From contig NZ_KE136481.1 in the NCBI RefSeq assembly GCF_000407185.1, positions 1,898,136-1,962,135 on the forward strand: DNA of 64,000 bases, read 5' to 3'. Source of the stretch: Enterococcus malodoratus ATCC 43197 (GTDB lineage Bacteria; Bacillota; Bacilli; Lactobacillales; Enterococcaceae). Both the position numbers and the translations under genes were made by a program. The notes beneath the pieces are model-generated. The model ran no database searches. It worked only from the letters and a program-made list of their open reading frames with translations, and was not told the origin of the DNA. The number at the start of each line of letters is the position of its first letter. The stretch's first letter is position 1. Shown piece by piece: positions 1-64,000 of the stretch.

Positions 1-1018
1 AAATCATCGGCACGATATGGCTCATTAACGAATCATGTAATTCTTGGTCCCTCGAAAAATCGATATTCAACAGATTCCCTAAGTCAGCCATCAATTCTTC
101 TACTGCCTCTTGATAGCAGCCGCTGTAGCTTTTAGTTGATTTATAATATGGTTTTACATTCATGGCATACAACGTTTCCGATAGATGATAAATGTCAGGA
201 TACCAAAGTTCGATCGTACTATTAGCCGAAATAAAGGCACAAATTTCATATGTTTGAGTGTAGAGCGCCAGGTCTTCTAACTCACTTTTCTTCTTTTCTT
301 TGATCGTCATATGACAGCCGTTTTCCGCTCGAGTAAGCAAACATAAAAAGGTAAGAAAAATTGCTGAAAAATATTTATTAGAAATATCGCTGTAAAACAT
401 ATCCGAAAACCTCTCTAACGTCTCTTTGACTAACTGAATCAGCTTCTTCGGAAAGTAATTACTCAATTGGATAAGCAGCTCTTCATTATTGACGAACAAG
501 GCGTCCGGAAACTTCGTTATCAAAAAATTTTGATAGGACTGCTGCACATCGACTTCGGTTCCTTTAAGAACGACATTTCGCTTGTTCTGACAAATCTTGA
601 CATCAAAATGACGGAGATAACGTTGCAGATAATCCAGATCCTTTTTTAGAGTCGAGTCCGAAATAAAAAATTCCTTTTCAAGTTCCTCTTGTAATTGGCC
701 TGCTGGAGACATAAATAATTTACGAAACAACGCTTCTCTTCTGCCTAACACATCATAGGCATCTCCATCGCTCTCCAACGAAAGTTCACCGATTCTGCTA
801 ACGTTTTTTTCAGTTCCTACTAGCTTAATGCCATGACGCGGTACTTTGACAATCTCTATCTCTTTTTTGGTCAGTTCCTTATTTAAAAAATTGACGTCAT
901 TCAAAATTGTTCTTGTAGAGACCTCTAACTTCTCACTAAAATAATCCGTCGCTTTGTAATCGCTTTCAGAAAGAAGTAGGGACAATAGCTGGTTTCGCCG
1001 CCGCATACTTTTTTCCAT
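1..1018 (-). CDS. BglG/MtlR-type PTS-regulated transcription regulator, C-terminus cut off
   Basis: The frame stays open from an ATG at 1018 to the window edge, so the C-terminal part is missing. An AGGAGG lies 6-8 bases before the start. The N-terminus has two DeoR/Mga-like helix-turn-helix segments (about residues 6-60 and 85-130; 'STRTILNDVNFLNKEL' is recognition-helix-like). A PRD-like region follows, ending at the window edge with 'LHDSLMSHIVPMI', the His-containing PRD motif phosphorylated by HPr or EII. Such proteins activate sugar PTS operons. No partner PTS genes are visible because the adjacent DNA is outside the window. Family call is good; target sugar unknown. Confidence 0.8.
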   Translation of the reverse strand, partial: MEKSMRRRNQLLSLLLSESDYKATDYFSEKLEVSTRTILNDVNFLNKELTKKEIEIVKVPRHGIKLVGTEKNVSRIGELSLESDGDAYDVLGRREALFRKLFMSPAGQLQEELEKEFFISDSTLKKDLDYLQRYLRHFDVKICQNKRNVVLKGTEVDVQQSYQNFLITKFPDALFVNNEELLIQLSNYFPKKLIQLVKETLERFSDMFYSDISNKYFSAIFLTFLCLLTRAENGCHMTIKEKKKSELEDLALYTQTYEICAFISANSTIELWYPDIYHLSETLYAMNVKPYYKSTKSYSGCYQEAVEELMADLGNLLNIDFSRDQELHDSLMSHIVPMI

Positions 1019-1377
1019 CTTCACACCTCCTTTTTCAATTCAACATTATGAAGCTAGCTCACAAATGAATGATAGAATTTTTCTAACATAAAAGTTCCAA
1101 TGATTTTCGTACGCATACCCTTCTACTACTCTTGCTAAAGTAAGATTAGTAGAACTGACAAAGTTGAACTGGCAACTTCACTATCTCTTATACTCATCAT
1201 AGTAAATTTTCCTGATTGTTTAAAGGCATCCTTTTTTCATCATTAATCATGAAACTACTAATTAATAGTAACTATTCTTTTTTGAAAGTATTTATGAAAT
1301 TATTCTATCTCAATAAACAAGCCTCCAATACATAAAAAAATTGCTGGTCAATAATGACCAGCAATTTTTCTTATATT
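1019..1377. other. Intergenic region, no gene seen
   Basis: This AT-rich stretch of about 360 bases should hold the promoter of the leftmost regulator and does hold the terminator of the opuA operon (1334-1369). A small dyad AAGTTG-N6-CAACTT at 1161-1178 has no T-run and no assigned role. No convincing open frame or RNA was seen. Confidence 0.6.
1334..1369 (-). terminator. Rho-independent terminator of the opuA operon
   Basis: A perfect stem (TTGCTGGTCA, loop ATAA, TGACCAGCAA) is flanked by A7 on the left and T5 on the right. On the minus strand this is a hairpin followed by a T-run, just after the opuABC stop codon. Confidence 0.9.
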
Positions 1378-3102
1378 CTATTTTTTCCACTGATCAACTT
1401 CTTTTTGATGATCTTTGATCCAATCTTTAGCTGCTTGAGAAGGATCGGTACCTTCATTAATAGCCAGCATGACACTTTCCATATCTTTTTGGTTCCAATT
1501 AAAGTTATCCAATACTTTGTATGCTTCCGGCTGATCTTTTTTCAACCCTTTGCGTGCCATCGTATGGATAGCTTCCTCTGTTCCCATGGCACCCTTTGGA
1601 TCTTCCAAATATTTCAATCCATATTTAGCAAACATCCAATGCGGTGACCAACCGGTAATAACGATCGGCTCTTTCTTTTTGATTGCTTGACCAAGTGCTA
1701 CTGTCATTGCTCCAGAAGATGACGTTGAAACTTTCCAATCTGCTAAGTTCGGATAAGCCTTCAAGGTATTTTCAGCAGCATTGACTACACCGGCACCAGG
1801 TTCGATCCCTGTGATCGTTTTGTTGGCTTGATCGGTTAGATCTTCGATGGAATTTACATCCATATAGTCCGGTACGACGATCCCAACTTTTGCGCCTTTC
1901 AAATTGACCCCAAGATCATCTACTTGATCTTTGTACTGAGCAAATTGCGACTTATGCGTATTCGGCAGCCAAGCAGCTACCATCGCATCAGACTCGCCTT
2001 TTGCAACAGATTCCCACATGATGGCATTGTCTAACGGCGTCATATTGACGTTGTAGCCCATCTCTTTTAGAATTTCACCGACTACGTGTGTTGAAGCGAC
2101 TTCGGTATCCCATTCCACATAGGAAAGATTGATCGTTCCTTTGTTCTCTTCAGAGCTGCCGCCAAAACCAAATGAAGCGAGTAAAACCACTGCGGCGACA
2201 ACACCGGCAGCAATCCCGATTTTTTTCTTTTTCGACTTCGGCATTTTTTCAGCCGCTTGTTGTTTCGGCTTGTTAATGTTTTGTGTAAAGCGGTCAATGA
2301 TGATTGCTAAGATAACGAGCGCCAACCCGTTCACAAAACCATTCCCGACTTGTGCCCGCTGCAAGGCTGACAACACACCACGACCAAGACCAGGTGCACC
2401 AATCATTGATGCGATTACGACCATTGATAAGGCCAGCATCGTTGTTTGGTTAATCCCTGCTAAGATCGTACTTTTCGCTAACGGCAATTCCAGTTTAAAG
2501 AGTTTTTGCCGACCTGTTCCGCCAAATGAATCAGAGGCTTCCACCAACTCTTTTGGTATTTGGCGAATTCCAAGATTCGTAAAACGAACCGTTGGCGGCA
2601 ACGCAAAAATTACTGATGCGAAAACACCCGGTACCATCCCGATACCAAAGAAGGCAACCGCAGGAATCAGGTACACGAAACCTGGCATCGTCTGCATAAA
2701 GTCCAAGATTGGTGTAATAATTTTCTTTGCTATCTCGCTTTTTGCCATTAAAATACCTAATGGTACTCCAATGATGATCGAAAGGACACTAGATAAAATT
2801 ACTAGCGTAACAGTGCTCATTAGATCGAGCCACAATCCTTGATTGTAAATAAACAGTAACCCAATCAAGGTAAAGCTCGTCAATCCCCATTTTTTATTAG
2901 AAATGAAAAATGCGGCAACAGTTAAGACAAGAATGAATAATAATGGCGGAATCGATGCCATGAGATTAGTCATCCCATCCATCAAAAATTGGCCGCTGTG
3001 CTGCAAGACTGAGAATAATCCTGCAAAGGTTCCGGTCAGCCAATCAGTAAATCCTTCAACCCAATCTGCTACGGGTAATGCTTGCTGTAAAATATTAGAC
3101 AT
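1378..3102 (-). CDS. opuABC: Glycine betaine ABC transporter, fused permease and substrate-binding protein
   Basis: This 574-residue protein fuses the membrane permease and the solute-binding domain of the OpuA osmoprotectant importer. Residues 1-285 hold about 7-8 membrane segments and the BPD permease EAA-type loop ('[19 protein letters not shown]'). Residues 290-320 are a Lys-rich stretch and membrane anchor. Residues about 325-574 are an OpuAC-type binding domain with several tryptophans expected for a betaine aromatic cage. The permease-SBP fusion is the arrangement known from Lactococcus OpuA. The gene overlaps the end of opuAA by 8 bases, so the two are translationally coupled. It imports glycine betaine (possibly proline betaine) under hyperosmotic stress. 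Confidence 0.93.
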
Positions 3103-4294
3103 GTGCTTTCACCTCTTCTGCTTCTGTATCTGCCAACGCCTCTAATACACTGCCGCGAATGACGACGCCGACTAAACGGTCGCCTTCTACTACAGCCAGC
3201 GGAGCAGGTGAATCAAAAATCAGATTGAAAATATCGGTGACCAGCATATCTTTAGGAATGCGGCGGACATTTTTATCAATGACTTCTTTCAGTGTTAAAT
3301 TATTTTTACGAGCCTCTAACGCTTTATCCGCAGTCAGACTCCCTTTCAATTTACGTTTGCGGTCAACAGCTAAAAGCATGCTGACTTCTTCTTTACGCAT
3401 CCGGTTCAAGGCCACACTCGGGCCATCAACTTCAATATTCGTAGTCAACGCTGGGACCATAATATTTTGTGCGGTCAAGACTTTCGAACGGTCAACGTCT
3501 TCGACAAAGTCTCGAACATATTGATTGGCTGGGTGCGTTAGAATCTCTTCACCTGTACCGATCTGCATGATTTGACCATCCTTCATCAAAGCAATCCGAT
3601 CACCGATCCGCAAGGCTTCATTCAAATCATGAGTGATGAAGATAATCGTTTTTTGTACATTGGACTGCAAATCCAACAGTTCATCTTGCATCTCGCGGCG
3701 AATCAATGGATCTAATGCTGAGAATGCCTCATCCATCAATAATATTTCTGGATCATTGGCCAGTGCACGCGCCAAACCGACCCGCTGCTGCATCCCACCG
3801 GATAGTTGATTCGGATATTGATCCTTAAAGGTCAGTAATCCTGAGTTGTCTAATGCTTGTTCTGCTTTGGCTTGACGTTCCGCTTTCGGTACACCGCGCA
3901 CTTCAAGACCATATTCTGTATTCTCTAAAATCGTACGATGAGGAAATAGTCCAAAGTTTTGGAAAACCATATTGATTTTATGGCGGCGCACTTCCCGCAG
4001 TGCTTCTTTATCCATTTGGGCAATATTTTCTCCATCAATATAAATCTCACCAGATGTTGGATCAATCAATCGATTTAATAAACGAATCATTGTAGATTTT
4101 CCGCTGCCGGAAAGTCCCATGATAACAAAAATTTCTCCTTCATTGACTTCAAAACTTGCATCATATACACCAACAGTTGCACCTGTTTGCTCTACAATTT
4201 CATTCTTGTCGCGATTCTCTTGAATCATCGCAAGGGCCTGTTGCTGTTTCTTACCAAATATTTTAGTCAGATGTTCTACCTTAACTTTACTCAA
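3095..4294 (-). CDS. opuAA: Glycine betaine ABC transporter ATPase with CBS domains
   Basis: ATPase subunit of OpuA, about 399 residues from a TTG start at 4294, chosen because AGGAGG lies 8 bases upstream. The ATG at 4324 lies inside the repressor operator and has no ribosome site. Walker A GLSGSGKS is at about residues 60-67, followed by the signature [15 protein letters not shown] and Walker [13 protein letters not shown]. The last about 120 residues are a tandem CBS pair; in Lactococcus OpuA these sense ionic strength and bind c-di-AMP. The gene is first in the opuAA-opuABC operon and sits directly downstream of busR and its operator. Confidence 0.93.
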
Positions 4295-4315
4295 AAAATA
4301 TCCTCCTCTTAAAAA

Positions 4316-4349
4316 AGTGACCATACAACCTTAACATCATGTGGTCACT
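4316..4349. promoter_or_regulatory. BusR operator: AGTGAC-N22-GTCACT
   Basis: AGTGAC at 4316-4321 and GTCACT at 4344-4349 are separated by exactly 22 bases; the dyad extends to AAAAGTGACCA/TGGTCACTTTT. BusR of Streptococcus agalactiae is known to read a bipartite motif with a 22-bp gap. Here the site covers the opuA core promoter, as expected for repression. Confidence 0.88.
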
Positions 4350-4357
4350 TTTGTCAA
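4329..4357 (-). promoter_or_regulatory. Probable opuA promoter
   Basis: On the minus strand there is a consensus -35 TTGACA (4357-4352), a 17-base spacer and a weak -10 TTAAGG (4334-4329). One BusR half-site lies in the spacer and the other just downstream of the -10. Confidence 0.6.
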
Positions 4358-4365
4358 AAAAGATG

Positions 4366-4379
4366 CTGAAAATTTTCAG
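4366..4379. repeat. 14-bp perfect palindrome upstream of the opuA promoter
   Basis: CTGAAAATTTTCAG lies between the busR terminator and the opuA -35 box. It may be an additional operator; no factor can be named. Confidence 0.4.
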
Positions 4380-4387
4380 TAAACAAA

Positions 4388-4413
4388 AAAAGAAAAGCCG
4401 CAGCTTCTCTTTT
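4388..4413 (-). terminator. Terminator of busR
   Basis: On the minus strand AAAAGAGAAGC, loop TGCG and GCTTTTCTTTT form an 11-bp stem with one G-U pair, followed by more T. This separates busR from the opuA transcript. Confidence 0.75.
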
Positions 4414-4421
4414 TTCGACAT

Positions 4422-5060
4422 TTATTTATCTGGGTAAAACAAATGCTGCATTCGTTGTAATACTAGCTCGTTTCCGACGAAAAACAGAGTATCACCAGCA
4501 CAAATTTTGGCATACGGTCCAGGAGACAGCAGCAATTCATTTTTTTGTTGAATAGCCACGATCGTTGCACCCGTCTCATGCCAAATATTCAAGTCATTGA
4601 CCGTACTCTCTAAATGAACCGCCTCTTCGGTCAGCGTCAATTCATAAGGTACAAAAGGCGCAACGTTATGAACACGCTTCGTTTGAGCTAATAGCTGATT
4701 CAGCAGTACACTGACATTGTCCAATTCCTGCTTTTGTTTTTCAACACTGGCCTGAATCTCATTTTTGATTTCTTGAACAGTTTGCACATCTTGATATTTT
4801 TCAAAATAGACCTGCGCTTTTTCTCGCGAAAGTACATATGCTCCGCTGCCGTGCCGAACCTCCATAATACCTAGATCGACCAAAACATTGATCGCTTTAC
4901 GGGCCGTCTCAGGGGAAACATTGAAGTTACTCGCTAAAGTAGAGCGTGCATGGATTTTTTCTCCTACCTGATAACGTTTGTCGGCAATTCGTTCAGCAAT
5001 CTCTACCGCAACTTGCTGATAACGCGGAAGTAAGATCCGCTTCTTGTTTTCCCCTTCCAT
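4422..5060 (-). CDS. busR: c-di-AMP-dependent GntR-family repressor of the betaine importer
   Basis: The 212-residue protein has an N-terminal GntR winged helix (about 10-75, 'SPETARKAINVLVDLGIMEVRHGSGAYV'). A coiled coil follows (about 85-130) and then a C-terminal RCK_C/TrkA-C domain (about 135-210, 'ATIVAIQQKNELLLSPGPYAKI'). This domain order defines BusR, which binds c-di-AMP through RCK_C and represses busA/opuA. The gene lies directly upstream of opuAA on the same strand, and a matching bipartite operator is present at the opuA promoter. High c-di-AMP is expected to shut off betaine import. Confidence 0.92.
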   Translation of the reverse strand: MEGENKKRILLPRYQQVAVEIAERIADKRYQVGEKIHARSTLASNFNVSPETARKAINVLVDLGIMEVRHGSGAYVLSREKAQVYFEKYQDVQTVQEIKNEIQASVEKQKQELDNVSVLLNQLLAQTKRVHNVAPFVPYELTLTEEAVHLESTVNDLNIWHETGATIVAIQQKNELLLSPGPYAKICAGDTLFFVGNELVLQRMQHLFYPDK

Positions 5061-5367
5061 TTCGATCCCTCTTTTTCTGCAGAATTCTTTTCAAGCATAG
5101 CATATTTTTTTTAGAAAAGCTGTAATCATTGCAAGTCGCCGAAAATGAATTTGTTAGTGTTTTCGTGTTTAGAATTTGTTCATAGAGGAAATATTTTAAT
5201 GGTTATTCTTCGCAAATCCTCCCAAAAAAAGCTACGCTAATTCAGATTATTTTTAAACGGTCATTTCCTTGACTCTGCTTTATCCAATTGTTTATTCACG
5301 CACGTTTTTAGGAATGATCGGCTTGATGAAAATCAAAATCAACAATATATAAATTAGGAGTGATTTT
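5061..5367. other. Divergent intergenic region between busR and nupC
   Basis: About 300 AT-rich bases between two divergent genes. It must hold promoters for both, but I could not identify a convincing -35/-10 pair. No ORF or RNA structure was seen. Confidence 0.5.
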
Positions 5368-6543
5368 TTGCATTTTGTGATAGGTATTATTGGGTTGATA
5401 ATTGTCTTAGTTTTAGGTTTCTTGATCAGCAGCGACCGGAAACACATTCGGTATTCTCCGATTGTGATCATGCTAGTATTGCAATTTCTATTGGGTTTCA
5501 TTTTATTGCGTACAACGGTAGGCACAACCATCGTTGGCGGTTTGGCTGGCGTGTTCGACGCATTGTTGCGCTTTGCCGGTTCGGGTGTGGACTTTGTTTT
5601 TGGCGGTATTGCTAACAAAGAGAGCTTCCCATTTTTTCTGAACGTCTTGATGCCGATCGTCTTTATTTCCGCGATCATCGGAATCTTGCGTTACGTTAAA
5701 ATTTTGCCGCTCTTCATGAAAGGTGTTGGTCTAGCTCTTAGCAAGATCAACGGGATGGGCAAGCTGGAGTCTTATAATGGGATTGCTTCAGCGATTCTGG
5801 GACAATCAGAAGTATTCATCTCCATTAAAAAGGAGCTGCCTACTTTGTCGGAACAACGTTTGACTTCCATGAGTATTTCAGCAATGTCCACCGTTTCCAT
5901 GTCGATCGTTGGTTCCTATATGGCTTTGATCCAACCGCGATATGTAATTACTGCACTTGTACTGAACTTATTCGGCGGCTTCATCATTGCCTCAATCGTT
6001 AATCCTTACCACTTGGAAAATGATAACTTAGTGATCGAGGAAGATAAAGACCAGACCTTCTTCCAAATGTTGGGAGAGTATATCTTGGACGGGTTCCATG
6101 TTGCGGTCACTGTAGCCGCAATGCTGATCGGGTTTGTAGCATTGATTGCCATGATCAATTTTATTTTTGCTAAAATCACCGGTCTGACCTTCCAAGAAAT
6201 TTTAGGTTATGTTTTCGCACCATTAGCCTTCATCACCGGTATTCCTTGGAAAGAGGCTGTTGATGCTGGAAGCTTGATGGCTACCAAACTAGTAACCAAC
6301 GAATTTGTTGCTATGACTGAATTGGCTAAAGGCGGCTGGGATTTCTCAGCTCGAACAACAGCGATTCTCTCTGTTTTCTTAGTTTCTTTTGCAAACTTCT
6401 CTTCCATTGGAATTATCTCTGGTGCAATGAAAGGTCTAAACGAAGAAAAAGGCAATCTAGTTGCCAAACATGGCTTAAAAATCTTATTAAGCGCGAGTCT
6501 AGTCAGCTTTCTAAGTGCAATCATCACAGGTTTGATTTTTTAA
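5368..6543 (+). CDS. nupC: NupC-type concentrative nucleoside transporter
   Basis: A 391-residue integral membrane protein of the CNT family, which imports nucleosides by H+ or Na+ symport. It shows the N-terminal three-helix block (1-85), the central 'gate' and nucleoside-transporter domains, and the CNT motif GQSEVF (about residue 150). TTG at 5368 is used as the start because AGGAG lies 7 bases upstream and the next Met would delete the first helix. Monocistronic, with a terminator shared with the convergent operon. No nucleoside-catabolic genes are adjacent; the ribose locus lies 2 kb away. Confidence 0.9.
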   Translation: MHFVIGIIGLIIVLVLGFLISSDRKHIRYSPIVIMLVLQFLLGFILLRTTVGTTIVGGLAGVFDALLRFAGSGVDFVFGGIANKESFPFFLNVLMPIVFISAIIGILRYVKILPLFMKGVGLALSKINGMGKLESYNGIASAILGQSEVFISIKKELPTLSEQRLTSMSISAMSTVSMSIVGSYMALIQPRYVITALVLNLFGGFIIASIVNPYHLENDNLVIEEDKDQTFFQMLGEYILDGFHVAVTVAAMLIGFVALIAMINFIFAKITGLTFQEILGYVFAPLAFITGIPWKEAVDAGSLMATKLVTNEFVAMTELAKGGWDFSARTTAILSVFLVSFANFSSIGIISGAMKGLNEEKGNLVAKHGLKILLSASLVSFLSAIITGLIF

Positions 6544-6546
6544 CAT

Positions 6547-6577
6547 AAAAGGACCGCACAACTGTGCGATCCTTTTT
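6547..6577. terminator. Bidirectional terminator between nupC and the 6.6-7.2 kb operon
   Basis: AAAAGGACCGCAC and GTGCGATCCTTTT form a 13-bp stem with one mismatch and T-runs on both strands, between convergent genes. Confidence 0.85.
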
Positions 6578-6884
6578 AAATTGATTTCAATCGAATAAAA
6601 TACCCTTCATTAGACTCATGCACCTGCTCAATTTGATGATAATGAGGGACAAAATCTTGTTCTGATACTTCTAATAGGGTGACTTCTTTTCCATAGCCTG
6701 GGACGCCGACAACTAAATTTTTGGTATTTAGATGCAGCTGCATAACTTTGTGCAGCTGTCCCGAAATCTCCAGCAATGTTCGGCTGTCCTTATTTTGATG
6801 CCAAGAATGTTCTTGAAACAAACGTAAGCCATTCCGCAAAATAGTATTTTGAACAGTCGTTTGTCGAATAACTTTTTTCCACAT
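6576..6884 (-). CDS. Hypothetical protein, second gene of a two-gene operon
   Basis: 102 residues, not recognised. Soluble and mixed alpha/beta in appearance, with no membrane segment or known motif; it is rich in His and Gln. The ATG lies a few bases after the upstream gene's stop, so translation is probably coupled. Ends in the shared terminator. Confidence 0.6.
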   Translation of the reverse strand: MWKKVIRQTTVQNTILRNGLRLFQEHSWHQNKDSRTLLEISGQLHKVMQLHLNTKNLVVGVPGYGKEVTLLEVSEQDFVPHYHQIEQVHESNEGYFIRLKSI

Positions 6885-6889
6885 AAACT

Positions 6890-7219
6890 CTATGCGGCCT
6901 TTTCATCCACAGTAACAGTGACTCTGACACCTAAAGTACGACCTTCTTCGATCAGCTGTTCAGCGATTTCTGATGAACAATTCAAATAGAACACCAAAGC
7001 CGTATAATCTTTTGCGAAATTTTTTAAGAATTGCCGACCTTCTTCTAGCACGGCATCTTCAGTCAGACTTTCATAAAAAATAACCTGCTTGTTGCGTAAA
7101 AAAGTTTGCGGAAGCTGCTTTTCCACACCAACAACTGCTATTTTCTCTCCTTGATAATTTCGTTTCATATGTTCCCAAACCCTCTGTGTTGTATTCGCTT
7201 TCTTTTCAAGAATAAACAA
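6890..7219 (-). CDS. Hypothetical protein, first gene of a two-gene operon
   Basis: 109 residues, not recognised. The TTG start at 7219 is preceded by AGGAAG. The sequence alternates beta strands and helices ('EKIAVVGVEKQL', 'KQVIFYESL', 'YTALVFYLNCSSEIAEQLIEEG', 'VRVTVTVDE'), suggesting a small alpha/beta fold resembling a Rossmann half or receiver-like domain, but no catalytic motif is visible. Co-transcribed with the 102-residue gene. Confidence 0.6.
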   Translation of the reverse strand: MFILEKKANTTQRVWEHMKRNYQGEKIAVVGVEKQLPQTFLRNKQVIFYESLTEDAVLEEGRQFLKNFAKDYTALVFYLNCSSEIAEQLIEEGRTLGVRVTVTVDEKAA

Positions 7220-7371
7220 TTTATTATCTTCCTTTCAAATTTAAATTGTCATATGCAGGAAATAGCCCTGCGGCTGGCAAATCATACAAGACCATCACCT
7301 CCCATTCTTTCAAAAAAATAACAAATAGTAGAACATCCATCATAACAGCTTACCTATTTTAAAGCAAATAG

Positions 7372-7406
7372 AAAAAGACTTTCAAGTTTTTAATAACTTG
7401 AAAGTC
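7372..7406 (-). terminator. Strong terminator of the 7.4-8.2 kb operon
   Basis: GACTTTCAAGTT, a 6-base loop and AACTTGAAAGTC form a perfect 12-bp stem with a T5 run on the minus strand. Confidence 0.9.
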
Positions 7407-7414
7407 CCTTAGCG

Positions 7415-7717
7415 CTATAGTTGTTCATCTTCCACAACTTCATATTCATATGGTGAACCTTCATAAAAAAATTGAGTTGAAACGGTCGCCTCATTGTCCA
7501 TTGCGATCAACTCTTTACGAAACGGGAATCTGACTGCATGCCCTTTAATCGTATCTCCACCGGGTAAAATGTACGATAGTTTATCATCCGGTGTTGGTTT
7601 ATTCAATTGCTCCATTACTTCATCGATCACTTGCTGCTGATCGATCGTTGCTGCCTTTGCGACTTTTTTATAATCTTCTAAAAATGCTGACTGTCCTTCA
7701 AAATAAATCATATCCAT
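7415..7717 (-). CDS. Hypothetical protein, acidic C-terminus
   Basis: About 100 residues from the ATG at 7717, which has AAAGGG 8 bases upstream; a GTG at 7726 is the alternative. Not recognised. Contains 'LPGGDTIKGHAVRFPFRKE' and an acidic tail 'YEYEVVEDEQL'. It is second in an operon behind the 133-residue gene. Confidence 0.6.
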   Translation of the reverse strand: MDMIYFEGQSAFLEDYKKVAKAATIDQQQVIDEVMEQLNKPTPDDKLSYILPGGDTIKGHAVRFPFRKELIAMDNEATVSTQFFYEGSPYEYEVVEDEQL

Positions 7718-7776
7718 TTTCTTCACCCTTTCAACTTAACTGTACCATCTACAGCCATTTTCCAAAAACAACTCGC

Positions 7777-8178
7777 TTATTCTGTCAGATCCAAGTGTCC
7801 AGCTTCTGTTTGAAATACTGGCCAACTCCCAGTGAGTTCTACACGAATCAAAGTCAACTCAGGATATTCTTGAATCGCCATAATTAAAGAATCGAGTAAT
7901 TTGTTTTGCAGAGCTAAATGCTCCTGCGGCGATAAGATCTTGTCTTGATCCAGTATTTCACGATAGGCTCGATTTTCTTGAACGATTTTGTGAAATGCCG
8001 ATTTGAAGGCTCGTTCAACTTTTCGTGCGAATTTCATCTCATTATTTGTTGTATAAGCCACTTGTCCTTTTTCTACTGAAAAAGTCGCATAAATCAGCGG
8101 CACAGTAGAGACCGGCTTAACTGGCGACACATAATAAAAGGCCTCTTCTAAAATATCCAATGAGATTGTTAGTTTCAT
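7777..8178 (-). CDS. Hypothetical protein, first gene of an operon
   Basis: 133 residues, not recognised. A beta-rich N-terminus, a basic helical middle ('NNEMKFARKVERAFKSAFHK') and a terminal strand region. GAAGG precedes the ATG. Followed by a second unknown gene 59 bases downstream. Confidence 0.6.
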   Translation of the reverse strand: MKLTISLDILEEAFYYVSPVKPVSTVPLIYATFSVEKGQVAYTTNNEMKFARKVERAFKSAFHKIVQENRAYREILDQDKILSPQEHLALQNKLLDSLIMAIQEYPELTLIRVELTGSWPVFQTEAGHLDLTE

Positions 8179-8311
8179 TATTTTGCCTTCTTCCTACTAA
8201 TGAATATATTTTCTCAAAAGTCGAAAACTCCTTCTATGGTTCAATCAGAATTCTCTTTCCATGTTTGATTATAGCATTGACCGACAAAATTTTACTTTGG
8301 TTTATCTCAAA

Positions 8312-8341
8312 CAAAAAAAGCTGTCAAAAATCGACAGCTTT
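8312..8341 (-). terminator. Terminator of the rbs operon
   Basis: AAAGCTGTC and GACAGCTTT form a 9-bp stem with A7/T7 run-out on the minus strand, directly after the rbsU stop. Confidence 0.88.
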
Positions 8342-9227
8342 AGATCATCACCGTCATCGCAGCCGCTGCTAGAATCAGCAACAAACCAACGATCGTAATG
8401 GTCATTTCTTTTTTAGTTTTCTTTTGACCTAAGAACCAGATACCCGTTAAGGTTGCCAAAACTACTGAAGTTTGAGACAGGATAAAACCAGTGGCTAAAC
8501 CGTTCATATCCGGTTGTGCAGAGATCAAGTAAGTCAACGCAGCAAAAGCGAAAAAGAAACCAGAAAAAATATGTTTATAAGAAACAGGTTCTGCAAGAGC
8601 CGATTTCTCTTTATCTTTCACACTTAAAATTACTGAATAAACCAGCGCAACTATAAGCATGCCAATCGCTTGAGGCAGAAATGCGTGCATTCCATCAATG
8701 CTGGTTGCCTGCGGTGCAGCTGAATACGCCCAATAACCGATCTCACCAACAGCTAGTAAAAGCACCGCTTTTTTTAGGATACTTGCTTTTTCTTTGGTTT
8801 TTTCTTCTGTCCAAACCGTCATCCATGCTCCTAAAATAATTAATACTAAGGCTAAACCACCCAATAATTTGGCATTCATCCCCGGCCAATCACCTAGCGC
8901 AAAAACACCCCATAACGAGGCACCCAGCAATTGGAACGCCGTCGTTATCGGCATTGCTCGAGATGAACCAATCAATGTGAATGATTGAAAGGTAATGATT
9001 TGAGCAATCGCCCAGCCTACTCCAGAAAGAATCGAAAAGACTAAATCCATTCCTGTTGGAAGACCCATTCCGTTGAACACGGCAAAAACTAATGCAAAGA
9101 TCAAGGTGCCTAAAGTCGAGCCTAAGATTTGATTTACTGGACGGCCGCCAATTTTTGATGCGATGGTTGGGTATAGTCCCCAACCAAGTAACGGTCCTAA
9201 TCCAATCAAGATCGCTGTTGTATTCAT
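8340..9227 (-). CDS. rbsU: Ribose uptake protein of the GRP/RbsU family
   Basis: A 295-residue membrane protein with about ten predicted helices, from the glucose/ribose porter family (GlcU/RbsU). It shows the family N-terminus 'IGLGPLLGWGLYPTIASKIGG' and the internal repeat of two five-helix halves. It is last in rbsK-rbsD-rbsU, the gene set known from staphylococci and Lactobacillus sakei, where RbsU replaces the ABC importer. Imported free ribose would then go to RbsD and RbsK. Confidence 0.9.
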   Translation of the reverse strand: MNTTAILIGLGPLLGWGLYPTIASKIGGRPVNQILGSTLGTLIFALVFAVFNGMGLPTGMDLVFSILSGVGWAIAQIITFQSFTLIGSSRAMPITTAFQLLGASLWGVFALGDWPGMNAKLLGGLALVLIILGAWMTVWTEEKTKEKASILKKAVLLLAVGEIGYWAYSAAPQATSIDGMHAFLPQAIGMLIVALVYSVILSVKDKEKSALAEPVSYKHIFSGFFFAFAALTYLISAQPDMNGLATGFILSQTSVVLATLTGIWFLGQKKTKKEMTITIVGLLLILAAAAMTVMI

Positions 9228-9251
9228 ATTATTTCCTCCTCGTAAAAATGC

Positions 9252-9647
9252 TTAAAATACGACGCCGCTCTCCAATAAAATATTGGCATAAGGGGTCATT
9301 TCGCCTGTCCGGATGAATGCTCGACTATCGTGCAGAGCCGACTTCATCTCGCTATGAGGAAGAAATGTCACTGGGGTTTCAGGTAATCGTTCTTGAATCT
9401 TTGTCAGCATTTCAGGGTTTTCCGTGTTGATTTCTTCTGCTAAATAAATCCGTTGAACAGCTAGTTCTTCTAACACATTATTCAAAACATCCATGAAACT
9501 CGGAATACCATTATCGACTGCTAAATCAATTTTTTCAGTTGTCATTGGCACTGGCATACCGGCATCGCCAATACTTAATTGATCAAAGTGACCCATTTGT
9601 GCGATTACGCGAGAAATATCTGAGTTGATGACTTTACTTTTTTTCAT
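9252..9647 (-). CDS. rbsD: D-ribose pyranase
   Basis: 131 residues, full length for RbsD, which converts beta-D-ribopyranose to the furanose form used by ribokinase. The N-terminal '[20 protein letters not shown]' carries the catalytic His and Asp, and the C-terminal '[17 protein letters not shown]' is the family signature. Lies 16 bases after rbsK. Confidence 0.95.
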
Positions 9648-9663
9648 GCTAAAAATCCTTTCA

Positions 9664-10569
9664 TTACTTCAATTCGTTTTTGTATGGAATAGATGGTTGA
9701 GCACCAAATCGTTGTACCGTAAGAGAAGACGCTTTGTTTCCATATTCGATGGCTTGTTCTAAGTTGCTGAAATCCTTCGCTAGGATACTGCTCATCGCAC
9801 CGATAAACGTATCTCCCGCAGCAGTTGTATCCACCGCGTTTACTTTGAATGCCGGTATGATTCCGCTTCGACCGTTCACATCATAGAAGGCCCCTTTACT
9901 GCCGATCGTAATGATTACCGCTTCGATTCCTAATTGATGCAGATGATCTGACGCAGTTTTTAGACTTGCTTCATCCGTGACTTTGATCCCAGTTAAAATT
10001 TCTGTTTCGGTTTCATTCGGAATAATCATATCCGTAACTTTTAACAAGTCTTCTGGCACTTCTTCTAATGCTGGAGCTGGATTTAAAATCGTTTTTACAC
10101 CGGCTTGTCGGGCGATGGTAAAAGCTTCGATCGTACTTTCTAAAGTGCTTTCAAATTGCGCAATAACAAAATCGCTGGCTTTGATCAATTCAGCATGCTC
10201 TTTTACTTGTTGCGGTGTGAAAGCGTTGTTGGCACCTGAATGAATCATGATGCTGTTTTCGCCTTGATCGTCAACAATGATGTAGGCTTGTCCTGTGGCT
10301 TGCTTTTCTAACGTTTGCACACCAGATAAGTCGATGCCTTCTTCTGATAAAAGTTCACGCATCATATCACCAGCGGCATCATTTCCGACTGCTCCAATAA
10401 AATTGGTGACTGTTTCAGAACGTTTCGCTGCAACGGCCTGATTCGCACCCTTACCTCCGCCAGCAGAGAAGATCTCCTTCGTGTGCATCGTTTCACCTGG
10501 TTTTGGCATTTGCTTCACCCGAATCGTGCGATCAAGGTTGATACTCCCAATGATTGTAATCGTATTCAT
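9664..10569 (-). CDS. rbsK: Ribokinase
   Basis: PfkB-family kinase of 301 residues converting D-ribose to ribose 5-phosphate. The start at 10569 has GGAG 8 bases upstream; an ATG 18 bases earlier has no ribosome site. It carries the N-terminal 'GSINLDRT', the '[13 protein letters not shown]' substrate loop and the C-terminal '[13 protein letters not shown]' with the catalytic Asp and anion hole. A LacI-type double operator lies just upstream. Confidence 0.96.
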
Positions 10570-10618
10570 TTTATTCACTCCATTCATAGTTGTCAGATTC
10601 GTTCATTTGATTTAAGTT

Positions 10619-10641
10619 AAAACGTTTTATTAAAACGTTTT
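10619..10641. promoter_or_regulatory. Double RbsR operator (two AAAACGTTTT palindromes)
   Basis: Two copies of the 10-bp palindrome AAAACGTTTT (10619-10628 and 10632-10641) lie centre to centre 13 bp apart between rbsR and rbsK. The central CG is typical of LacI-family operators. Either RbsR or CcpA could bind. Confidence 0.75.
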
Positions 10642-10675
10642 AACTCGACACCAAAAATATAGCACAGCTTGAAAG

Positions 10676-11668
10676 CTATTTCAAGCGTGCAGTTGAAAAT
10701 CGTTTGATCAATTGAACCGGCAGAGTCTTTTCTTCCCAATTTTTCTCAGGTTGCTCTACTCTTTCTAATAATAAATTCGCTGTCGTTTGGCCCAATTCAT
10801 AGATTGGTTGTGCGATCGTCGTCAATTGCGGTGTGACATATTCACACATATCAATATTATCGTAACCAATCACGCTGTAATCCTGCGGAATTCTTTTCTC
10901 TACATCCGCTAATCCAAGATACAAACCAAAAGCTAATTCATCATTAATGGCAAAAATCGCAGTTACATCTGCCTTAACTATTTCTTTGGCTGCTTGACGC
11001 CCTCCATCTTTGGACAGCTCCGCATGAACCAATACAGCATTGGGATAAATCTTTTGAAAACCAGTCAGACGCGTCTGAATATTCTCTGTCGCATTTTCCG
11101 GTAAAACGACCGCTACTTTTTGATGCCCTAATTGATTCAGATGCTCACCAGCCAGTTTCCCGCCCGAAAGGTCATCGGTCAAAACAGCATCGCTATACCC
11201 TTCTGCCTTCTTTTGATCCAATACGATATAAGGAAGGTTCTTTTTCCGTAAACTGTCATTGATAGCTTGATTGGAGATCGCAGAACTAGCGATGATATAG
11301 CCGTCAACTCCTCGGCGGCTCAACTCTTCTAAATAATCGGTCTCTTTTTTCGTATCCAGATCAGCATTGCATAACATCGTTACAAAATTTTCGCGATACA
11401 AAACACCTTCGATTCCACGAACCAACGTGCTAAAAAAGGGATTCGTGATATCAGGTACTAGCACGCCAATCGTCTTGCTTTTTTTCATGACCATCCGGCG
11501 GGCAAAATAGTCCGGCTCATAGTTCAATGCAGCCTTAGCCGCCAGCACCTTCTCGACTGTTTTCGGACTGAATTTCTGCTCATTGCCGTTTAAAATTTGG
11601 GAGACCGTGGCGATCGAAACCCCAGATTGTTTAGCAACATCCTTAATAGTAATTTTCTTATTTTTCAT
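10676..11668 (-). CDS. rbsR: LacI-family ribose operon repressor
   Basis: 330 residues: N-terminal LacI helix-turn-helix ('TIKDVAKQSGVSIATVSQILNG') and hinge helix (to about 60), then a periplasmic-binding-like effector domain ('IGVLVPDITNPFFSTLVRGIE'). It lies upstream of rbsK on the same strand, with the probable operators between the two. A weak 8-bp hairpin at 10668-10687 overlaps the stop without a good T-run, so some read-through into rbsKDU is likely. Confidence 0.9.
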   Translation of the reverse strand: MKNKKITIKDVAKQSGVSIATVSQILNGNEQKFSPKTVEKVLAAKAALNYEPDYFARRMVMKKSKTIGVLVPDITNPFFSTLVRGIEGVLYRENFVTMLCNADLDTKKETDYLEELSRRGVDGYIIASSAISNQAINDSLRKKNLPYIVLDQKKAEGYSDAVLTDDLSGGKLAGEHLNQLGHQKVAVVLPENATENIQTRLTGFQKIYPNAVLVHAELSKDGGRQAAKEIVKADVTAIFAINDELAFGLYLGLADVEKRIPQDYSVIGYDNIDMCEYVTPQLTTIAQPIYELGQTTANLLLERVEQPEKNWEEKTLPVQLIKRFSTARLK

Positions 11669-11907
11669 CTGATCTCTCCTGCTTCAAACTCTGCTACATT
11701 TTCTCATGAATGACTTGCCCTGTAAATACACCAGCTGGCGAACTTGCTATGAACTAAATTTTTTTTTATACTGCTTAAGGGTACGTTCGTAGGATAGCGT
11801 TTTGCCGGCTAGCCCTTTTCAGTTACCTAATAGGTTTAATTGGAATAGATAGTTAAAGGCATACGGCTTAAAAATAAATTCCTTACTATAAAAAAAGGAG
11901 TAACAAA

Positions 11908-12834
11908 ATGAACAAAACAACAAAAATTATTTTAGGAATCGTCCTAGTTTTAGTTATTGTACTGATTGCGGCAGGAAATTATTTCTATTCTTATGCCGTC
12001 GTTCCGGCAAAAAAAGATTTTCTGGCAGATGGCTCGGCAAAAAAATCAACCGAATTGATTACTGCCGAAAGCTGGTTCAACAATAAAGACAATCGCAGCG
12101 ACTGGAAACTTACATCAGACGACGGCTTGAAATTATCAGCTTATTATCTGCCGGCAGAAAAAAATCAACATAAAACGGCTATCCTCGCACATGGCTACAT
12201 GGGACAGGCTTCTGATATGCCTCAATATGCAAAAATATATCACGACCTTGGCTACAATGTCTTGATGCCGGACGCTCGCGGTCACGGAAAAAGTGAAGGA
12301 GACTATATCGGTTTTGGCTGGCCTGAACGAAAAGACTATCTGCAATGGATTGATCGCATCATCGAAAAAGATTCTCAAGCTGAAATCGTCCTTCACGGTG
12401 TCAGTATGGGGGGAGCAACCGTTATGATGACTAGCGGTGAAAAATTGCCGGACAATGTCAAAGCCTTTGTCGAAGATTGCGGCTACAGCTCAGCCAAAGG
12501 GGAATTGAATTACCAATTAAAAGAAATGTTCAATCTGCCATCATTTCCATTGATTCCTGTCACTAGTCTGGTAACAAAAGTTCGCGCAGGATACTTTTTT
12601 GGTGAGGCCGATGCTATCAAACAGCTAAATAAAAACCATCGTCCAATGTTGTTTATTCATGGTGACAAAGATGATTTCGTGCCTTATTCAATGTTGGACG
12701 AAGTTTATAACGCAACTAAAGGACCGAAAGAAAAGTATGTGGTCCACGGTGCCAAACATGCCGAAGCACTAAGTAAAGACCCTGACATGTATCAGAAAAA
12801 GGTTACTGAATTTGTACAGAAATATGTCCACTAA
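11908..12834 (+). CDS. Membrane-anchored alpha/beta hydrolase
   Basis: 308 residues with one N-terminal transmembrane anchor (about 6-28) and an extracytoplasmic alpha/beta hydrolase fold. Visible elements are the oxyanion 'AHGYMGQASD', 'DARGHGKSEGD', the nucleophile elbow GVSMGG (Ser at about 160), a late acidic 'GDKDDFVPY' and the catalytic His in 'GAKHAEA'. Similar Firmicute proteins are annotated as S9-like peptidases or lipases; the substrate is unknown. AAGGAG precedes the ATG. Monocistronic on the plus strand. Confidence 0.85.
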   Translation: MNKTTKIILGIVLVLVIVLIAAGNYFYSYAVVPAKKDFLADGSAKKSTELITAESWFNNKDNRSDWKLTSDDGLKLSAYYLPAEKNQHKTAILAHGYMGQASDMPQYAKIYHDLGYNVLMPDARGHGKSEGDYIGFGWPERKDYLQWIDRIIEKDSQAEIVLHGVSMGGATVMMTSGEKLPDNVKAFVEDCGYSSAKGELNYQLKEMFNLPSFPLIPVTSLVTKVRAGYFFGEADAIKQLNKNHRPMLFIHGDKDDFVPYSMLDEVYNATKGPKEKYVVHGAKHAEALSKDPDMYQKKVTEFVQKYVH

Positions 12835-12855
12835 TCTTTTTAGTTAACTACTATA

Positions 12856-12889
12856 CAAAAAACGAGACACTTAAAGTGCCTCGTTTTTT
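12856..12889. terminator. Bidirectional terminator
   Basis: AAAAACGAGACACTT and AAGTGCCTCGTTTTT form a stem with one mismatch between the convergent hydrolase and SorC-regulator genes. Confidence 0.85.
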
Positions 12890-13833
12890 GCTTGTTCTAA
12901 TAAATACTCAGCTAAGGTATCCGTCACTGTTATATGAGTAAAAATTTTCGTTTTCGTTCCCACGTACAGAACATCTTTTTTACTATCTTCATAGCAGGCA
13001 ACAGCTACATTGGAAATTTTACGCACATCCTCAACACCTAATCCAATGACATTTTCATTGATCTCACAAGTCACTTCCTGACCCGCCGAATCGATAAATT
13101 TCGAGTTGACATCCCCGATCACATTGAGCTTTTCCAGTTCGTCGATATCCTGCTGATCGACATATCCGATCTCGGTCATCGTATTATTTTTAGAAAAAGG
13201 ACTAGCGATTCCGACTAAAGCGAAATCAACATTTTTCCCCGCCTCTAAGACATCCCGAATCCCTTCATTTTCGACCAGACTTTTCTTGATAAAGGCATTA
13301 TCCACCAATGCTGGTGCATACAAATACTTACACTTAGCCCGTAATTTTTTTGAAAGATCATAGGCCAGCTGATTGGAATGGACATCGACCATTTCTGATC
13401 CTAGTCCGCCAATCAATGGAATAATGGTGGCATCTGCATGATTTTCATAAGGATACTCATCAACGATTCCTCGCAGCATTTTGCCCCAAGAAAGTCCAAT
13501 CGTTTTAGCCTTAGCAATTTCTTTTTGAAAGGCCGTGATCGCCGTTTGAACCAATAAACGTTCGATTTCATCTTTTCGTAAACTGCTGGTATCTAAAACT
13601 GCGGCCTTTTTTAACCCGAATAGCTCTTCTAAGGCCAGTTCTAATTCGATTGAATAAGCGCTCTCACTCTTTATAAAAATATCAACAACGCCTTCATTTT
13701 TTGCGTCATTCAAATACTTTGAAACCAGCGAACGAGAGATGCCCAATTGTTTGGCGATCTCCGACTGTTTCAAATTTTTTTTATAATACATCGTAGCTAC
13801 TTTTACGATGTCGCGATTATGTTTTATAGCCAT
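12871..13833 (-). CDS. SorC/DeoR-type sugar-phosphate-responsive regulator
   Basis: 320 residues from the ATG at 13833; an in-frame upstream extension to 13914 has no ribosome site and would be atypical. The N-terminal HTH is at about 10-55 ('KQSEIAKQLGISRSLVSKYLNDA'). The rest is the SorC effector domain (NagB/RpiA-like), with 'TIGLSWGKML' and 'IPLIGGLG'. SorC regulators respond to phosphorylated sugars or polyols made by the neighbouring PTS. It lies just downstream of PTS operon A and probably controls it through the repeated GACATATG sites at 17884-17914. Confidence 0.85.
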   Translation of the reverse strand: MAIKHNRDIVKVATMYYKKNLKQSEIAKQLGISRSLVSKYLNDAKNEGVVDIFIKSESAYSIELELALEELFGLKKAAVLDTSSLRKDEIERLLVQTAITAFQKEIAKAKTIGLSWGKMLRGIVDEYPYENHADATIIPLIGGLGSEMVDVHSNQLAYDLSKKLRAKCKYLYAPALVDNAFIKKSLVENEGIRDVLEAGKNVDFALVGIASPFSKNNTMTEIGYVDQQDIDELEKLNVIGDVNSKFIDSAGQEVTCEINENVIGLGVEDVRKISNVAVACYEDSKKDVLYVGTKTKIFTHITVTDTLAEYLLEQAKNEAL

Positions 13834-14163
13834 TATGATCCCATCCCCTGAACAACTTTTGATCTCATTCACTATACGGTTGATTCCAATCTCACGCAAG
13901 TAGGAAAAAGTCATGACCGAAGCTGCTTTGTTTATTGTATTCGCAACTCAACGGTCTCCTAACCATCATTAAGCTTAAAAATAATTCAAATCGTCGTATC
14001 TTGCAAAAAGTAAAACTCTTAATGAATAATTGTACCTTCGTAGACTTATCCCTCTGCTTAATTAGTAGAATTCATCATACATAAACTCGAGATATAACTA
14101 TTACTAAGAGCAGAATCGACAAATGAGGATGCACCAAATTCTGGCACATCCTCGACCTTCGGA
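13834..14163. other. Intergenic region between PTS operon A and its SorC regulator
   Basis: AT-rich, with no ORF of substance. It holds the operon A terminator at its right end and must hold the regulator's promoter, which I could not place with confidence. Confidence 0.5.
14125..14153 (-). terminator. Hairpin ending PTS operon A
   Basis: On the minus strand GAGGATGTGCCA and TGGTGCATCCTC form a 12-bp stem with two G-U pairs. The T-run is poor, so termination may be partial. Confidence 0.6.
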
Positions 14164-14517
14164 TTAAATAATTTCGATCACGCCGCCGACTTCAAATTCT
14201 GGAAAAATACCTGGACTGACAATAATCGCTCCTGGTAAGATTTCTCCAATTGCGTTACGAAAATAAATCGAGATATGGCCTAATTCTTCAAAATTCGCAT
14301 TTGCCTGTGAGCCGACTTCTTCGATCGTAAACTCCTGATCGCCAAATTTGACTTTTCCACCAACTTTTAAGGCATCACTTGGGCGATCCTCAAACTCATG
14401 AATCACACAAATATCTCTCAATTCTGCCGTGGCAGAAGGACCAAACAAAATAATCAATCGTTCTTCTTCAAATGCTGGCACCATGCTGCCGATTTCTATA
14501 ATTTTAGATTTTACCAT
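14164..14517 (-). CDS. PTS glucitol/sorbitol-family EIIA (operon A)
   Basis: 117 residues from the ATG at 14517. The phosphoryl-accepting His is at about residue 40 ('ICVIHEF'), matching the EIIA-Gut (SrlB) site. It receives phosphate from HPr and passes it to the EIIB Cys. It is last in operon A (oxidoreductase, GutM, EIIC, EIIB, EIIA). Confidence 0.9.
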   Translation of the reverse strand: MVKSKIIEIGSMVPAFEEERLIILFGPSATAELRDICVIHEFEDRPSDALKVGGKVKFGDQEFTIEEVGSQANANFEELGHISIYFRNAIGEILPGAIIVSPGIFPEFEVGGVIEII

Positions 14518-14544
14518 CCGTCCATTCGCTCCATTCAAACTATT

Positions 14545-15615
14545 TTAATACATTCCGAAACTAGCTAACCATGCCAAGATTACAGCCGTGAAACCAGTTA
14601 ACATCCGGCTGTAAAGAATCGCTGGTACACCGATCGATACCGTTTCTGGTTTTGCTTCTCCTAATGACAAGCCCACAGGAATAAAGTCACATCCGGCATG
14701 AGCACTGATAGCAAATAATGCTGGCAATGCATATTGAACCGGAATCGATCCATTAGCAATCTGTGTTCCAATCAATACCCCGATAACCTGAGAGATTACC
14801 GCGCCAGGACCAAGAATCGGAGACAATACAGGGATGCTACAAATCAAAGCTAAGACGATCATTCCTGGTAATGAACCGGCTAGAGGAGAAAGCACTTTTG
14901 CTAACCAATCACCAATTCCAGTATAATTGATAATCCCTACGATCATACTGATAAAGGCCATAAATGGAATAATATTTTTCAATAGCATGTCCACAGCATC
15001 ACGTCCAGATTGATAGAAGGTACTCATAACACCACCAATGGCACGAGAGAAGCGGACTAAGAAACTGTCTTTTTTCGCTTGTTCTTCTGCATGATCTTCT
15101 TTAATTTTCGAATAGCGTTCTTTAAATTCTTCGTCAGACTCTCTGCCTTCTTGTTTAGTCACGATTTTTTCTGTTGCGGCTGCCGACTCGGCATCTGTCT
15201 TATGAGCATGATTGATTGCTGCCATTTGCCGTTCTTCAAGATCTGCATTTTCAACTAGCTCAACATCTTCGGGACGAACACCTGAAACAAAAATATCTTC
15301 CGTAATGTGTTTGGACAACGGACCTGAAGGTGATGATGGCAATACATCAACCGTTGGAATTCGTTTCATCGGATAAACACCGATTCGAGCCGTTCCGCCG
15401 CAGTCAATTACAGCACATAACGTTTCTTCTTCTGGAATCGAATTTTTAAATCCATCACAAGGAATACAACCAGTCAAATCAGCGATTTGCTGCGCTACGG
15501 GGTGAATTCCGCCACCAGTAACAGAAACAACTTTATTTTTTTGCTCAGTAGGCGTTAATGTCAGACCAACACCCCAACCTTTATTTCCAGGTTTTACAAA
15601 TACTGTTTTGTACAT
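14545..15615 (-). CDS. PTS glucitol/sorbitol-family EIIB with membrane domain (operon A)
   Basis: 356 residues. The N-terminal EIIB domain (1-130) has the phospho-Cys at about 72 in 'VIDCGGTARIG'. A charged linker follows (about 140-195), then a C-terminal membrane domain with 4-5 helices ending in 'AWLASFGMY', equivalent to SrlE. It is paralogous to the gene at 21890-22894. Phosphorylates a polyol during import; the substrate is unknown (see findings). Confidence 0.92.
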   Translation of the reverse strand: MYKTVFVKPGNKGWGVGLTLTPTEQKNKVVSVTGGGIHPVAQQIADLTGCIPCDGFKNSIPEEETLCAVIDCGGTARIGVYPMKRIPTVDVLPSSPSGPLSKHITEDIFVSGVRPEDVELVENADLEERQMAAINHAHKTDAESAAATEKIVTKQEGRESDEEFKERYSKIKEDHAEEQAKKDSFLVRFSRAIGGVMSTFYQSGRDAVDMLLKNIIPFMAFISMIVGIINYTGIGDWLAKVLSPLAGSLPGMIVLALICSIPVLSPILGPGAVISQVIGVLIGTQIANGSIPVQYALPALFAISAHAGCDFIPVGLSLGEAKPETVSIGVPAILYSRMLTGFTAVILAWLASFGMY

Positions 15616-15628
15616 TATGCTTCCTCCT

Positions 15629-16162
15629 TTACGCGGCTGCTTTCTTCGCTTCTCTAGCCATCATGAATTTCGTCAATTTTTCAGTTACGATCCCACGCAT
15701 CAAAATCACGACAACCCCTACTAAAAAGTAGCGAACTGCCAAGCTTGATTGACTAAAACCGGCCTTCGTAACACCGTTCGCGATTCCTAGATAAACAAAT
15801 AATTCACCTGCGTTAGCGTAAGGGAACAAACCTGTTACCGGATGGACAAAAGAGACCGCCGCATCATAAAAAGCTGGTTTTTCTTCTTCTCGTACGAATT
15901 TCCCAAAAGTGTAAGCCATGGGGTTCGTTAACATCAGAACTGCCAAAATCGGCATCAATGAATAGCGTAAAATCATATATTTTGAACAATAGCGGATTGC
16001 TCTGTCGACACGTTCTTCACCAATAAATGAGATAACTGAATAAGTAAATGTTAAAAGTACAATTAATAATGGGACGATTCCGGTCATGTACCCCATAAAC
16101 TGTTCGCCGCCGGCTTCAAACATACCAATAAAGTTTTTTCCTGCCCATTCGATATATTTCAT
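15629..16162 (-). CDS. PTS glucitol/sorbitol-family EIIC (operon A)
   Basis: 177 residues with 4-5 membrane helices, equivalent to SrlA. Motifs 'NPMAYTFGKFVREEEKPAFYDAA' and 'FPYANAGELFVYLGIANG' are family-typical and shared with the paralogue at 22915-23475. AGGAGG precedes the ATG. Lies 13 bases upstream of the EIIB start. Confidence 0.92.
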   Translation of the reverse strand: MKYIEWAGKNFIGMFEAGGEQFMGYMTGIVPLLIVLLTFTYSVISFIGEERVDRAIRYCSKYMILRYSLMPILAVLMLTNPMAYTFGKFVREEEKPAFYDAAVSFVHPVTGLFPYANAGELFVYLGIANGVTKAGFSQSSLAVRYFLVGVVVILMRGIVTEKLTKFMMAREAKKAAA

Positions 16163-16180
16163 TATAAAATTCCTCCTTTT

Positions 16181-16558
16181 CTAGGTAACCGCTTCCAATT
16201 TGCGTGTATAAATTTGCGATAGTGCCTTTTCAATCTGAGGTGCTCTTTTTTGTTGTAATGCTGTACTGTAGTTGACTAATTGCGCCCCCTTGAAGGATGG
16301 TTCCTCTTTGAAACGTGCAAAAATCGTCAATCCCTTACAGATATAACATTGAATGATCTTTCCGTCAGCATCGACAACAACTGCGACGATTACTCGCAAA
16401 ATTTTTCCTTTAACGACTTCGGTATAAAATTCATACTCGCTACCCGCTTGTTCAGTCGTGATTTTCTTGATGAAACTTTGATAGTACTTCACCTGAACAA
16501 GACTAAAAAGACTTTGACAAAGCATTAAAATGATCACAACAATAACTAATCCACTCAT
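16181..16558 (-). CDS. gutM: GutM-like glucitol operon activator (operon A)
   Basis: 125 residues from the ATG at 16558 (GGAG 6 bases upstream). It has one N-terminal membrane helix ('VIVVIILMLCQSLFSLV') and a cytoplasmic domain containing 'GKILRVIVAVVVDADGKI' and 'ARFKEEPSFKGAQL', characteristic of GutM. GutM proteins assist the operon regulator. Here the regulator is SorC-type rather than GutR-type, an unusual pairing. Confidence 0.85.
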   Translation of the reverse strand: MSGLVIVVIILMLCQSLFSLVQVKYYQSFIKKITTEQAGSEYEFYTEVVKGKILRVIVAVVVDADGKIIQCYICKGLTIFARFKEEPSFKGAQLVNYSTALQQKRAPQIEKALSQIYTRKLEAVT

Positions 16559-16575
16559 AAGCTCCATCCTCTCCA

Positions 16576-16605
16576 AAAGCAGATGAGGAATCCCTCATCT
16601 GCTTT
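16576..16605 (-). terminator. Intercistronic hairpin between the oxidoreductase and gutM
   Basis: AAAGCAGATGAGG, loop AATC and CCTCATCTGCTTT form a perfect 13-bp stem with only a short T-run. It is probably an attenuator or mRNA-stabilising element that makes the enzyme mRNA more abundant than the PTS mRNA. Confidence 0.65.
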
Positions 16606-16614
16606 ACCTTTGCC

Positions 16615-17865
16615 TTAATCGCCAAACGTTGAATCTTGAAGTTTCCGCAAACGATAGACTGTTGTCGATTCATCGATCTCGATGTCATCATACGTCAAGA
16701 ATGTTCCATCTTTGATGTCGCGTTTCGCAACGGAAGAACCACCAACTAAACCGATTGGTACATTGTTGTTTTTAACTAAATCAGCGTGCGTTTCTAACAC
16801 ACCGCGGACACAATAGCCGCCGATACCATCGATTTTTTCTCCTGCTTTGATGTCCTTTTTCGCTACCGCAACTGTTTCAGAAATTGGAGCGCCTAATGGA
16901 ACAATCGCATGATCATGATTTAAGACTGCTTTCGCAATCGTAATCGGTGTTTCTAAGCTAGCTAAGTGATATGGCCGATATAAGATGTGATGGTCACGGT
17001 CGCCTTTTTTCATCAAATAGCTTAATTCATGACGAGCCCCATCATTTTGTCCTTTAACAATCACGAAGACCCCTGGCGCTAAACCGTCAACGTATTCCAC
17101 TACGCCGTACTTATCTAAGACTCCGCCGTTTTCTTTTAAATCTAAATCTTTGACTACTGAATCAACGTCTCCGCTAATCCCGTGCATTCCTACTTTGTCA
17201 GGAATAAAACCGATGGCATTTGATAATAAATTCATCTCAGCCATAGTCTTCGTTCCATCTTGGAAAGCCGCCAACATATGACTAGACATTTGTTTAGAGT
17301 CCGCTTCTGCTTGGGCTGTATCGGGGTTGGCTCCAACCTTTAACTTATTGTTCTTACCTTTACCTGCAACTAAAACTTCCATACCCATGCTTTTCGCAAA
17401 CTCAAATAATTCAGTCGTTGCAGCAGGCTCATCACCGTCGGAACCCGTATAAACTAAGTCCGCAGAATCATACATTTTCTTCATCAATGGGCCAATTGTG
17501 ATATCCACTTCCACGTTCAGCAAAACAATGTGTTTTTTCGCCAACAGTGTCTCTAACGAAATTTGTGCACCAACTTCGGGAACTCCCGTCGCATCAACAA
17601 TAACTTCTACCTTATCCGAATGAATAATTTCTTTAAAATCTGAGCTAACTAAGATATCCACTTTCTTCTCTGCACTTGCATTGTAAGCATCCGCGGCACG
17701 TTGTGCAGCATCCTTATTGATATCACTGATCCCTGTTACTGCCATTCCCGGAATCGTTGAAATCTGAGCAATCATCCCAAAACCCATTTGACCTGCACCA
17801 ATTACCCCAACTTTGATTGGTGCGCCATTTTTTTCTCTTTCCAAAAGCTTCCCATAAAGTGTCAT
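16615..17865 (-). CDS. SAF-domain NAD(P)-dependent oxidoreductase, DXR-II/DRL-like superfamily
   Basis: 416 residues from the ATG at 17865, which has GGAGGGG upstream; two earlier ATGs lie inside the operator repeats. The N-terminal Rossmann fold has GAGQMG at about 23-28 and a homoserine-dehydrogenase-like core ('EVIVDATGVPEVGAQ', 'TGSDGDEPAA', 'AGKGKNNKLKVGANPD'). The C-terminus (about 325-400) is a SAF domain ('AVAKKDIKAGEKI', 'SSVAKRDIKDGTFLTYDD'). This domain pair is that of COG4091, which includes the alternative DXP reductoisomerase DRL/DXR-II of Brucella, although many members lack DXR activity. It is first in a PTS operon and is the operon's only enzyme, so it should act on the imported polyol phosphate. 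The exact reaction is unknown. Confidence 0.8.
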   Translation of the reverse strand: MTLYGKLLEREKNGAPIKVGVIGAGQMGFGMIAQISTIPGMAVTGISDINKDAAQRAADAYNASAEKKVDILVSSDFKEIIHSDKVEVIVDATGVPEVGAQISLETLLAKKHIVLLNVEVDITIGPLMKKMYDSADLVYTGSDGDEPAATTELFEFAKSMGMEVLVAGKGKNNKLKVGANPDTAQAEADSKQMSSHMLAAFQDGTKTMAEMNLLSNAIGFIPDKVGMHGISGDVDSVVKDLDLKENGGVLDKYGVVEYVDGLAPGVFVIVKGQNDGARHELSYLMKKGDRDHHILYRPYHLASLETPITIAKAVLNHDHAIVPLGAPISETVAVAKKDIKAGEKIDGIGGYCVRGVLETHADLVKNNNVPIGLVGGSSVAKRDIKDGTFLTYDDIEIDESTTVYRLRKLQDSTFGD

Positions 17866-17883
17866 TATTACCCCTCCATACTT

Positions 17884-17914
17884 TTTTGACATATGACAAT
17901 GCTTTTGACATATG
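17884..17914. promoter_or_regulatory. Direct repeats TTTTGACATATG, probable SorC-type operator
   Basis: Two exact 12-base copies (17884-17895 and 17903-17914) are offset by 19 bases, close to two helical turns. They lie just downstream of the predicted transcription start and before the ribosome site, so a bound regulator could block elongation. Confidence 0.65.
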
Positions 17915-17929
17915 CCTTAAGACAACTTT

Positions 17930-17957
17930 AGTATAACACCGGTCGAAACTATGTCAA
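17930..17957 (-). promoter_or_regulatory. Sigma-A promoter of PTS operon A
   Basis: On the minus strand there is a perfect -35 TTGACA (17957-17952), a 16-base spacer and -10 TATACT (17935-17930). The start is predicted near 17923, about 58 bases before the oxidoreductase ATG. Confidence 0.8.
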
Positions 17958-17965
17958 CGCTTTCT
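17952..17965. promoter_or_regulatory. cre-like site overlapping the operon A -35 box
   Basis: TGTCAACGCTTTCT matches 13 of 14 positions of the cre consensus TGNAANCGNWNNCW. Its position over the -35 fits CcpA repression. Confidence 0.5.
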
Positions 17966-18353
17966 TTTCACAAACTATCATTTTGTATTAAATGGAACAT
18001 ATGTTACAAAAGTGATTTGTACCGTAAAAAACGTGATATTTCAACAACCAACCAATATTCCTTACTAAATTAAAATGGTTTTAAAAAAAGAATAGCCTAA
18101 TTTGCACATTCTTAAAATAACTTAAAAACCAATGCGTTGACATTGTGGTAATCCTGGATTAAAAATGAAAAAAAGGTTTTAATTGATTATCTATTCACAA
18201 TCATAGAAGTATATACGATCTTATTAAGATAGTAAAAAAATCAAAAAAATATATTAGACCAATTTGAACAGGTCCCATTTACCCTTCAATTGTGAAAAAA
18301 CACACGATGATATCTTTGCGTAAGATGACTCTGTTCGACAGTAGAGAAAAAAC

Positions 18354-18392
18354 AAAAACGCCGCTTTAACTTTTGTCAAAGCGGCGCTTTTT
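18354..18392 (-). terminator. Terminator of the mtnK-mtnA-aldolase unit
   Basis: CGCCGCTTT and AAAGCGGCG form a perfect 9-bp GC-rich stem with a 10-base loop and a T5 run on the minus strand, just after the aldolase stop. Confidence 0.92.
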
Positions 18393-18393
18393 C

Positions 18394-19035
18394 TTATTGT
18401 TGTCCATAGGTTGCGAATTTCTCCAAAACCTCTTTCATTTGCTCTTGGTTCAATAATTTGGGAGTTCCGATACATCGTGCACGGTAGTCTAGCTTCGCTA
18501 AAAATTCAATGTCTTTAGCTACACCGAAAGCGCTGGACAAATCAGGTCCGATTGTAAGAACCCCATGATTCCCTAATAAAATCCCATTGTCTTCGTGGAT
18601 AAAATTAAAGGCCTCTTCAGCTAGTTCACGGGTTCCAAAAGTTTTATAATCACAACAGCGAACCTTTTCACCGACAGAGCCGATAATGTAATGCAGCGGC
18701 TCGATCTCTTGCTGCAGACAAGCAAAGGTTGTCGCATATTCTGAATGCGTATGAACCACTGATCGTACATCTGGACGATTCACATAAAAAATACTATGAA
18801 GATCATATTCACTTGAAGGTTTGCGGGCTCCTTCTAAAACTTTACCATGAAGATCCATCAAGACAATATCTTCTGGCTCCGTCTCAAAATAAGGAATTCC
18901 ACTAGGACTGATCAGCATAGCCTGCTCCTCAGGTAGATAAATACTGATATTACCGCCCGTACCTGTAGTTAATTTTTCGGTGATAAGTTTTTTGCCATAT
19001 TCAACAATCATTTCACGTTCTTTTTGATGTTTCAT
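18394..19035 (-). CDS. FucA-like class II aldolase (probable 5-deoxyribulose/methylthioribulose 1-phosphate aldolase)
   Basis: 213 residues. Zn-binding and catalytic residues of fuculose-1-phosphate aldolase are in place: Glu76 in 'SSEYDLH', His95 and His97 in 'VVHTHS', and His157 in 'GNHG'. 'SGIPY' and 'KTFGTRELAEEA' are FucA-like rather than typical of MtnB dehydratase. It closes a unit with MtnK and an MtnA-like isomerase and lies 12 bases after the latter. That trio is the DHAP shunt known for 5'-deoxyribose and methylthioribose, yielding DHAP plus acetaldehyde or methylthioacetaldehyde. Substrate is inferred from context; the methionine-salvage genes mtnW/X/B/D are absent nearby. Confidence 0.82.
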   Translation of the reverse strand: MKHQKEREMIVEYGKKLITEKLTTGTGGNISIYLPEEQAMLISPSGIPYFETEPEDIVLMDLHGKVLEGARKPSSEYDLHSIFYVNRPDVRSVVHTHSEYATTFACLQQEIEPLHYIIGSVGEKVRCCDYKTFGTRELAEEAFNFIHEDNGILLGNHGVLTIGPDLSSAFGVAKDIEFLAKLDYRARCIGTPKLLNQEQMKEVLEKFATYGQQ

Positions 19036-19047
19036 TTTCTACTCCAA

Positions 19048-20103
19048 TCAATAAAAATTATTTTCAGGCTGCTCTATTAAATAGCGTTTCAAATCGTAAG
19101 GTGAAAAAATTCCGCGATCAGTCACGACTGCGCCGATTAATTCAGGCGGAGTGATATCAAAGGACGGATAGATCGCTTTGACTCCATCTAAAGTATGTTT
19201 GATCCCATTTAATTCCATAACTTGTTCCGGATCTCGCATCTCGATCTTGATACTTTCGTGACTGATTTTATCCGTATCAGGAATACCTGTCACAAAATAA
19301 GGAACTCCAAAACGCTGAGCTAAGATCGCAATTTGATACGTCCCAACTTTATTAGCAATATAGCCGTCTTGAGCAATCGTATCGGCTGCCGATGTAAATA
19401 GATCGATTTTTTCGTGTTCCATCAAATAAGCAATCATATTATCAGAAACAACGGTCGTATCAAATCCCATCTCCGCGCAACAGCTGGCAGTCAAACGTGC
19501 ACCTTGTAAATACGGACGAGTCTCTGCACAAAAGAAGCGCAGCGTCTTTTTCTGTTCGATTGCTTCCCGCAGCAGCATTCCGATAATCGTTTCTCCAAAG
19601 CATTGCGTTAAAACCGTACCGTTATCAGGAATTTTTTCGATCAAATATTTTGCCACTTGATCCATGGTGTAGTAACGTCGATTCAAGGAATCGATCGTGT
19701 TTTGTTTAATAGCCTCCGTTGGATCTTGTCCCATTTCCAACGCAAGCTCTGCGACTGCCACACACTTTTCAGTGATTAATGACATTCGATTGGCAGTGGT
19801 TGGTCGAGCATTAGCGATCGTGTGGGATGCTTCTTTCAGATACGCGATCTGTTCAACCCGCGCTAAATTCTTGCTTTCTTCCGCCGCTAACGCCATACCC
19901 ATTCCCGCTGCGGTGTAAGGTCCGGCACTTTGAGTCACCATATCAGTGATCGCTTGTGCCACGGCTTGATGGTTCTCACATTCGACAAATTCCACTCGAG
20001 TCGGATATATTCGGCGATCTAGAATGCGAACTTTTCCGTTTTCGTACCAAGCAACATTTTCATATTGCAATAATGTTGGCATCGTATAATCTTGTCTTTC
20101 CAA
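19048..20103 (-). CDS. MtnA-like aldose-1-phosphate isomerase (eIF2B-like fold)
   Basis: 351 residues from a TTG at 20103 with AGAAGG 8 bases upstream; a GTG 9 bases earlier has no spacing to that site. The family converts methylthioribose 1-phosphate or 5-deoxyribose 1-phosphate to the ketose 1-phosphate. The catalytic pair is visible: Cys168 in 'LTQCFGE' and Asp241 in 'AADTIAQDGYIANKVGTY'. The Cys loop is divergent (canonical MtnA has a CNxG-type loop), which hints at altered substrate choice. Lies between the kinase and aldolase genes. Confidence 0.85.
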   Translation of the reverse strand: MERQDYTMPTLLQYENVAWYENGKVRILDRRIYPTRVEFVECENHQAVAQAITDMVTQSAGPYTAAGMGMALAAEESKNLARVEQIAYLKEASHTIANARPTTANRMSLITEKCVAVAELALEMGQDPTEAIKQNTIDSLNRRYYTMDQVAKYLIEKIPDNGTVLTQCFGETIIGMLLREAIEQKKTLRFFCAETRPYLQGARLTASCCAEMGFDTTVVSDNMIAYLMEHEKIDLFTSAADTIAQDGYIANKVGTYQIAILAQRFGVPYFVTGIPDTDKISHESIKIEMRDPEQVMELNGIKHTLDGVKAIYPSFDITPPELIGAVVTDRGIFSPYDLKRYLIEQPENNFY

Positions 20104-20172
20104 CTTATTCACCTTCTAATTTGTTTTAAGATACTTATTTAAATATTCTAATGCTGTTTTGCTTTATTCAAT

Positions 20173-21417
20173 CTATTCATTAGATAAGTCTGAGTGAATA
20201 TCTAGCTCATTCATGCCATTGACTAGCTGGCTGCCGCTGGTAATATGTTGACGATTGATAATTAATTGGATACCTAGTTTTAGCAGCATTCGTTCAGCCG
20301 TAATTTTTTTCTCAGAAGAAATAAGTGACAATTCTTTGACCTTCGAATCACCTACAACTCTACGAATAATCTCTGTTCCGGCATAACCAACAGCATCCGC
20401 CAAAATTTCTTGTAGCATGGTCTCTTTAAAGGCGCTGTTGCGATACAATGGAAAGGTTACTGCTTGGTCGTAGTAGGTTTCGAGTTTTTCTTTCACCTGA
20501 TCGTAAACTGCAGCAATCGTGTCTTTACTCCACTGGTGAAACACTTGATCAACTGTCGAATCAAACAGATTTTTAACCAATGGAAAATATAAATGTGCTA
20601 AAACGTTGCCGATGTCATAACCCGCTGGACCATAAAAGGCAAACTCAGGATCAATCACTTTTAATCCGGTTTGATTGACAAAGATAGAACCAGTATGAAG
20701 ATCCCCATGTAATAACGATTGGGCATTGTTCATAAAATTATTGCGCAGCAGCGCAACTTCTGCTTTTAACGGGGTATTTTCGTATAAATTTTCTTTGACG
20801 AACTGTTCATTGCCAGAGGTCAAAATATTTCGCTGTTTGTAATCGTCATAAGGCTCAGTAAAAACCAGATCTTCGCTGATATCGCACATTTCGGGATTAA
20901 TAAAATCCTTAACTCGCTGTTTTTTCACATCACGATCTAAAACAATATCACTAGTTAAAAGCAATGTGCGAACCAAATATTCCGTGATTTTCTCACTAAA
21001 ATCAGGAAAAATTTTCTTCTCAATCAATTCGTAACGCATGTTTTGATAGTCCGAGATATCTTCCATCGTCAAAGCATACATCTTTTGATCATAATAATAA
21101 ACTTTCGGTACAAACTTTGGGGCCAACTCATTTTGTAAACGTAAAATTTCCGCTTCGATTCGATTACGATCAATAGCCAACAATCGACCAGAAGAACGCA
21201 GCCTTACATCTGCTTGCTTGATTATCAAACTTTCATGTGTGGCTTCATTCACTACACGAAAAACATAATTGATATTGCCATCACCGATCTCCGTCACTGT
21301 TATCGGCGCATTAGCAGGGAAAGCAGCTAACTCCTCCACGATATATTGTTTGACCGTCTGTATATCCATTAAAAAATGTTCCTGATACGCCGGCAATTTC
21401 CTCGGTGTAAGTTTCAT
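20173..21417 (-). CDS. mtnK: S-methyl-5-thioribose kinase family protein
   Basis: 414 residues of the aminoglycoside-phosphotransferase-like fold. The N-lobe has 'EIGDGNINYVFRV' and 'LIIKQADVRLR'. The catalytic loop is 'LLHGDLHTGSIF' (Asp and His), with the metal-binding 'VIDPEFAFYGPAGYDIGN'. It phosphorylates C1 of methylthioribose; family members also act on 5-deoxyribose. The start at 21417 has GAGG 7 bases upstream. It follows glucitol PTS operon B, from which it is separated by a terminator hairpin, and leads the mtnA-aldolase pair. Confidence 0.88.
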   Translation of the reverse strand: MKLTPRKLPAYQEHFLMDIQTVKQYIVEELAAFPANAPITVTEIGDGNINYVFRVVNEATHESLIIKQADVRLRSSGRLLAIDRNRIEAEILRLQNELAPKFVPKVYYYDQKMYALTMEDISDYQNMRYELIEKKIFPDFSEKITEYLVRTLLLTSDIVLDRDVKKQRVKDFINPEMCDISEDLVFTEPYDDYKQRNILTSGNEQFVKENLYENTPLKAEVALLRNNFMNNAQSLLHGDLHTGSIFVNQTGLKVIDPEFAFYGPAGYDIGNVLAHLYFPLVKNLFDSTVDQVFHQWSKDTIAAVYDQVKEKLETYYDQAVTFPLYRNSAFKETMLQEILADAVGYAGTEIIRRVVGDSKVKELSLISSEKKITAERMLLKLGIQLIINRQHITSGSQLVNGMNELDIHSDLSNE

Positions 21418-21450
21418 ATTATCGCCTCATTCATTTAAATTCTCAGGACA

Positions 21451-21508
21451 AAAAAACACTCATCTAAAAGTGTACATTTAAACTAGCTAAATGCAACTCC
21501 TAGATGAG
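21451..21508 (-). terminator. Terminator or attenuator between PTS operon B and mtnK
   Basis: On the minus strand an outer 8-bp stem CTCATCTA/TAGATGAG encloses an inner CATTTA/TAAATG hairpin and is followed by TG and T7. Only 33 bases separate it from mtnK, so mtnK may depend on read-through or on a promoter inside this structure (weak TTGCAT-N16-TACACT). Confidence 0.7.
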
Positions 21509-21514
21509 CAGTTC

Positions 21515-21868
21515 TTAATTAATCGCAATTTTTGTTCCAACAGTGATTGTCGGCATTGCTTTGTCCTCCACATAAAGTGTTCCTGGGAGATCCGCCGTTT
21601 CCGAACCATCGAAACGCAGGGTAATATGCCCTAGATCATCGAGATTCTTCTTTACTACATCGCCTACTGCTGTAATTTTGTAGGTCTGATCATCAAATGA
21701 AAAGTTCATTCCCGCCATAATTTCGGCTGTAGATGGGGTCAAGTGGATGTTATAACAGTAATCTGCTAACGTCTCCGGCGCATCATTGCCGAAAAAAATC
21801 AGCATCTTCTCTTGTTGAAACATCTCTGCTTCCGGGCCAATATTGGTAACTTGCGTCTCAAAAATCAT
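21515..21868 (-). CDS. PTS glucitol/sorbitol-family EIIA (operon B)
   Basis: 117 residues with the phospho-His at about 42 ('YCYNIHL'), the EIIA-Gut site. Paralogous to the operon A EIIA and of the same length. Last PTS gene of operon B; the terminator hairpin follows within 10 bases of its stop. Confidence 0.9.
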   Translation of the reverse strand: MIFETQVTNIGPEAEMFQQEKMLIFFGNDAPETLADYCYNIHLTPSTAEIMAGMNFSFDDQTYKITAVGDVVKKNLDDLGHITLRFDGSETADLPGTLYVEDKAMPTITVGTKIAIN

Positions 21869-21889
21869 CTTTCATCTCTCCAAACATTT

Positions 21890-22894
21890 TTAACTGTATA
21901 ATCCAAAACTAGCTAACCATGCAACAATCACCCGAGGAACACCATTCAAGAAACGTGAATATAGCACGGATGGTACACCAACCTCCACCGTTTCTGCTTC
22001 AGCCTCTTCTAAACCTAATCCGACCGGGATGAAGTCACAAGCATTTTGTGTATTGATGGCAAATAAAGCCGGTAATGCTAATTGCGGCGGGATATTTCCT
22101 TTACCGATTTCTACCCCGATCAAGGTTCCCAAAATCTGACTGATGACTGCCCCAGGTCCCAATAACGGTGATAAGAATGGCAATGAACAGATAAAACCGA
22201 TAATGATCAATCCGAAAACATTCCCCGCTAATGGTTTCATCAAATTGGCAAAAACGGTTCCGATTCCAGAGCCTTGAATGATTCCGATTAACAATGATAC
22301 GAAAGCCATAAAAGGGATGACGGTATTGATCATCGTCTGCACACCTTCACGAGCTGATTGATTGAACGTCGCTACGACTTTCCCGGCACCCATCCCTATT
22401 TTAGCGATAAAACTTTTTTGTTCCGCTTTTTGTTCAGTGATTTTTTTATCGGTTGAATATTTAAATTCACGCTCCGGCTTTTCTTCAGTAACAAAGGCCG
22501 GCTTTCCAGCAGTCTCTTCCGCGTCCGCCAACATAATTTGATTCTCACCTACTGCTGAAACATAGATAGCTTCATGAATGTACTGTGCTAAAGGACCGCT
22601 CTTTCCTGTTGGTACAATGTTGACCGTGGGAATATTTTTTTTCGGGTAAATCCCGCAGCGCAATGTCCCGCCGCAGTCAATAATTGCTAAAGCGATTTCA
22701 TTGTCCGGTATGGAAGTCTTGAACCCATTGACCGATTTCATGCCAGATAACTCTTCGATTTTACCCACAATACTAGGTTTGTCTCCGCCGCCAGTCACAT
22801 AAACAAATTTATGTTTTTCATCGGTTGGTGTAATGACTAGTGGTCCACCATATCCGCCAGAACCTTTTACGATTTTGATACTATTATAAGCCAT
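21890..22894 (-). CDS. PTS glucitol/sorbitol-family EIIB with membrane domain (operon B)
   Basis: 334 residues. N-terminal EIIB with the phospho-Cys at about 74 ('[11 protein letters not shown]'), a charged linker (about 130-160) and a C-terminal multi-helix membrane domain ending '[10 protein letters not shown]'. '[19 protein letters not shown]' and '[30 protein letters not shown]' are shared with the operon A copy. With a genuine sorbitol-6-phosphate-dehydrogenase-like gene in the same operon, sorbitol is the likeliest substrate. Confidence 0.92.
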
Positions 22895-22914
22895 TTCTTA
22901 TTTCCTCCTCAATC

Positions 22915-23475
22915 CTATTCTGTCACTGCGACTTCATCGACTTCTTTACTCAACTGAATCCCTTGTTGTTTGCAGACAAACGCTGTAGTGAAGTCCGTTG
23001 TCCAACCACCGATAAAGTTCATAACTAACCCGACAAACATATAACGAATTGCTAATTCCATCGAATTCAATCCCAACTGAGTGATCCCTTGAGCGATTCC
23101 CATCCATACAAATAGTTCACCTGGATTGATGTGAGGAAAAACGCCATTGCTGGTATGACAAAATTGCGCATTAGATGCATAATAACTTGGTTTATAGAAC
23201 TCCGGTAAAAAACGCGCCATCGTAAATGACATCGGATTGCCTAACATAAATGCAGAAACAAAGGGTAATACTAAGTAACGGGTAAACGGATTTCTTGAGG
23301 ATACTTTTGCGACTTTCGTTACTCGCTCTTCTCCTAAAAAGGCAATCAGCGTATTCATCGCTACCATCAACATCAAAACAACTGGTACAATACCCGTCAT
23401 CCAACTAATAAATGTTTCTGCACCTGTTTGGAAAAGGCTCATGAAGCCTTCTGCAAATTTTGTAATATAATCCAT
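22915..23475 (-). CDS. PTS glucitol/sorbitol-family EIIC (operon B)
   Basis: 186 residues with 4-5 membrane helices. Motifs 'NPMSFTMARFLPEFYKPSYY' and 'FPHINPGELFVWMGIAQG' match SrlA. AAAAGGAG precedes the ATG. Followed after 20 bases by the EIIB gene. Confidence 0.92.
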   Translation of the reverse strand: MDYITKFAEGFMSLFQTGAETFISWMTGIVPVVLMLMVAMNTLIAFLGEERVTKVAKVSSRNPFTRYLVLPFVSAFMLGNPMSFTMARFLPEFYKPSYYASNAQFCHTSNGVFPHINPGELFVWMGIAQGITQLGLNSMELAIRYMFVGLVMNFIGGWTTDFTTAFVCKQQGIQLSKEVDEVAVTE

Positions 23476-23514
23476 TCTTAAACACTCCTTTTTATATTAT
23501 TGAAGCTTTATATT

Positions 23515-24027
23515 TCACTTTTCATGATAGGAACTGCGAAATGCGGAGTTCTCATCCTTTTTTGATAGTTTTTCTTGAATCGAAAGTTTCATTAATGACA
23601 ATTGATTTCCTAAATTGAAAATTGGTGATACTGGTGCCTTATCCTGATGATTGCCTTTTTCTACTTCTAAATAAATCTTTTGTGCATTAGCAGCTGCTTT
23701 CCGGGTCAATTTATTTTCATTTGTTAGTATGGAAGAGTCTGTTAATTGGTGGATATCAATACCTGTGAATTGCGGACGCGGTTTGAAGCGAGCCAATATC
23801 GATGTTCCTTGCATCATCTCTGCCTCTTGAATAATTCCCGTACTATCAACTCCTAATAATAGAATCGTACCTGAAGCGATTCTGCCCGGACGGCGGCCGA
23901 TTGCAACTTTCCCTTTGCGTTTCATTCGAATATAGACAGAATTAAAATTCTTGATTTGCTTCATTCCTAAAAAGATTTGGAGAATATAAGCAATAATTGC
24001 AACAGCTCCTAAAAAAAAGATATTCAT
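23515..24027 (-). CDS. gutM: GutM-like glucitol operon activator (operon B)
   Basis: 170 residues. One N-terminal membrane helix ('FFLGAVAIIAYILQIFLGM'), then the GutM cytoplasmic domain with 'KVAIGRRPGRIASGTILLLGVD' and 'LARFKPRPQFTGIDI'. Longer than the operon A copy by a basic C-terminal tail. Sits between the PRD regulator gene and EIIC, the usual GutM position. Confidence 0.88.
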   Translation of the reverse strand: MNIFFLGAVAIIAYILQIFLGMKQIKNFNSVYIRMKRKGKVAIGRRPGRIASGTILLLGVDSTGIIQEAEMMQGTSILARFKPRPQFTGIDIHQLTDSSILTNENKLTRKAAANAQKIYLEVEKGNHQDKAPVSPIFNLGNQLSLMKLSIQEKLSKKDENSAFRSSYHEK

Positions 24028-24082
24028 GCGATATTCGCTCCTTTCCAGTACAAAGAAATGGCTCTTTGTAACACCTGCATTC

Positions 24083-25927
24083 TTAGTAACCTTTTACCAA
24101 CAACCGACGGTACTCCTCCTTACTGCTGATCTGCTTGACTTGTTCTCGTAATGCTTCATTAGAAGAGATTACAAAAATCGTATCGTAAAAACTCAATAAC
24201 TCATCCTCCATTGCTAACGTTAGATTTTCTGGAATAGCCACCAGAAAAATCAGTTCAATCTCTTCCAACGATGGTCCCTCTGGATAGATTCCGATCGTTA
24301 CCAGAATTTCTTCACTTTGATGATTGATTCCGTGAGGAAAAGCAATGCCATTATCGATCACTGCCGATTCTTCCTGTGCTTTGGCCAAAATGTAAGTCTT
24401 AAAAGAATCATCAATTAATTGCTTAGCACCTAATTTTTCTAATAAAACGACTAGATTTTCTTCATAGGCCTGCTGTTTGTCCAGTTGTTCAAAAGAAAAT
24501 CGAATATGCTCAAACGATGCAGCCTTTGAAGCGACGATCCGCTTCCACTCACTTAAAAGCCAATTCTCATTAAATAGATCCGTTAACTTTATTACCGCGG
24601 TAGTTGTCTTCGTATGCTTCAACGGAACCGTCGTAAATACTGCGAAATAGCGATCCAAATCCTTTGTCTCATATTCTTCTTCGGAATAATGTGCAATTCT
24701 AATATTAGGACCCAAAACCGTTGCTAGCTGACGCTTAATCATTAGCGCCGTCCCTTTGCCCGTATTACAAACCACAGCAATTTCTTTCATCTTTGGTTGA
24801 GCATCCGATTTTAATGCTAATTCAAAATAAATCGCTAAGTAAGATAGCTCTGCTTGTTGATTTGGTTTCTTTAAGAAATCGGCTAATGCAGAGATACCTA
24901 TTTCCGCTAGCTCATGTGCAAAAGCATGCTTTTGCTTAAACTCCTCGCGAAAAATATCGTAGGTTTCAACCTGAAAGATGATTCGATTGATCAAAAACAT
25001 AAAATGGGCTCGAATATTTTGGAACAATCTTTCTTGATCCAAATTAATGATCACCGCTTCGTTGATTTGATCCATCATATAGTTAAACAGGATTTTTACT
25101 TCTGCATTATCCGCTTGATCCTCTGAAACCAAATTATTGTTGAAAATATTTAACGGGAAACAAAGAAAGTCAAAATCCAATTTACTAATTGTCAAACTAT
25201 AATCCGTTGCTAAATTAACAAATAATTCTTCTAATAATTGATCATCCGCAAAATAATTAACATAATAAGGCACTGCTTGTGTTAACGACTTTCCGGCTTG
25301 AATTCGTTGGATCGTTAAAATAATCGTCTTTTTTAATAATCCCAACGTCCGAAAATCTAATTTTTTACTTAATGCGATTTCATCAATCCGCTGCAATAAC
25401 TCATCACTTAATGTAGGCTGCTCCAGATAATCATAGGTGTGATGCAGATAAAGCAGTCGCAATTGTGATTCTTTCCCAGAGATTTTCAATCCTTTGTTAG
25501 GTGTACCAATTAGGGAGATTTGATACCCACTCATTATTTGTTTCAAATTCCGCAAATCTTTATTGACCGTTGAACGACTGACTCCTAGTACTTCCGACAG
25601 ATCATCGATTACGATATAGCCTTCCTGCTTCATAAAGCAATCGATTAAAACCGCGATTCGCTTTGTACTGGAATTGAAATCTGTTTGTTGTTTTAAACTG
25701 CCATTCATAATCTCTGAGAATTGTTGAGAATCCATCACTTTTAACGAATAAATATTTTCCCTTTCTTCAATTACTGCAACGCGTTCCATCTGATCATTCA
25801 GCAATTGAATCGCTTTTTTGGTGGTTTGTGCGCTTGTATCGGTTATTTTTTGCAACTCATTCAAACTCAAACGATCATGAGTAATAAAATGCTGCAATAA
25901 TTGATACCAGCGATTGATCAATGCCAT
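24083..25927 (-). CDS. gutR: GutR-like PRD transcription regulator with EIIB and EIIA domains
   Basis: 614 residues. Two N-terminal HTH domains (about 5-60 and 85-140, 'LGVSRSTVNKDLRNLKQI'), two PRDs (about 175-380), an EIIB-like domain with a Cys in 'VVCNTGKGTALMIK' (about 390-480) and an EIIA-Fru/Mtl-like domain with His in 'GIAFPHGIN' (about 470-614). Such activators are controlled by phosphorylation from HPr and the cognate EIIB. It lies within operon B between the dehydrogenase and gutM, so it should control sorbitol-type uptake and is autoregulated. Confidence 0.88.
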   Translation of the reverse strand: MALINRWYQLLQHFITHDRLSLNELQKITDTSAQTTKKAIQLLNDQMERVAVIEERENIYSLKVMDSQQFSEIMNGSLKQQTDFNSSTKRIAVLIDCFMKQEGYIVIDDLSEVLGVSRSTVNKDLRNLKQIMSGYQISLIGTPNKGLKISGKESQLRLLYLHHTYDYLEQPTLSDELLQRIDEIALSKKLDFRTLGLLKKTIILTIQRIQAGKSLTQAVPYYVNYFADDQLLEELFVNLATDYSLTISKLDFDFLCFPLNIFNNNLVSEDQADNAEVKILFNYMMDQINEAVIINLDQERLFQNIRAHFMFLINRIIFQVETYDIFREEFKQKHAFAHELAEIGISALADFLKKPNQQAELSYLAIYFELALKSDAQPKMKEIAVVCNTGKGTALMIKRQLATVLGPNIRIAHYSEEEYETKDLDRYFAVFTTVPLKHTKTTTAVIKLTDLFNENWLLSEWKRIVASKAASFEHIRFSFEQLDKQQAYEENLVVLLEKLGAKQLIDDSFKTYILAKAQEESAVIDNGIAFPHGINHQSEEILVTIGIYPEGPSLEEIELIFLVAIPENLTLAMEDELLSFYDTIFVISSNEALREQVKQISSKEEYRRLLVKGY

Positions 25928-25945
25928 CTTATTACCCCACCTTCT

Positions 25946-26746
25946 TTATCCTCGTGTCTTTCCTCCAGCAACATTGGTCGTAACACCTGTAATATAACTA
26001 GACCGGTCAGATAAATAATAGCATACTAAATCGGCGACTTCACTGAGCTTCCCGCTCCGTCCCAAGGGAATTGTCGTGGTTTTATCATAGTTTTTTCGAA
26101 GCTCTTCAACCGAGATTCCTCTTGTATAAGCTAAGGCTGTTTCATACGCTTCAGTTCGTAATCCAGTTTCTTCCATAATTCCTGGTGCAACTCCTACTAC
26201 CCGAATTCCCTGTTTTCCTAGTTCTTTAGACCATGAACGCGTGAAACTATTGACTGCTGCTTTCGTTGCGGCGTATGGACTTTGTCCTTCCGATCCTTCC
26301 AGACCACATTCCGAAGACATGTTGATGATCACACCTTCATGTCTTTTCATCATTGTCCGTGCCACTGCTTGTGTCATTAAAAACAACCCTTTTTGGTTAA
26401 TCGCCATCATTTTGTCAAAGACAGTATCTGATAACTCAAACTGCCCATGTGGATCTACCTCATCTACTAACAAACGAGGAACATTAATCCCTGCATTGTT
26501 TACTAATCCATCGATTTGTCCTAACTCTTCGACAACCTTCGTGATGTTTTCTTCCACTTGCTGTCGGTTTGAAATATCCGTTTGAAAATAATACAGATTC
26601 TCGTGAACAACCTTTCCTGGTTGAAGATCGAAATTTGCAACAACTACTCCTTGACCTAGTAATTCATCAATAATACTTGCCCCAATTCCTGAAGAACCTC
26701 CTGTTACGATCACTTTTTTTCCTGCAACGTCTAACCAATCTGACAT
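25946..26746 (-). CDS. SDR-family polyol-phosphate dehydrogenase, probably sorbitol-6-phosphate 2-dehydrogenase
   Basis: 266 residues from the ATG at 26746, which has GAGGAGGG upstream; an in-frame ATG at 26797 lies upstream of the promoter -10. Rossmann motif 'GGSSGIG', 'NNAG', catalytic Ser and 'YAATK' (Tyr-x3-Lys), and a C-terminal 'GGKTRG' typical of SrlD/GutF proteins. It oxidises the imported polyol phosphate to the ketose phosphate (sorbitol 6-P to fructose 6-P). First gene of operon B. Confidence 0.85.
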   Translation of the reverse strand: MSDWLDVAGKKVIVTGGSSGIGASIIDELLGQGVVVANFDLQPGKVVHENLYYFQTDISNRQQVEENITKVVEELGQIDGLVNNAGINVPRLLVDEVDPHGQFELSDTVFDKMMAINQKGLFLMTQAVARTMMKRHEGVIINMSSECGLEGSEGQSPYAATKAAVNSFTRSWSKELGKQGIRVVGVAPGIMEETGLRTEAYETALAYTRGISVEELRKNYDKTTTIPLGRSGKLSEVADLVCYYLSDRSSYITGVTTNVAGGKTRG

Positions 26747-26776
26747 TTCGTGTTCCCTCCTCTTAATTACAGGCCA

Positions 26777-26805
26777 AGTATAAAGCGCTTTCCACAAATG
26801 ATTAA
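26777..26805 (-). promoter_or_regulatory. Operon B promoter with embedded cre-like site
   Basis: The minus strand shows -10 TATACT (26782-26777) and, 17 bases upstream, a weak -35 TTAATC. The spacer contains GGAAAGCGCTTTAT (26780-26793), matching 12 of 14 cre positions around the palindrome AAAGCGCTTT. The start is predicted near 26770. Confidence 0.6.
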
Positions 26806-26862
26806 TACGCTCTTTTTTTTTAGTTTAGAAAAAAAGGTGCACTAATTTGTGAAAAATGAACA

Positions 26863-26898
26863 AAAAAGCCTAAGTAGACGAATCTACTCAAGCTTTTT
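26863..26898 (-). terminator. Terminator of Gat-type operon C
   Basis: AAAAAGCCTAAGTAGA, loop CGAA and TCTACTCAAGCTTTTT form a long stem with wobbles that overlaps the hydroxyacid-dehydrogenase stop codon. Confidence 0.85.
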
Positions 26899-27913
26899 GC
26901 AATACTCTATTCATTTCTGCTTGTAGCAATTGTGGAGAGCGCTCAATTGCGTCGATCGTATCACCCGCAATATGTGAGGTGATCACAACATTGTCTAATG
27001 CCAATAATGGTTCGTTCGGATCAATTGGCTCTTTCCATAGTACATCAATACCGGCACCAGCGATCCGTTTTTGTTGTAAGCACTCAATCAAATCTGATTG
27101 ATTAACAATATCTGGTCGAGCCGTGTTTATTAAATACGCGCTGGGTTTCATTAATTTTAATAAAGAGTGATTGATCAGATTCTCTGTTTCGGGTACTACT
27201 CGCAAATGCAAGGACACTACGTCGGAATGACTAAAAATTTCCTGCAGACTTTTTAACTCGATTTGATAGCCTTCTTGATCTAAAGTAGTCTGATCTGCAA
27301 AAGCATCATATGCGCTGACTTCCATTCCTAAAGCAGTTAAACGCTTTGCAACAATTTTTCCGATATGTCCTAGACCGACTAATCCAACTTTTAAATTGGA
27401 AAATGAGGTTTTATAGATATCATTAGAAAAGGTTTGGGGCCAGTGACCGCTCTTTACTTGAATAGCTGAGGATGCGATATTACGTACAGTAGCGTACATT
27501 AATCCAATTGTAAAATCTGCAACAGGCTCAGCATTACGAATGACATTGATCACTGAAAGTCCAGCTAATTTCTTTACTGCTGCTAAATCAATATGTTCTA
27601 ATCCGCCGCGGCAAGTCCCAATAACTTTTAAATTTTTCGCATGCGTCAATAACTTCCGAGAAACCGGCGCCAGATGAACCAGTAGATATTCGGCCGTCTC
27701 CACTGCCGCCAGTATCTCTGAAGACAGTTCGAATTCATTCGGACCCTCTCGCTCAAGTATTTTGATAATTTCGCGAAATTCTGAACGAGATTTATCTGCA
27801 TGCCATTCAAATGCTTGAATCGTAATCGGGGATTCGATCTTTAGACCTTTTGCTGCATCCGCCAAATTATCCGCTGGAACAAATGGATCACCAATCACGA
27901 CTACATTAGACAT
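26888..27913 (-). CDS. D-isomer-specific 2-hydroxyacid dehydrogenase family protein
   Basis: 341 residues. NAD-binding 'VGLVGLGHIGKIVAKRL' (about 160-176), catalytic Arg in 'INTARPDIV', Glu in 'DVLWKEPI' and His in 'ITSHIAGDT'. The class reduces 2-oxoacids or aldehydes such as glyoxylate and hydroxypyruvate, or oxidises hydroxyacids. It overlaps the RhaD-like gene by 8 bases and closes operon C, so it probably handles a C2-C4 product of that aldolase. Substrate unknown. Confidence 0.85.
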   Translation of the reverse strand: MSNVVVIGDPFVPADNLADAAKGLKIESPITIQAFEWHADKSRSEFREIIKILEREGPNEFELSSEILAAVETAEYLLVHLAPVSRKLLTHAKNLKVIGTCRGGLEHIDLAAVKKLAGLSVINVIRNAEPVADFTIGLMYATVRNIASSAIQVKSGHWPQTFSNDIYKTSFSNLKVGLVGLGHIGKIVAKRLTALGMEVSAYDAFADQTTLDQEGYQIELKSLQEIFSHSDVVSLHLRVVPETENLINHSLLKLMKPSAYLINTARPDIVNQSDLIECLQQKRIAGAGIDVLWKEPIDPNEPLLALDNVVITSHIAGDTIDAIERSPQLLQAEMNRVLQKA

Positions 27914-28751
27914 CCTGTTTGCCCACTTCCGTTAGTACCCCTATTTTAGGTTTCACGTGAAACTTTACAGCCAAATCTAAGAGTTGCTGATCAGTGATTT
28001 GCTGCTTAATCTCTTGTCTTGTTGAACAAATTTGTAAATAAATTTGTGCGGCCTTTTCCGCTGTTTCAACTAGACCAAAGGCATCATCCATCGTTTGACC
28101 TGCCCCCATAATCCCATGATGCGGCCAGATTACGATCCTTGAATCATACATTTTTTCTGCTGATGCTGCCCCCAGCTGACTGGTTCCCGCAACCATCCAC
28201 GGAAGAACTGACACTCCATCTGGAAAGACCACTAAACACTCTGTAATCATTTGCCATAACGTTTTTGTAAACTTCTTTTCATCCAACTCATGTATAAAAG
28301 TCATCGCAGATATCGCGGTTGCATGTGTATGCAAAATGACTCGATGTTTTGGATCTTGGGTCATACGAACTGCATGACATTGCAAATGTGAGGCCAACTC
28401 ACTGGTCGGCAGAGCACCGCTTTCTAATCCCCATAGAAGTTCATAGGTATTCCCTTCCGCACCAATCCGAATGATAGCCAAACTATCAGCGGGATTCTTT
28501 TGAACATTTTTGAAATATTTTCCTGAACCAGATACGAGAAATATCTCACCCGCCAAACTTTCAACAGCAAATTCTAATGCAGCTTTCGTTTTCACTTGAT
28601 TAATATCGAGATAATACTGTACTTCTTCTTGCGGCAAACGATAACTAATATTGCCGCCATTTCGCTCCGCCCAACCATAAGCCCATAACTGACTGGTCGC
28701 CTCGCACATTTCTTGAATAAAAGGAGCTTGACTGATTTCATGAAGTGCCAT
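27906..28751 (-). CDS. RhaD-type rhamnulose-1-phosphate aldolase family protein
   Basis: 281 residues from the ATG at 28751 (GGAGG 8 bases upstream). Class II aldolase with residues matching E. coli RhaD positions: Glu118 in 'PTSELASH', His141 and His143 in 'ILHTHATAIS', and a later Zn His in 'WPHHGIMGAG'. RhaD enzymes cleave L-ketose 1-phosphates to DHAP and an aldehyde. No rhamnose isomerase or kinase is nearby, so the substrate is probably a ketose phosphate made from an imported polyol. A 14-bp parS core lies within the C-terminal coding part. Confidence 0.85.
   Translation of the reverse strand: MALHEISQAPFIQEMCEATSQLWAYGWAERNGGNISYRLPQEEVQYYLDINQVKTKAALEFAVESLAGEIFLVSGSGKYFKNVQKNPADSLAIIRIGAEGNTYELLWGLESGALPTSELASHLQCHAVRMTQDPKHRVILHTHATAISAMTFIHELDEKKFTKTLWQMITECLVVFPDGVSVLPWMVAGTSQLGAASAEKMYDSRIVIWPHHGIMGAGQTMDDAFGLVETAEKAAQIYLQICSTRQEIKQQITDQQLLDLAVKFHVKPKIGVLTEVGKQDV
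27950..27963. promoter_or_regulatory. parS-like ParB-binding site inside the rhaD-like gene
   Basis: GTTTCACGTGAAAC is the perfect 14-bp core of the parS palindrome; only the outermost pair of the 16-mer differs (G...T instead of T...A). It encodes 'KFHVKP' of the aldolase and lies about 30 kb from the two perfect sites at the origin end. Confidence 0.75.
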
Positions 28752-28778
28752 TTCATCATCCTCCATTGATTACATGTT

Positions 28779-28961
28779 TTAAAGGAGGATCGTAATTAGT
28801 CGCGCTACGATCATAAAGGCCACACCTAACAGACCATGAATCCAATATGTCTTACTCTTTACTACATCTCCATTGGCTCCAATGACAAGTTTTTTAGCGC
28901 CATCAAAAAAGACTTTGATAAAAAAGGCCAGTCCAATCAAAATAAACAATTCGCTAATCAT
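28779..28961 (-). CDS. Small membrane protein of operon C
   Basis: 60 residues, not recognised. Two hydrophobic segments (about 3-19 and 41-60) are separated by a polar loop 'DGAKKLVIGANGDVVKSKTY'. GGAGGATTAAG precedes the ATG, and the gene sits between araD-like and rhaD-like genes with short gaps, so it is almost certainly translated. It may assist the PTS permease or be a small transporter subunit. Confidence 0.75.
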   Translation of the reverse strand: MISELFILIGLAFFIKVFFDGAKKLVIGANGDVVKSKTYWIHGLLGVAFMIVARLITILL

Positions 28962-28983
28962 CTTAATCCTCCTAAACTACTAG

Positions 28984-29679
28984 TTAATTCTGTCCATAAT
29001 AGGCATTTGCACCATGCTTACGTAAATAATGCTTATCCAACACTCGTTGCGGCAACTCCTCTGCGAAGGTATTCAATTGCCGTGTTAATAGGTTCATTTT
29101 ACAGACTTCTTCTAACACCACCGCATTCATTACTGCGCTGTGCGCATCTTTCCCCCAAGTAAAGGGACCATGTCCGTGAAGTAAGACTCCCGGCACCTCT
29201 AAAGGTTTAAGTTCACGCTGCTTGAAAGTTTCGATAATCACATTTCCTGTTTCGTGCTCATAGCCTTCATCAATTTCATATTGTGACAAAAAGCGTGCGC
29301 AAGGAACTGATCCATAAAACGTATCGGCATGCGTTGTTCCCATCGCCGGAACATCTAGGCCTGATTGTGCCCAGGCCGCTGCCCATGTCGAATGAGTATG
29401 GACGATTCCGCCAATTTCTGGAAAGGCTTTGTATAATACTGCATGAGTCGGTGTATCAGATGAAGGGTTCATTTCACCTTCAATTACCTTATTATCCAAA
29501 TCAACGACGACCATATCATCAGCCTTCATTTCTTCATAGCCAACGCCGCTAGGTTTGATCACAAAATATTTTGTTTCAGGATCATAGGCACTAACATTTC
29601 CCCATGTATACTTAATTAAGCCATGTTTAGGTAACGCCAAATTTGCCTGAAATACTTCTTGTTTTAATTTTTCTAACAT
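28984..29679 (-). CDS. L-ribulose-5-phosphate 4-epimerase family (AraD/UlaF/SgbE)
   Basis: 231 residues, family length. Zn ligands His94 and His96 ('GIVHTHS') and a third His in 'LLHGHGPFTWG'; catalytic Asp119 ('TTHADTF') and the C-terminal Tyr ('NAYYGQN') are present, as is the phosphate-binding 'NPSSDTPTH'. It converts L-ribulose 5-P to D-xylulose 5-P. In operon C this would feed an imported pentitol into the pentose phosphate pathway after oxidation. Some relatives act as aldolases. Confidence 0.9.
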   Translation of the reverse strand: MLEKLKQEVFQANLALPKHGLIKYTWGNVSAYDPETKYFVIKPSGVGYEEMKADDMVVVDLDNKVIEGEMNPSSDTPTHAVLYKAFPEIGGIVHTHSTWAAAWAQSGLDVPAMGTTHADTFYGSVPCARFLSQYEIDEGYEHETGNVIIETFKQRELKPLEVPGVLLHGHGPFTWGKDAHSAVMNAVVLEEVCKMNLLTRQLNTFAEELPQRVLDKHYLRKHGANAYYGQN

Positions 29680-29694
29680 CGATTCGGTCCCCTC

Positions 29695-30756
29695 TTATTC
29701 TGGATTGACTGCAACAACGATTTTGTTGTAAGCAAGCTCACGCTTAAACATTTTAGGCAGTACATCGGATAGATCTGCTAAAGCAATCTCATCACTCACC
29801 ATTTCTTTGAATTTGATTCGCTGCTTGGACATTTCCTCCAGTGTCGCCTCCCAAGCACGACCAGGATAAGGAGCGGTATATGAATTCCATGAACCTGTGA
29901 TCGTCAACTCTGCTCGCATAATGCGTTCTGCCTCATGTTCAGATAACGGCAGATCCTGATGTGAGATTCCTACCAATACCACAGTTCCATGCTTACGAGT
30001 AATTAAAAGTGCCTGCTTCTGAGTAAACTTACTGCCGGCGGTTTCAATCACAACGTGTACACCTAAACCTGTTTCCGCCTTGATTGCTTCTTCTAAATCT
30101 TGCTCTTTACTGTTAATGGTTACGTCTGCACCAAGCTGTTTTGCCAAAGCTAATTTTTCATCAAAAATATCGACAGCAATCACTTTTTTCGCACCAAATA
30201 TTTTTGCGATCTGAATCGCAAATTGTCCGATTGGACCACAGCCAAGTACCGCTACGGTATCGCCGACCTTCATATTTGAGCGTTGCATTGCATGCCAACT
30301 GATCGTTGCTGGTTCTACCCCAGCTGCTGACAGCAAATCCAAATCCTCTGGCATCGTTACACAGTGCTCTTCTGGAACCTTCACGTATTCGGCAAAAGCG
30401 CCATTACTGCCTGTACCGATTATGTTATAATTATCACTGAGTCCATAAGATCCTTCTTTTGTATATTCAGAATTGGGATCTGGAATCAGTGGTGCGACAG
30501 CGATCTTGTCTCCAACATGAACTTTTGTGACTTGGGATCCTACCCGATCCACAGTCCCGCTAAATTCATGTCCTAAAATGAGCGGATACATTCTTGCACC
30601 ATCTTCTAAGTTTGCGCGGGGTACATCTGAGCCGCAGATCCCCGCGTAAGCGACTTTGACTAATACTTCATCTTCACCTATCTCTGGAACATCCACCTCT
30701 TGAACTTCCAATACACCAGGTTTTACTAATACACTTGCTTTCATTTTTTTTGTCAT
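29695..30756 (-). CDS. GatD-like medium-chain polyol-phosphate dehydrogenase lacking the structural-zinc loop
   Basis: 353 residues from the ATG at 30756, which has GAAGGA upstream. The catalytic metal ligands are present: Cys41 in 'GICGSD', His63-Glu64 in 'GHE' and Glu in 'VEPAT'. The NAD motif 'VLGCGPIGQF' is present. The four-Cys structural zinc cluster normally after about residue 90 is absent, replaced by 'APLIPDPNSEYTKEG'. It likely oxidises the polyol phosphate delivered by the adjacent Gat-type PTS; substrate unknown. Confidence 0.85.
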   Translation of the reverse strand: MTKKMKASVLVKPGVLEVQEVDVPEIGEDEVLVKVAYAGICGSDVPRANLEDGARMYPLILGHEFSGTVDRVGSQVTKVHVGDKIAVAPLIPDPNSEYTKEGSYGLSDNYNIIGTGSNGAFAEYVKVPEEHCVTMPEDLDLLSAAGVEPATISWHAMQRSNMKVGDTVAVLGCGPIGQFAIQIAKIFGAKKVIAVDIFDEKLALAKQLGADVTINSKEQDLEEAIKAETGLGVHVVIETAGSKFTQKQALLITRKHGTVVLVGISHQDLPLSEHEAERIMRAELTITGSWNSYTAPYPGRAWEATLEEMSKQRIKFKEMVSDEIALADLSDVLPKMFKRELAYNKIVVAVNPE

Positions 30757-30777
30757 GCTATCCTTCATCCTTCTCTA

Positions 30778-32199
30778 TTAAGCTACCTTCGTTTTGGCTT
30801 CTGGAATCTCACCATTATTTTTCGCCGCAGCCCGTTCAACATATCCATAAAATGCTTCCTTATTTTTCCGGAACAAGAAGTAAATAACAAAGTAAGCGAC
30901 GATCGTCAGGCCGATCCACAGTGGATTCTGACTCAGAAAGGCTAAGAAAATCAGACCAAAAATTGGTTTTCCTAAAATATTGAAGCTTGTTACCATCAAT
31001 GCACCAGCTGGCAATGTGACACCCACCGTTTGCGCGATTTCTGTAAACATTGGTGCAGTATATGAACACATATATAGTCCTAAACTGAACCAGATAACAC
31101 CATTGATTAAAGTTTTTGCGATATTCCCATTTGATAAACATACCAATGCTTGAACCATATATGGGATTGCCAATAAATCAACTACCGGCAGTGTCTGATT
31201 TCCAGGTAAGATCATTGCGATAAATACCATGATTGGAATCAAAAGAATTCCTGAGATTAACGTTGCAGGTTCTCCATAACCAGTCGCATCATTTACACCT
31301 AGATACCATTCACGTCCTTCATTGTTGCCGCGGACATTTTTACTAGCCGCTTGTGAGATTGGGTTAAATGCTTGTGAAAAAATCCCAGCGACTTTCGGGA
31401 AGATTGCCATTACAGCACTCGTTGCGATCGCCACTTCTGTAATTTGCCCCCAAGAAGATAATTCTGCTAAATTACTGATATTTCCTAAAATCCCTAAGAA
31501 TAGACCTAAGAACAATCCTAATGAAATCGGTTCGCCCAAGAAACCTAGTTTTTTCTGCAACCCTTGAGGATTTAAACGTACTTTATGCAGACCAATCATG
31601 TTCCAAATCGGATCCATCAATAAGGCAAAAATTCCAGGTTCAATATTGTGCATTGCAATAATCGTACAGTTTGGATAATGATAATAACTAGACCATCTTC
31701 TTGCTAGCATTTCCGACAGCAACAGGCTATACATATTTAACAGACACATCAAGACAACCGCTAAAATCATATTTCTTGTAGCTAGGTAAACCATTGAACC
31801 CCAAACCATGTAGGAATAGTTATTCCATAAATCCGAAGGCTGAAACACATTCGTCCACTTCACTAAGAAAAGTACCGTTTGTAAAACTAAGGCGATCACT
31901 AGGTAGATCATACCGGCTTCTGTTGAATAGGCCACTAACGCGGTTGCTTGCCAGCCGACATCAAATGCCGGAAGGTTGATTCCAGTTTGATCAACCATCT
32001 GTTGAACGACTTTCGAAATAATCGGGGTATATGAGTTCAAAATCAAGGTGAAGCCCATCAATCCTACACCTGCGTACAATCCAGATAAAAATGCTTTTTG
32101 AGTCTTTACTTTTAATACCTTAGCAACTACAAAAATCATCACGGGAACAAAAACTGCCGATCCAAACGTATCAAAAACGCTCTTTAATGTTTCTAACAT
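30778..32199 (-). CDS. PTS galactitol-family EIIC permease (operon C)
   Basis: 473 residues with about 10-12 membrane helices and the GatC motifs 'GLMGFTLILNSYTPIISKVVQQMVDQTG' region, 'FDVGWQATALVAYST' and 'ATGYGEPATLISGILLIP'. About 50 residues longer than the operon D copy because of a charged C-terminal tail. AAAAAGGAG precedes the ATG. Imports a polyol with phosphorylation by the neighbouring EIIB. Confidence 0.92.
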   Translation of the reverse strand: MLETLKSVFDTFGSAVFVPVMIFVVAKVLKVKTQKAFLSGLYAGVGLMGFTLILNSYTPIISKVVQQMVDQTGINLPAFDVGWQATALVAYSTEAGMIYLVIALVLQTVLFLVKWTNVFQPSDLWNNYSYMVWGSMVYLATRNMILAVVLMCLLNMYSLLLSEMLARRWSSYYHYPNCTIIAMHNIEPGIFALLMDPIWNMIGLHKVRLNPQGLQKKLGFLGEPISLGLFLGLFLGILGNISNLAELSSWGQITEVAIATSAVMAIFPKVAGIFSQAFNPISQAASKNVRGNNEGREWYLGVNDATGYGEPATLISGILLIPIMVFIAMILPGNQTLPVVDLLAIPYMVQALVCLSNGNIAKTLINGVIWFSLGLYMCSYTAPMFTEIAQTVGVTLPAGALMVTSFNILGKPIFGLIFLAFLSQNPLWIGLTIVAYFVIYFLFRKNKEAFYGYVERAAAKNNGEIPEAKTKVA

Positions 32200-32321
32200 C
32201 TCATTACTCCTTTTTTAGTTTAATGTATTTTATTTTTTAGCTTTACTAAAAATTTCAGCAAAAACCAATCCTTCGCCATTATTCTTTCGCAAGAAACCAA
32301 AAACAACCTTTGTTCAAAAAA

Positions 32322-32624
32322 CTATTTTTCTAAAGCTAGCAAAACCCCATCGACTTCTTCCAAAAACTCATCTTCCCCAAAACCAGTTAGAAAACCAATC
32401 GCATTCACCACAGGAATCCCGTAGTCACCATCGGGCAATGGACTCGTATACGTAATAAAATCAAACTTGCCTGTTTTCGCTAAAGACAACGCCTCATTTG
32501 GATTCGCCTCTGTCGTATCAACGATGTAGCCTTTTTCTTCCAATGTTTCTCTTAATTTTTCTGCTACCATCGATGATGTCACTGTTCCTGATCCGCAAAC
32601 GGATAACACATTGTATCTTTTCAT
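32322..32624 (-). CDS. PTS galactitol-family EIIB (operon C)
   Basis: 100 residues with the phospho-Cys at position 10 in 'VCGSGTVTSS', the P-loop of GatB-type EIIB. 26 bases after the EIIA gene. Confidence 0.92.
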   Translation of the reverse strand: MKRYNVLSVCGSGTVTSSMVAEKLRETLEEKGYIVDTTEANPNEALSLAKTGKFDFITYTSPLPDGDYGIPVVNAIGFLTGFGEDEFLEEVDGVLLALEK

Positions 32625-32650
32625 TACTGTTCCTCCTTATTCTTTGTGCT

Positions 32651-33109
32651 TTACGCGATTTCTAATTCCATTTTTGCTATGATGTCATACATTTCTTCTG
32701 TAGACGATACTCTCTCTAAACGTTTCAATGTCTCAACGTCTTGGAATAGTCCCATCAGTTTACTCAGCATCTTGACCTGTCCATCAGGATCTTCCACTGC
32801 CATTAAAATGACTAATGAGACATGAACTTTTTCTTCCGGATTAATCATTGAACAAACTTCGATCGGTTCTTTCAAAGTTGCAATGGCTAGAGCCGATTGA
32901 TGCACATGCACACGATCGGTATGGGGAATCGCAATACCATAGTCTCCCATCTGCAGCCCTGTAGGAAAACCTTTCTCTCTTTCCAAAACGGCTGGAACAT
33001 AGGTCGGTTTAACATACCCTTGTTCCTCCATTTTTTGCCCCAAAAATGTAATTATCTCTGCATAATCGTGCGGCTTCATTTTGCTAAAAAGCAACTCTCG
33101 TTTGATCAC
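32651..33109 (-). CDS. PTS galactitol/fructose-family EIIA (operon C)
   Basis: 152 residues from a GTG at 33109 (GGAGGG 5 bases upstream); an ATG at 33196 would add 29 residues without a ribosome site. Phospho-His at about 63 in 'GIAIPHTD'. First gene of operon C: EIIA, EIIB, EIIC, dehydrogenase, epimerase, small membrane protein, aldolase, hydroxyacid dehydrogenase. Confidence 0.9.
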   Translation of the reverse strand: MIKRELLFSKMKPHDYAEIITFLGQKMEEQGYVKPTYVPAVLEREKGFPTGLQMGDYGIAIPHTDRVHVHQSALAIATLKEPIEVCSMINPEEKVHVSLVILMAVEDPDGQVKMLSKLMGLFQDVETLKRLERVSSTEEMYDIIAKMELEIA

Positions 33110-33235
33110 TCGATCCCTCCTATTCTGTTTTTTTGCTTCTTGCTTACCCAAAAGATAGCACGGAACCGCTTTCTTTTGAATTTCTTTTGAACTCATTTTT
33201 TACTGAACCTATTCCTTAATATTGGTATGACTTGC

Positions 33236-33249
33236 TGAAAACGTTGATT
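33236..33249. promoter_or_regulatory. cre-like site upstream of operon C
   Basis: TGAAAACGTTGATT matches 13 of 14 cre positions and lies about 130 bases upstream of the operon C EIIA start. Confidence 0.45.
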
Positions 33250-33300
33250 TCACAAGCGCCTTTTATCGTCACTTGTTCATTAAAAATCAGAAAGGTCATA

Positions 33301-33327
33301 AAAAGCCCACTCTTGAAAAGAATGGAC
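33301..33327 (-). terminator. Terminator of the operon C regulator gene
   Basis: GCCCACTCTT, loop GAA and AAGAATGGAC form a 10-bp stem with wobbles and a short T4 run on the minus strand, separating the regulator from the PTS genes. Confidence 0.65.
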
Positions 33328-33335
33328 TACAGCGC

Positions 33336-35429
33336 TTATGCTTTTTTGAATTCTTGGATGATAGTTAAAAGAGCTTCCTTGTCTTGTGCTTGATCCAATC
33401 GTTGAATCACCTTCGGATCACTAGCGATTTTTAATAGCTGCATCATAGGCTGGATGTGCATTTTTTTATCAATCGCTGAAATGACAACAACATAGCGATA
33501 CGTTTGATTCTGACTAAAGAATCCCTGTTTTACTTTTGCCAAACACATACCTAATTCAAGAGCTCCATTTTCAGGAACCGTATGAGGAATAACGATTTGA
33601 TTTCCTAGCAAGATACTCGGTGTAACTTCGGGAAACTGTTCTTTTAAGTGCTTTAAATAACTCGGCTCAACGATTTCTCGATCAATCAGATTTTGCGTTG
33701 CCGCTTGTAGGACCTCCAACCAATTTAGTTCATTTTCTAAAATAATAATACTTTCTTTCGTAATCAAATCACTCAAGTTCAATTTCGTTTCATTGGTTAA
33801 AATCTCTTGATCTTGAATTTGGAATATCGAATTATAAGAAATCATCAGCTCTTTACGAATCTTGCCTTCTGCTTCAGCAGTCATGGGTAGATGCTTTTTA
33901 ACAATCGATAAAATATGATCCGGCTGCAGCTTATAGCTATCAATTTTATAAATCAGCTGAATCACTTCATTGACGATCAAGGTCTTATTCATAGCAGACA
34001 AATCATTTCCAACGACGATAACCGGTAATTCCGTAGTCAATGGATTGGTTGAAAAAATCAATTGGACATCTAACATATCTTCTTTCTCATAAAATTCGCG
34101 AATTGAAAATGAACTGACAAAATGGATCATGGGAAACCAATTATCGAGAGTCTTTTCCAAAAGTTTTGAACTAATAATACCATTCGGACAAACGACCGCT
34201 GCTTTGACGATTGTATTGTCAAGATTAATCGGTTTTTCTTTATGCATATAGGCACCGATAAACATGGTAATCAGATAAATCTCATCATTGGGAATCCGTT
34301 CTTCAAAAAATTCTTCTAGCGGCGCTATAGAAGATTTTACGATAAAGAATAAAGGATCCAATTGATTTTTGACAATATCTGTAAGAGTATAGTCCGATGT
34401 CAGTCCATAACGGATCCGATAGTAAGCTGGTGTCAGATGGAGTGTCAAATTCTCAATTAATTGTGCTTTATCGTTAAGCTGAATGATCGTGTTTTTTTCT
34501 AACACAGCGATAAATGTTTCGATATGTGTTCGCAACGCGTCTTTGTTCAGGGAAAAAATATTACTCAGATCCGTTATTTTCAGTGAAAGGATATAAAGAC
34601 AAAGATACAGATGTTCTGTATACGATTTAGGCAGCATCTCCTGACCCGCTAATACCTTTACGATTGCTCCATACTCGTTAGTATCCATAATCTCTTTTGC
34701 CAACAAGCCAAACCGCTGTTCTATAAAGTGTTCGTTTTTAACTCTGCGATTCAAAAGTACCAAGAAATAAGGTGCTGTTTGTATTCGATTATCCGTGTAT
34801 TGAACTTGTAATTCTTCCTCGGCCAAACGCAGCATTTTCCGTTGAGCATCAATTTCCGCTGGTTGGATCTCTAAGTATTTTTCAAAAATTAATCGATTGT
34901 AAATTGAATCCATTACTTGATCTGTTACTACAAGAATCAACCCGCGGATAGCCTCTTCATCCCCGCGGAAATAGTATCCGCCTTTTCTGGAATAATCGAT
35001 CGTCAATTTATGCTTTTTCAATTGTTTCTTCAATTTCTTGATATCCGAAACGATCGTATTCTTACTAACTTCCAAACTCTCTGAAAAGTGATAAAGAGAA
35101 AGATAGTCTGCTGAAAAAACCACTAATAAAATAACCAGCAGACGATGATCTTCATCTAAAAAACTATTCTCATCTGCCTTCAATTGACTTTCGCTATTCA
35201 TGATTCCAGAGAATGCATCCACTACCTTTGTATCTACCACAAAACTGCCATTTCGTGATCGAATAATCTTACGATAGTCATTTTCTCCTAGATAGTCATT
35301 GATTTTTTTCAATGCGTAATCTAACTGATTGCGGGTCAGATCATATTTTTCCATAATCTCTTTTGAAGAAATTTTTACCGTAGAAGCGACTATCTGTAAG
35401 ATCTGTACACTCCGATTGTCTAGATCCAT
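33336..35429 (-). CDS. PRD-type PTS transcription activator of operon C
   Basis: 697 residues from the ATG at 35429 (GGAGGG 7 bases upstream). N-terminal HTH (about 5-45), Mga-like HTH (about 90-140, 'LEVSKNTIVSDIKKLKKQL'), two PRDs (about 175-390), an EIIB-like domain ('AAVVCPNGIISSKLLEKTL') and a C-terminal EIIA domain with 'QIVIPHTVPE'. The layout is that of LicR/MtlR-like activators. It lies directly upstream of operon C and is paralogous to the operon D regulator. Confidence 0.88.
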   Translation of the reverse strand: MDLDNRSVQILQIVASTVKISSKEIMEKYDLTRNQLDYALKKINDYLGENDYRKIIRSRNGSFVVDTKVVDAFSGIMNSESQLKADENSFLDEDHRLLVILLVVFSADYLSLYHFSESLEVSKNTIVSDIKKLKKQLKKHKLTIDYSRKGGYYFRGDEEAIRGLILVVTDQVMDSIYNRLIFEKYLEIQPAEIDAQRKMLRLAEEELQVQYTDNRIQTAPYFLVLLNRRVKNEHFIEQRFGLLAKEIMDTNEYGAIVKVLAGQEMLPKSYTEHLYLCLYILSLKITDLSNIFSLNKDALRTHIETFIAVLEKNTIIQLNDKAQLIENLTLHLTPAYYRIRYGLTSDYTLTDIVKNQLDPLFFIVKSSIAPLEEFFEERIPNDEIYLITMFIGAYMHKEKPINLDNTIVKAAVVCPNGIISSKLLEKTLDNWFPMIHFVSSFSIREFYEKEDMLDVQLIFSTNPLTTELPVIVVGNDLSAMNKTLIVNEVIQLIYKIDSYKLQPDHILSIVKKHLPMTAEAEGKIRKELMISYNSIFQIQDQEILTNETKLNLSDLITKESIIILENELNWLEVLQAATQNLIDREIVEPSYLKHLKEQFPEVTPSILLGNQIVIPHTVPENGALELGMCLAKVKQGFFSQNQTYRYVVVISAIDKKMHIQPMMQLLKIASDPKVIQRLDQAQDKEALLTIIQEFKKA

Positions 35430-35483
35430 CCGATTCCCTCCTGCCTCCATTTTTTACCTTAGTCTAGCTTGAATGAAAAAAAT

Positions 35484-35497
35484 AGTAAACGTTTTCT
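35484..35497. promoter_or_regulatory. cre-like site upstream of the operon C regulator
   Basis: AGTAAACGTTTTCT matches 13 of 14 cre positions in either orientation and lies about 55 bases before the regulator start, consistent with CcpA repression of the activator. Confidence 0.55.
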
Positions 35498-35619
35498 TTT
35501 GTGAAATCAGATAAAAATAACAGAATATCAGAATTTTCAAGATGCTATGATATAGCACAAACGTCCATTTTGAACTGCTTGAGTTAACACGCTAAAGTAG
35601 TTCTACCTTACCAAAACCC

Positions 35620-35652
35620 AAAAAAAAAATTGTGCCAAAAATTCTGGCACAA
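35620..35652 (-). terminator. Terminator of operon D
   Basis: TTGTGCCA, a 7-base loop and TGGCACAA form a perfect 8-bp stem with a T10 run on the minus strand. Confidence 0.92.
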
Positions 35653-35666
35653 CTTTCTCAACTTTA

Positions 35667-36725
35667 TTAGAATTCTCCTGGATTAGATTCGATCATCACT
35701 TTGATCTCATTACCTTCCATAACTTTTTCAAAAGCTTCACGCCATTGAGTTAGTGGATATTTTTTTGTAATCATTTCATCAATATTGATGGCGCCTTTAG
35801 CTAATAAATGAATAGCAATTGGCCAATCATAAGGATTTTGTGACCGACTACCAATATATTGAATTTCACGTTGGATGATTGATTCGGTGTCTAGTTCAAC
35901 CATCTTATTTGCGAAAAGTCCAACTTGGATAAATTGCCCACGTTTGCGAAGCAATGGTAAACTGGCATTTACAGCTGGCGCAGCGCCTGAAGCGTCGTAC
36001 ACCTTATCAACACCATAACCATCTGTCTCGTCGTTAACGATAGTAGCTAAGTCTTCTTTCATAGTATCTACAACAATATCCGCACCAAGTTTTTTTGCTA
36101 AAGCTAAGCGGTGAGCATCTTTTGTGATCCCGGTCATAATAACAAATGCACCAATTTCTTTAGCGATTTGCAATAAGAATAAACCGATTGGACCAGGGCC
36201 CATGATGATGATTTTATCTTTTAATTCTAGTTGACTCTTTTGATACATCGCATGAACACAACAAGCTAGCGGTTCACTCATTGCAGCTCCTTCATAGCTT
36301 AAATGATCGGGTAAAATATGAATACTTTCTTCGCGCGCTAATACATAATTTGCCATCGAACCATTTTGCTGAGTCCCGATCCCTTTGCGATAAGGGCATA
36401 AGTTGTATTGTTTTTCTTTACAGTAATCACATTTGCCGCAGACATAAAAAGTTGTTTCGCTTGTTACACGATCGCCAACTTTGACTTTTGTCACTTTGTC
36501 ACCAACTTCAACAACTTGACCAGCAAACTCATGACCTAGAACTACGGGTGTTGTAGGATTTTTATATTCCCCTTTAAAGGTATGAATATCTGACCCGCAA
36601 ATCCCAGTATAAGCTACTTTTATTAGTACTTTATCTTCACTTGCCTCAGGTACTGGCAAGTCAATAAATTCCATTTGATCGTAACCAGGCGCTTGTTTTG
36701 AAACACCCTTCATCATTTTACTCAT
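35667..36725 (-). CDS. Probable D-arabitol-phosphate dehydrogenase (medium-chain family)
   Basis: 352 residues from the ATG at 36725; the in-frame extension to 36758 lies within the EIIC gene. Catalytic ligands Cys43, His65 and Glu66 ('GICGSD', 'GHE') and the structural four-Cys loop (Cys96, 99, 102 and 110) are all present, with NAD motif 'IMGPGPIGLF'. A medium-chain D-arabitol-phosphate dehydrogenase was characterised from Enterococcus avium, about 41 kDa and encoded beside PTS genes; size and context agree. It would oxidise arabitol 1-P or 5-P to xylulose 5-P or ribulose 5-P. Other polyol phosphates (xylitol, galactitol) remain possible. Confidence 0.75.
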   Translation of the reverse strand: MSKMMKGVSKQAPGYDQMEFIDLPVPEASEDKVLIKVAYTGICGSDIHTFKGEYKNPTTPVVLGHEFAGQVVEVGDKVTKVKVGDRVTSETTFYVCGKCDYCKEKQYNLCPYRKGIGTQQNGSMANYVLAREESIHILPDHLSYEGAAMSEPLACCVHAMYQKSQLELKDKIIIMGPGPIGLFLLQIAKEIGAFVIMTGITKDAHRLALAKKLGADIVVDTMKEDLATIVNDETDGYGVDKVYDASGAAPAVNASLPLLRKRGQFIQVGLFANKMVELDTESIIQREIQYIGSRSQNPYDWPIAIHLLAKGAINIDEMITKKYPLTQWREAFEKVMEGNEIKVMIESNPGEF

Positions 36726-36738
36726 TTCAATAGGCCCC

Positions 36739-38007
36739 CTACATAATTGAAGCGACAACTTCTGAAAGTTTCAAGAATATCCATTTTAAGAAGTTTCCGC
36801 CTGTATCTAAATTAGTGATTTGAGCTGCCCCATCCGGGAATTTCACAATTCCTTGCGCCATTTGAGTAATAACCGGTGCAAAGTTTGTAGCCATCAATAA
36901 AGCTGCGGCCATAACCACTGTTAACGAAATAACTGAGTGTAAAATATTTCCTTTACGGCTTGGTACAACTAGTGCTGCAAAGAAAGGTATAGTAGCTAAA
37001 TCTCCAAAGGGTAATACACGGTTTCCTGGTAAGATTACAGCTAAGAACAATGTGATCGGCACCATCAAAAGACCAGTGGACAAAGCAGCAGGCGAACCTG
37101 TAGCTAAGGCCGCATCCATCCCTAGATAGATTTCACGGTCACCATAACGACTTTGCAATAGTTTTTGGGCTCCTTCTTGAATTGGAATTAGCCCTTCCAT
37201 CAGAATTTTTACCATTCGCGGCATTAAGAACATAACACCACCCATGTTCATTCCGATTTTCAAGATACCAATAAAGTCGTATCCACCAAGTAATCCTAAG
37301 AACATCCCAATAATAATCCCCATGATCATGGGCTCTCCGAAAATTCCGAAACGTTTTTGAATCGTTTCTGGTTTTACATCTAATTTGTTAATGCCAGGAA
37401 TCTTATCCACTAACCAGCCAACCGGTAAGGCCAAAATGGCATATCCTTGGGCCGAGCCCGTAGTAATACTAATTCCTTCTAATCCGTAATACTCTTGTAC
37501 TTTTGGTGCAGTTTTATCGGCAATAATCTGAATAATAATCGTAAACAAAATTCCACACAGGATGCCAAAGAAAAAACTTTTTGTTACAATATAACCAGTT
37601 GCTGCCACAGAACTAACATGCCAGTAGTTCCAGATATCGATGTTCAGTGTTTTGGTTCGATTTAATGCCAACATGATTAAATTTACGATTAAGATCACTG
37701 GAATCATTACAGCCGCGATTGGTTGCGCCCATGTCCCGGCTGAGACTGCTGGCCAGCCCGCATCAATGATCGTCAGGTTCAAACCGAACCGTTCAACCAT
37801 CGCCTGCGCCGCCGGACCAACGTTGGTTGTTAAAACCGTAATCACCAAATTAATTCCGATCATCCCAATACCAACAGTTATTCCTGAAATAATTGCTTTC
37901 TTCACTGGAACTCTAAAAATAATTCCAACAATAAAAATGATGATCGGCAACATGACACTTGGCCCGGCACCTAAAATACTTTGTACCACATCCATTAAAC
38001 CATCCAT
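36739..38007 (-). CDS. PTS galactitol-family EIIC permease (operon D)
   Basis: 422 residues with about ten membrane helices and GatC motifs ('GIGMIGINLVITVLTTNVGPAAQAM' region, 'DAGWPAVSAGTWAQP', 'MDAALATGSPAALSTGLL'). Ends 13 bases before the dehydrogenase start. Likely a pentitol (arabitol) transporter in view of that neighbour. Confidence 0.92.
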   Translation of the reverse strand: MDGLMDVVQSILGAGPSVMLPIIIFIVGIIFRVPVKKAIISGITVGIGMIGINLVITVLTTNVGPAAQAMVERFGLNLTIIDAGWPAVSAGTWAQPIAAVMIPVILIVNLIMLALNRTKTLNIDIWNYWHVSSVAATGYIVTKSFFFGILCGILFTIIIQIIADKTAPKVQEYYGLEGISITTGSAQGYAILALPVGWLVDKIPGINKLDVKPETIQKRFGIFGEPMIMGIIIGMFLGLLGGYDFIGILKIGMNMGGVMFLMPRMVKILMEGLIPIQEGAQKLLQSRYGDREIYLGMDAALATGSPAALSTGLLMVPITLFLAVILPGNRVLPFGDLATIPFFAALVVPSRKGNILHSVISLTVVMAAALLMATNFAPVITQMAQGIVKFPDGAAQITNLDTGGNFLKWIFLKLSEVVASIM

Positions 38008-38034
38008 TGATTCATTCCTCCTATATATAATAAA

Positions 38035-38325
38035 TTATTGAATCCCTTTTGCTGCCTCGATGATTTCATTTTCAACTTTTTCTGTTCCAATCCCTGTTAA
38101 AAATGCCATCGCTTTAATTGCCGGAATCTTATACTCTGTCGGCAACATAGTCGTAGTGACTAACATATCCGCTCCATCTTGTTTAGATGCCGCTTCTGAA
38201 ATTTTAATTTGCGTAATTTCCACCGGCATATTGTTCTTAGCAAACAAATCCTCAACCTTTTTCATAACCACTGTTGATGTTGCAATACCTGCGCCACACG
38301 CTACTAATACACGAATTTTTTTCAT
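38035..38325 (-). CDS. PTS galactitol-family EIIB (operon D)
   Basis: 96 residues with the phospho-Cys at position 10 in 'VACGAGIATSTV'. Lies 27 bases before EIIC and 14 bases after EIIA. Confidence 0.92.
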   Translation of the reverse strand: MKKIRVLVACGAGIATSTVVMKKVEDLFAKNNMPVEITQIKISEAASKQDGADMLVTTTMLPTEYKIPAIKAMAFLTGIGTEKVENEIIEAAKGIQ

Positions 38326-38339
38326 TTTAATACTCTCCC

Positions 38340-38816
38340 TTATAAATTATTTTTTTTAATCGCACTGACTAATTCAGTTGCTGTATTTGCCAATAAAAGT
38401 TCCGATAAAGCAGATTCATTTTGCAGTAATCCCATTAACGATTGCAGCATTTCTAGTTGTGCATGGGGTTGGTTTAAACCTAGGACAAAGACGATCTGTG
38501 CTTTAACTTGCTGGTTGTTGTCCTCCATACTTTGAAAAACAACGGAATCTTGCAATGTTATCACCGCGACAAATTCTTCCAAGATACATTCAGCATCCGT
38601 ATGCGGAATCGCTGCCCCCATACTCATTAGTTGAATCCCTGTTGGAAACGTTTCTTCCCGTGTTTTTATTCGATCCAAAAAATCTTCCCGTACCCAACCA
38701 AGATCAGATGCTTTCTGCGCAACTTGTTCAAATAGTTCCTCTCGAGAAGAGAAATTTTCTTGTGCCAAAACTAATGGATCTTTCACATAGGAACTCAGTG
38801 TCGTTTCTGTCATCAT
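38340..38816 (-). CDS. PTS galactitol/fructose-family EIIA (operon D)
   Basis: 158 residues from the ATG at 38816 (GGAGG 5 bases upstream). Phospho-His at about 72 in 'GAAIPHTDAE'. The start overlaps the end of the regulator gene by 4 bases, so here, unlike operon C, regulator and PTS are one transcription unit. Confidence 0.9.
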   Translation of the reverse strand: MMTETTLSSYVKDPLVLAQENFSSREELFEQVAQKASDLGWVREDFLDRIKTREETFPTGIQLMSMGAAIPHTDAECILEEFVAVITLQDSVVFQSMEDNNQQVKAQIVFVLGLNQPHAQLEMLQSLMGLLQNESALSELLLANTATELVSAIKKNNL

Positions 38817-40888
38817 TTTGCCCTCCAATACTCATCGTTGAAATCTATCAACGTCTCACGTACTTCTTCTTTCGTTGTTGCCTTTTCTAGTCTTGCCAAT
38901 TGATCCGCCCCTGCTAAACTCATCATTTCGAAGATCAAATCTAGATGTTCTTCTTTGTCGTTTGAAGCTAACAAGATGACCGTATGAATTTTTTTCCCAT
39001 CTTCTGTAACGATTCCTTTTTTTACAATTCCCAAACTAATTCCTACACCGATTGCCCCCGCTTCTTTGACTGTATGAGGCAACGCGATTTTATGACGTAA
39101 AACCGTATACGCTGGTAAGATTGGCATTTCTTTTTTTAGAGCTTTGATATACTCTGGTGTGATAATTTTTTGCCGCTCTAAAGGTTCCCCTAACGCAGTT
39201 AATACTTCCGACCAACTGACTTCTTCTTCAAATATTTGAAGCATTTCTCCTTTTAGTAAATCAACTAAATGCGGCCGTTTTTTTTCTAAAATTCTCGATT
39301 CCTTTGGTACGAACAAACCTAATAGCTCTTCATAAAGGCTAGTTTCATCTAGTATTTCCGCATGTTTTTTAACGACAGTTAAGATCTTTTCCGGCGTCAC
39401 AATCTCTGTTTGGATAATTGCAGTTGCTCGCAGCACTCGCTCCCTTAATTGCCGTTTTTCTTTCTCAGGTAAAAAGCTATCAACTACGAAAACTTTTTTT
39501 TCCGTTTTTAGCGGAACTGCTGAAAAAATAAAGTCTACATCATAATTGGTTCGATAAAACTCCCGTGCGGACATAGTTGTAACAAAATCAATTTCGGGTA
39601 ATAAATTTCGCAGTGTATTTTCCAACAAGGCTGCTATTGAAATGCCGTTAGGACAAACGATAACTGCTCGTTTCCGATTTTCTGGATGGACGATCTCGGA
39701 ACTTTCTACAATATGGCTGCCGATGAATAAAGAAATGAAAAACAATTCGGCATCAGGAATCGGCTGTTCAAAATATGTTTCTAATGGGCCACTAGCTTCC
39801 TTGACTAAGTAAAACAAAGAGAATAAATTGGCATCCTTATTTTCTTGGTAAAACCGTGTTTGCAGATTTAAATGATATTTGATCCGATAATAAGCTGGTC
39901 TCATATGTACCAAAAGTCGATCTAGCAGCTTTTCTTTGTCTTCTAACGTTACACCTGCAATTCGTTCAAAATTGGCAATAACCTTTTCCAAAGCTTCCTT
40001 CATTTTAGTCAGCTCTTTAACAGATAAGATATCGCCACGCGAAAGGTTGGTAGTCAATAAAAGCATCGTTAAGTAAACGCGTTCATTTTCACTCAACCCA
40101 TCAACATCCCAAATTACTCGATCCGCGGCTAAATATTCTTTCGTATCCGCCAATTCTCGATAATTGATCTTGAAACTATACGAAATCAGTTTGCCTTTTT
40201 GTGCCCGCCGAATCATTAATATGATTAGTAAAGGTAATGTTTTTAGGCGTTCATCTGTGAATTGAACTTCCAACTCTTCTTCTACCAGTTCTACTCGCGT
40301 TCGAAAGGCTTCAATTTGTTTAGGATCGATATTAGCAAAATGTATAATAAAATTAACTCCGTTATGCATCATCGCTAGATTATCCAGTAGGTCAGAAAGT
40401 AAATTCCGCTTGTTCCATTCATCGCCTTGGATGAAGTATCCCTTTAATCGGGTATACTTCAGTGACAATTCATTTTGCTGTAACTCGTGATCAACTTCTT
40501 TCAGATCTCTTAACACTGTATTCCGACTAACTTTCAGTTCATCAATGAAATGATTTAATGAAAGATAATCTTCTTTACTCAACAACATCAACTCGATTAT
40601 GGCCGCTCTTTCTTTACCTGAAAAAACGTAACTCTCAGTTGACACTCCGAGTTGGTCATCACCACCCTTATAAGTTGAAAGAATCTCATTTGCAATGAGA
40701 AAGTGACCATTTTTTGTTCGTTTAATCTCACCCAGATTTTCATCTAATAAAGAATCATTTATTTTTTTCAACGCGTAATTCAATTGCCCTCGCGTTAAAT
40801 CAAATTTTTCACATAGCGCTTTACTAGTGATTTGAGGGTTGTTGACTAACTCAACAAAAATCTGATTGGTTCGCTCTTCTAAATTCAT
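38813..40888 (-). CDS. PRD-type PTS transcription activator of operon D
   Basis: 691 residues from the ATG at 40888 (GAGGG 6 bases upstream). The order matches the operon C regulator: HTH ('KALCEKFDLTRGQLNYALKKI'), Mga-like HTH ('LKVSRNTVLRDLKEVDHEL'), two PRDs, an EIIB-like domain ('AVIVCPNGISIAALLENTL') and EIIA with 'KIALPHTVKE'. Leads the regulator-EIIA-EIIB-EIIC-dehydrogenase operon. Confidence 0.88.
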   Translation of the reverse strand: MNLEERTNQIFVELVNNPQITSKALCEKFDLTRGQLNYALKKINDSLLDENLGEIKRTKNGHFLIANEILSTYKGGDDQLGVSTESYVFSGKERAAIIELMLLSKEDYLSLNHFIDELKVSRNTVLRDLKEVDHELQQNELSLKYTRLKGYFIQGDEWNKRNLLSDLLDNLAMMHNGVNFIIHFANIDPKQIEAFRTRVELVEEELEVQFTDERLKTLPLLIILMIRRAQKGKLISYSFKINYRELADTKEYLAADRVIWDVDGLSENERVYLTMLLLTTNLSRGDILSVKELTKMKEALEKVIANFERIAGVTLEDKEKLLDRLLVHMRPAYYRIKYHLNLQTRFYQENKDANLFSLFYLVKEASGPLETYFEQPIPDAELFFISLFIGSHIVESSEIVHPENRKRAVIVCPNGISIAALLENTLRNLLPEIDFVTTMSAREFYRTNYDVDFIFSAVPLKTEKKVFVVDSFLPEKEKRQLRERVLRATAIIQTEIVTPEKILTVVKKHAEILDETSLYEELLGLFVPKESRILEKKRPHLVDLLKGEMLQIFEEEVSWSEVLTALGEPLERQKIITPEYIKALKKEMPILPAYTVLRHKIALPHTVKEAGAIGVGISLGIVKKGIVTEDGKKIHTVILLASNDKEEHLDLIFEMMSLAGADQLARLEKATTKEEVRETLIDFNDEYWRAK

Positions 40889-40919
40889 TGTCATCCCTCT
40901 TTACATCCTCAATTTAATC

Positions 40920-40933
40920 TAAAACCGCTTACA
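40920..40933. promoter_or_regulatory. cre-like site upstream of operon D
   Basis: On the minus strand TGTAAGCGGTTTTA matches 13 of 14 cre positions, about 32 bases before the regulator ATG. Confidence 0.6.
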
Positions 40934-41179
40934 TTTCCATCTTATTTGTTCCCAAATAGTTCGGTGTTTTTTATGCAACTTGGTGCTTAAAAAATATTTG
41001 TTTCACAAAAAAATATTTGTAAGAACAAAGAATGCCTAAATATAGGTGGAATTCAATGCTTACGTTTCTGTTTTTTGTTACACATTATGCAACTTGGTAC
41101 TCTGAATCTTTCCTCATTCTATCAAGAGTCTCATTATTTGTCTGTTTTTTATGTAAGCTAGACTTTGCAGGAATTTGAA

Positions 41180-41300
41180 GAAAAAAGCCTGGCACATTAA
41201 TTTGCCAGACTAAATTTTTCTCATTTAGTTGTTCACGCGTACGTTTTTTAGCATATGAAATAATTTCCAACTTCTTTTTCTTACAATTAAACTCCGAAAA
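41180..41300 (-). ncRNA. Candidate short transcript of unknown function
   Basis: On the minus strand an extended -10 (TTTGTATAAT, near 41300-41309) is followed about 100 bases later by a hairpin CTGGCA-N8-TGCCAG and a T6 run (about 41185-41210), a clean intrinsic terminator. The -35 is weak. The transcript could be a small RNA, encode a very short peptide or be the tail of an older gene. Confidence 0.3.
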
Positions 41301-41472
41301 AGATCCTCTATTATACAAACATAGTTCTTAACTAACAGTGGAAAGATAAACCAAAAAAATTTCTCCCAATATAAATAGATGGAACCTATTCGCTTTTTTT
41401 CTTTTTAAATTAAGTTCTCTCTTCGTCCTCATTATCATCTCTTTGAGCTCGTCAACTCAACTATTTTTCTCT

Positions 41473-41706
41473 TTATGGTTTCAGCAAATCCTTTTGAATA
41501 CATTTAACTTTAACAATGGTTTGTTTCGTCTGACCATATCCGATAATGTGTTTTGTTACTTCAAATGCAATGAAAACATACGGAATCTTTTTTCTTTTCA
41601 AGATAATCTCATCCCCTGTTTCTGGTGGATTTTCTTGAATTTTTATTTGCACACCCTTCATGGGTGGACCATCTATCGTTTTATAAAAATAGTATTTTAC
41701 TTTCAT
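41473..41706 (-). CDS. Small hypothetical protein
   Basis: 77 residues, basic, not recognised ('YYFYKTIDGPPMKGVQIKIQ', 'ILKRKKIPYVFIAFEVTKH'). AAGG lies 11 bases before the ATG and a good promoter lies about 33 bases upstream of it, which supports expression. Beta-rich appearance without membrane segments. Confidence 0.5.
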   Translation of the reverse strand: MKVKYYFYKTIDGPPMKGVQIKIQENPPETGDEIILKRKKIPYVFIAFEVTKHIIGYGQTKQTIVKVKCIQKDLLKP

Positions 41707-41738
41707 TTCAAACTACCTTCTTCACTTTCATGCCATTT

Positions 41739-41767
41739 AGTATACTCAGTAATCTATGGATGTCTAA
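41739..41767 (-). promoter_or_regulatory. Promoter of the 77-residue gene
   Basis: The minus strand has -35 TTAGAC (41767-41762), a 17-base spacer and -10 TATACT (41744-41739). Confidence 0.55.
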
Positions 41768-42090
41768 AAATAACATCTCACAGACGGATTCATTTATATG
41801 CATTATTTAAAGTTATTTTGAGTAAAAATCAATTGTAGCTCAAGCTCTGTTGAAACGTTTTAATAAATATATTTAATAGTTATCCTTTAATCAAATCTCT
41901 AGAAAAAAGAACACTAATTTTCAAAAATAAATTTACCAAACACTACTTATTTACATTGTCTTCTTCTATTAAATCATTGCCTAATTAAATAAATTCTTTC
42001 CCGGAGAATTTTCACTCGACTCAATTAGCGAAATATCTTTCTAAGAAAAAAAGTGTGTATTTATGCGGATAATTATTTTAAATGAACAAC

Positions 42091-42135
42091 AAAAAAGTGG
42101 AGAACATCACAGATCTTATCCGTGTGGCTCTCCAC
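42091..42135 (-). terminator. Terminator of the HAD operon
   Basis: On the minus strand GTGGAGA...TCTCCAC with further inner pairing is followed by a T6 run. Confidence 0.85.
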
Positions 42136-42156
42136 GCCCCTTACTAATTAAATCTT

Positions 42157-42558
42157 TTAGTTTCTTTCTATCTCATAGGGCTCAATTTCAAAAAGCTGTA
42201 CCAAAATTTGATTGACCTTATCAAACAATTCGGCCGTATCTTCGAATGTTCGCTTAGTTTGAATTCGCTGGTTATCTCTTTGATAAACTATTTGTTCACC
42301 TAAATATTTCGGACTGACAATCTCTAAACCTTTTTTTAAAACAATCTTTTCCTCGCTAATGCCTACCGGAATAGCTGTTTCACGCCAACCATTCTTTTGT
42401 GCAATTGTTTGAACAAGTGAAGAAACGTCAAAACTATCTAATATTTCCGAACGTTGATCAGCAAAATGAATTGTAAAAGTCTCGGTACTTTGAAGTCCGC
42501 AAGCATTACATCCACCTTCAACCAAAAAAGCTTTACTGGAAATGATCGCTTTAGACAC
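42157..42558 (-). CDS. Hypothetical protein with CxxCG motif
   Basis: 133 residues, not recognised. The N-terminal 'EGGCNACGLQ' could bind metal or be redox active. The GTG start at 42558 overlaps the HAD gene by 8 bases with GAGGGAG upstream, so the two are translationally coupled. Confidence 0.6.
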   Translation of the reverse strand: MSKAIISSKAFLVEGGCNACGLQSTETFTIHFADQRSEILDSFDVSSLVQTIAQKNGWRETAIPVGISEEKIVLKKGLEIVSPKYLGEQIVYQRDNQRIQTKRTFEDTAELFDKVNQILVQLFEIEPYEIERN

Positions 42559-43228
42559 GCTGCTCCCTCACTTCTTGATAAATTTTAGCCAGTGTTTTGG
42601 CATCTAAATCAGAAAAAGTGGATACTACGACATCGGCAAATGCCAAATCTTGTTTCGGAAAAGAGGGGTTTGCAAAGCCTATGCCGACCAATCCAGCATT
42701 GCGAACCGCACCCGTACCATTCTTTGTATCTTCGATTCCTAAACAATTCTCAGGTTTAACACCTAAACGATTTGCTGCTGCTAAATAGACATCGGGTGCT
42801 GGTTTTGAATGTTCCACTTCTTCCGTGCTGACTACTTCTGAAAAATAATCGGACAATCCAATCTCCACTAAATTATCTTTAATTTCTGCCAACGAAGAGG
42901 AGGAAGCCACCGCTAGTTTTAACCCTCCCTCGTACAAGCGCTTTACAAACCCCTGTGCATGAGGGATCACTTTAATTCCATCATGTTTGGTCATTTCTTT
43001 TCGCAAATCGTTCATCTGTCGAACGTACTCTGGTACCGATAATGGTAATGAAAATTCCTGCTTCATCTGTTCCCACATATAATCGCCTGTAGTTCCCATG
43101 AATTGGTAATGGTAGCTCTCCTTAACTTCGTGTCCCGCTTCTTTAAGAATCTGTGATTTACTTTGAAAATAGATATACTCGGAATCAACCAAGACACCAT
43201 CCATATCAAAAATAACTGCTTCTAACAT
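42551..43228 (-). CDS. HAD-superfamily phosphatase, beta-phosphoglucomutase-like
   Basis: 225 residues from the ATG at 43228 (GGAGG 6 bases upstream). HAD motif I 'DMDGVLVDSEY', cap domain, motif II 'ASSSS', motif III 'KPAPDVY' and motif IV 'GIEDTKNG'. Members hydrolyse sugar phosphates or act as beta-phosphoglucomutase; no maltose or trehalose phosphorylase is nearby, so a phosphatase role is more likely. Confidence 0.85.
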   Translation of the reverse strand: MLEAVIFDMDGVLVDSEYIYFQSKSQILKEAGHEVKESYHYQFMGTTGDYMWEQMKQEFSLPLSVPEYVRQMNDLRKEMTKHDGIKVIPHAQGFVKRLYEGGLKLAVASSSSLAEIKDNLVEIGLSDYFSEVVSTEEVEHSKPAPDVYLAAANRLGVKPENCLGIEDTKNGTGAVRNAGLVGIGFANPSFPKQDLAFADVVVSTFSDLDAKTLAKIYQEVREQRV

Positions 43229-43396
43229 AGATACCTCCATAAAAACATTTGCTTAAACTCTACCACAGATAATAAAAGGAATATAGTATTTCCTAAAAAC
43301 TACGAACTCATAATAGTGAATAATCAAGAATAGGATGGATATAAAAACTTGCCGTTTTCAACAACAGTAACAGTTAACAATTTATTACTATAAAAA

Positions 43397-43421
43397 AAAG
43401 CACAGCTCAAGGCTGCGCTTT
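43397..43421 (-). terminator. Terminator of the TMEM175-like gene
   Basis: AAAGCACAGC and GCTGCGCTTT form a 10-bp stem with one wobble and a T8 run-out on the minus strand. Confidence 0.85.
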
Positions 43422-43994
43422 CTATAACGTCTTTTCGATAGCTTTTTCAGGAATAAACCACATCAATAGAATCAGAACATTAACAATCAATACCGCGATT
43501 GGTGCAATTAACTTTCCTAGGATCAAAGCCAATAGTGCAAGTCCAATCGACAAATATGATTTTGGATAATGTTTAAACATTTGTCCGATCTTCGAATCTT
43601 TCCCATTAGCTCGTATCAATGCCTGTACTAATAAATAATACGCTAAGTCGGTTCCTAACGTGACCAATCCATATAAAGCTTGCGGCGGCCAGTCAAACGG
43701 ATAATCCCCTACCCAAGCAGTGACATACGGAAAGAGCGTCATCATCAAAATCAAAAAGTTATTAGCCCATAGAACCCTGCCATCTACTTTCCGCACTAGT
43801 TGAAAAAGATGATGGTGATTATTCCAATAGATGGCCAAGCTGATAAAACTGATCAAGTACACAATAAATTTGTGTTCCATTTGTAAAAAGGCAGACCAAG
43901 TAGGCGCACCCGGTTCATGTAATTCTAAAACTAAAAGGGTCATGATGATTGCAATGACCGCATCTGTAAAAGCTTCAATTCGTGATTTTGGCAT
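43422..43994 (-). CDS. TMEM175-family potassium channel (DUF1211)
   Basis: 190 residues with about six membrane helices. The N-terminal 'RIEAFTDAVIAIIMTLLVLEL' is the hallmark RxxxFTD/FSD pore helix of TMEM175. Bacterial members are tetrameric K+ channels. AGGAG precedes the ATG. Monocistronic. Confidence 0.9.
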   Translation of the reverse strand: MPKSRIEAFTDAVIAIIMTLLVLELHEPGAPTWSAFLQMEHKFIVYLISFISLAIYWNNHHHLFQLVRKVDGRVLWANNFLILMMTLFPYVTAWVGDYPFDWPPQALYGLVTLGTDLAYYLLVQALIRANGKDSKIGQMFKHYPKSYLSIGLALLALILGKLIAPIAVLIVNVLILLMWFIPEKAIEKTL

Positions 43995-44315
43995 TTTTTC
44001 TCCTAACAGTCATTGCTAACTAAAAATAAGATAAATTACTATGGATACTATTAAACAAAAAAAAGCCTAAAATATCAAGAATAATGTCATTCTGCTTCAT
44101 TAATTTGATCCGCTCGTTATTTCTCGTTATCTTAATCGCTATTTAGATGCTCTTTTTTACAAATATATGGTAATTGGGACCTGTGCTTTTTCTTCATTAT
44201 TAAATTTAACAGCACAAAAATTCTTACGAGAAATACGTCTTAAGTTGGACGTAAGCAAGAATATAATTTGCTAAACTAGGTTTAAGTTAAAACAAATGGA
44301 AAGAAGGAATTCAAA
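43995..44315. other. Intergenic region, no gene seen
   Basis: About 320 AT-rich bases between divergent genes. A possible promoter for the 64-residue gene (TTAAGT-N16-TATAAT ending near 44265) is the only signal noticed. Confidence 0.4.
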
Positions 44316-44510
44316 ATGATGAAAAATTATCCTATGGTTGTTCGAATTTTAGCTGTTGTCGGCTTTTTCTTAGTTGCTAGTTTGATTTTAAGTATTGTAG
44401 GCCCGCTCCTTTCAGGTCTGATCGGTTTATTCTTTAGAATCGCAATCCCATTAGCAATTGCTTATTTCTTAGTCAATTGGTTAACCAAACGTCGTGGACG
44501 GACATATTAA
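44316..44510 (+). CDS. Small hydrophobic membrane protein
   Basis: 64 residues with two membrane helices ('VVRILAVVGFFLVASLILSIVG' region and 'LIGLFFRIAIPLAIAYFLV') and a basic tail 'TKRRGRTY'. GAAGGA precedes paired ATG codons at 44316 and 44319. A strong terminator follows. Function unknown. Confidence 0.75.
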   Translation: MMKNYPMVVRILAVVGFFLVASLILSIVGPLLSGLIGLFFRIAIPLAIAYFLVNWLTKRRGRTY

Positions 44511-44561
44511 AAAAATCGTAGAACAATGGTCGTTTCCTAACCACTGTTCTACGATTTTTTA
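44510..44561. terminator. Bidirectional terminator
   Basis: AAAAATCGTAGAACA...TGTTCTACGATTTTT forms a long stem with T-runs on both strands between convergent genes. Confidence 0.9.
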
Positions 44562-45377
44562 TCCCAACGCCACATCCAAGATCATCATAATAATAAATCC
44601 TGCCATCGCGCCAAATACTCCAAAATGATGCTTACTATCCGTCGTTGCTTGGGCTTCTGGGATCAATTCCTCTACTACTACATAAATCATAGCTCCGGCC
44701 GCAAAAGATAGGGCGTATGGCAACAGAGGCTGAACACTCGTTACTAGGATCGCTCCTATGACAGCTGCGATCGGTTCTACGAGGCCTGATGCTTGTCCGT
44801 AAAGGAATGACTTCGTTCGACTCAGCCCTTCCTGTCGCAAGGGAATCGAGACTGCTGCACCTTCTGGAAAATTTTGAATCCCGATCCCTAATGATACAGA
44901 AATTGCAGCTAAAACTGCAGCTGCCGGATTCGCCGCTTCATTGGCTGCTCCAAAAGCAACTCCAACTGCCAAACCTTCCGGAATGTTATGCAAAGTAATC
45001 GAAAATACTAGCAAAATTGTCCGCTTTAAATGACTGGGTAATCCTTCTTTTTCTTTATTCGGTCCAAAATGCATATGAGGGATTGTTTTGTCTGCTATAT
45101 AAAGAAATAGCCCTCCCAGACCAAAACCGAGACTCACTACTAGCCAAGGAATCGATCCGTTCTCCTCTGCAGCCTCTATTGCTGGGTCTAACAGCGACCA
45201 AAAACTCGCCGCAATCATTACACCAGAAGCAAATCCCAACATTAGGTTCAATACATTACGATTGATATTTTTGAAGAAAAAAACTAATGCAGCACCTAAA
45301 GCTGTCATTCCCCAAGTAAATAGTGTGCCCACTAATGCTTGCTGCCAGGCTGCTAAATTAAGTAGCCATCCAATCAT
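44559..45377 (-). CDS. ZIP-family divalent metal transporter
   Basis: 272 residues with eight membrane helices. The metal-site motifs are 'HNIPEGLAVGVAFG' (helix 4) and 'QNFPEGAAVSIPL' (helix 5), with a His-containing cytosolic loop ('IPHMHFGPNKE'). GufA/ZupT-like importers move Zn, Fe or Mn. Monocistronic, overlapping the bidirectional terminator at its end. Confidence 0.92.
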   Translation of the reverse strand: MIGWLLNLAAWQQALVGTLFTWGMTALGAALVFFFKNINRNVLNLMLGFASGVMIAASFWSLLDPAIEAAEENGSIPWLVVSLGFGLGGLFLYIADKTIPHMHFGPNKEKEGLPSHLKRTILLVFSITLHNIPEGLAVGVAFGAANEAANPAAAVLAAISVSLGIGIQNFPEGAAVSIPLRQEGLSRTKSFLYGQASGLVEPIAAVIGAILVTSVQPLLPYALSFAAGAMIYVVVEELIPEAQATTDSKHHFGVFGAMAGFIIMMILDVALG

Positions 45378-45520
45378 AAGAACCTCCTACTTCCCATTAA
45401 TATATACTTTTTTCAGAAGATCAGTCGATTATTCGGATATAAACTAATCGAATACTTTGCCCCTACATCCTATTTTAATTGAAATTACTGGGTATAACCG
45501 ACAAATCTAAACTGGTATCC

Positions 45521-45534
45521 TGAAAACGTTTGTT
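45521..45534. promoter_or_regulatory. cre-like site upstream of pox
   Basis: TGAAAACGTTTGTT matches 13 of 14 cre positions and lies about 60-70 bases upstream of the -35, a position compatible with activation by CcpA. Confidence 0.5.
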
Positions 45535-45591
45535 TGATATAACCTTATCATGTTTTAGGTGTGCCTGTAAACTTCTTTGGAAACACTTTCT

Positions 45592-45620
45592 TTGCTGGTT
45601 TTTTTAAGACGCGTTATACT
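45592..45620 (+). promoter_or_regulatory. Promoter of pyruvate oxidase
   Basis: -35 TTGCTG, a 17-base spacer and -10 TATACT, about 40 bases before the start codon. Confidence 0.65.
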
Positions 45621-45661
45621 TTTTTAGTAGGAAACTTACAAAAAGAAAGTGAGTGAAGAAG

Positions 45662-47383
45662 ATGTCTAAAATTAATGCAGGCGTTGCTATGGTCAATGTT
45701 TTAGAGGCTTGGAAAATTGATCATATCTATGGAATTCCCGGCGGTTCATTCAACTCGACGATGGACGCGTTGTACCATGAACGTGAATCAGTAAAATACA
45801 TCCAAGTTCGACACGAAGAAGCCGGTGCTTTAGCAGCTGCTGCTGATGCAAAATTAACTGGTAAAATCGGTGCTGTTTTTGGTTCTGCCGGTCCTGGAGC
45901 TAGTCACTTAATCAACGGTCTCTATGACGCACAAATGGACCATGTTCCTGTTCTAGCTTTGTTAGGACAGGTTGCTTCAACTGCCATGAATTATAATTCT
46001 TTCCAAGAATTAAATGAAAATCCCATGTTTGCAGATGTCAGTGTCTACAATCGAACCGTGATGACTCCCGAAAGCTTGCCTCACGTGATAGATGAAGCTA
46101 TTAAAGCGGCGTATCAACAAAAAGGTGTCGCTGTTGTTACAATCCCTGTAGATTTTGGTTTTGCAGAAATCGAGGAAGAAGAAATCGCAACTGCGAAAAA
46201 TCATAAAACTGGCGTTTTGCTTCCTGATGAAACTGATCTGAAGGCTGCTTTACCTTTAATTGAAGTAGCGAAACAACCCGTTCTTTATGTTGGGCAAGGT
46301 GTACGTGGTGGCTTCGATGCTATTAAAACCTTCGCTGAACATTTCTCAATGCCCGTCGCTGCAGCTGTTTTAGCTAAAGGAATTGTTCCTGATCTATATG
46401 AGAACTTCTTAGGCTTTGCCGCTCGTGTGGCAACCAAGCCAGCGAATGAAGCTTTAGCCGATGCTGATTTGATTGTATTTGTCGGTAGCGATTTCCCGTT
46501 TGGTCGTTATTTCTTCAATCCGGATGCAAGATTTATTCAAGTTGATATTGACGCAACTAAATTTGGGCGTCGTCATCCTGTAGATCAATCCATTTTAGGT
46601 GACGGTGCAACAGCTCTTCGCCGATGGACTGAGCTTGGAAAAGAGCGCCCTGCAGATGCATGGCTGAAAGCTAATCAAGAAAATATTCGTAATTGGCATG
46701 CTTGGCGCAAGAGCTTCTACGACGATGATTCCACACCACTCCGCGCAGAACCTGTTTTCAAAGAAGTTAATCGGATTGCGGAACAAGATACCGTTTATGT
46801 TGCCGATGTTGGGAATGTTACATTGAATGCGATTCGCCACTTAGAAATGAATGGCGATCAACAATTCACAACTTCTGGTTGGTTCGCAACGATGGGAAAT
46901 GGTGTACCTGGCGGGATTGCAGCACAATTAACTTATCCCGACAAACAAGTCTTTACTTTCAGTGGCGATGGCGGCTTTGCAATGCAAATGCAAGATATCA
47001 TCACTCAAGTAAAATATAATTTACCGATCATCAATGTAGTCTTTTCTAATAATGCCTTTGGCTTCATTGAAGCGGAACAAGAAGATACAGAACAACAAAA
47101 ATTCGGTGTCTTCTTAGAAGGTGCTGACTTCGGCAAAGTTGGAGAAGCGCTCGGTGCTGATGGCTTCACGATTACTGAATACAGTCAATTAGAACCTGCT
47201 TTCACAGCAGCGAAAGCCAGCAAACGTCCTGTCGTGATCGATATCAAGATCAAGGACGAACGACCTTTACCAGTCGAAGCGCTAGAATTAGAACCAGAAA
47301 AATTCTCAGCGGAACAAATCAATGCCTTCAAAGAAAAATATCAAGTTCATGATATGCCCACCCTACGTGAACTATTGAAATAA
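45662..47383 (+). CDS. pox: Pyruvate oxidase (thiamine-diphosphate enzyme)
   Basis: 573 residues from the ATG at 45662; a GTG at 45653 is the alternative. Three ThDP-enzyme domains: N-terminal PYR with catalytic Glu in 'VRHEEAGALAAAADAK' (about 50-60), the central FAD-binding region, and C-terminal PP with 'GDGGFAMQMQD...NN' binding Mg-ThDP. Closest in style to SpxB/Pox: pyruvate + phosphate + O2 gives acetyl phosphate + CO2 + H2O2. It probably supports aerobic ATP formation and peroxide release. Monocistronic with a strong terminator. Confidence 0.9.
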   Translation: MSKINAGVAMVNVLEAWKIDHIYGIPGGSFNSTMDALYHERESVKYIQVRHEEAGALAAAADAKLTGKIGAVFGSAGPGASHLINGLYDAQMDHVPVLALLGQVASTAMNYNSFQELNENPMFADVSVYNRTVMTPESLPHVIDEAIKAAYQQKGVAVVTIPVDFGFAEIEEEEIATAKNHKTGVLLPDETDLKAALPLIEVAKQPVLYVGQGVRGGFDAIKTFAEHFSMPVAAAVLAKGIVPDLYENFLGFAARVATKPANEALADADLIVFVGSDFPFGRYFFNPDARFIQVDIDATKFGRRHPVDQSILGDGATALRRWTELGKERPADAWLKANQENIRNWHAWRKSFYDDDSTPLRAEPVFKEVNRIAEQDTVYVADVGNVTLNAIRHLEMNGDQQFTTSGWFATMGNGVPGGIAAQLTYPDKQVFTFSGDGGFAMQMQDIITQVKYNLPIINVVFSNNAFGFIEAEQEDTEQQKFGVFLEGADFGKVGEALGADGFTITEYSQLEPAFTAAKASKRPVVIDIKIKDERPLPVEALELEPEKFSAEQINAFKEKYQVHDMPTLRELLK

Positions 47384-47387
47384 AATG

Positions 47388-47423
47388 AAAAGGTTGTGCC
47401 TGATAATTTAGGCACAACCTTTT
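47388..47423. terminator. Bidirectional terminator
   Basis: AAAAGGTTGTGCCT, loop GATAATTT and AGGCACAACCTTTT form a perfect 14-bp stem between convergent genes. Confidence 0.93.
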
Positions 47424-47799
47424 ACATTCTTCGAATCGTCTGTTTTGCTTCTACTTCTAATTGTTTCGTTAATTCATCTGCTGGTATTTCTCGATTCACC
47501 AAAGCTTGCAAGACCATCGGTAAGTTTACTCCTGTCACTAAAGATTGGCGTGGATCATTCACTACGCAAAAACTAGCATAGCGAAATGGTGTGCCGCCAA
47601 ACATATCGACTAACCAAACAAGTTCATCAACTTTCGTCAATAAATCTTTAGCGAAATCATCGATTTTTTCTTGTAGTCCTGTAGCACCTGGTTCTATATT
47701 TAGTGTTTCTACACAGTCCTGCTCACCTAAAATGGATTCAGCCGTTTTCAATAGACTATCCGCTAAATGGTCGTGGGTCGCGATAATTATCCCGATCAT
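47422..47799 (-). CDS. Orphan PTS mannose-family EIIA
   Basis: 125 residues of the EIIA-Man fold with the phospho-His at about residue 9 ('IIATHDHLA') and the family 'DMFGGTPF' loop. No mannose-type EIIB, EIIC or EIID gene is present in the window, so it may phosphorylate a distant permease or serve a regulatory role. Confidence 0.85.
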   Translation of the reverse strand: MIGIIIATHDHLADSLLKTAESILGEQDCVETLNIEPGATGLQEKIDDFAKDLLTKVDELVWLVDMFGGTPFRYASFCVVNDPRQSLVTGVNLPMVLQALVNREIPADELTKQLEVEAKQTIRRM

Positions 47800-47867
47800 A
47801 CTGACACATCCCTTCAGTTCTTCAGTCTATCTTATTTTAATCGGCAAGTAAATTCTTAAAGGTTGAC

Positions 47868-47896
47868 TTGAAACTTCAGATGTTCCTCGATATAAT
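47868..47896 (+). promoter_or_regulatory. Promoter of the ABC-F gene
   Basis: -35 TTGAAA (47868-47873), a 17-base spacer and a consensus -10 TATAAT (47891-47896). Confidence 0.75.
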
Positions 47897-47939
47897 GCAA
47901 AGAGGCCTTGCGCCAATACTGATAAAGCGAGGAAAATCA

Positions 47940-49559
47940 TTGATTACAGTAAATGACGTTAGTTTACAATTTCCTGATCGTAAATTATTTGATGACGTAA
48001 ATATTAAATTCACTCCCGGCAATTGTTACGGGTTGATTGGTGCGAATGGCGCCGGAAAATCAACCTTTCTTAAGATTTTAGCAGGCGATATTCAGCCTTC
48101 TACTGGTTCTGTTACTTTAGGTCCTAATGAACGGATGGCTGTTCTAAAACAAAATCATTTTGACTTTGAAGAGTATACTGTTCTTGAGACAGTCATTATG
48201 GGACACGAACGCTTATACCAAGTTATGCAAGAAAAAGATGCCGTTTATATGAAGGAAGATTTCACTGATGAAGACGGTATTCGTGCAGCCGAACTGGAGG
48301 GTGAATTTGCCGAACTTGACGGCTGGGAAGCCGAACCAGAAGCTGCTGTTTTATTGCAGGGGTTAAATATTCCTGAAAGCTTGCACCAACAAAAAATGAG
48401 TGAATTGACAGCCGGACAAAAAATCAAAGTCTTATTGGCTCAATCGCTTTTTGGTAAACCCGATGTTCTATTACTGGACGAACCAACGAATGGATTAGAT
48501 ATCCAATCAATTGACTGGTTAGAAGAATTCTTAATCAACTTTGAGAACACCGTAATCGTCGTATCCCATGACCGTCACTTCTTAAACAAAGTATGTACTC
48601 ACATGGCTGACCTAGACTTCGGTAAAATCAAATTGTATGTCGGAAACTACGATTTTTGGTTAGAATCAAGCCAGTTAGCAACGAAATTACAATCACAACA
48701 AAATGCTAAAAAAGAGGAACAAATCAAAGAGTTACAAGATTTTATTGCTCGTTTCAGCGCCAATGCATCGAAATCAAAACAAGCGACCTCCCGAAAGAAA
48801 ATGTTGGATAAAATTACGTTAGATGACATTCAACCATCTTCGCGCCGCTATCCATTTGTACAATTCAAACCAGAACGAGAAATCGGTAATGACTTGTTAC
48901 AACTTGATAATATTAGCGTAACGATCGACGGCAAAAAGATTTTAGATAATATCTCTTTTACTTTGAACCGTGATGATAAAGTCGCTTTCATCGCTGAAAA
49001 TGACTTAATAACGACCACATTATTCAAAGTTATTATGGGTGATCTTGAACCGGACTCAGGGACTATCCGTTGGGGTGTAACGACTAGTCAGGCTTATTTA
49101 CCAAAAGATACTACAAAGGAATTTGACAGTTCTATGCCGATTCTTGATTGGTTACGTCAATATGCCAGCAAAGAAGAAGATGACAATACTTTCTTGCGTA
49201 GTTTCTTAGGTCGGATGTTATTCTCAGGCGATGAAGTCATGAAGCCTGTCAACGTCTTGTCTGGTGGAGAAAAGGTTCGTTGTATGTTGTCGAAATTAAT
49301 GTTGTCAAAATCAAACGTTTTGGTTTTAGACGATCCGACCAACCATTTGGATTTAGAATCAATCTCCGCATTGAATGATGGTTTAATTGCGTATAAAGGT
49401 TCGCTTCTATTCGCCTCTCATGACCATCAGTTCATCCAAACGATCGCTAACCGTATTATTGCGGTTTCTGAAAATGGCGTCGTTGATCGTGCAGAAACAA
49501 CTTATGATGAATTTTTAGAAAATCCAGAAGTCCAAAAACAAATGAGTCAATTATCTTAA
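47940..49559 (+). CDS. ABC-F ATPase, YkpA/YbiT type
   Basis: 539 residues from a TTG at 47940 with GAGGA 7 bases upstream; an earlier in-frame codon coincides with the -35 box. Two ABC domains are joined by a basic helical linker ('QQNAKKEEQIKELQDFIARF', 'NASKSKQATSRKK'), with no membrane domain. NBD1 has an intact Walker A 'GANGAGKST' but signature 'LTAGQ' and 'DEPTNGLD'. NBD2 has a degenerate Walker A ('IAENDLITTT'), an intact 'LSGGEKVR' and 'LDDPTNHLD', with Asp in place of the catalytic Glu. ABC-F proteins act on the ribosome in translation or antibiotic protection; this subgroup is not known to confer resistance. Confidence 0.9.
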   Translation: MITVNDVSLQFPDRKLFDDVNIKFTPGNCYGLIGANGAGKSTFLKILAGDIQPSTGSVTLGPNERMAVLKQNHFDFEEYTVLETVIMGHERLYQVMQEKDAVYMKEDFTDEDGIRAAELEGEFAELDGWEAEPEAAVLLQGLNIPESLHQQKMSELTAGQKIKVLLAQSLFGKPDVLLLDEPTNGLDIQSIDWLEEFLINFENTVIVVSHDRHFLNKVCTHMADLDFGKIKLYVGNYDFWLESSQLATKLQSQQNAKKEEQIKELQDFIARFSANASKSKQATSRKKMLDKITLDDIQPSSRRYPFVQFKPEREIGNDLLQLDNISVTIDGKKILDNISFTLNRDDKVAFIAENDLITTTLFKVIMGDLEPDSGTIRWGVTTSQAYLPKDTTKEFDSSMPILDWLRQYASKEEDDNTFLRSFLGRMLFSGDEVMKPVNVLSGGEKVRCMLSKLMLSKSNVLVLDDPTNHLDLESISALNDGLIAYKGSLLFASHDHQFIQTIANRIIAVSENGVVDRAETTYDEFLENPEVQKQMSQLS

Positions 49560-49587
49560 TAAGAAATCGACTAAATATTTGGAAACA

Positions 49588-49645
49588 GTTTCACAACACA
49601 AAAACCATTTGCGATTTTTCGCAAATGGTTTTTGTGTTGTGAAAC
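49588..49645. terminator. 27-bp perfect inverted repeat, bidirectional terminator
   Basis: Two 27-base arms (49588-49614 and 49619-49645) pair perfectly around a TTTT loop, containing AACCATTTGCGA and its complement. The right arm touches the stop codon of the AEC gene. It terminates both convergent genes and is unusually long. Confidence 0.88.
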
Positions 49646-50610
49646 TAAATAAATTGAACAAGTTCCATCAAGATCGGAACAACGACCACAAATAATATGG
49701 TACTGGTTGTTACTAAATTTGTAGCATATTTAACATCACCATGAGCTTCATTTGCTAAAATTGGCAATACAGCCAACATCGGTGTAGCAGATTGTACAAT
49801 CAACGTTTGTTTCAAAAGAGGTGCTAGACTAGCCCCAAAAGCATTCGACCCAAGAGCGATCAAGGCGATCAATACAGCAGGTGCTAAAACGAAACGTCCC
49901 AGTAAAGCTACGACTGTATCACGATCAAATCGTATACTCTTCAAACCTGCATCATGCAAAACAATCCCGATATAAAGTAAAGATAGCGGTGTAACAATGC
50001 TGCCTACATAACCAAGCGTTGCATTGATAAAGCTTGGTACAGGAATCCCTACTAATAGGAAAATGATCGCTACGATGAAGCCTAGTAGTGGCGGTGGCAA
50101 TAGTTTCTTCCAATTCAACTTGGCTTTGTTTTCACCTTTGACTTTGGTTGGATCATCGTTTGAGATCAAGAACACTCCAAAAGCCCAAGTAGACACGGTG
50201 TTGGTCACATAATAAACCAAGAAATACGGTAATGCCTTTTCACCGAATAATGCGATATTCAAAGGCAAACCAATAAAGATCGTATTTGCATTTACAATAG
50301 CATTCATAAAAATACCGCGACGACCTGGACGAACCTTTAGAAGTTTAACTAACGCATACGCTAAAATATAGGAAATAATAACCGCACCAACTGGATAAAT
50401 TAAGCTTCCTGATAATTGAAATAAACTTTCTCTTGTTAAATTCTTTAAAACGGAAACAAAGATGGAGGCCGGCAATGCTACACGTGTGATTAAGGACGAA
50501 ATACTCTTGCCAAAACTTTCGTCAAACCAGCCTTGTCGTTTCAATATATATCCTAAAGCAATCATTATAATGATACTTAAAACACTTTGAATTGATTGAA
50601 AGAAAATCAT
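49645..50610 (-). CDS. AEC-family transporter (auxin efflux carrier / malate permease type)
   Basis: 321 residues with ten membrane helices in two five-helix halves and the AEC signatures 'NANTIFIGLPLNIALFGEKALPYFL' region and 'PAVLIALIALG'. Members export or import malate and other organic acids or amino acids. The divergent LysR gene is its likely regulator. Confidence 0.88.
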   Translation of the reverse strand: MIFFQSIQSVLSIIIMIALGYILKRQGWFDESFGKSISSLITRVALPASIFVSVLKNLTRESLFQLSGSLIYPVGAVIISYILAYALVKLLKVRPGRRGIFMNAIVNANTIFIGLPLNIALFGEKALPYFLVYYVTNTVSTWAFGVFLISNDDPTKVKGENKAKLNWKKLLPPPLLGFIVAIIFLLVGIPVPSFINATLGYVGSIVTPLSLLYIGIVLHDAGLKSIRFDRDTVVALLGRFVLAPAVLIALIALGSNAFGASLAPLLKQTLIVQSATPMLAVLPILANEAHGDVKYATNLVTTSTILFVVVVPILMELVQFI

Positions 50611-50881
50611 TTTTTTTCCACCTTTCTACCAACTGTTTTTTTCAAACAGTTACTGCTCTGAGATCATTTCATTTGTTTTAACTTCTTCTCTTTTGTAACG
50701 ACCTCAGCTGATTCCTTCACAAAAATGGTTTCTTTATCTATGAACGCTATTTCTTTCATTTTTTTACGTCTTCGATGAATACAAGTAAGACGATACACGT
50801 TCTCACAAACTATAGTCAAAACAAAAGCCTAGGATAAATTTTATTTATATGATAGTCTAATTTCACAAAAAGGAGCTTATT

Positions 50882-51775
50882 ATGAATTTTAAAGATCTAG
50901 AATACTTCCAACGTTTAGTTCGAGAAAAAAATTTTACCAAGGTTGCGAATGCCTTTCATGTCAGCCAACCAACTATCACTTATGCTGTTAAAAGACTGGA
51001 AGAAGAGTTAGGCACACAGCTCGTCTATCGTGATCAATCTCATAAACAATTGATCATCACACAAGCTGGAATGATTCTTTCTCGCCATATTTCGAATATT
51101 TTAAAAGAAGTCACAATTGCTATTACTGAAATTGATCGTTTAAAAGAAGAGACATTAGATTTTGGTCTACCGCCGATTATTGGAAACTTCTATTTTCCAA
51201 AACTGTCTTCCTACCTATTCAAAAATAATTTGATGCGCCACATCCATCTGGTAGACGGCGGTTCGCGAGATCTTTATAGTCTATTACGCCGTGGAAAAAT
51301 TGATCTTGCCCTTCTTGGTTCGACGCAGCCCATCCGTGATGATGAATTGACTAGTGAACTTCTGATTGAAAAAAGATTCATGATCGTAGTAAGCCCAAAT
51401 CATCCATTGGCTAAAAGGAAAGAATTGGCCTTCTCCGAGCTGAAAGAAGAACCTTTTGTCTTATTGAATGAACACTACGTTCATCCAACAGCATTTAAAA
51501 AAATGGCGCAGCAAGCCCATTTTGAACCAGAAATTATTTACCAAAATAGTAATTTGAATATCTTAAAAGGGATGATTCGTGAGCAAATCGGCATTGGTTT
51601 TTTAGCCGAACTCGCTGTTTCTCCAGAAGATAATTTGATTAAGATCCCTATTACTGATGAACCTCAACCTACTTTTATGATCTCACTCGTTCAACGAGAA
51701 CAAATTTTGAATTCAATGATTCGTGGTCAATTGATTGACTTAATTCGCAACTTCAGTCAGCAAAAAGGGCAATAA
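50882..51775 (+). CDS. LysR-family transcription regulator
   Basis: 297 residues. N-terminal winged HTH ('NFTKVANAFHVSQPTITYAVKRLEEELG') and a C-terminal LysR substrate-binding domain (about 90-295). AAGGAG precedes the ATG. The position divergent from the AEC carrier, with a 270-bp intergenic region, suggests control of organic-acid transport (MleR-like), which is an inference. Confidence 0.9.
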   Translation: MNFKDLEYFQRLVREKNFTKVANAFHVSQPTITYAVKRLEEELGTQLVYRDQSHKQLIITQAGMILSRHISNILKEVTIAITEIDRLKEETLDFGLPPIIGNFYFPKLSSYLFKNNLMRHIHLVDGGSRDLYSLLRRGKIDLALLGSTQPIRDDELTSELLIEKRFMIVVSPNHPLAKRKELAFSELKEEPFVLLNEHYVHPTAFKKMAQQAHFEPEIIYQNSNLNILKGMIREQIGIGFLAELAVSPEDNLIKIPITDEPQPTFMISLVQREQILNSMIRGQLIDLIRNFSQQKGQ

Positions 51776-51809
51776 AAAAAGAAGAAATCAAATAGATTTC
51801 CTCTTTTTT
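51774..51809. terminator. Bidirectional terminator
   Basis: AAAAAAGAAGAAATC and GATTTCCTCTTTTTT form a stem with one mismatch between the convergent lysR and degV genes. Confidence 0.85.
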
Positions 51810-51818
51810 GCTCGTTTA

Positions 51819-52685
51819 TTAATCTCTCTTTTCACCACGAGTGAAGACTGCAATACAACCAAGGCCAGTATGACTAGCAATCGTTGTCCCCAATGGGAAA
51901 ATACGAATTTCCTTCGGATGGATACTTTCTTCCAAATGACGTTTTACTTCTTCCGCACCTACTTGATCAGCACTAGTAGTAATAAAAATCGTTTGATTCA
52001 CTGGGTCAGTTGTTGCATCAGCAATTTTGTCAGCAACTAACTGTAACGCTTTTTTACGTCCCCGTACTTTTTCAACATTTTGTAATTTGCCTTCAACATC
52101 GACTGTAATAATTGGTTTGATATTCATTAAACCACCAATTGCCGCACTCGTCTTAGAGATTCGTCCACCGCGTTGCAAATGGTTTAAATCATCTACTGTT
52201 ACCCAATGATGGTAAGTCAACTTATTATCTTCCAACCACTGATACAAATCGTTTATTGTCATACCTGCTTGTTGTTTCTTAGCAGCTTCATAAACCATCA
52301 GTCCTTCACCGCCACTAGCGGCTAAAGAATCCACCACGTAGACCTCTGCATCTGGTAAGTCTTCTTTTAAGATTTCAACAGCCTGCATCGCACTTTGATA
52401 AGATCCACTCATTCCGGATGAAAAACAAATATACAAAATAGGGACATTCTTTTCAGCGTAGCTACGGAAAAATTCCACATAACGACCAACATTAACCTGC
52501 GACGTCGTTGGCATCGCTCCGTCTTTGATTTTTTGATAAAAATCATCGATCTTAAAACTGCGCCCCAAGTCATCCGCGAATTCTGTTCCGTCTATTGAGA
52601 CATACATCGAAATAAAATCAACGTTATTTTCTTCTAGTAATTCATAAGGCACATCGCAACATGAATCTGTCAGAATCTGATACAT
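51819..52685 (-). CDS. DegV-family fatty-acid-binding protein
   Basis: 288 residues from the ATG at 52685 (GGAGG upstream); the frame extends upstream to 52775 but overlaps purA's end. DegV hallmarks are 'ILTDSCCDVPYELL' at the N-terminus, 'SSGMSGSYQSA' and the C-terminal 'GTTIASHTGLGCIAVF'. DegV/FakB proteins deliver fatty acids to FakA kinase. Follows purA by 75 bases. Confidence 0.93.
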   Translation of the reverse strand: MYQILTDSCCDVPYELLEENNVDFISMYVSIDGTEFADDLGRSFKIDDFYQKIKDGAMPTTSQVNVGRYVEFFRSYAEKNVPILYICFSSGMSGSYQSAMQAVEILKEDLPDAEVYVVDSLAASGGEGLMVYEAAKKQQAGMTINDLYQWLEDNKLTYHHWVTVDDLNHLQRGGRISKTSAAIGGLMNIKPIITVDVEGKLQNVEKVRGRKKALQLVADKIADATTDPVNQTIFITTSADQVGAEEVKRHLEESIHPKEIRIFPLGTTIASHTGLGCIAVFTRGEKRD

Positions 52686-52759
52686 TCTAAAATCCTCCAA
52701 ACACCCACTTAATAGTAAATCTATTTTACTCGATAATTGGCTGCTTGTCTCATAATATG

Positions 52760-54052
52760 TTAGATCTGTGCCCAAACACTCTCCATAATATTTGTTTGAG
52801 TCCGATCCGGACCTACAGAGAACGTTGAGATTCTTACACCGACAAGTTCAGAAACGCGCCGAACATAGTTACGCGCATTTTCTGGCAAGTCCGCTAAATC
52901 GCGGCATCCTGTGATATCCTCGCTCCATCCCGGCAGTTCTTCATAGACTGGTTTACAACGGTTCAGTTCTTTAAGGCTTGCTGGATAATGATAAATCAGT
53001 TCTCCATCCAATTCGTAAGCAGTACAGATTTTAACTGTCTTTAATCCGCTTAAAACATCGATTGAATTCAAAGATAGATTAGTGATCCCTGAAACACGTT
53101 TAGAATGACGCATTACAACAGAATCAAACCAGCCAACACGACGTGGGCGACCAGTTGTTGTACCGTATTCACGTCCAACTTCACGTATTTGATTTCCAAC
53201 TTCATCAAATAACTCCGTTGGGAAAGGACCATCACCGACACGTGAAGTGTATGCCTTACATACGCCAACTACTTTGTCGATCTTCGCCGGTCCTACGCCA
53301 CTACCAATTGTCACACCACCAGCAACAGGGTTGGATGAAGTAACGAAAGGATATGTACCTTGGTCTATATCCAACATAACACCTTGTGCGCCTTCAAAGA
53401 GAACACGTTTCCCTTCATCCAAAGCATCATTCAAGATAACTGATGTATCCGTTACGTATTGTTTGATTTGTTGTCCATATTCATAATATTCTTCAAAGAT
53501 ATCCTCGAAGTCCATCGCCTCATCATCAAACATTTTAACGAATTGACGATTTTTTTCTTCTAAATTGATCTTCAAACGTTCTTCGAAAATTTCTTTATCC
53601 AATAAATCTGCCACGCGAATACCTACACGAGCTGCTTTATCCATGTAAGCAGGTCCAATACCTTTGATAGTAGTACCAATTTTATTTTCACCTTTTGCAT
53701 CTTCTTGCAACTGGTCTAACTTGATATGGTATGGCAAAATTACGTGAGCTCGATCCGAGATACGTAAGTTATCCGTTGTGATCCCACGTTCATGTAAGTA
53801 AGCCAATTCCGTAACTAATGATTTTGGATTGACCACTACGCCATTCCCGATGACACTAGTTTTTTCTTTGTAGAAAATACCAGAAGGAATCAAGTGTAAT
53901 TTATATGTTTCATTGTCAAATTTGATTGTATGACCTGCATTGTCTCCACCTTGGTAACGAGCAATGACTTCCGCATTTTCACTCAAAAAATCCGTGATCT
54001 TTCCTTTACCTTCATCGCCCCACTGCGTCCCTACAACTACTACAGATGACAT
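52760..54052 (-). CDS. purA: Adenylosuccinate synthetase
   Basis: 430 residues, full length. GTP-binding '[11 protein letters not shown]', 'GNGVVVNP', '[18 protein letters not shown]' and the C-terminal '[11 protein letters not shown]'. It converts IMP, aspartate and GTP to adenylosuccinate, the first committed step of AMP synthesis. The position after dnaB near the origin is conserved in enterococci and relatives. Confidence 0.97.
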
Positions 54053-54200
54053 CTGAACACCTCATTTTATTTTATTTAATCCTGAATCATTGTATCAAGA
54101 AAAGCGTCACACTTCAATGAAAATTCGAATATTAAAGGATAACGGAGAAAAAAAGAAGGGAAATCACGAACATTATTTTCGAATAACAAAGAAAATACAA

Positions 54201-54228
54201 AAAAAAGCGCAAGTTCAAAACTTGCGCT
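54201..54228 (-). terminator. Terminator of dnaB
   Basis: AGCGCAAG, a 7-base loop and CTTGCGCT form a perfect stem with a T8 run on the minus strand; the stem overlaps the dnaB stop codon. Confidence 0.9.
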
Positions 54229-55588
54229 AAAAATCTTCCCTAGGTGATAATGAAGAAAATTTATTGTATTCCTTGATAAAGAGCAGTTCAACAGTTCCTC
54301 GCGCCCCGCTCCGGTTTTTCTCAATGATCACTTCGATCACGTTCCGGTTGGCTAATGATTCTTCCTCTTCTTCACCTTCACGGTCATAATAGTCATCACG
54401 ATATAAGAAGGCTACGATATCAGCATCTTGCTCAATTGATCCTGATTCACGAATATCGCTTAACACTGGACGTTTATCTTGCCGTTGCTCAACACCACGA
54501 GAAAGCTGTGATAAAGCAATAATTGGTACTTTCAATTCTTTGGCAAGTTTCTTTAATTGTCGTGAAATCTCAGAAACTTCTTGTTGACGATTCTCTCGGC
54601 CAGTCCCTTCAATCAACTGCAAGTAATCAATCAATATCAAACCAAGGTTGCCCTTTTCTTTTGCCAACTTATGACATTTTGCTCTGATCTCGGAAACTTT
54701 AATCCCTGGGGTATCATCGACATATATATTTGCCCGCGAGAGACTTCCCATAGCAACGATCAAATTCTGCCATTCTTCCTCAGACAATTGTCCAGTTCTC
54801 AAATGACTCGCTTCGATTGACCCTTCTGAACACAACATCCGGTTAACGAGTGATTCTGCCCCCATTTCCAAACTGAAAATGGCCACTGCTTTATCTGTCT
54901 TAGTCCCGACATTTTGGGCAATATTAAGAGCAAATGCCGTTTTCCCAACTGCAGGACGTGCTGCTAAGATAATTAATTCTTCGGCTTGTAATCCCGCTGT
55001 CATCTTATCCAACGCTGCATATCCTGTTGGTAAACCAGTAATCTCTTCATCATTTCGTGCCAATCGATCAATATTTTCAATAGCGGTATTTAACACCTCG
55101 CTAATGGTTAAAAAACCGCTCTTATTACGTCGTTCGGATACTTCCATAATATTACGTTCGGCAGCATCTAAAATCGTCTGAACGTCGTCTCCTTGCTCAA
55201 AACCCTGAGTCACAATATTCGTAGCGGTTTGAATCAGATTTCGCAACAAGGATTTTTCTTCCACGATCTTAGCATAATAACCAACGTTAGCAGCAGTTGG
55301 AACACTCAAAGCAAGTTCAGATAAATAACTTAATCCACCTGCATCTTCCAACTGATTTTGTTGTTCCAGCAATTCCTTAACCGTCACCACATCAATTGCT
55401 TCATTGCGATCATTTAATTGGATCATTCCACGAAAAATCAATTGATGACCGCGACGATAAAAGTCTTCTGGAACTATGTACTCCATGGCTGTGATCAAAG
55501 CATCGGTCTCCAAAAAAATGGAACCTAGAGTAGCTTGCTCAGCTTCGATACTTTGGGGTGGCACACGATCTTGTAACATTTCGCTCAT
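54227..55588 (-). CDS. dnaB: Replicative DNA helicase DnaB
   Basis: 453 residues. An N-terminal helical domain (about 10-110) and a RecA-like C-terminal domain with Walker A 'ARPAVGKTAFALN', Walker B 'LILIDYLQLI' and 'DIRESGSIEQDAD'. Loads at the origin and unwinds ahead of the fork. Separated from rplI by a hairpin, so probably expressed from its own promoter with some read-through. Confidence 0.96.
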   Translation of the reverse strand: MSEMLQDRVPPQSIEAEQATLGSIFLETDALITAMEYIVPEDFYRRGHQLIFRGMIQLNDRNEAIDVVTVKELLEQQNQLEDAGGLSYLSELALSVPTAANVGYYAKIVEEKSLLRNLIQTATNIVTQGFEQGDDVQTILDAAERNIMEVSERRNKSGFLTISEVLNTAIENIDRLARNDEEITGLPTGYAALDKMTAGLQAEELIILAARPAVGKTAFALNIAQNVGTKTDKAVAIFSLEMGAESLVNRMLCSEGSIEASHLRTGQLSEEEWQNLIVAMGSLSRANIYVDDTPGIKVSEIRAKCHKLAKEKGNLGLILIDYLQLIEGTGRENRQQEVSEISRQLKKLAKELKVPIIALSQLSRGVEQRQDKRPVLSDIRESGSIEQDADIVAFLYRDDYYDREGEEEEESLANRNVIEVIIEKNRSGARGTVELLFIKEYNKFSSLSPREDF

Positions 55589-55647
55589 GTTTGTTTACGC
55601 TCCTCTTGTCCATCTATTTTACAAAATCTATCCGTTAAATACAATAA

Positions 55648-55690
55648 AGAGTACGGGAAATCCTCTTAATTTCAAGAACTCCCATACTCT
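55648..55690 (-). terminator. Hairpin between rplI and dnaB
   Basis: On the minus strand AGAGTATGGGA and TCCCGTACTCT form an 11-bp stem with one G-U pair and a 21-base loop, followed by a weak T-run. Likely a partial terminator. Confidence 0.55.
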
Positions 55691-55712
55691 CTTGTAATAC
55701 TTCGTTTAACCT

Positions 55713-56165
55713 TTATTCTTCCACTACATGAACTTTAATGATTCCTTCAACATCCGTATGAAGCTTAACAGGAACCTTTGTATATCCCAGCGTGCGAATC
55801 GGATTTTCTAATTCAATTTTCCGTTTATCTATCTTTAAGTCGTACTGTCTCTTTAATCCTTCAGCGATTTGTTTGGATGGAATTGATCCAAACAAACGTC
55901 CATCCTCTCCACCCTTAGCTTTGATCTCTACTACAGTTTCTTCTTTCGCCAAAAAATCAGCTAATTTTTTAGCCTCGGCTAATACTTCTGCCGCTTTCTT
56001 AGCTTGTGCTTTCTTTTGACCGCTTAATTCGGAGATGCTACTTTTATTTGCTTCTCTAGCCAAATTATTTTTTAATAAATAATTTTGTGCATAGCCTGTT
56101 GGGACTTCCTTAATATCGCCCTTTTTTCCCTTACCTTTAACATCTTGCAAAAAGATTACTTTCAT
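55713..56165 (-). CDS. rplI: Ribosomal protein bL9
   Basis: 150 residues. N-terminal '[21 protein letters not shown]', a long central helix rich in Lys and Ala, and a C-terminal domain. Overlaps the end of gdpP by 4 bases, as is conserved in Firmicutes. Confidence 0.97.
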
Positions 56166-58126
56166 TCTTCGGTCCCCTCCGTTAATTGTTTATTGATAGC
56201 ATCCAGCAATTGTTCCTTCGCTTGAGCGATTGTACTATTAGACAATTGAGTAGCGGCATTAGTGAAATGCCCCCCTCCGCCCAAAGCTTCCATAACTGTC
56301 TGGACGTTAATCGTCCCAGAACTACGAGCACTAATAGCAATTACACCATCAGTTCTTTTAATAATTACAAAAGCTGCATTGATATCTACCATTGACAACA
56401 GTGTATCGGCAGTTTTAGCCGCGGTCACACTGTCGTACTCTTGTTTATCGGTTCCAGTAGTAACAACTATATCATCTCTGACATAATCACTTTCACCTAC
56501 CAATTTACTGATTTCCAGATAAGATTGAATATCCGTACTCAATAAGTATTGTACTAAAGAAGCATCTGCTCCACAAGTCTTTAAATAACTGGCTACATCA
56601 AAAGTTCTGGCCGTTGTTCTAACTGCAAAGTTTTTTGTATCAACGGTCATCCCCGCCAATAGGAGCGTCGCTTCCATCTTGCTCATTCGTTGACGTTCGT
56701 TACTTTCAAACTGGATCAGTTCGGTCACCAATTCCGAAGCTGATGAAGCAGAGGATTCGATGTAAGTTAACAAAGATTTTTCTGGGAATTCCTCACCCCT
56801 TCGATGATGATCAATGATGACTATATTTTCAAACTGATCATACAACTCTTGATCAATAGATAAAGATGGTCGATGGTAATCTACCATTACCAATAAATCC
56901 CCTGCTTTACGTTGCTTCTTTGCAGCATCAGGAGAAATCAAAAGACTCTCTAGTTCACCATTCTCGTGTATCTCTTCTAAACACCGTTCAACATCAGGTA
57001 TGGTCTCATTTTCATTGATCACGACATGAACTCTTTTATCATGAAAACGTGCTAAACAAGCAACTCCAAATGCTGAACCAATAGCATCCATATCTGGAAA
57101 CCGATGTCCCATTACAAATACATTCCCTGTTTGATTGAAGACGTTTTTTAATGCCGTTGACATCGCTCTTGATCGGACTCTTGTACGTTTAGCTGCACTT
57201 GCCGAATTGCCACCATAAAAAACTGGCTTTTGTCCCTCAGTCGCATTTTTGACTACTACTTGATCTCCACCGCGAACCAAAGCAATATCCAGATTATTCT
57301 GTGCATCATCACCGATTACTTCTAAATTCTCTTTGCCATAGCTAATTCCCATACTGACAGTAATCAACATATCTTGCTTCTCAGCAGATACACGTATGTG
57401 TTCTAATAAATCAAAATTATTTTCAATCATTTTCTCCAAATCATCATATCTAGCAAAGAGAAAGAAACGTTCTGCATTCACTCGTTTATAAAAAATATGA
57501 TAGGAATCCATCCAATCAGAAATAATTGTTGTAATAAAAGAATTTAAATTTGATATTTCTTTGTCATCACGACGATCAATCACGTCATCATAATTATCGA
57601 CCGAAAGAATTCCAACAACCGCTTGTTGTTGTCTCTCCTTATTTTCTAACGCATATTCTTTAGTTATATCAATCAAATACACTACACGCTTTTCTCTATC
57701 CAAATCAAAATGATAAAGTATATTGTCTATTTTATAAAGACTCTTCCCTTTTTCTGCACGTTGCAATAACTCATTGATCATATCTTGTTGATCTTCTTTT
57801 GATAAATCCTGTATTTTTCCTGTTATTGCAGGATTCGTCCAAACAAATGTATTAGAATCATCCCATGTAATAATGCCTACGGGCATGTCATCAGACACAT
57901 AATCTAAGGCCTCTTGGGCTCGTCGAGAAGCATACTGAATTTTTTGTTGATTGGTAATCTCAATTCGATTACGCAAAATAATTGTATAGCCCCACAACAA
58001 AAGATCGATTATTATAACAATGCCTGCCGTTAAAAAAGAAAATGGCAACAAGAATATTGCAGCTAATTGAATCAGTAGTAAACAGAATAGAAAAAAAGAC
58101 CACTTTAAGCGAGGATTCTTTTTCAT
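56162..58126 (-). CDS. gdpP: c-di-AMP phosphodiesterase GdpP
   Basis: 654 residues. Two N-terminal membrane helices (about 8-52), a PAS domain (about 80-150), a degenerate GGDEF domain (about 170-300) and DHH-DHHA1 phosphodiesterase domains (about 335-650). Catalytic motifs are '[12 protein letters not shown]', 'VDYHRPS', '[11 protein letters not shown]' and '[10 protein letters not shown]'. It hydrolyses c-di-AMP to pApA and so lowers the ligand that drives BusR repression of opuA in this same window. Confidence 0.96.
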
Positions 58127-58250
58127 CTATGACCTCCTATTTCGTTCTACCGTTTTATTTTACTAAAAGAAAACCCCCAACAAAACAGCACTGGCATCTT
58201 CTAATATTGTAATTTTATCACAATCTTCTTTAGCAAGCGACTTTATTGAA

Positions 58251-58266
58251 TGTTTCACGTGAAACA
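58251..58266. promoter_or_regulatory. Perfect parS site between gdpP and rpsR
   Basis: TGTTTCACGTGAAACA is a perfect 16-bp palindrome identical to the parS consensus bound by ParB/Spo0J. It abuts the rpsR terminator. Confidence 0.93.
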
Positions 58267-58302
58267 AAAAAAGAAGACCTCAATAATGAAGTCTTCTTTT
58301 TA
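58267..58302 (-). terminator. Terminator of the rpsF-ssb-rpsR operon
   Basis: AAAAAGAAGACCTCA, loop ATAA and TGAAGTCTTCTTTTT form a stem with one wobble and a T-run on the minus strand. Confidence 0.88.
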
Positions 58303-58313
58303 AAATCATCTCT

Positions 58314-58547
58314 TTATTCTTCAGAAACAAATGCTAATAAGCCCATAATACGTGCTCGTTTGATAGCGATTGTCAATTTACGTTGATTTTTGGCGCTTGT
58401 CCCAGTTACACGACGCGGCAAAATTTTTCCGCGTTCGCTAATGAAACGCTTTAGCAATTCGATATCTTTATAATCGATATACTCAATATGATTAGCAGCA
58501 ATATAGTCTACTTTACGACGTTTGCGACCTCTTCTTTGTTGTGCCAT
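58314..58547 (-). CDS. rpsR: Ribosomal protein bS18
   Basis: 77 residues, full length, with '[19 protein letters not shown]' and '[20 protein letters not shown]'. Last gene of the rpsF-ssb-rpsR operon. Confidence 0.97.
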
Positions 58548-58570
58548 TCTGTTTCCCTCCTATTCGATTG

Positions 58571-59077
58571 CTAGAATGGTAAATCATCATCTGAAATGTC
58601 GATCGAGGATCCACTAAATGGATCTGAATCTCTATCGAAGTCAGGCATAGTGTTCTTAGCTGACTGAGAGGATTGATTATAATTGTTGTTGGAATTATTT
58701 GAATCACCTTGGAAATTATCGTTAGAACCTGGGTTCTGTTGACGTTGTTCATTTGCGGAACGAGATTCCAATAACTGGAAGTTTTCAGCAACGACTTCCG
58801 TCACATAGACACGTTGACCTTGCTGATTTTCATAATTTCTTGTTTGGATACGCCCAGTCACTCCTAATAGAGTTCCTTTTCGCGCATAATTTGCTAAAGT
58901 TTCTGCCGATTTCCGCCAAATAACACAATTGATAAAGTCCGCTTCGCGATTTCCGCTTTGATTCGTAAAATTACGATTCACTGCCAAAGTAAACGTTGCT
59001 ACACCCGTACCATTTGCTGTATAGCGTAAATCAGGATCCTTCGTTAAACGACCAACTAGTACAACATTATTAATCAA
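58571..59077 (-). CDS. ssb: Single-stranded DNA-binding protein
   Basis: 168 residues. An N-terminal OB fold (1-105, '[20 protein letters not shown]'), a disordered Asn/Gln/Ser-rich linker and the acidic tail 'ISDDDLPF' that recruits replication and repair partners. Middle gene of the S6-SSB-S18 operon, 44 bases after rpsF, with a parS site in that gap. Confidence 0.97.
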
Positions 59078-59104
59078 AGTAAAGCCAGCTCCCTTCTCGT
59101 CAAT

Positions 59105-59120
59105 TGTTTCACGTGAAACA
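59105..59120. promoter_or_regulatory. Perfect parS site between rpsF and ssb
   Basis: A second exact TGTTTCACGTGAAACA palindrome, in the 44-base gap between rpsF and ssb. Confidence 0.93.
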
Positions 59121-59121
59121 A

Positions 59122-59424
59122 TTATTCTTCAATCTTAACGATCATGTGACGAATAATATCGTCATTGATTTTTGCAAGACGATCGAATTCGTTAACTGCA
59201 CTAGCTGTTGTTGGTGCAGTTGCATTGACGATATGGTAGATACCTTCACGGAATCCATTCATTTCGTAAGCAAAACGGCGTTTTTCCCAATCCTTTGAAT
59301 CGATAATTTCTGCTCCATTATCTTTTAAGATTGTATCGAAACGTTCTACTAAAGCAGTTTTTGCTTCCTCATCAATGTTCGGACGAATGATGTATGTGAT
59401 TTCATACTTCGTGTTTTGACTCAT
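59122..59424 (-). CDS. rpsF: Ribosomal protein bS6
   Basis: 100 residues, full length, starting '[18 protein letters not shown]' and with '[20 protein letters not shown]'. First gene of rpsF-ssb-rpsR. The leader (59425-59510) contains a GCTCTTAAA/TTTAAGAGC hairpin near the ribosome site, a place where S6:S18 autoregulation occurs in other bacteria; the diagnostic CCG was not clearly seen. Confidence 0.97.
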
Positions 59425-59518
59425 TGATTTTCACCTCCCTATGGACTATAAGGCTCTTAAATTGTTTTAAGAGCAAGGAGAGCGATCTAAATTTTATCTA
59501 GACTACTCACAAATATTC

Positions 59519-59547
59519 ATTATACATAATCATCCTGCAAAAATCAA
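59519..59547 (-). promoter_or_regulatory. Promoter of rpsF-ssb-rpsR
   Basis: The minus strand has -35 TTGATT (59547-59542), a 17-base spacer and a consensus -10 TATAAT (59524-59519). Confidence 0.8.
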
Positions 59548-59571
59548 ATGTTTATTTACCTAAAGGTACGA

Positions 59572-59605
59572 AAAAAAGCCAGGATTGCTCCTAGCCTTTT
59601 TAACT
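59572..59605 (-). terminator. Terminator of gyrBA
   Basis: On the minus strand AAAAAGGCTAGGA, loop GCAA and TCCTGGCTTTTT form a 13-bp stem with two G-U pairs and a T7 run, just after the gyrA stop. Confidence 0.88.
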
Positions 59606-59607
59606 TT

Positions 59608-62100
59608 TTATTCTTCTGAGTTTGTTGTTTCTTCAGAACCTTCAATAATATCTAATACTTCAGTTTCTTCGACTTCTTTTTCAACAATTGCCATTGTAAC
59701 AACTTTCGTGTTTTCTTCCATCTTCATTAGACGTACGCCTAATGTAGCACGGCCAGTTTGAGAAACACTGGCAACATTAAAACGAATAATCACGCCTTTA
59801 TCTGTGATCAACAAAATATCTTCATCGCCAGTTACGGCAGATAAACCGGCCAACGGACCGTTCTTATCTTTGACATTGGCAGTCTTAATTCCTTTACCGC
59901 CACGTCCTTTGATTGGATATTCAGAGGCTTTTGTACGTTTTCCATATCCCTTTTCAGTGATGACTAAGACTTCTCGATCTTCTTTCAGCACAGCTGAGCC
60001 GATCACATAGTCTTCATCTCGTAAACGAATACCGCGAACACCACTTGCTGTTCGACCCATATCACGCACAGCGCCTTCTTTAAAGGTTACAGAATACCCG
60101 TTGTGAGTACCAATAATAATGGTCTCATCACCTTCAGTAGACATGACATTCACCAATTCGTCGCCTTCACGCAAGCCAATCGCAATCAAACCATTGGCAC
60201 GAATATTTGAAAAGGCAGTGACACTTGTTCGCTTAACAGTCCCTTTCTTCGTGACAAAGAATAAGAAATGACCATCTTCCGCTTGACCGTTGACCGAAAT
60301 CACCGCTTGAATTGTTTCACTTGAATCAATACCTAACAAGTTGATAATAGGGATTCCTTTGGCTGTTCGGCCGTATTCGGGAACTTCATACCCTTTCGCT
60401 CGATAAACACGCCCGCTATTAGTAAAGAATAGTAGCGTATCATGTGTCGAACAAGAGATTAATGTCTTCACAAAATCATCATTATGGATTCCCATCCCTT
60501 GGACACCGCGTCCACCACGACGTTGTGAACGGAATTCTGTAGACGCAATGCGTTTGATATAACCATTATTAGTAAGAGTTATCACTACGTCCTCTTCTTC
60601 AATCAAGTCTTCATCTTCTAAACTCAAGACTTCGCCAACTAGAAGCTCTGTCCGGCGTTCATCTCCAAATTTACCAGCAATTTCTGCTAATTCTGTCCGG
60701 ATAATTTCTACAACGCGTTCAGGTCGAGCCAGAATATCTTCTAAATCGCCAATTGTTTTCAAGAGTTCTTGATACTCATTTTCAATTTTCTCGCGTTCTA
60801 AGCCCGTCAAACGACGCAAACGCATATCTAGGATTGCTTGTGCTTGACGATCAGAGAGTTCAAAACGTTCGATCAAAGTTGCTTTTGCGATATCATCTGA
60901 AGCCGAATTCCGGATTGTCGCAATAATTTCGTCAATGTGATCCAGCGCAATGCGTAAACCTTCTAGGATATGTGCACGTGCTTCAGCTTTTTTCTTGTCA
61001 AAAATTGTTCGGCGGATAATAACATTTTTTTGATGCTCGATATAGTTCTCCAAGATTTGTTTCAAGTTCAAAATCTTCGGAACACCTTTTTCGATTGCCA
61101 ACATATTGAAACTGAAAGAAGTCTGTAATGAAGTCATCTTATACAGATTATTCAATATGACAGAAGCACTAACATCGCGACGAACTTCAATAACGATCCG
61201 CATGCCCTCACGAGAGGATTCATCCCGTAAATCGGTGATGCCTTCTAAGCGCTTGTCTCGATGCAATTCAGAAATTCGTTCAATCAGTTTTGCTTTATTT
61301 ACCATATATGGTAATTCGGTAACTAATATCCGTTCTTTACCATTTTTTTGTTCCTCAATTTCGATTTTCGCACGTACAGTGATTGAGCCTTTACCCGTCT
61401 CATATGCACGACGAATACCTGATTTTCCCATAACCAAACCACCTGTTGGAAAATCTGGTCCAGGAATTAATTCCATTAATTCTTGAGTTGTAGCATCTGG
61501 ATTTTCCATCAATAATTCGATGCCTGCTGTCACTTCACGTAGATTATGAGGTGGTATATTTGTCGCCATACCAACCGCAATCCCAGTGGCTCCGTTAACT
61601 AATAGATTCGGAAAACGCGCAGGTAATACATCGGGTTCTTGCTCACTATCATCATAGTTTCCATGGAAATCGACAGTATCCTTATTGATATCTCGTAACA
61701 TTTCCATTGCAATCTTACTTAATCGTGCTTCGGTATAACGCATCGCTGCTGCACCATCGCCATCGACAGAACCAAAGTTCCCATGACCATCCACTAGCAT
61801 ATTACGATAGCTAAAAGACTGCGCCATACGCACCATTGATTCATAGATGGCACTGTCCCCATGAGGATGGTATTTCCCCATAACATCTCCAACGATCCGA
61901 GCAGATTTTTTATGAGGTTTATCTGGTGTAACCCCTAGTTCATTCATTCCATACAAAATTCGACGGTGAACAGGTTTCAATCCATCACGCACATCTGGTA
62001 AAGCCCTTGCCACAATGACACTCATCGCATAATCAATGAAGGAATCTTTCATTTCACTGGTTAGATTGACGGCTTGTATATTTTCTCTTCTATCTTCCAA
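59608..62100 (-). CDS. gyrA: DNA gyrase subunit A
   Basis: 830 residues from a TTG at 62100 with GAGGAGG upstream; a GTG at 62115 overlaps the gyrB stop and lies on the ribosome site. With this start the numbering coincides with E. coli: Ser83 and Glu87 in the quinolone region '[12 protein letters not shown]' (wild-type residues) and catalytic Tyr122 in '[10 protein letters not shown]'. The C-terminal beta-pinwheel contains the GyrA-box 'QRRGGRG'. An acidic tail follows. Forms A2B2 gyrase with gyrB. Confidence 0.96.
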
Positions 62101-62114
62101 ATCGATCCTCCTCA

Positions 62115-64000
<1,886 letters not shown>

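Follow-up and report, generated by a model that had tools for sequence, protein, structure and literature searches.

A regulon of Enterococcus malodoratus ATCC 43197 probably degrades methylerythritol, the presumed substrate, by way of MEP and 1-deoxy-D-xylulose 5-phosphate (DXP) to acetyl-CoA and glyceraldehyde 3-phosphate, a catabolic reversal of the first two MEP-pathway steps. The glucitol-type PTS of one operon would import and phosphorylate a branched tetritol, most likely 2-C-methyl-D-erythritol, to yield MEP, and a DXR-II homologue (DRL) from the same operon would, judging from its residues, cofactor motif and genomic context, oxidise and isomerise MEP to DXP with NAD+. An acetoin-dehydrogenase-type complex (E1-E3) encoded by a second operon would then cleave DXP with CoA and NAD+ into the two end products. 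A SorC-type regulator, the putative ligand of a paired CATATG operator, probably turns both operons on with the substrate.

The window, by which we mean the whole stretch of 64,000 nt that was analysed (GCF_000407185.1, NZ_KE136481.1 positions 1,898,136-1,962,135, forward strand), contains the DRL operon as six genes, all on the minus strand. The DXR-II/DRL-type oxidoreductase, with an NAD-type cofactor motif, occupies 16615..17865, its start being assigned from the ribosome site and the alignment within a longest open reading frame of 16615-17892; a GGAGGGG ribosome site stands ahead of the ATG at 17865, so that the protein is probably 416 residues long. Behind it lie GutM, a small accessory protein found in PTS operons of the glucitol type (16181..16576; PF06923, 59.5 bits), and the glucitol-type subunits EIIC (15629..16162; EII-GUT 257 bits, NF049923 217 bits, above cut-off), EIIB(C) (14545..15615; EIIBC-GUT N 227 and C 151 bits, NF049924 488 bits, above cut-off) and EIIA (14164..14538; PTSIIA_gutA PF03829, 115 bits), followed by a SorC/DeoR-type sugar-binding regulator (12871..13833; Sugar-bind, 172.5 bits). 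Gaps among the five genes from DRL to EIIA measure 6 to 38 bp, while the longest SorC reading frame (to 13914) starts 249 bp past EIIA and its probable start at 13833, placed by its ribosome site, 330 bp past it. The gene content given in the preliminary description thus holds, all six genes being present at that place with family scores that agree. DRL is the sole enzyme inside the operon, which carries no E1-E3 module itself, and no SDR, hence no sorbitol 6-phosphate dehydrogenase, was found between 12871 and 17892. That the operon works together with its MtnK-MtnA-aldolase neighbour was considered and dismissed, since the two are parted by a terminator-like site (window 18391-18354, 17 pairs) and only 5 of 78 collection loci (L022-L026) have these three genes along with DRL.

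DRL has the architecture of DXR-II (DRL_cat PF21135 191.7 bits, SAF 40.6 bits, plus Rossmann models) and resembles the Brucella abortus DXR-II/DRL (PDB 3upl, 3upy; Carretero-Paulet et al. 2013, PMC3847144) over its full length and in the same three parts (3upl: E 8.8e-86, 39% identity over 409 aligned residues). Passages of that paper name the DXR-II residues Thr229, Lys191, Lys193, Arg320 and His250, with Thr229 parting DXR-II from DLO1/DLO2. All five are present in the window protein, as are nine of the ten reported Brucella residues checked, and this mapping bears out the DXR-II-like family proposed earlier, the substrate residues being kept. T229 is found in 144 of 149 DRL sequences, Brucella included, with K191 and K193 invariant among those 144, and the five sequences without it have no PTS/E1 context; the FastTree of these 149 took in the window and Brucella proteins. 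The proposed step from MEP to DXP is the reverse of a reported DXR-II family activity.

At the cofactor site the window enzyme reads D-I-N where the Brucella NADPH enzyme has A55-R56-R57, and Asp in place of Ala-Arg-Arg suggests oxidation with NAD+. Of 115 operon-borne DRL enzymes, all but three (112) have Asp or Glu at Brucella position 55, as do 15 of 28 not scored as operon-borne. Among the Pseudomonadota genomes fetched with two copies, 6/6 pair a Thr-Arg-Arg copy without E1/PTS neighbours with a Glu-Leu-Asn copy linked to E1. Neither DXR-I (PF02670) nor IspF (PF02542) has a match in the 99% complete genome of the window (G000), so that its DRL cannot feed MEP isoprenoid synthesis. Some other genomes (e.g. 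G793, G308) have an Asp/Glu-type DRL only and no DXR-I, yet IspF is present, so NAD-type enzymes may also serve synthesis.

The DRL operon is preceded by a promoter, TTGACA-16-TATACT (17930..17957, minus strand), that matches the consensus at 11 of 12 positions and is the best among 18 promoter-like sites in 12800-18600. Since shuffled sequence gave a mean of 14.8 such sites, their number is not above chance and only the quality and conservation of this promoter stand out, it being kept across 10 aligned upstream regions including the window, one of which reads TTGGCA. Overlapping its -35 box is a cre-like site, AGAAAGCGTTGACA (17952..17965, minus strand), with two mismatches to the CcpA consensus and a core, AAGAAAGCGTTG.CA, that is invariant in the 10 aligned sequences. 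The oxidative, catabolic direction favoured in the preliminary description is supported by this site together with the NAD-type motif and the genome's lack of a MEP pathway. Between promoter and gene lies the operator CATATG-N13-CATATG (17890..17914, minus strand), while further upstream, beyond the promoter, a third CATATG core (17998..18003) is also invariant in the 10 sequences. Within this genome the operator is common only to the DRL and SorC-E1-E3 promoters: the 4.62-Mb sequence holds exactly two exact (zero-mismatch) copies, one per operon, and a backward-pattern control found 0 sites. Across 21 genomes, 21 of 23 copies lie at a DRL or E1-E3 operon, 12 at the DRL gene start and nine 1.0-1.1 kb upstream of a close E1a. 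One of the two remaining copies is in G005 and the other in G010, the latter between two genes seemingly unrelated, judged by their translations.

The second operon, SorC-E1a-E1b-E2-E3, lies outside the window about 30 kb from the DRL operon in the same genome (E1a to E3 at about 1880.7-1885.5 kb of G000 C1) and encodes an acetoin-dehydrogenase-like TPP/lipoamide complex in which a TPP motif and a lipoyl Lys motif are visible. This complex is tied to DRL by operator, synteny and co-occurrence. The preliminary description had taken DRL to be the only enzyme, a premise that stands for the operon and fails for the regulon, which also encodes E1-E3 behind the same operator; its corollary, that a single enzyme has to yield a central metabolite, is not supported, as that complex is encoded in the same genome. 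By sequence, E1a is nearer to acetoin dehydrogenase E1 than to pyruvate dehydrogenase (PDH) E1, falling in a joint clade with an E1 adjacent to 2,3-butanediol dehydrogenase (support 0.955) in which the DRL-linked E1 form a separate sister group (weak support, 0.683). The genome's other full-length E1a, 31-32% identical to it and outside the joint clade, is probably its PDH. Against the acetoin-type placement counts the nearest curated NCBIfam model, which is pyruvate dehydrogenase and is matched below its cut-off. Among solved structures, a clostridial E1a matches human PDH E1 alpha best, and a Priestia copy is annotated pdhA. A copy annotated acetoin:DCPIP oxidoreductase and having no aco-type neighbours (L267) falls outside the joint clade, and the E1a group also takes in L232 and L268, where no DRL lies within the stretch seen.

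Of 60 genomes, 18 have DRL and 42 do not; an E1a of at least 80% identity occurs in 14 of the former and in none of the latter (Fisher 2e-10, kinship ignored), while four of the 18 (G010, G014, G015, G033) have no close E1a. E1a/E1b lies at most 6.5 kb from DRL in 16/77 close-relative loci, 17/40 loci of a Bacillota sample and 8/20 Pseudomonadota loci, and 22 of 25 plasmid E1a genes adjoin DRL among the matches listed. The complex is often found beside DRL in Bacilli, Clostridia and Alphaproteobacteria, where the uptake part is swapped (PTS, PfkB kinase with CUT1 ABC, or FGGY kinase with MFS) while DRL and E1-E3 stay; in Sinorhizobium meliloti Rm41 a kinase/ABC/DRL/E1-E3 cluster is carried on pRM41A. 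Lipoate genes accompany DRL/E1-E3 in some loci and PTS enzyme I in some. A gene of about 575 residues beside clostridial DRLs was considered as a DXP synthase and rejected, the three copies scanned being PTS enzyme I. As to the chemistry, PMC3424233 reports that DXP is formed by a mutant PDH of E. coli and, for 1-deoxyketoses made by pyruvate and acetoin dehydrogenases, refers to Yokota and Sasajima 1986.

An E1-E3 complex with the common operator points to DXP, a ketol resembling acetoin, rather than to xylulose 5-phosphate as the DRL product, and of the two options in the preliminary description it is the conversion of MEP to DXP that fits this complex. The other option, in which the PTS imports apiitol (2-C-hydroxymethyl-tetritol) and DRL turns its phosphate into xylulose 5-phosphate for the pentose phosphate/phosphoketolase pathway, is unlikely as an account of the window. 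Many DRL loci do carry, in place of E1-E3, genes for transketolase, Fsa/transaldolase, RpiB, aldolase/TIM or phosphoketolase, which a DXP product leaves unexplained. Of 77 close-relative loci, 17 have transketolase, Fsa/transaldolase or RpiB close to DRL (e.g. L063, L066, L076), the L. salivarius order being DRL-IIA-IIC-IIB-GutM-SorC-fsa-tkt. Loci of E. avium, E. pallens, Streptococcus caviae and Lactiplantibacillus have phosphoketolase (one member identified) in the neighbourhood of DRL, encoded on the other strand in those of Enterococcus. The window operon, however, has no pentose phosphate gene, and the only other operon in its genome that bears the operator encodes the acetoin-dehydrogenase-like complex, to which xylulose 5-phosphate would be of no evident use. 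Window DRL is 76% identical to the transketolase/transaldolase/RpiB-linked L063, yet 80% to the E1-linked L041; none of the specificity-determining positions compared between E1-linked and pentose-phosphate-linked Bacilli enzymes separates the groups completely, and at the best of them the window enzyme is mixed. Xylulose 5-phosphate may instead be the product, and the apiitol route hold, in clades with a pentose phosphate module, and possibly in the window.

It is also rather doubtful that DRL acts as a plain NAD+ dehydrogenase without isomerisation, oxidising a linear polyol phosphate (e.g. 1-deoxypentitol 5-phosphate) to DXP or a similar ketol for cleavage by the TPP complex. The residues that anchor substrate and fosmidomycin (K191, K193, T229) are kept with the invariance described above, and according to PMC3847144 11 members of the DXR-II clade complement a DXR mutant, although the in vitro activity of DXR-II is below that of DXR-I. 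Upstream of the SorC-E1-E3 operon lie a galactitol-type PTS (GatABC) and an SDR dehydrogenase related, among many SDR models, to butanediol dehydrogenases, which together could turn a vicinal diol into a ketol, so the E1-E3 complex may mainly serve that pathway. Very improbable is an operon for isoprenoid, cofactor or stress chemistry, in which DRL makes MEP/MEcPP precursors or DXP for thiamine/vitamin B6: PMC3847144 describes DXR-II as an isoprenoid enzyme, and a 2026 review (PMC13001223) suggests, for about half of the Enterococcus species analysed, that an incomplete MEP pathway may serve as a sensor of oxidative stress, but the missing IspF contradicts MEcPP or MEP-isoprenoid output, DXR-I is likewise missing, the promoter has a cre-like site, the cofactor site is of NAD type, and a PTS, GutM and SorC context surrounds DRL in nearly all close relatives.

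DXR-II has been regarded as an isoprenoid enzyme, patchy in its distribution and seemingly redundant. A catabolic regulon for methylerythritol would, if true, explain its occurrence in organisms without a MEP pathway, its position beside a polyol PTS and the coexistence of copies with different cofactor motifs, and would supply a concrete bacterial degradation route for methylerythritol, a plant metabolite. More tentatively, and with a little under an even chance in our estimate, DXR-II may at root be a catabolic NAD+ enzyme that feeds 2-C-branched polyols into central metabolism across Bacillota and Alphaproteobacteria through a reversed MEP entry with interchangeable uptake modules (PTS, ABC with kinase, MFS with kinase); the Brucella-type NADPH isoprenoid enzyme would then be a derived copy, and clades with a pentose phosphate module would apply the same chemistry to convert apiitol to xylulose 5-phosphate.

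The regulon differs from known systems in several respects. Unlike Brucella DXR-II, the window enzyme has an NAD-type rather than an NADPH-type motif and is encoded in a PTS operon of a genome without the MEP pathway. The glucitol/sorbitol PTS operon is laid out srlAEB-D-gutM; the window operon has the same EIIC, EIIB, EIIA and GutM families, whereas DRL takes the place of an SrlD-type sorbitol 6-phosphate dehydrogenase and the regulator is of SorC type. The partner complex resembles acetoin dehydrogenase (AcoABCL) in the joint E1a clade described above, but is linked to DRL and SorC, not to a sigma-54 activator, and its proposed substrate would be DXP. Cornish, Roth and Poulter reportedly studied methylerythritol uptake genes in Salmonella. 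Among the matches listed in open-licence papers (titles and abstract starts) on methylerythritol or apiose/apiitol catabolism, deoxyxylulose with acetoin dehydrogenase, methylerythritol uptake, Listeria lmo0543/5/6 and DXR-II, no paper proposing this pathway was found, and the part of PMC11325843 (Gilliamella) consulted holds nothing bearing on it. According to PMC3847144, Finegoldia magna has DXR-II activity, with neither further MEP genes nor MVA genes found in it. A Listeria operon, SorC-DRL-GutM-EIIC-EIIB-EIIA, has the same genes as the window in a different order, with no E1-E3 within the roughly 7 kb shown on each side, and its DRL is 79% identical to that of the window. Listeria members fall in the DXR-II clade in PMC3847144, and we infer that the Listeria entry in its table is the gene of this operon.

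The operon of DRL (a DXR-II-type oxidoreductase), GutM, a glucitol-type PTS and SorC (minus strand, 12871..17965) contains all six genes assigned to it in the preliminary description, with products matching DRL_cat plus SAF, GutM, EII-GUT, EIIBC-GUT, gutA and a SorC-type regulator in Pfam and NCBIfam. The strong promoter proposed for it was likewise recovered (11/12 matches, the top score of the region) and is kept across ten aligned upstream regions, the window's among them, alongside a cre-like box that overlaps the -35 and a pair of CATATG cores at a distance of 19 bp. The window's genome falls in the Enterococcus raffinosus/avium group, and the best named match to DRL is that of E. raffinosus DSM 5633 (100% identity). 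DRL is matched over its full length by the solved Brucella DXR-II (E 8.8e-86), with 39% of 409 aligned residues identical, and carries DXR-II-type residues: of ten positions compared among those named in PMC3847144, G121, E174, F178, K191, K193, T229, H250, R320 and Y322 are the same as in Brucella, and position 351 (Ile in the window enzyme, Val in Brucella) is the sole difference. K191, K193 and R320 are invariant in the 144 of 149 sequences bearing T229.

A TPP/lipoamide complex (E1a-E1b-E2-E3) recurs in the neighbourhood of DRL. A collection scan confirmed 139 stretches, of which only the best 80 were kept, so that the resulting 78 loci are close relatives; 77 were counted, L055 being dropped for a broken frame. 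Within 6.5 kb of DRL these close-relative loci carry PTS components (72/77), GutM (70/77), SorC (74/77), E1a/E1b (16/77), class II aldolase (14/77), TIM (13/77), transketolase/transaldolase/RpiB (17/77) and a PGDH-like dehydrogenase (15/77), the neighbour names resting on scans of one or two members of each cluster. In a wider sample DRL_cat was found in 39/398 Bacillota and 53/398 Pseudomonadota genomes. The Bacillota loci fetched (40 of 45 matches) contain PTS in 27, E1 in 17 and PTS enzyme I nearby in 12, while E1 occurs in 8 of the 20 Pseudomonadota loci fetched (14 genomes, picked among the best scores), simple ORF calling having overlooked some E1a genes. The commonest clostridial order is SorC-GutM-EIIC-EIIB-EIIA-DRL-E1a-E1b-E2-E3, with lipoate ligase (locus L133), a lipoyl-synthase-like protein (L130) or enzyme I beside such clusters. 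On plasmids, where 713 records matched clostridial E1a, a DRL match adjoins 22 of the best 25; the remaining 3 were absent from the 40 of 111 DRL rows compared.

The preliminary description assumed that no further enzyme serves the pathway, but a common operator points to the E1-E3 complex. When 16 genomes were searched with an operon-embedded E1a, the window's genome yielded a protein 86% identical to the query (C1:1884483-1885469), at a distance of ~13 kb from the window and ~30 kb from DRL, encoded by the second gene of a SorC-E1a-E1b-E2-E3 operon whose other products are 90% (E1b), 62% (E2) and 72% (E3) identical to their best matches among DRL-locus proteins. By inspection its promoter region is laid out like that of DRL, with AAAGCGTTGACA, a -10-like box and CATATG-N13-CATATG. 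An exact search for this operator in 21 genomes gave 23 sites in 10 genomes: 12 at the start of a DRL gene (0.45-0.55 kb before the DRL_cat match), 9 at 1.0-1.1 kb upstream of a close E1a, a spacing that in the window's genome accommodates SorC, and 2 elsewhere. The window's genome has exactly two, one each at the DRL and SorC-E1-E3 operons, so that DRL shares with an acetoin-dehydrogenase-like complex an operator otherwise absent there; a backward-pattern control gave 0 sites in this genome and 4 in 3 others. All 10 genomes with a site contain DRL, and among the 11 lacking one DRL occurs only in G043, with DRL and E1 in one cluster. E1a proteins at least 80% identical were found in 14 of 60 genomes, all inside the 18 with DRL, although these operator and co-occurrence statistics are inflated by relatedness because 13 of the 14 belong to one genus. 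The regulator paired with the operator is a putative assignment.

In a tree of 56 E1a sequences the DRL-linked proteins of Bacillota and Alphaproteobacteria and that of the window's genome share a clade (support 0.955; DRL-linked group 0.683) with an E1 preceded by a sigma-54 activator and followed by a 2,3-butanediol dehydrogenase. The other E1a of this genome, probably PDH, sits apart (31-32% identity). Counting against an acetoin-type reading, the nearest NCBIfam model for E1a is PDH-type (below cut-off), the best solved match of a clostridial E1a is human PDH, and the E1a of L267, which is annotated as an acetoin:DCPIP oxidoreductase, lies outside the joint clade. A TPP motif can be made out in the complex, as can the lipoyl Lys motif (TDKIAIE). 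Acetoin dehydrogenase converts CH3-CO-CHOH-R to acetyl-CoA and an aldehyde, and DXP (CH3-CO-CHOH-CHOH-CH2OP) has the same ketol structure, so that this chemistry would cleave DXP to acetyl-CoA and glyceraldehyde 3-phosphate. Methylerythritol would probably be the imported substrate, with DRL running from MEP to DXP; among the open-licence papers listed in literature searches, none proposes this route by its title and abstract beginning. PMC3424233 reports DXP formation in vivo by a mutant PDH and cites older work in which PDH and acetoin dehydrogenase made 1-deoxyketoses, the synthetic direction.

Alternatively, DRL may be a plain dehydrogenase acting on a linear 1-deoxypolyol phosphate. Upstream of SorC-E1-E3 in the window's genome (L229 9501-16567, outside the window) lie a PRD regulator, a GatABC-type PTS and an SDR with butanediol/acetoin dehydrogenase models among its matches, which could be a second feeder of that kind and may channel another polyol into E1-E3. 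A similar set accompanies E1-E3 in G198 (L232) and stands beside a DRL-PTS cluster in G459 (L234/L235). Apiitol may be the substrate where operons carry transketolase, Fsa/transaldolase, RpiB or phosphoketolase. In the window's genome, the acetoin-dehydrogenase-like type of E1-E3 makes a methyl ketol likelier than xylulose 5-phosphate.

Cofactor motifs bear on the direction from MEP to DXP. Where the second Rossmann strand ends, Brucella has A55-R56-R57, the usual mark of NADPH binding; in its place the window enzyme has D-I-N, usually a sign of NAD+. Asp/Glu occupies the cofactor position in 112/115 operon-borne T229 enzymes vs 15/28 others (Fisher 2e-8, kinship ignored), an enzyme counting as operon-borne if EIIA, EIIB, EIIC, E1 or a PfkB kinase lay no more than 6.5 kb away, with the window enzyme left out and the Brucella enzyme placed among the 28 irrespective of its neighbourhood. 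Several of the 15 adjoin an FGGY kinase, GutM, PtsI or SorC. In the two-copy Pseudomonadota genomes with both copies fetched (G659, G633, G517, G513, G736, G533), T-R-R is found in the copy that lacks E1/PTS neighbours and E-L-N in the one linked to E1 (6/6); all six have IspF and none a DXR-I match, so that the T-R-R copy can supply MEP, leaving the E-L-N copy available for a catabolic role. G308 and G793 speak against a strict rule equating the NAD-type motif with catabolism: each has just one DRL_cat match, which is of the Asp/Glu type, with IspF present and DXR-I absent. The window's genome gave no match for DXR-I or IspF, and its DRL therefore cannot feed the MEP pathway.

The uptake part is exchanged between DRL loci while the core is kept. 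In plasmids of Rhizobium sophoriradicis and S. meliloti Rm41, SorC-DRL-E1a-E1b-E2-E3 with fba or lipA behind it is transcribed divergently from genes for a CUT1-type ABC transporter and a sugar kinase, the latter of the PfkB family in the one case scanned; Terrarubrum has DRL-E1a-E1b-E2 divergent from a glucitol PTS and enzyme I, and Priestia has DRL with E1-E3, MFS and an FGGY kinase. Phyllobacterium zundukense is a counter-example, with DRL and an rbs-type ABC transporter and no E1 nearby.

Other gene sets were seen in the window and at fetched DRL loci. Upstream, at 18394-21417, an MtnK-type methylthioribose kinase, an MtnA-type isomerase and a class II (fuculose-phosphate-type) aldolase form an operon that resembles a DHAP-shunt salvage of methylthioribose/5-deoxyribose; it is probably a separate transcript, with a terminator-like site (18391-18354) between it and the DRL operon. 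The translations alone suggest a ribose cluster at 8340-11668, with a GRP-type sugar permease, RbsD-like and ribokinase-like proteins and a LacI-type regulator. An FBA-like class II aldolase with a PRK04302-type TIM, mostly with YjbQ/UPF0047 and often its own SorC, recurs near DRL (L039, L043, L044, L046, L049, L066, L071, L075, L078, L080, L081, L161). Inside DRL-PTS operons a Zn-dependent alcohol dehydrogenase and PGDH-like 2-hydroxyacid dehydrogenase pair recurs (L030, L035, L036, L038, L060, L086, L094, L096, L098) and could be a two-dehydrogenase epimerisation step. Finally, a conserved protein of ~104-110 aa with CxxC pairs recurs beside DRL, enzyme I or E1-E3 (L134 14069-14383, L149 2877-3206, L168 7507-7821, L133 8028-8342, L235 9003-9335, L232 13884-14213, L236 6616-6954); the L134, L149 and L133 copies match no Pfam family at E 1e-5, and that of L235 has a sub-cut-off match to cytochrome c7.
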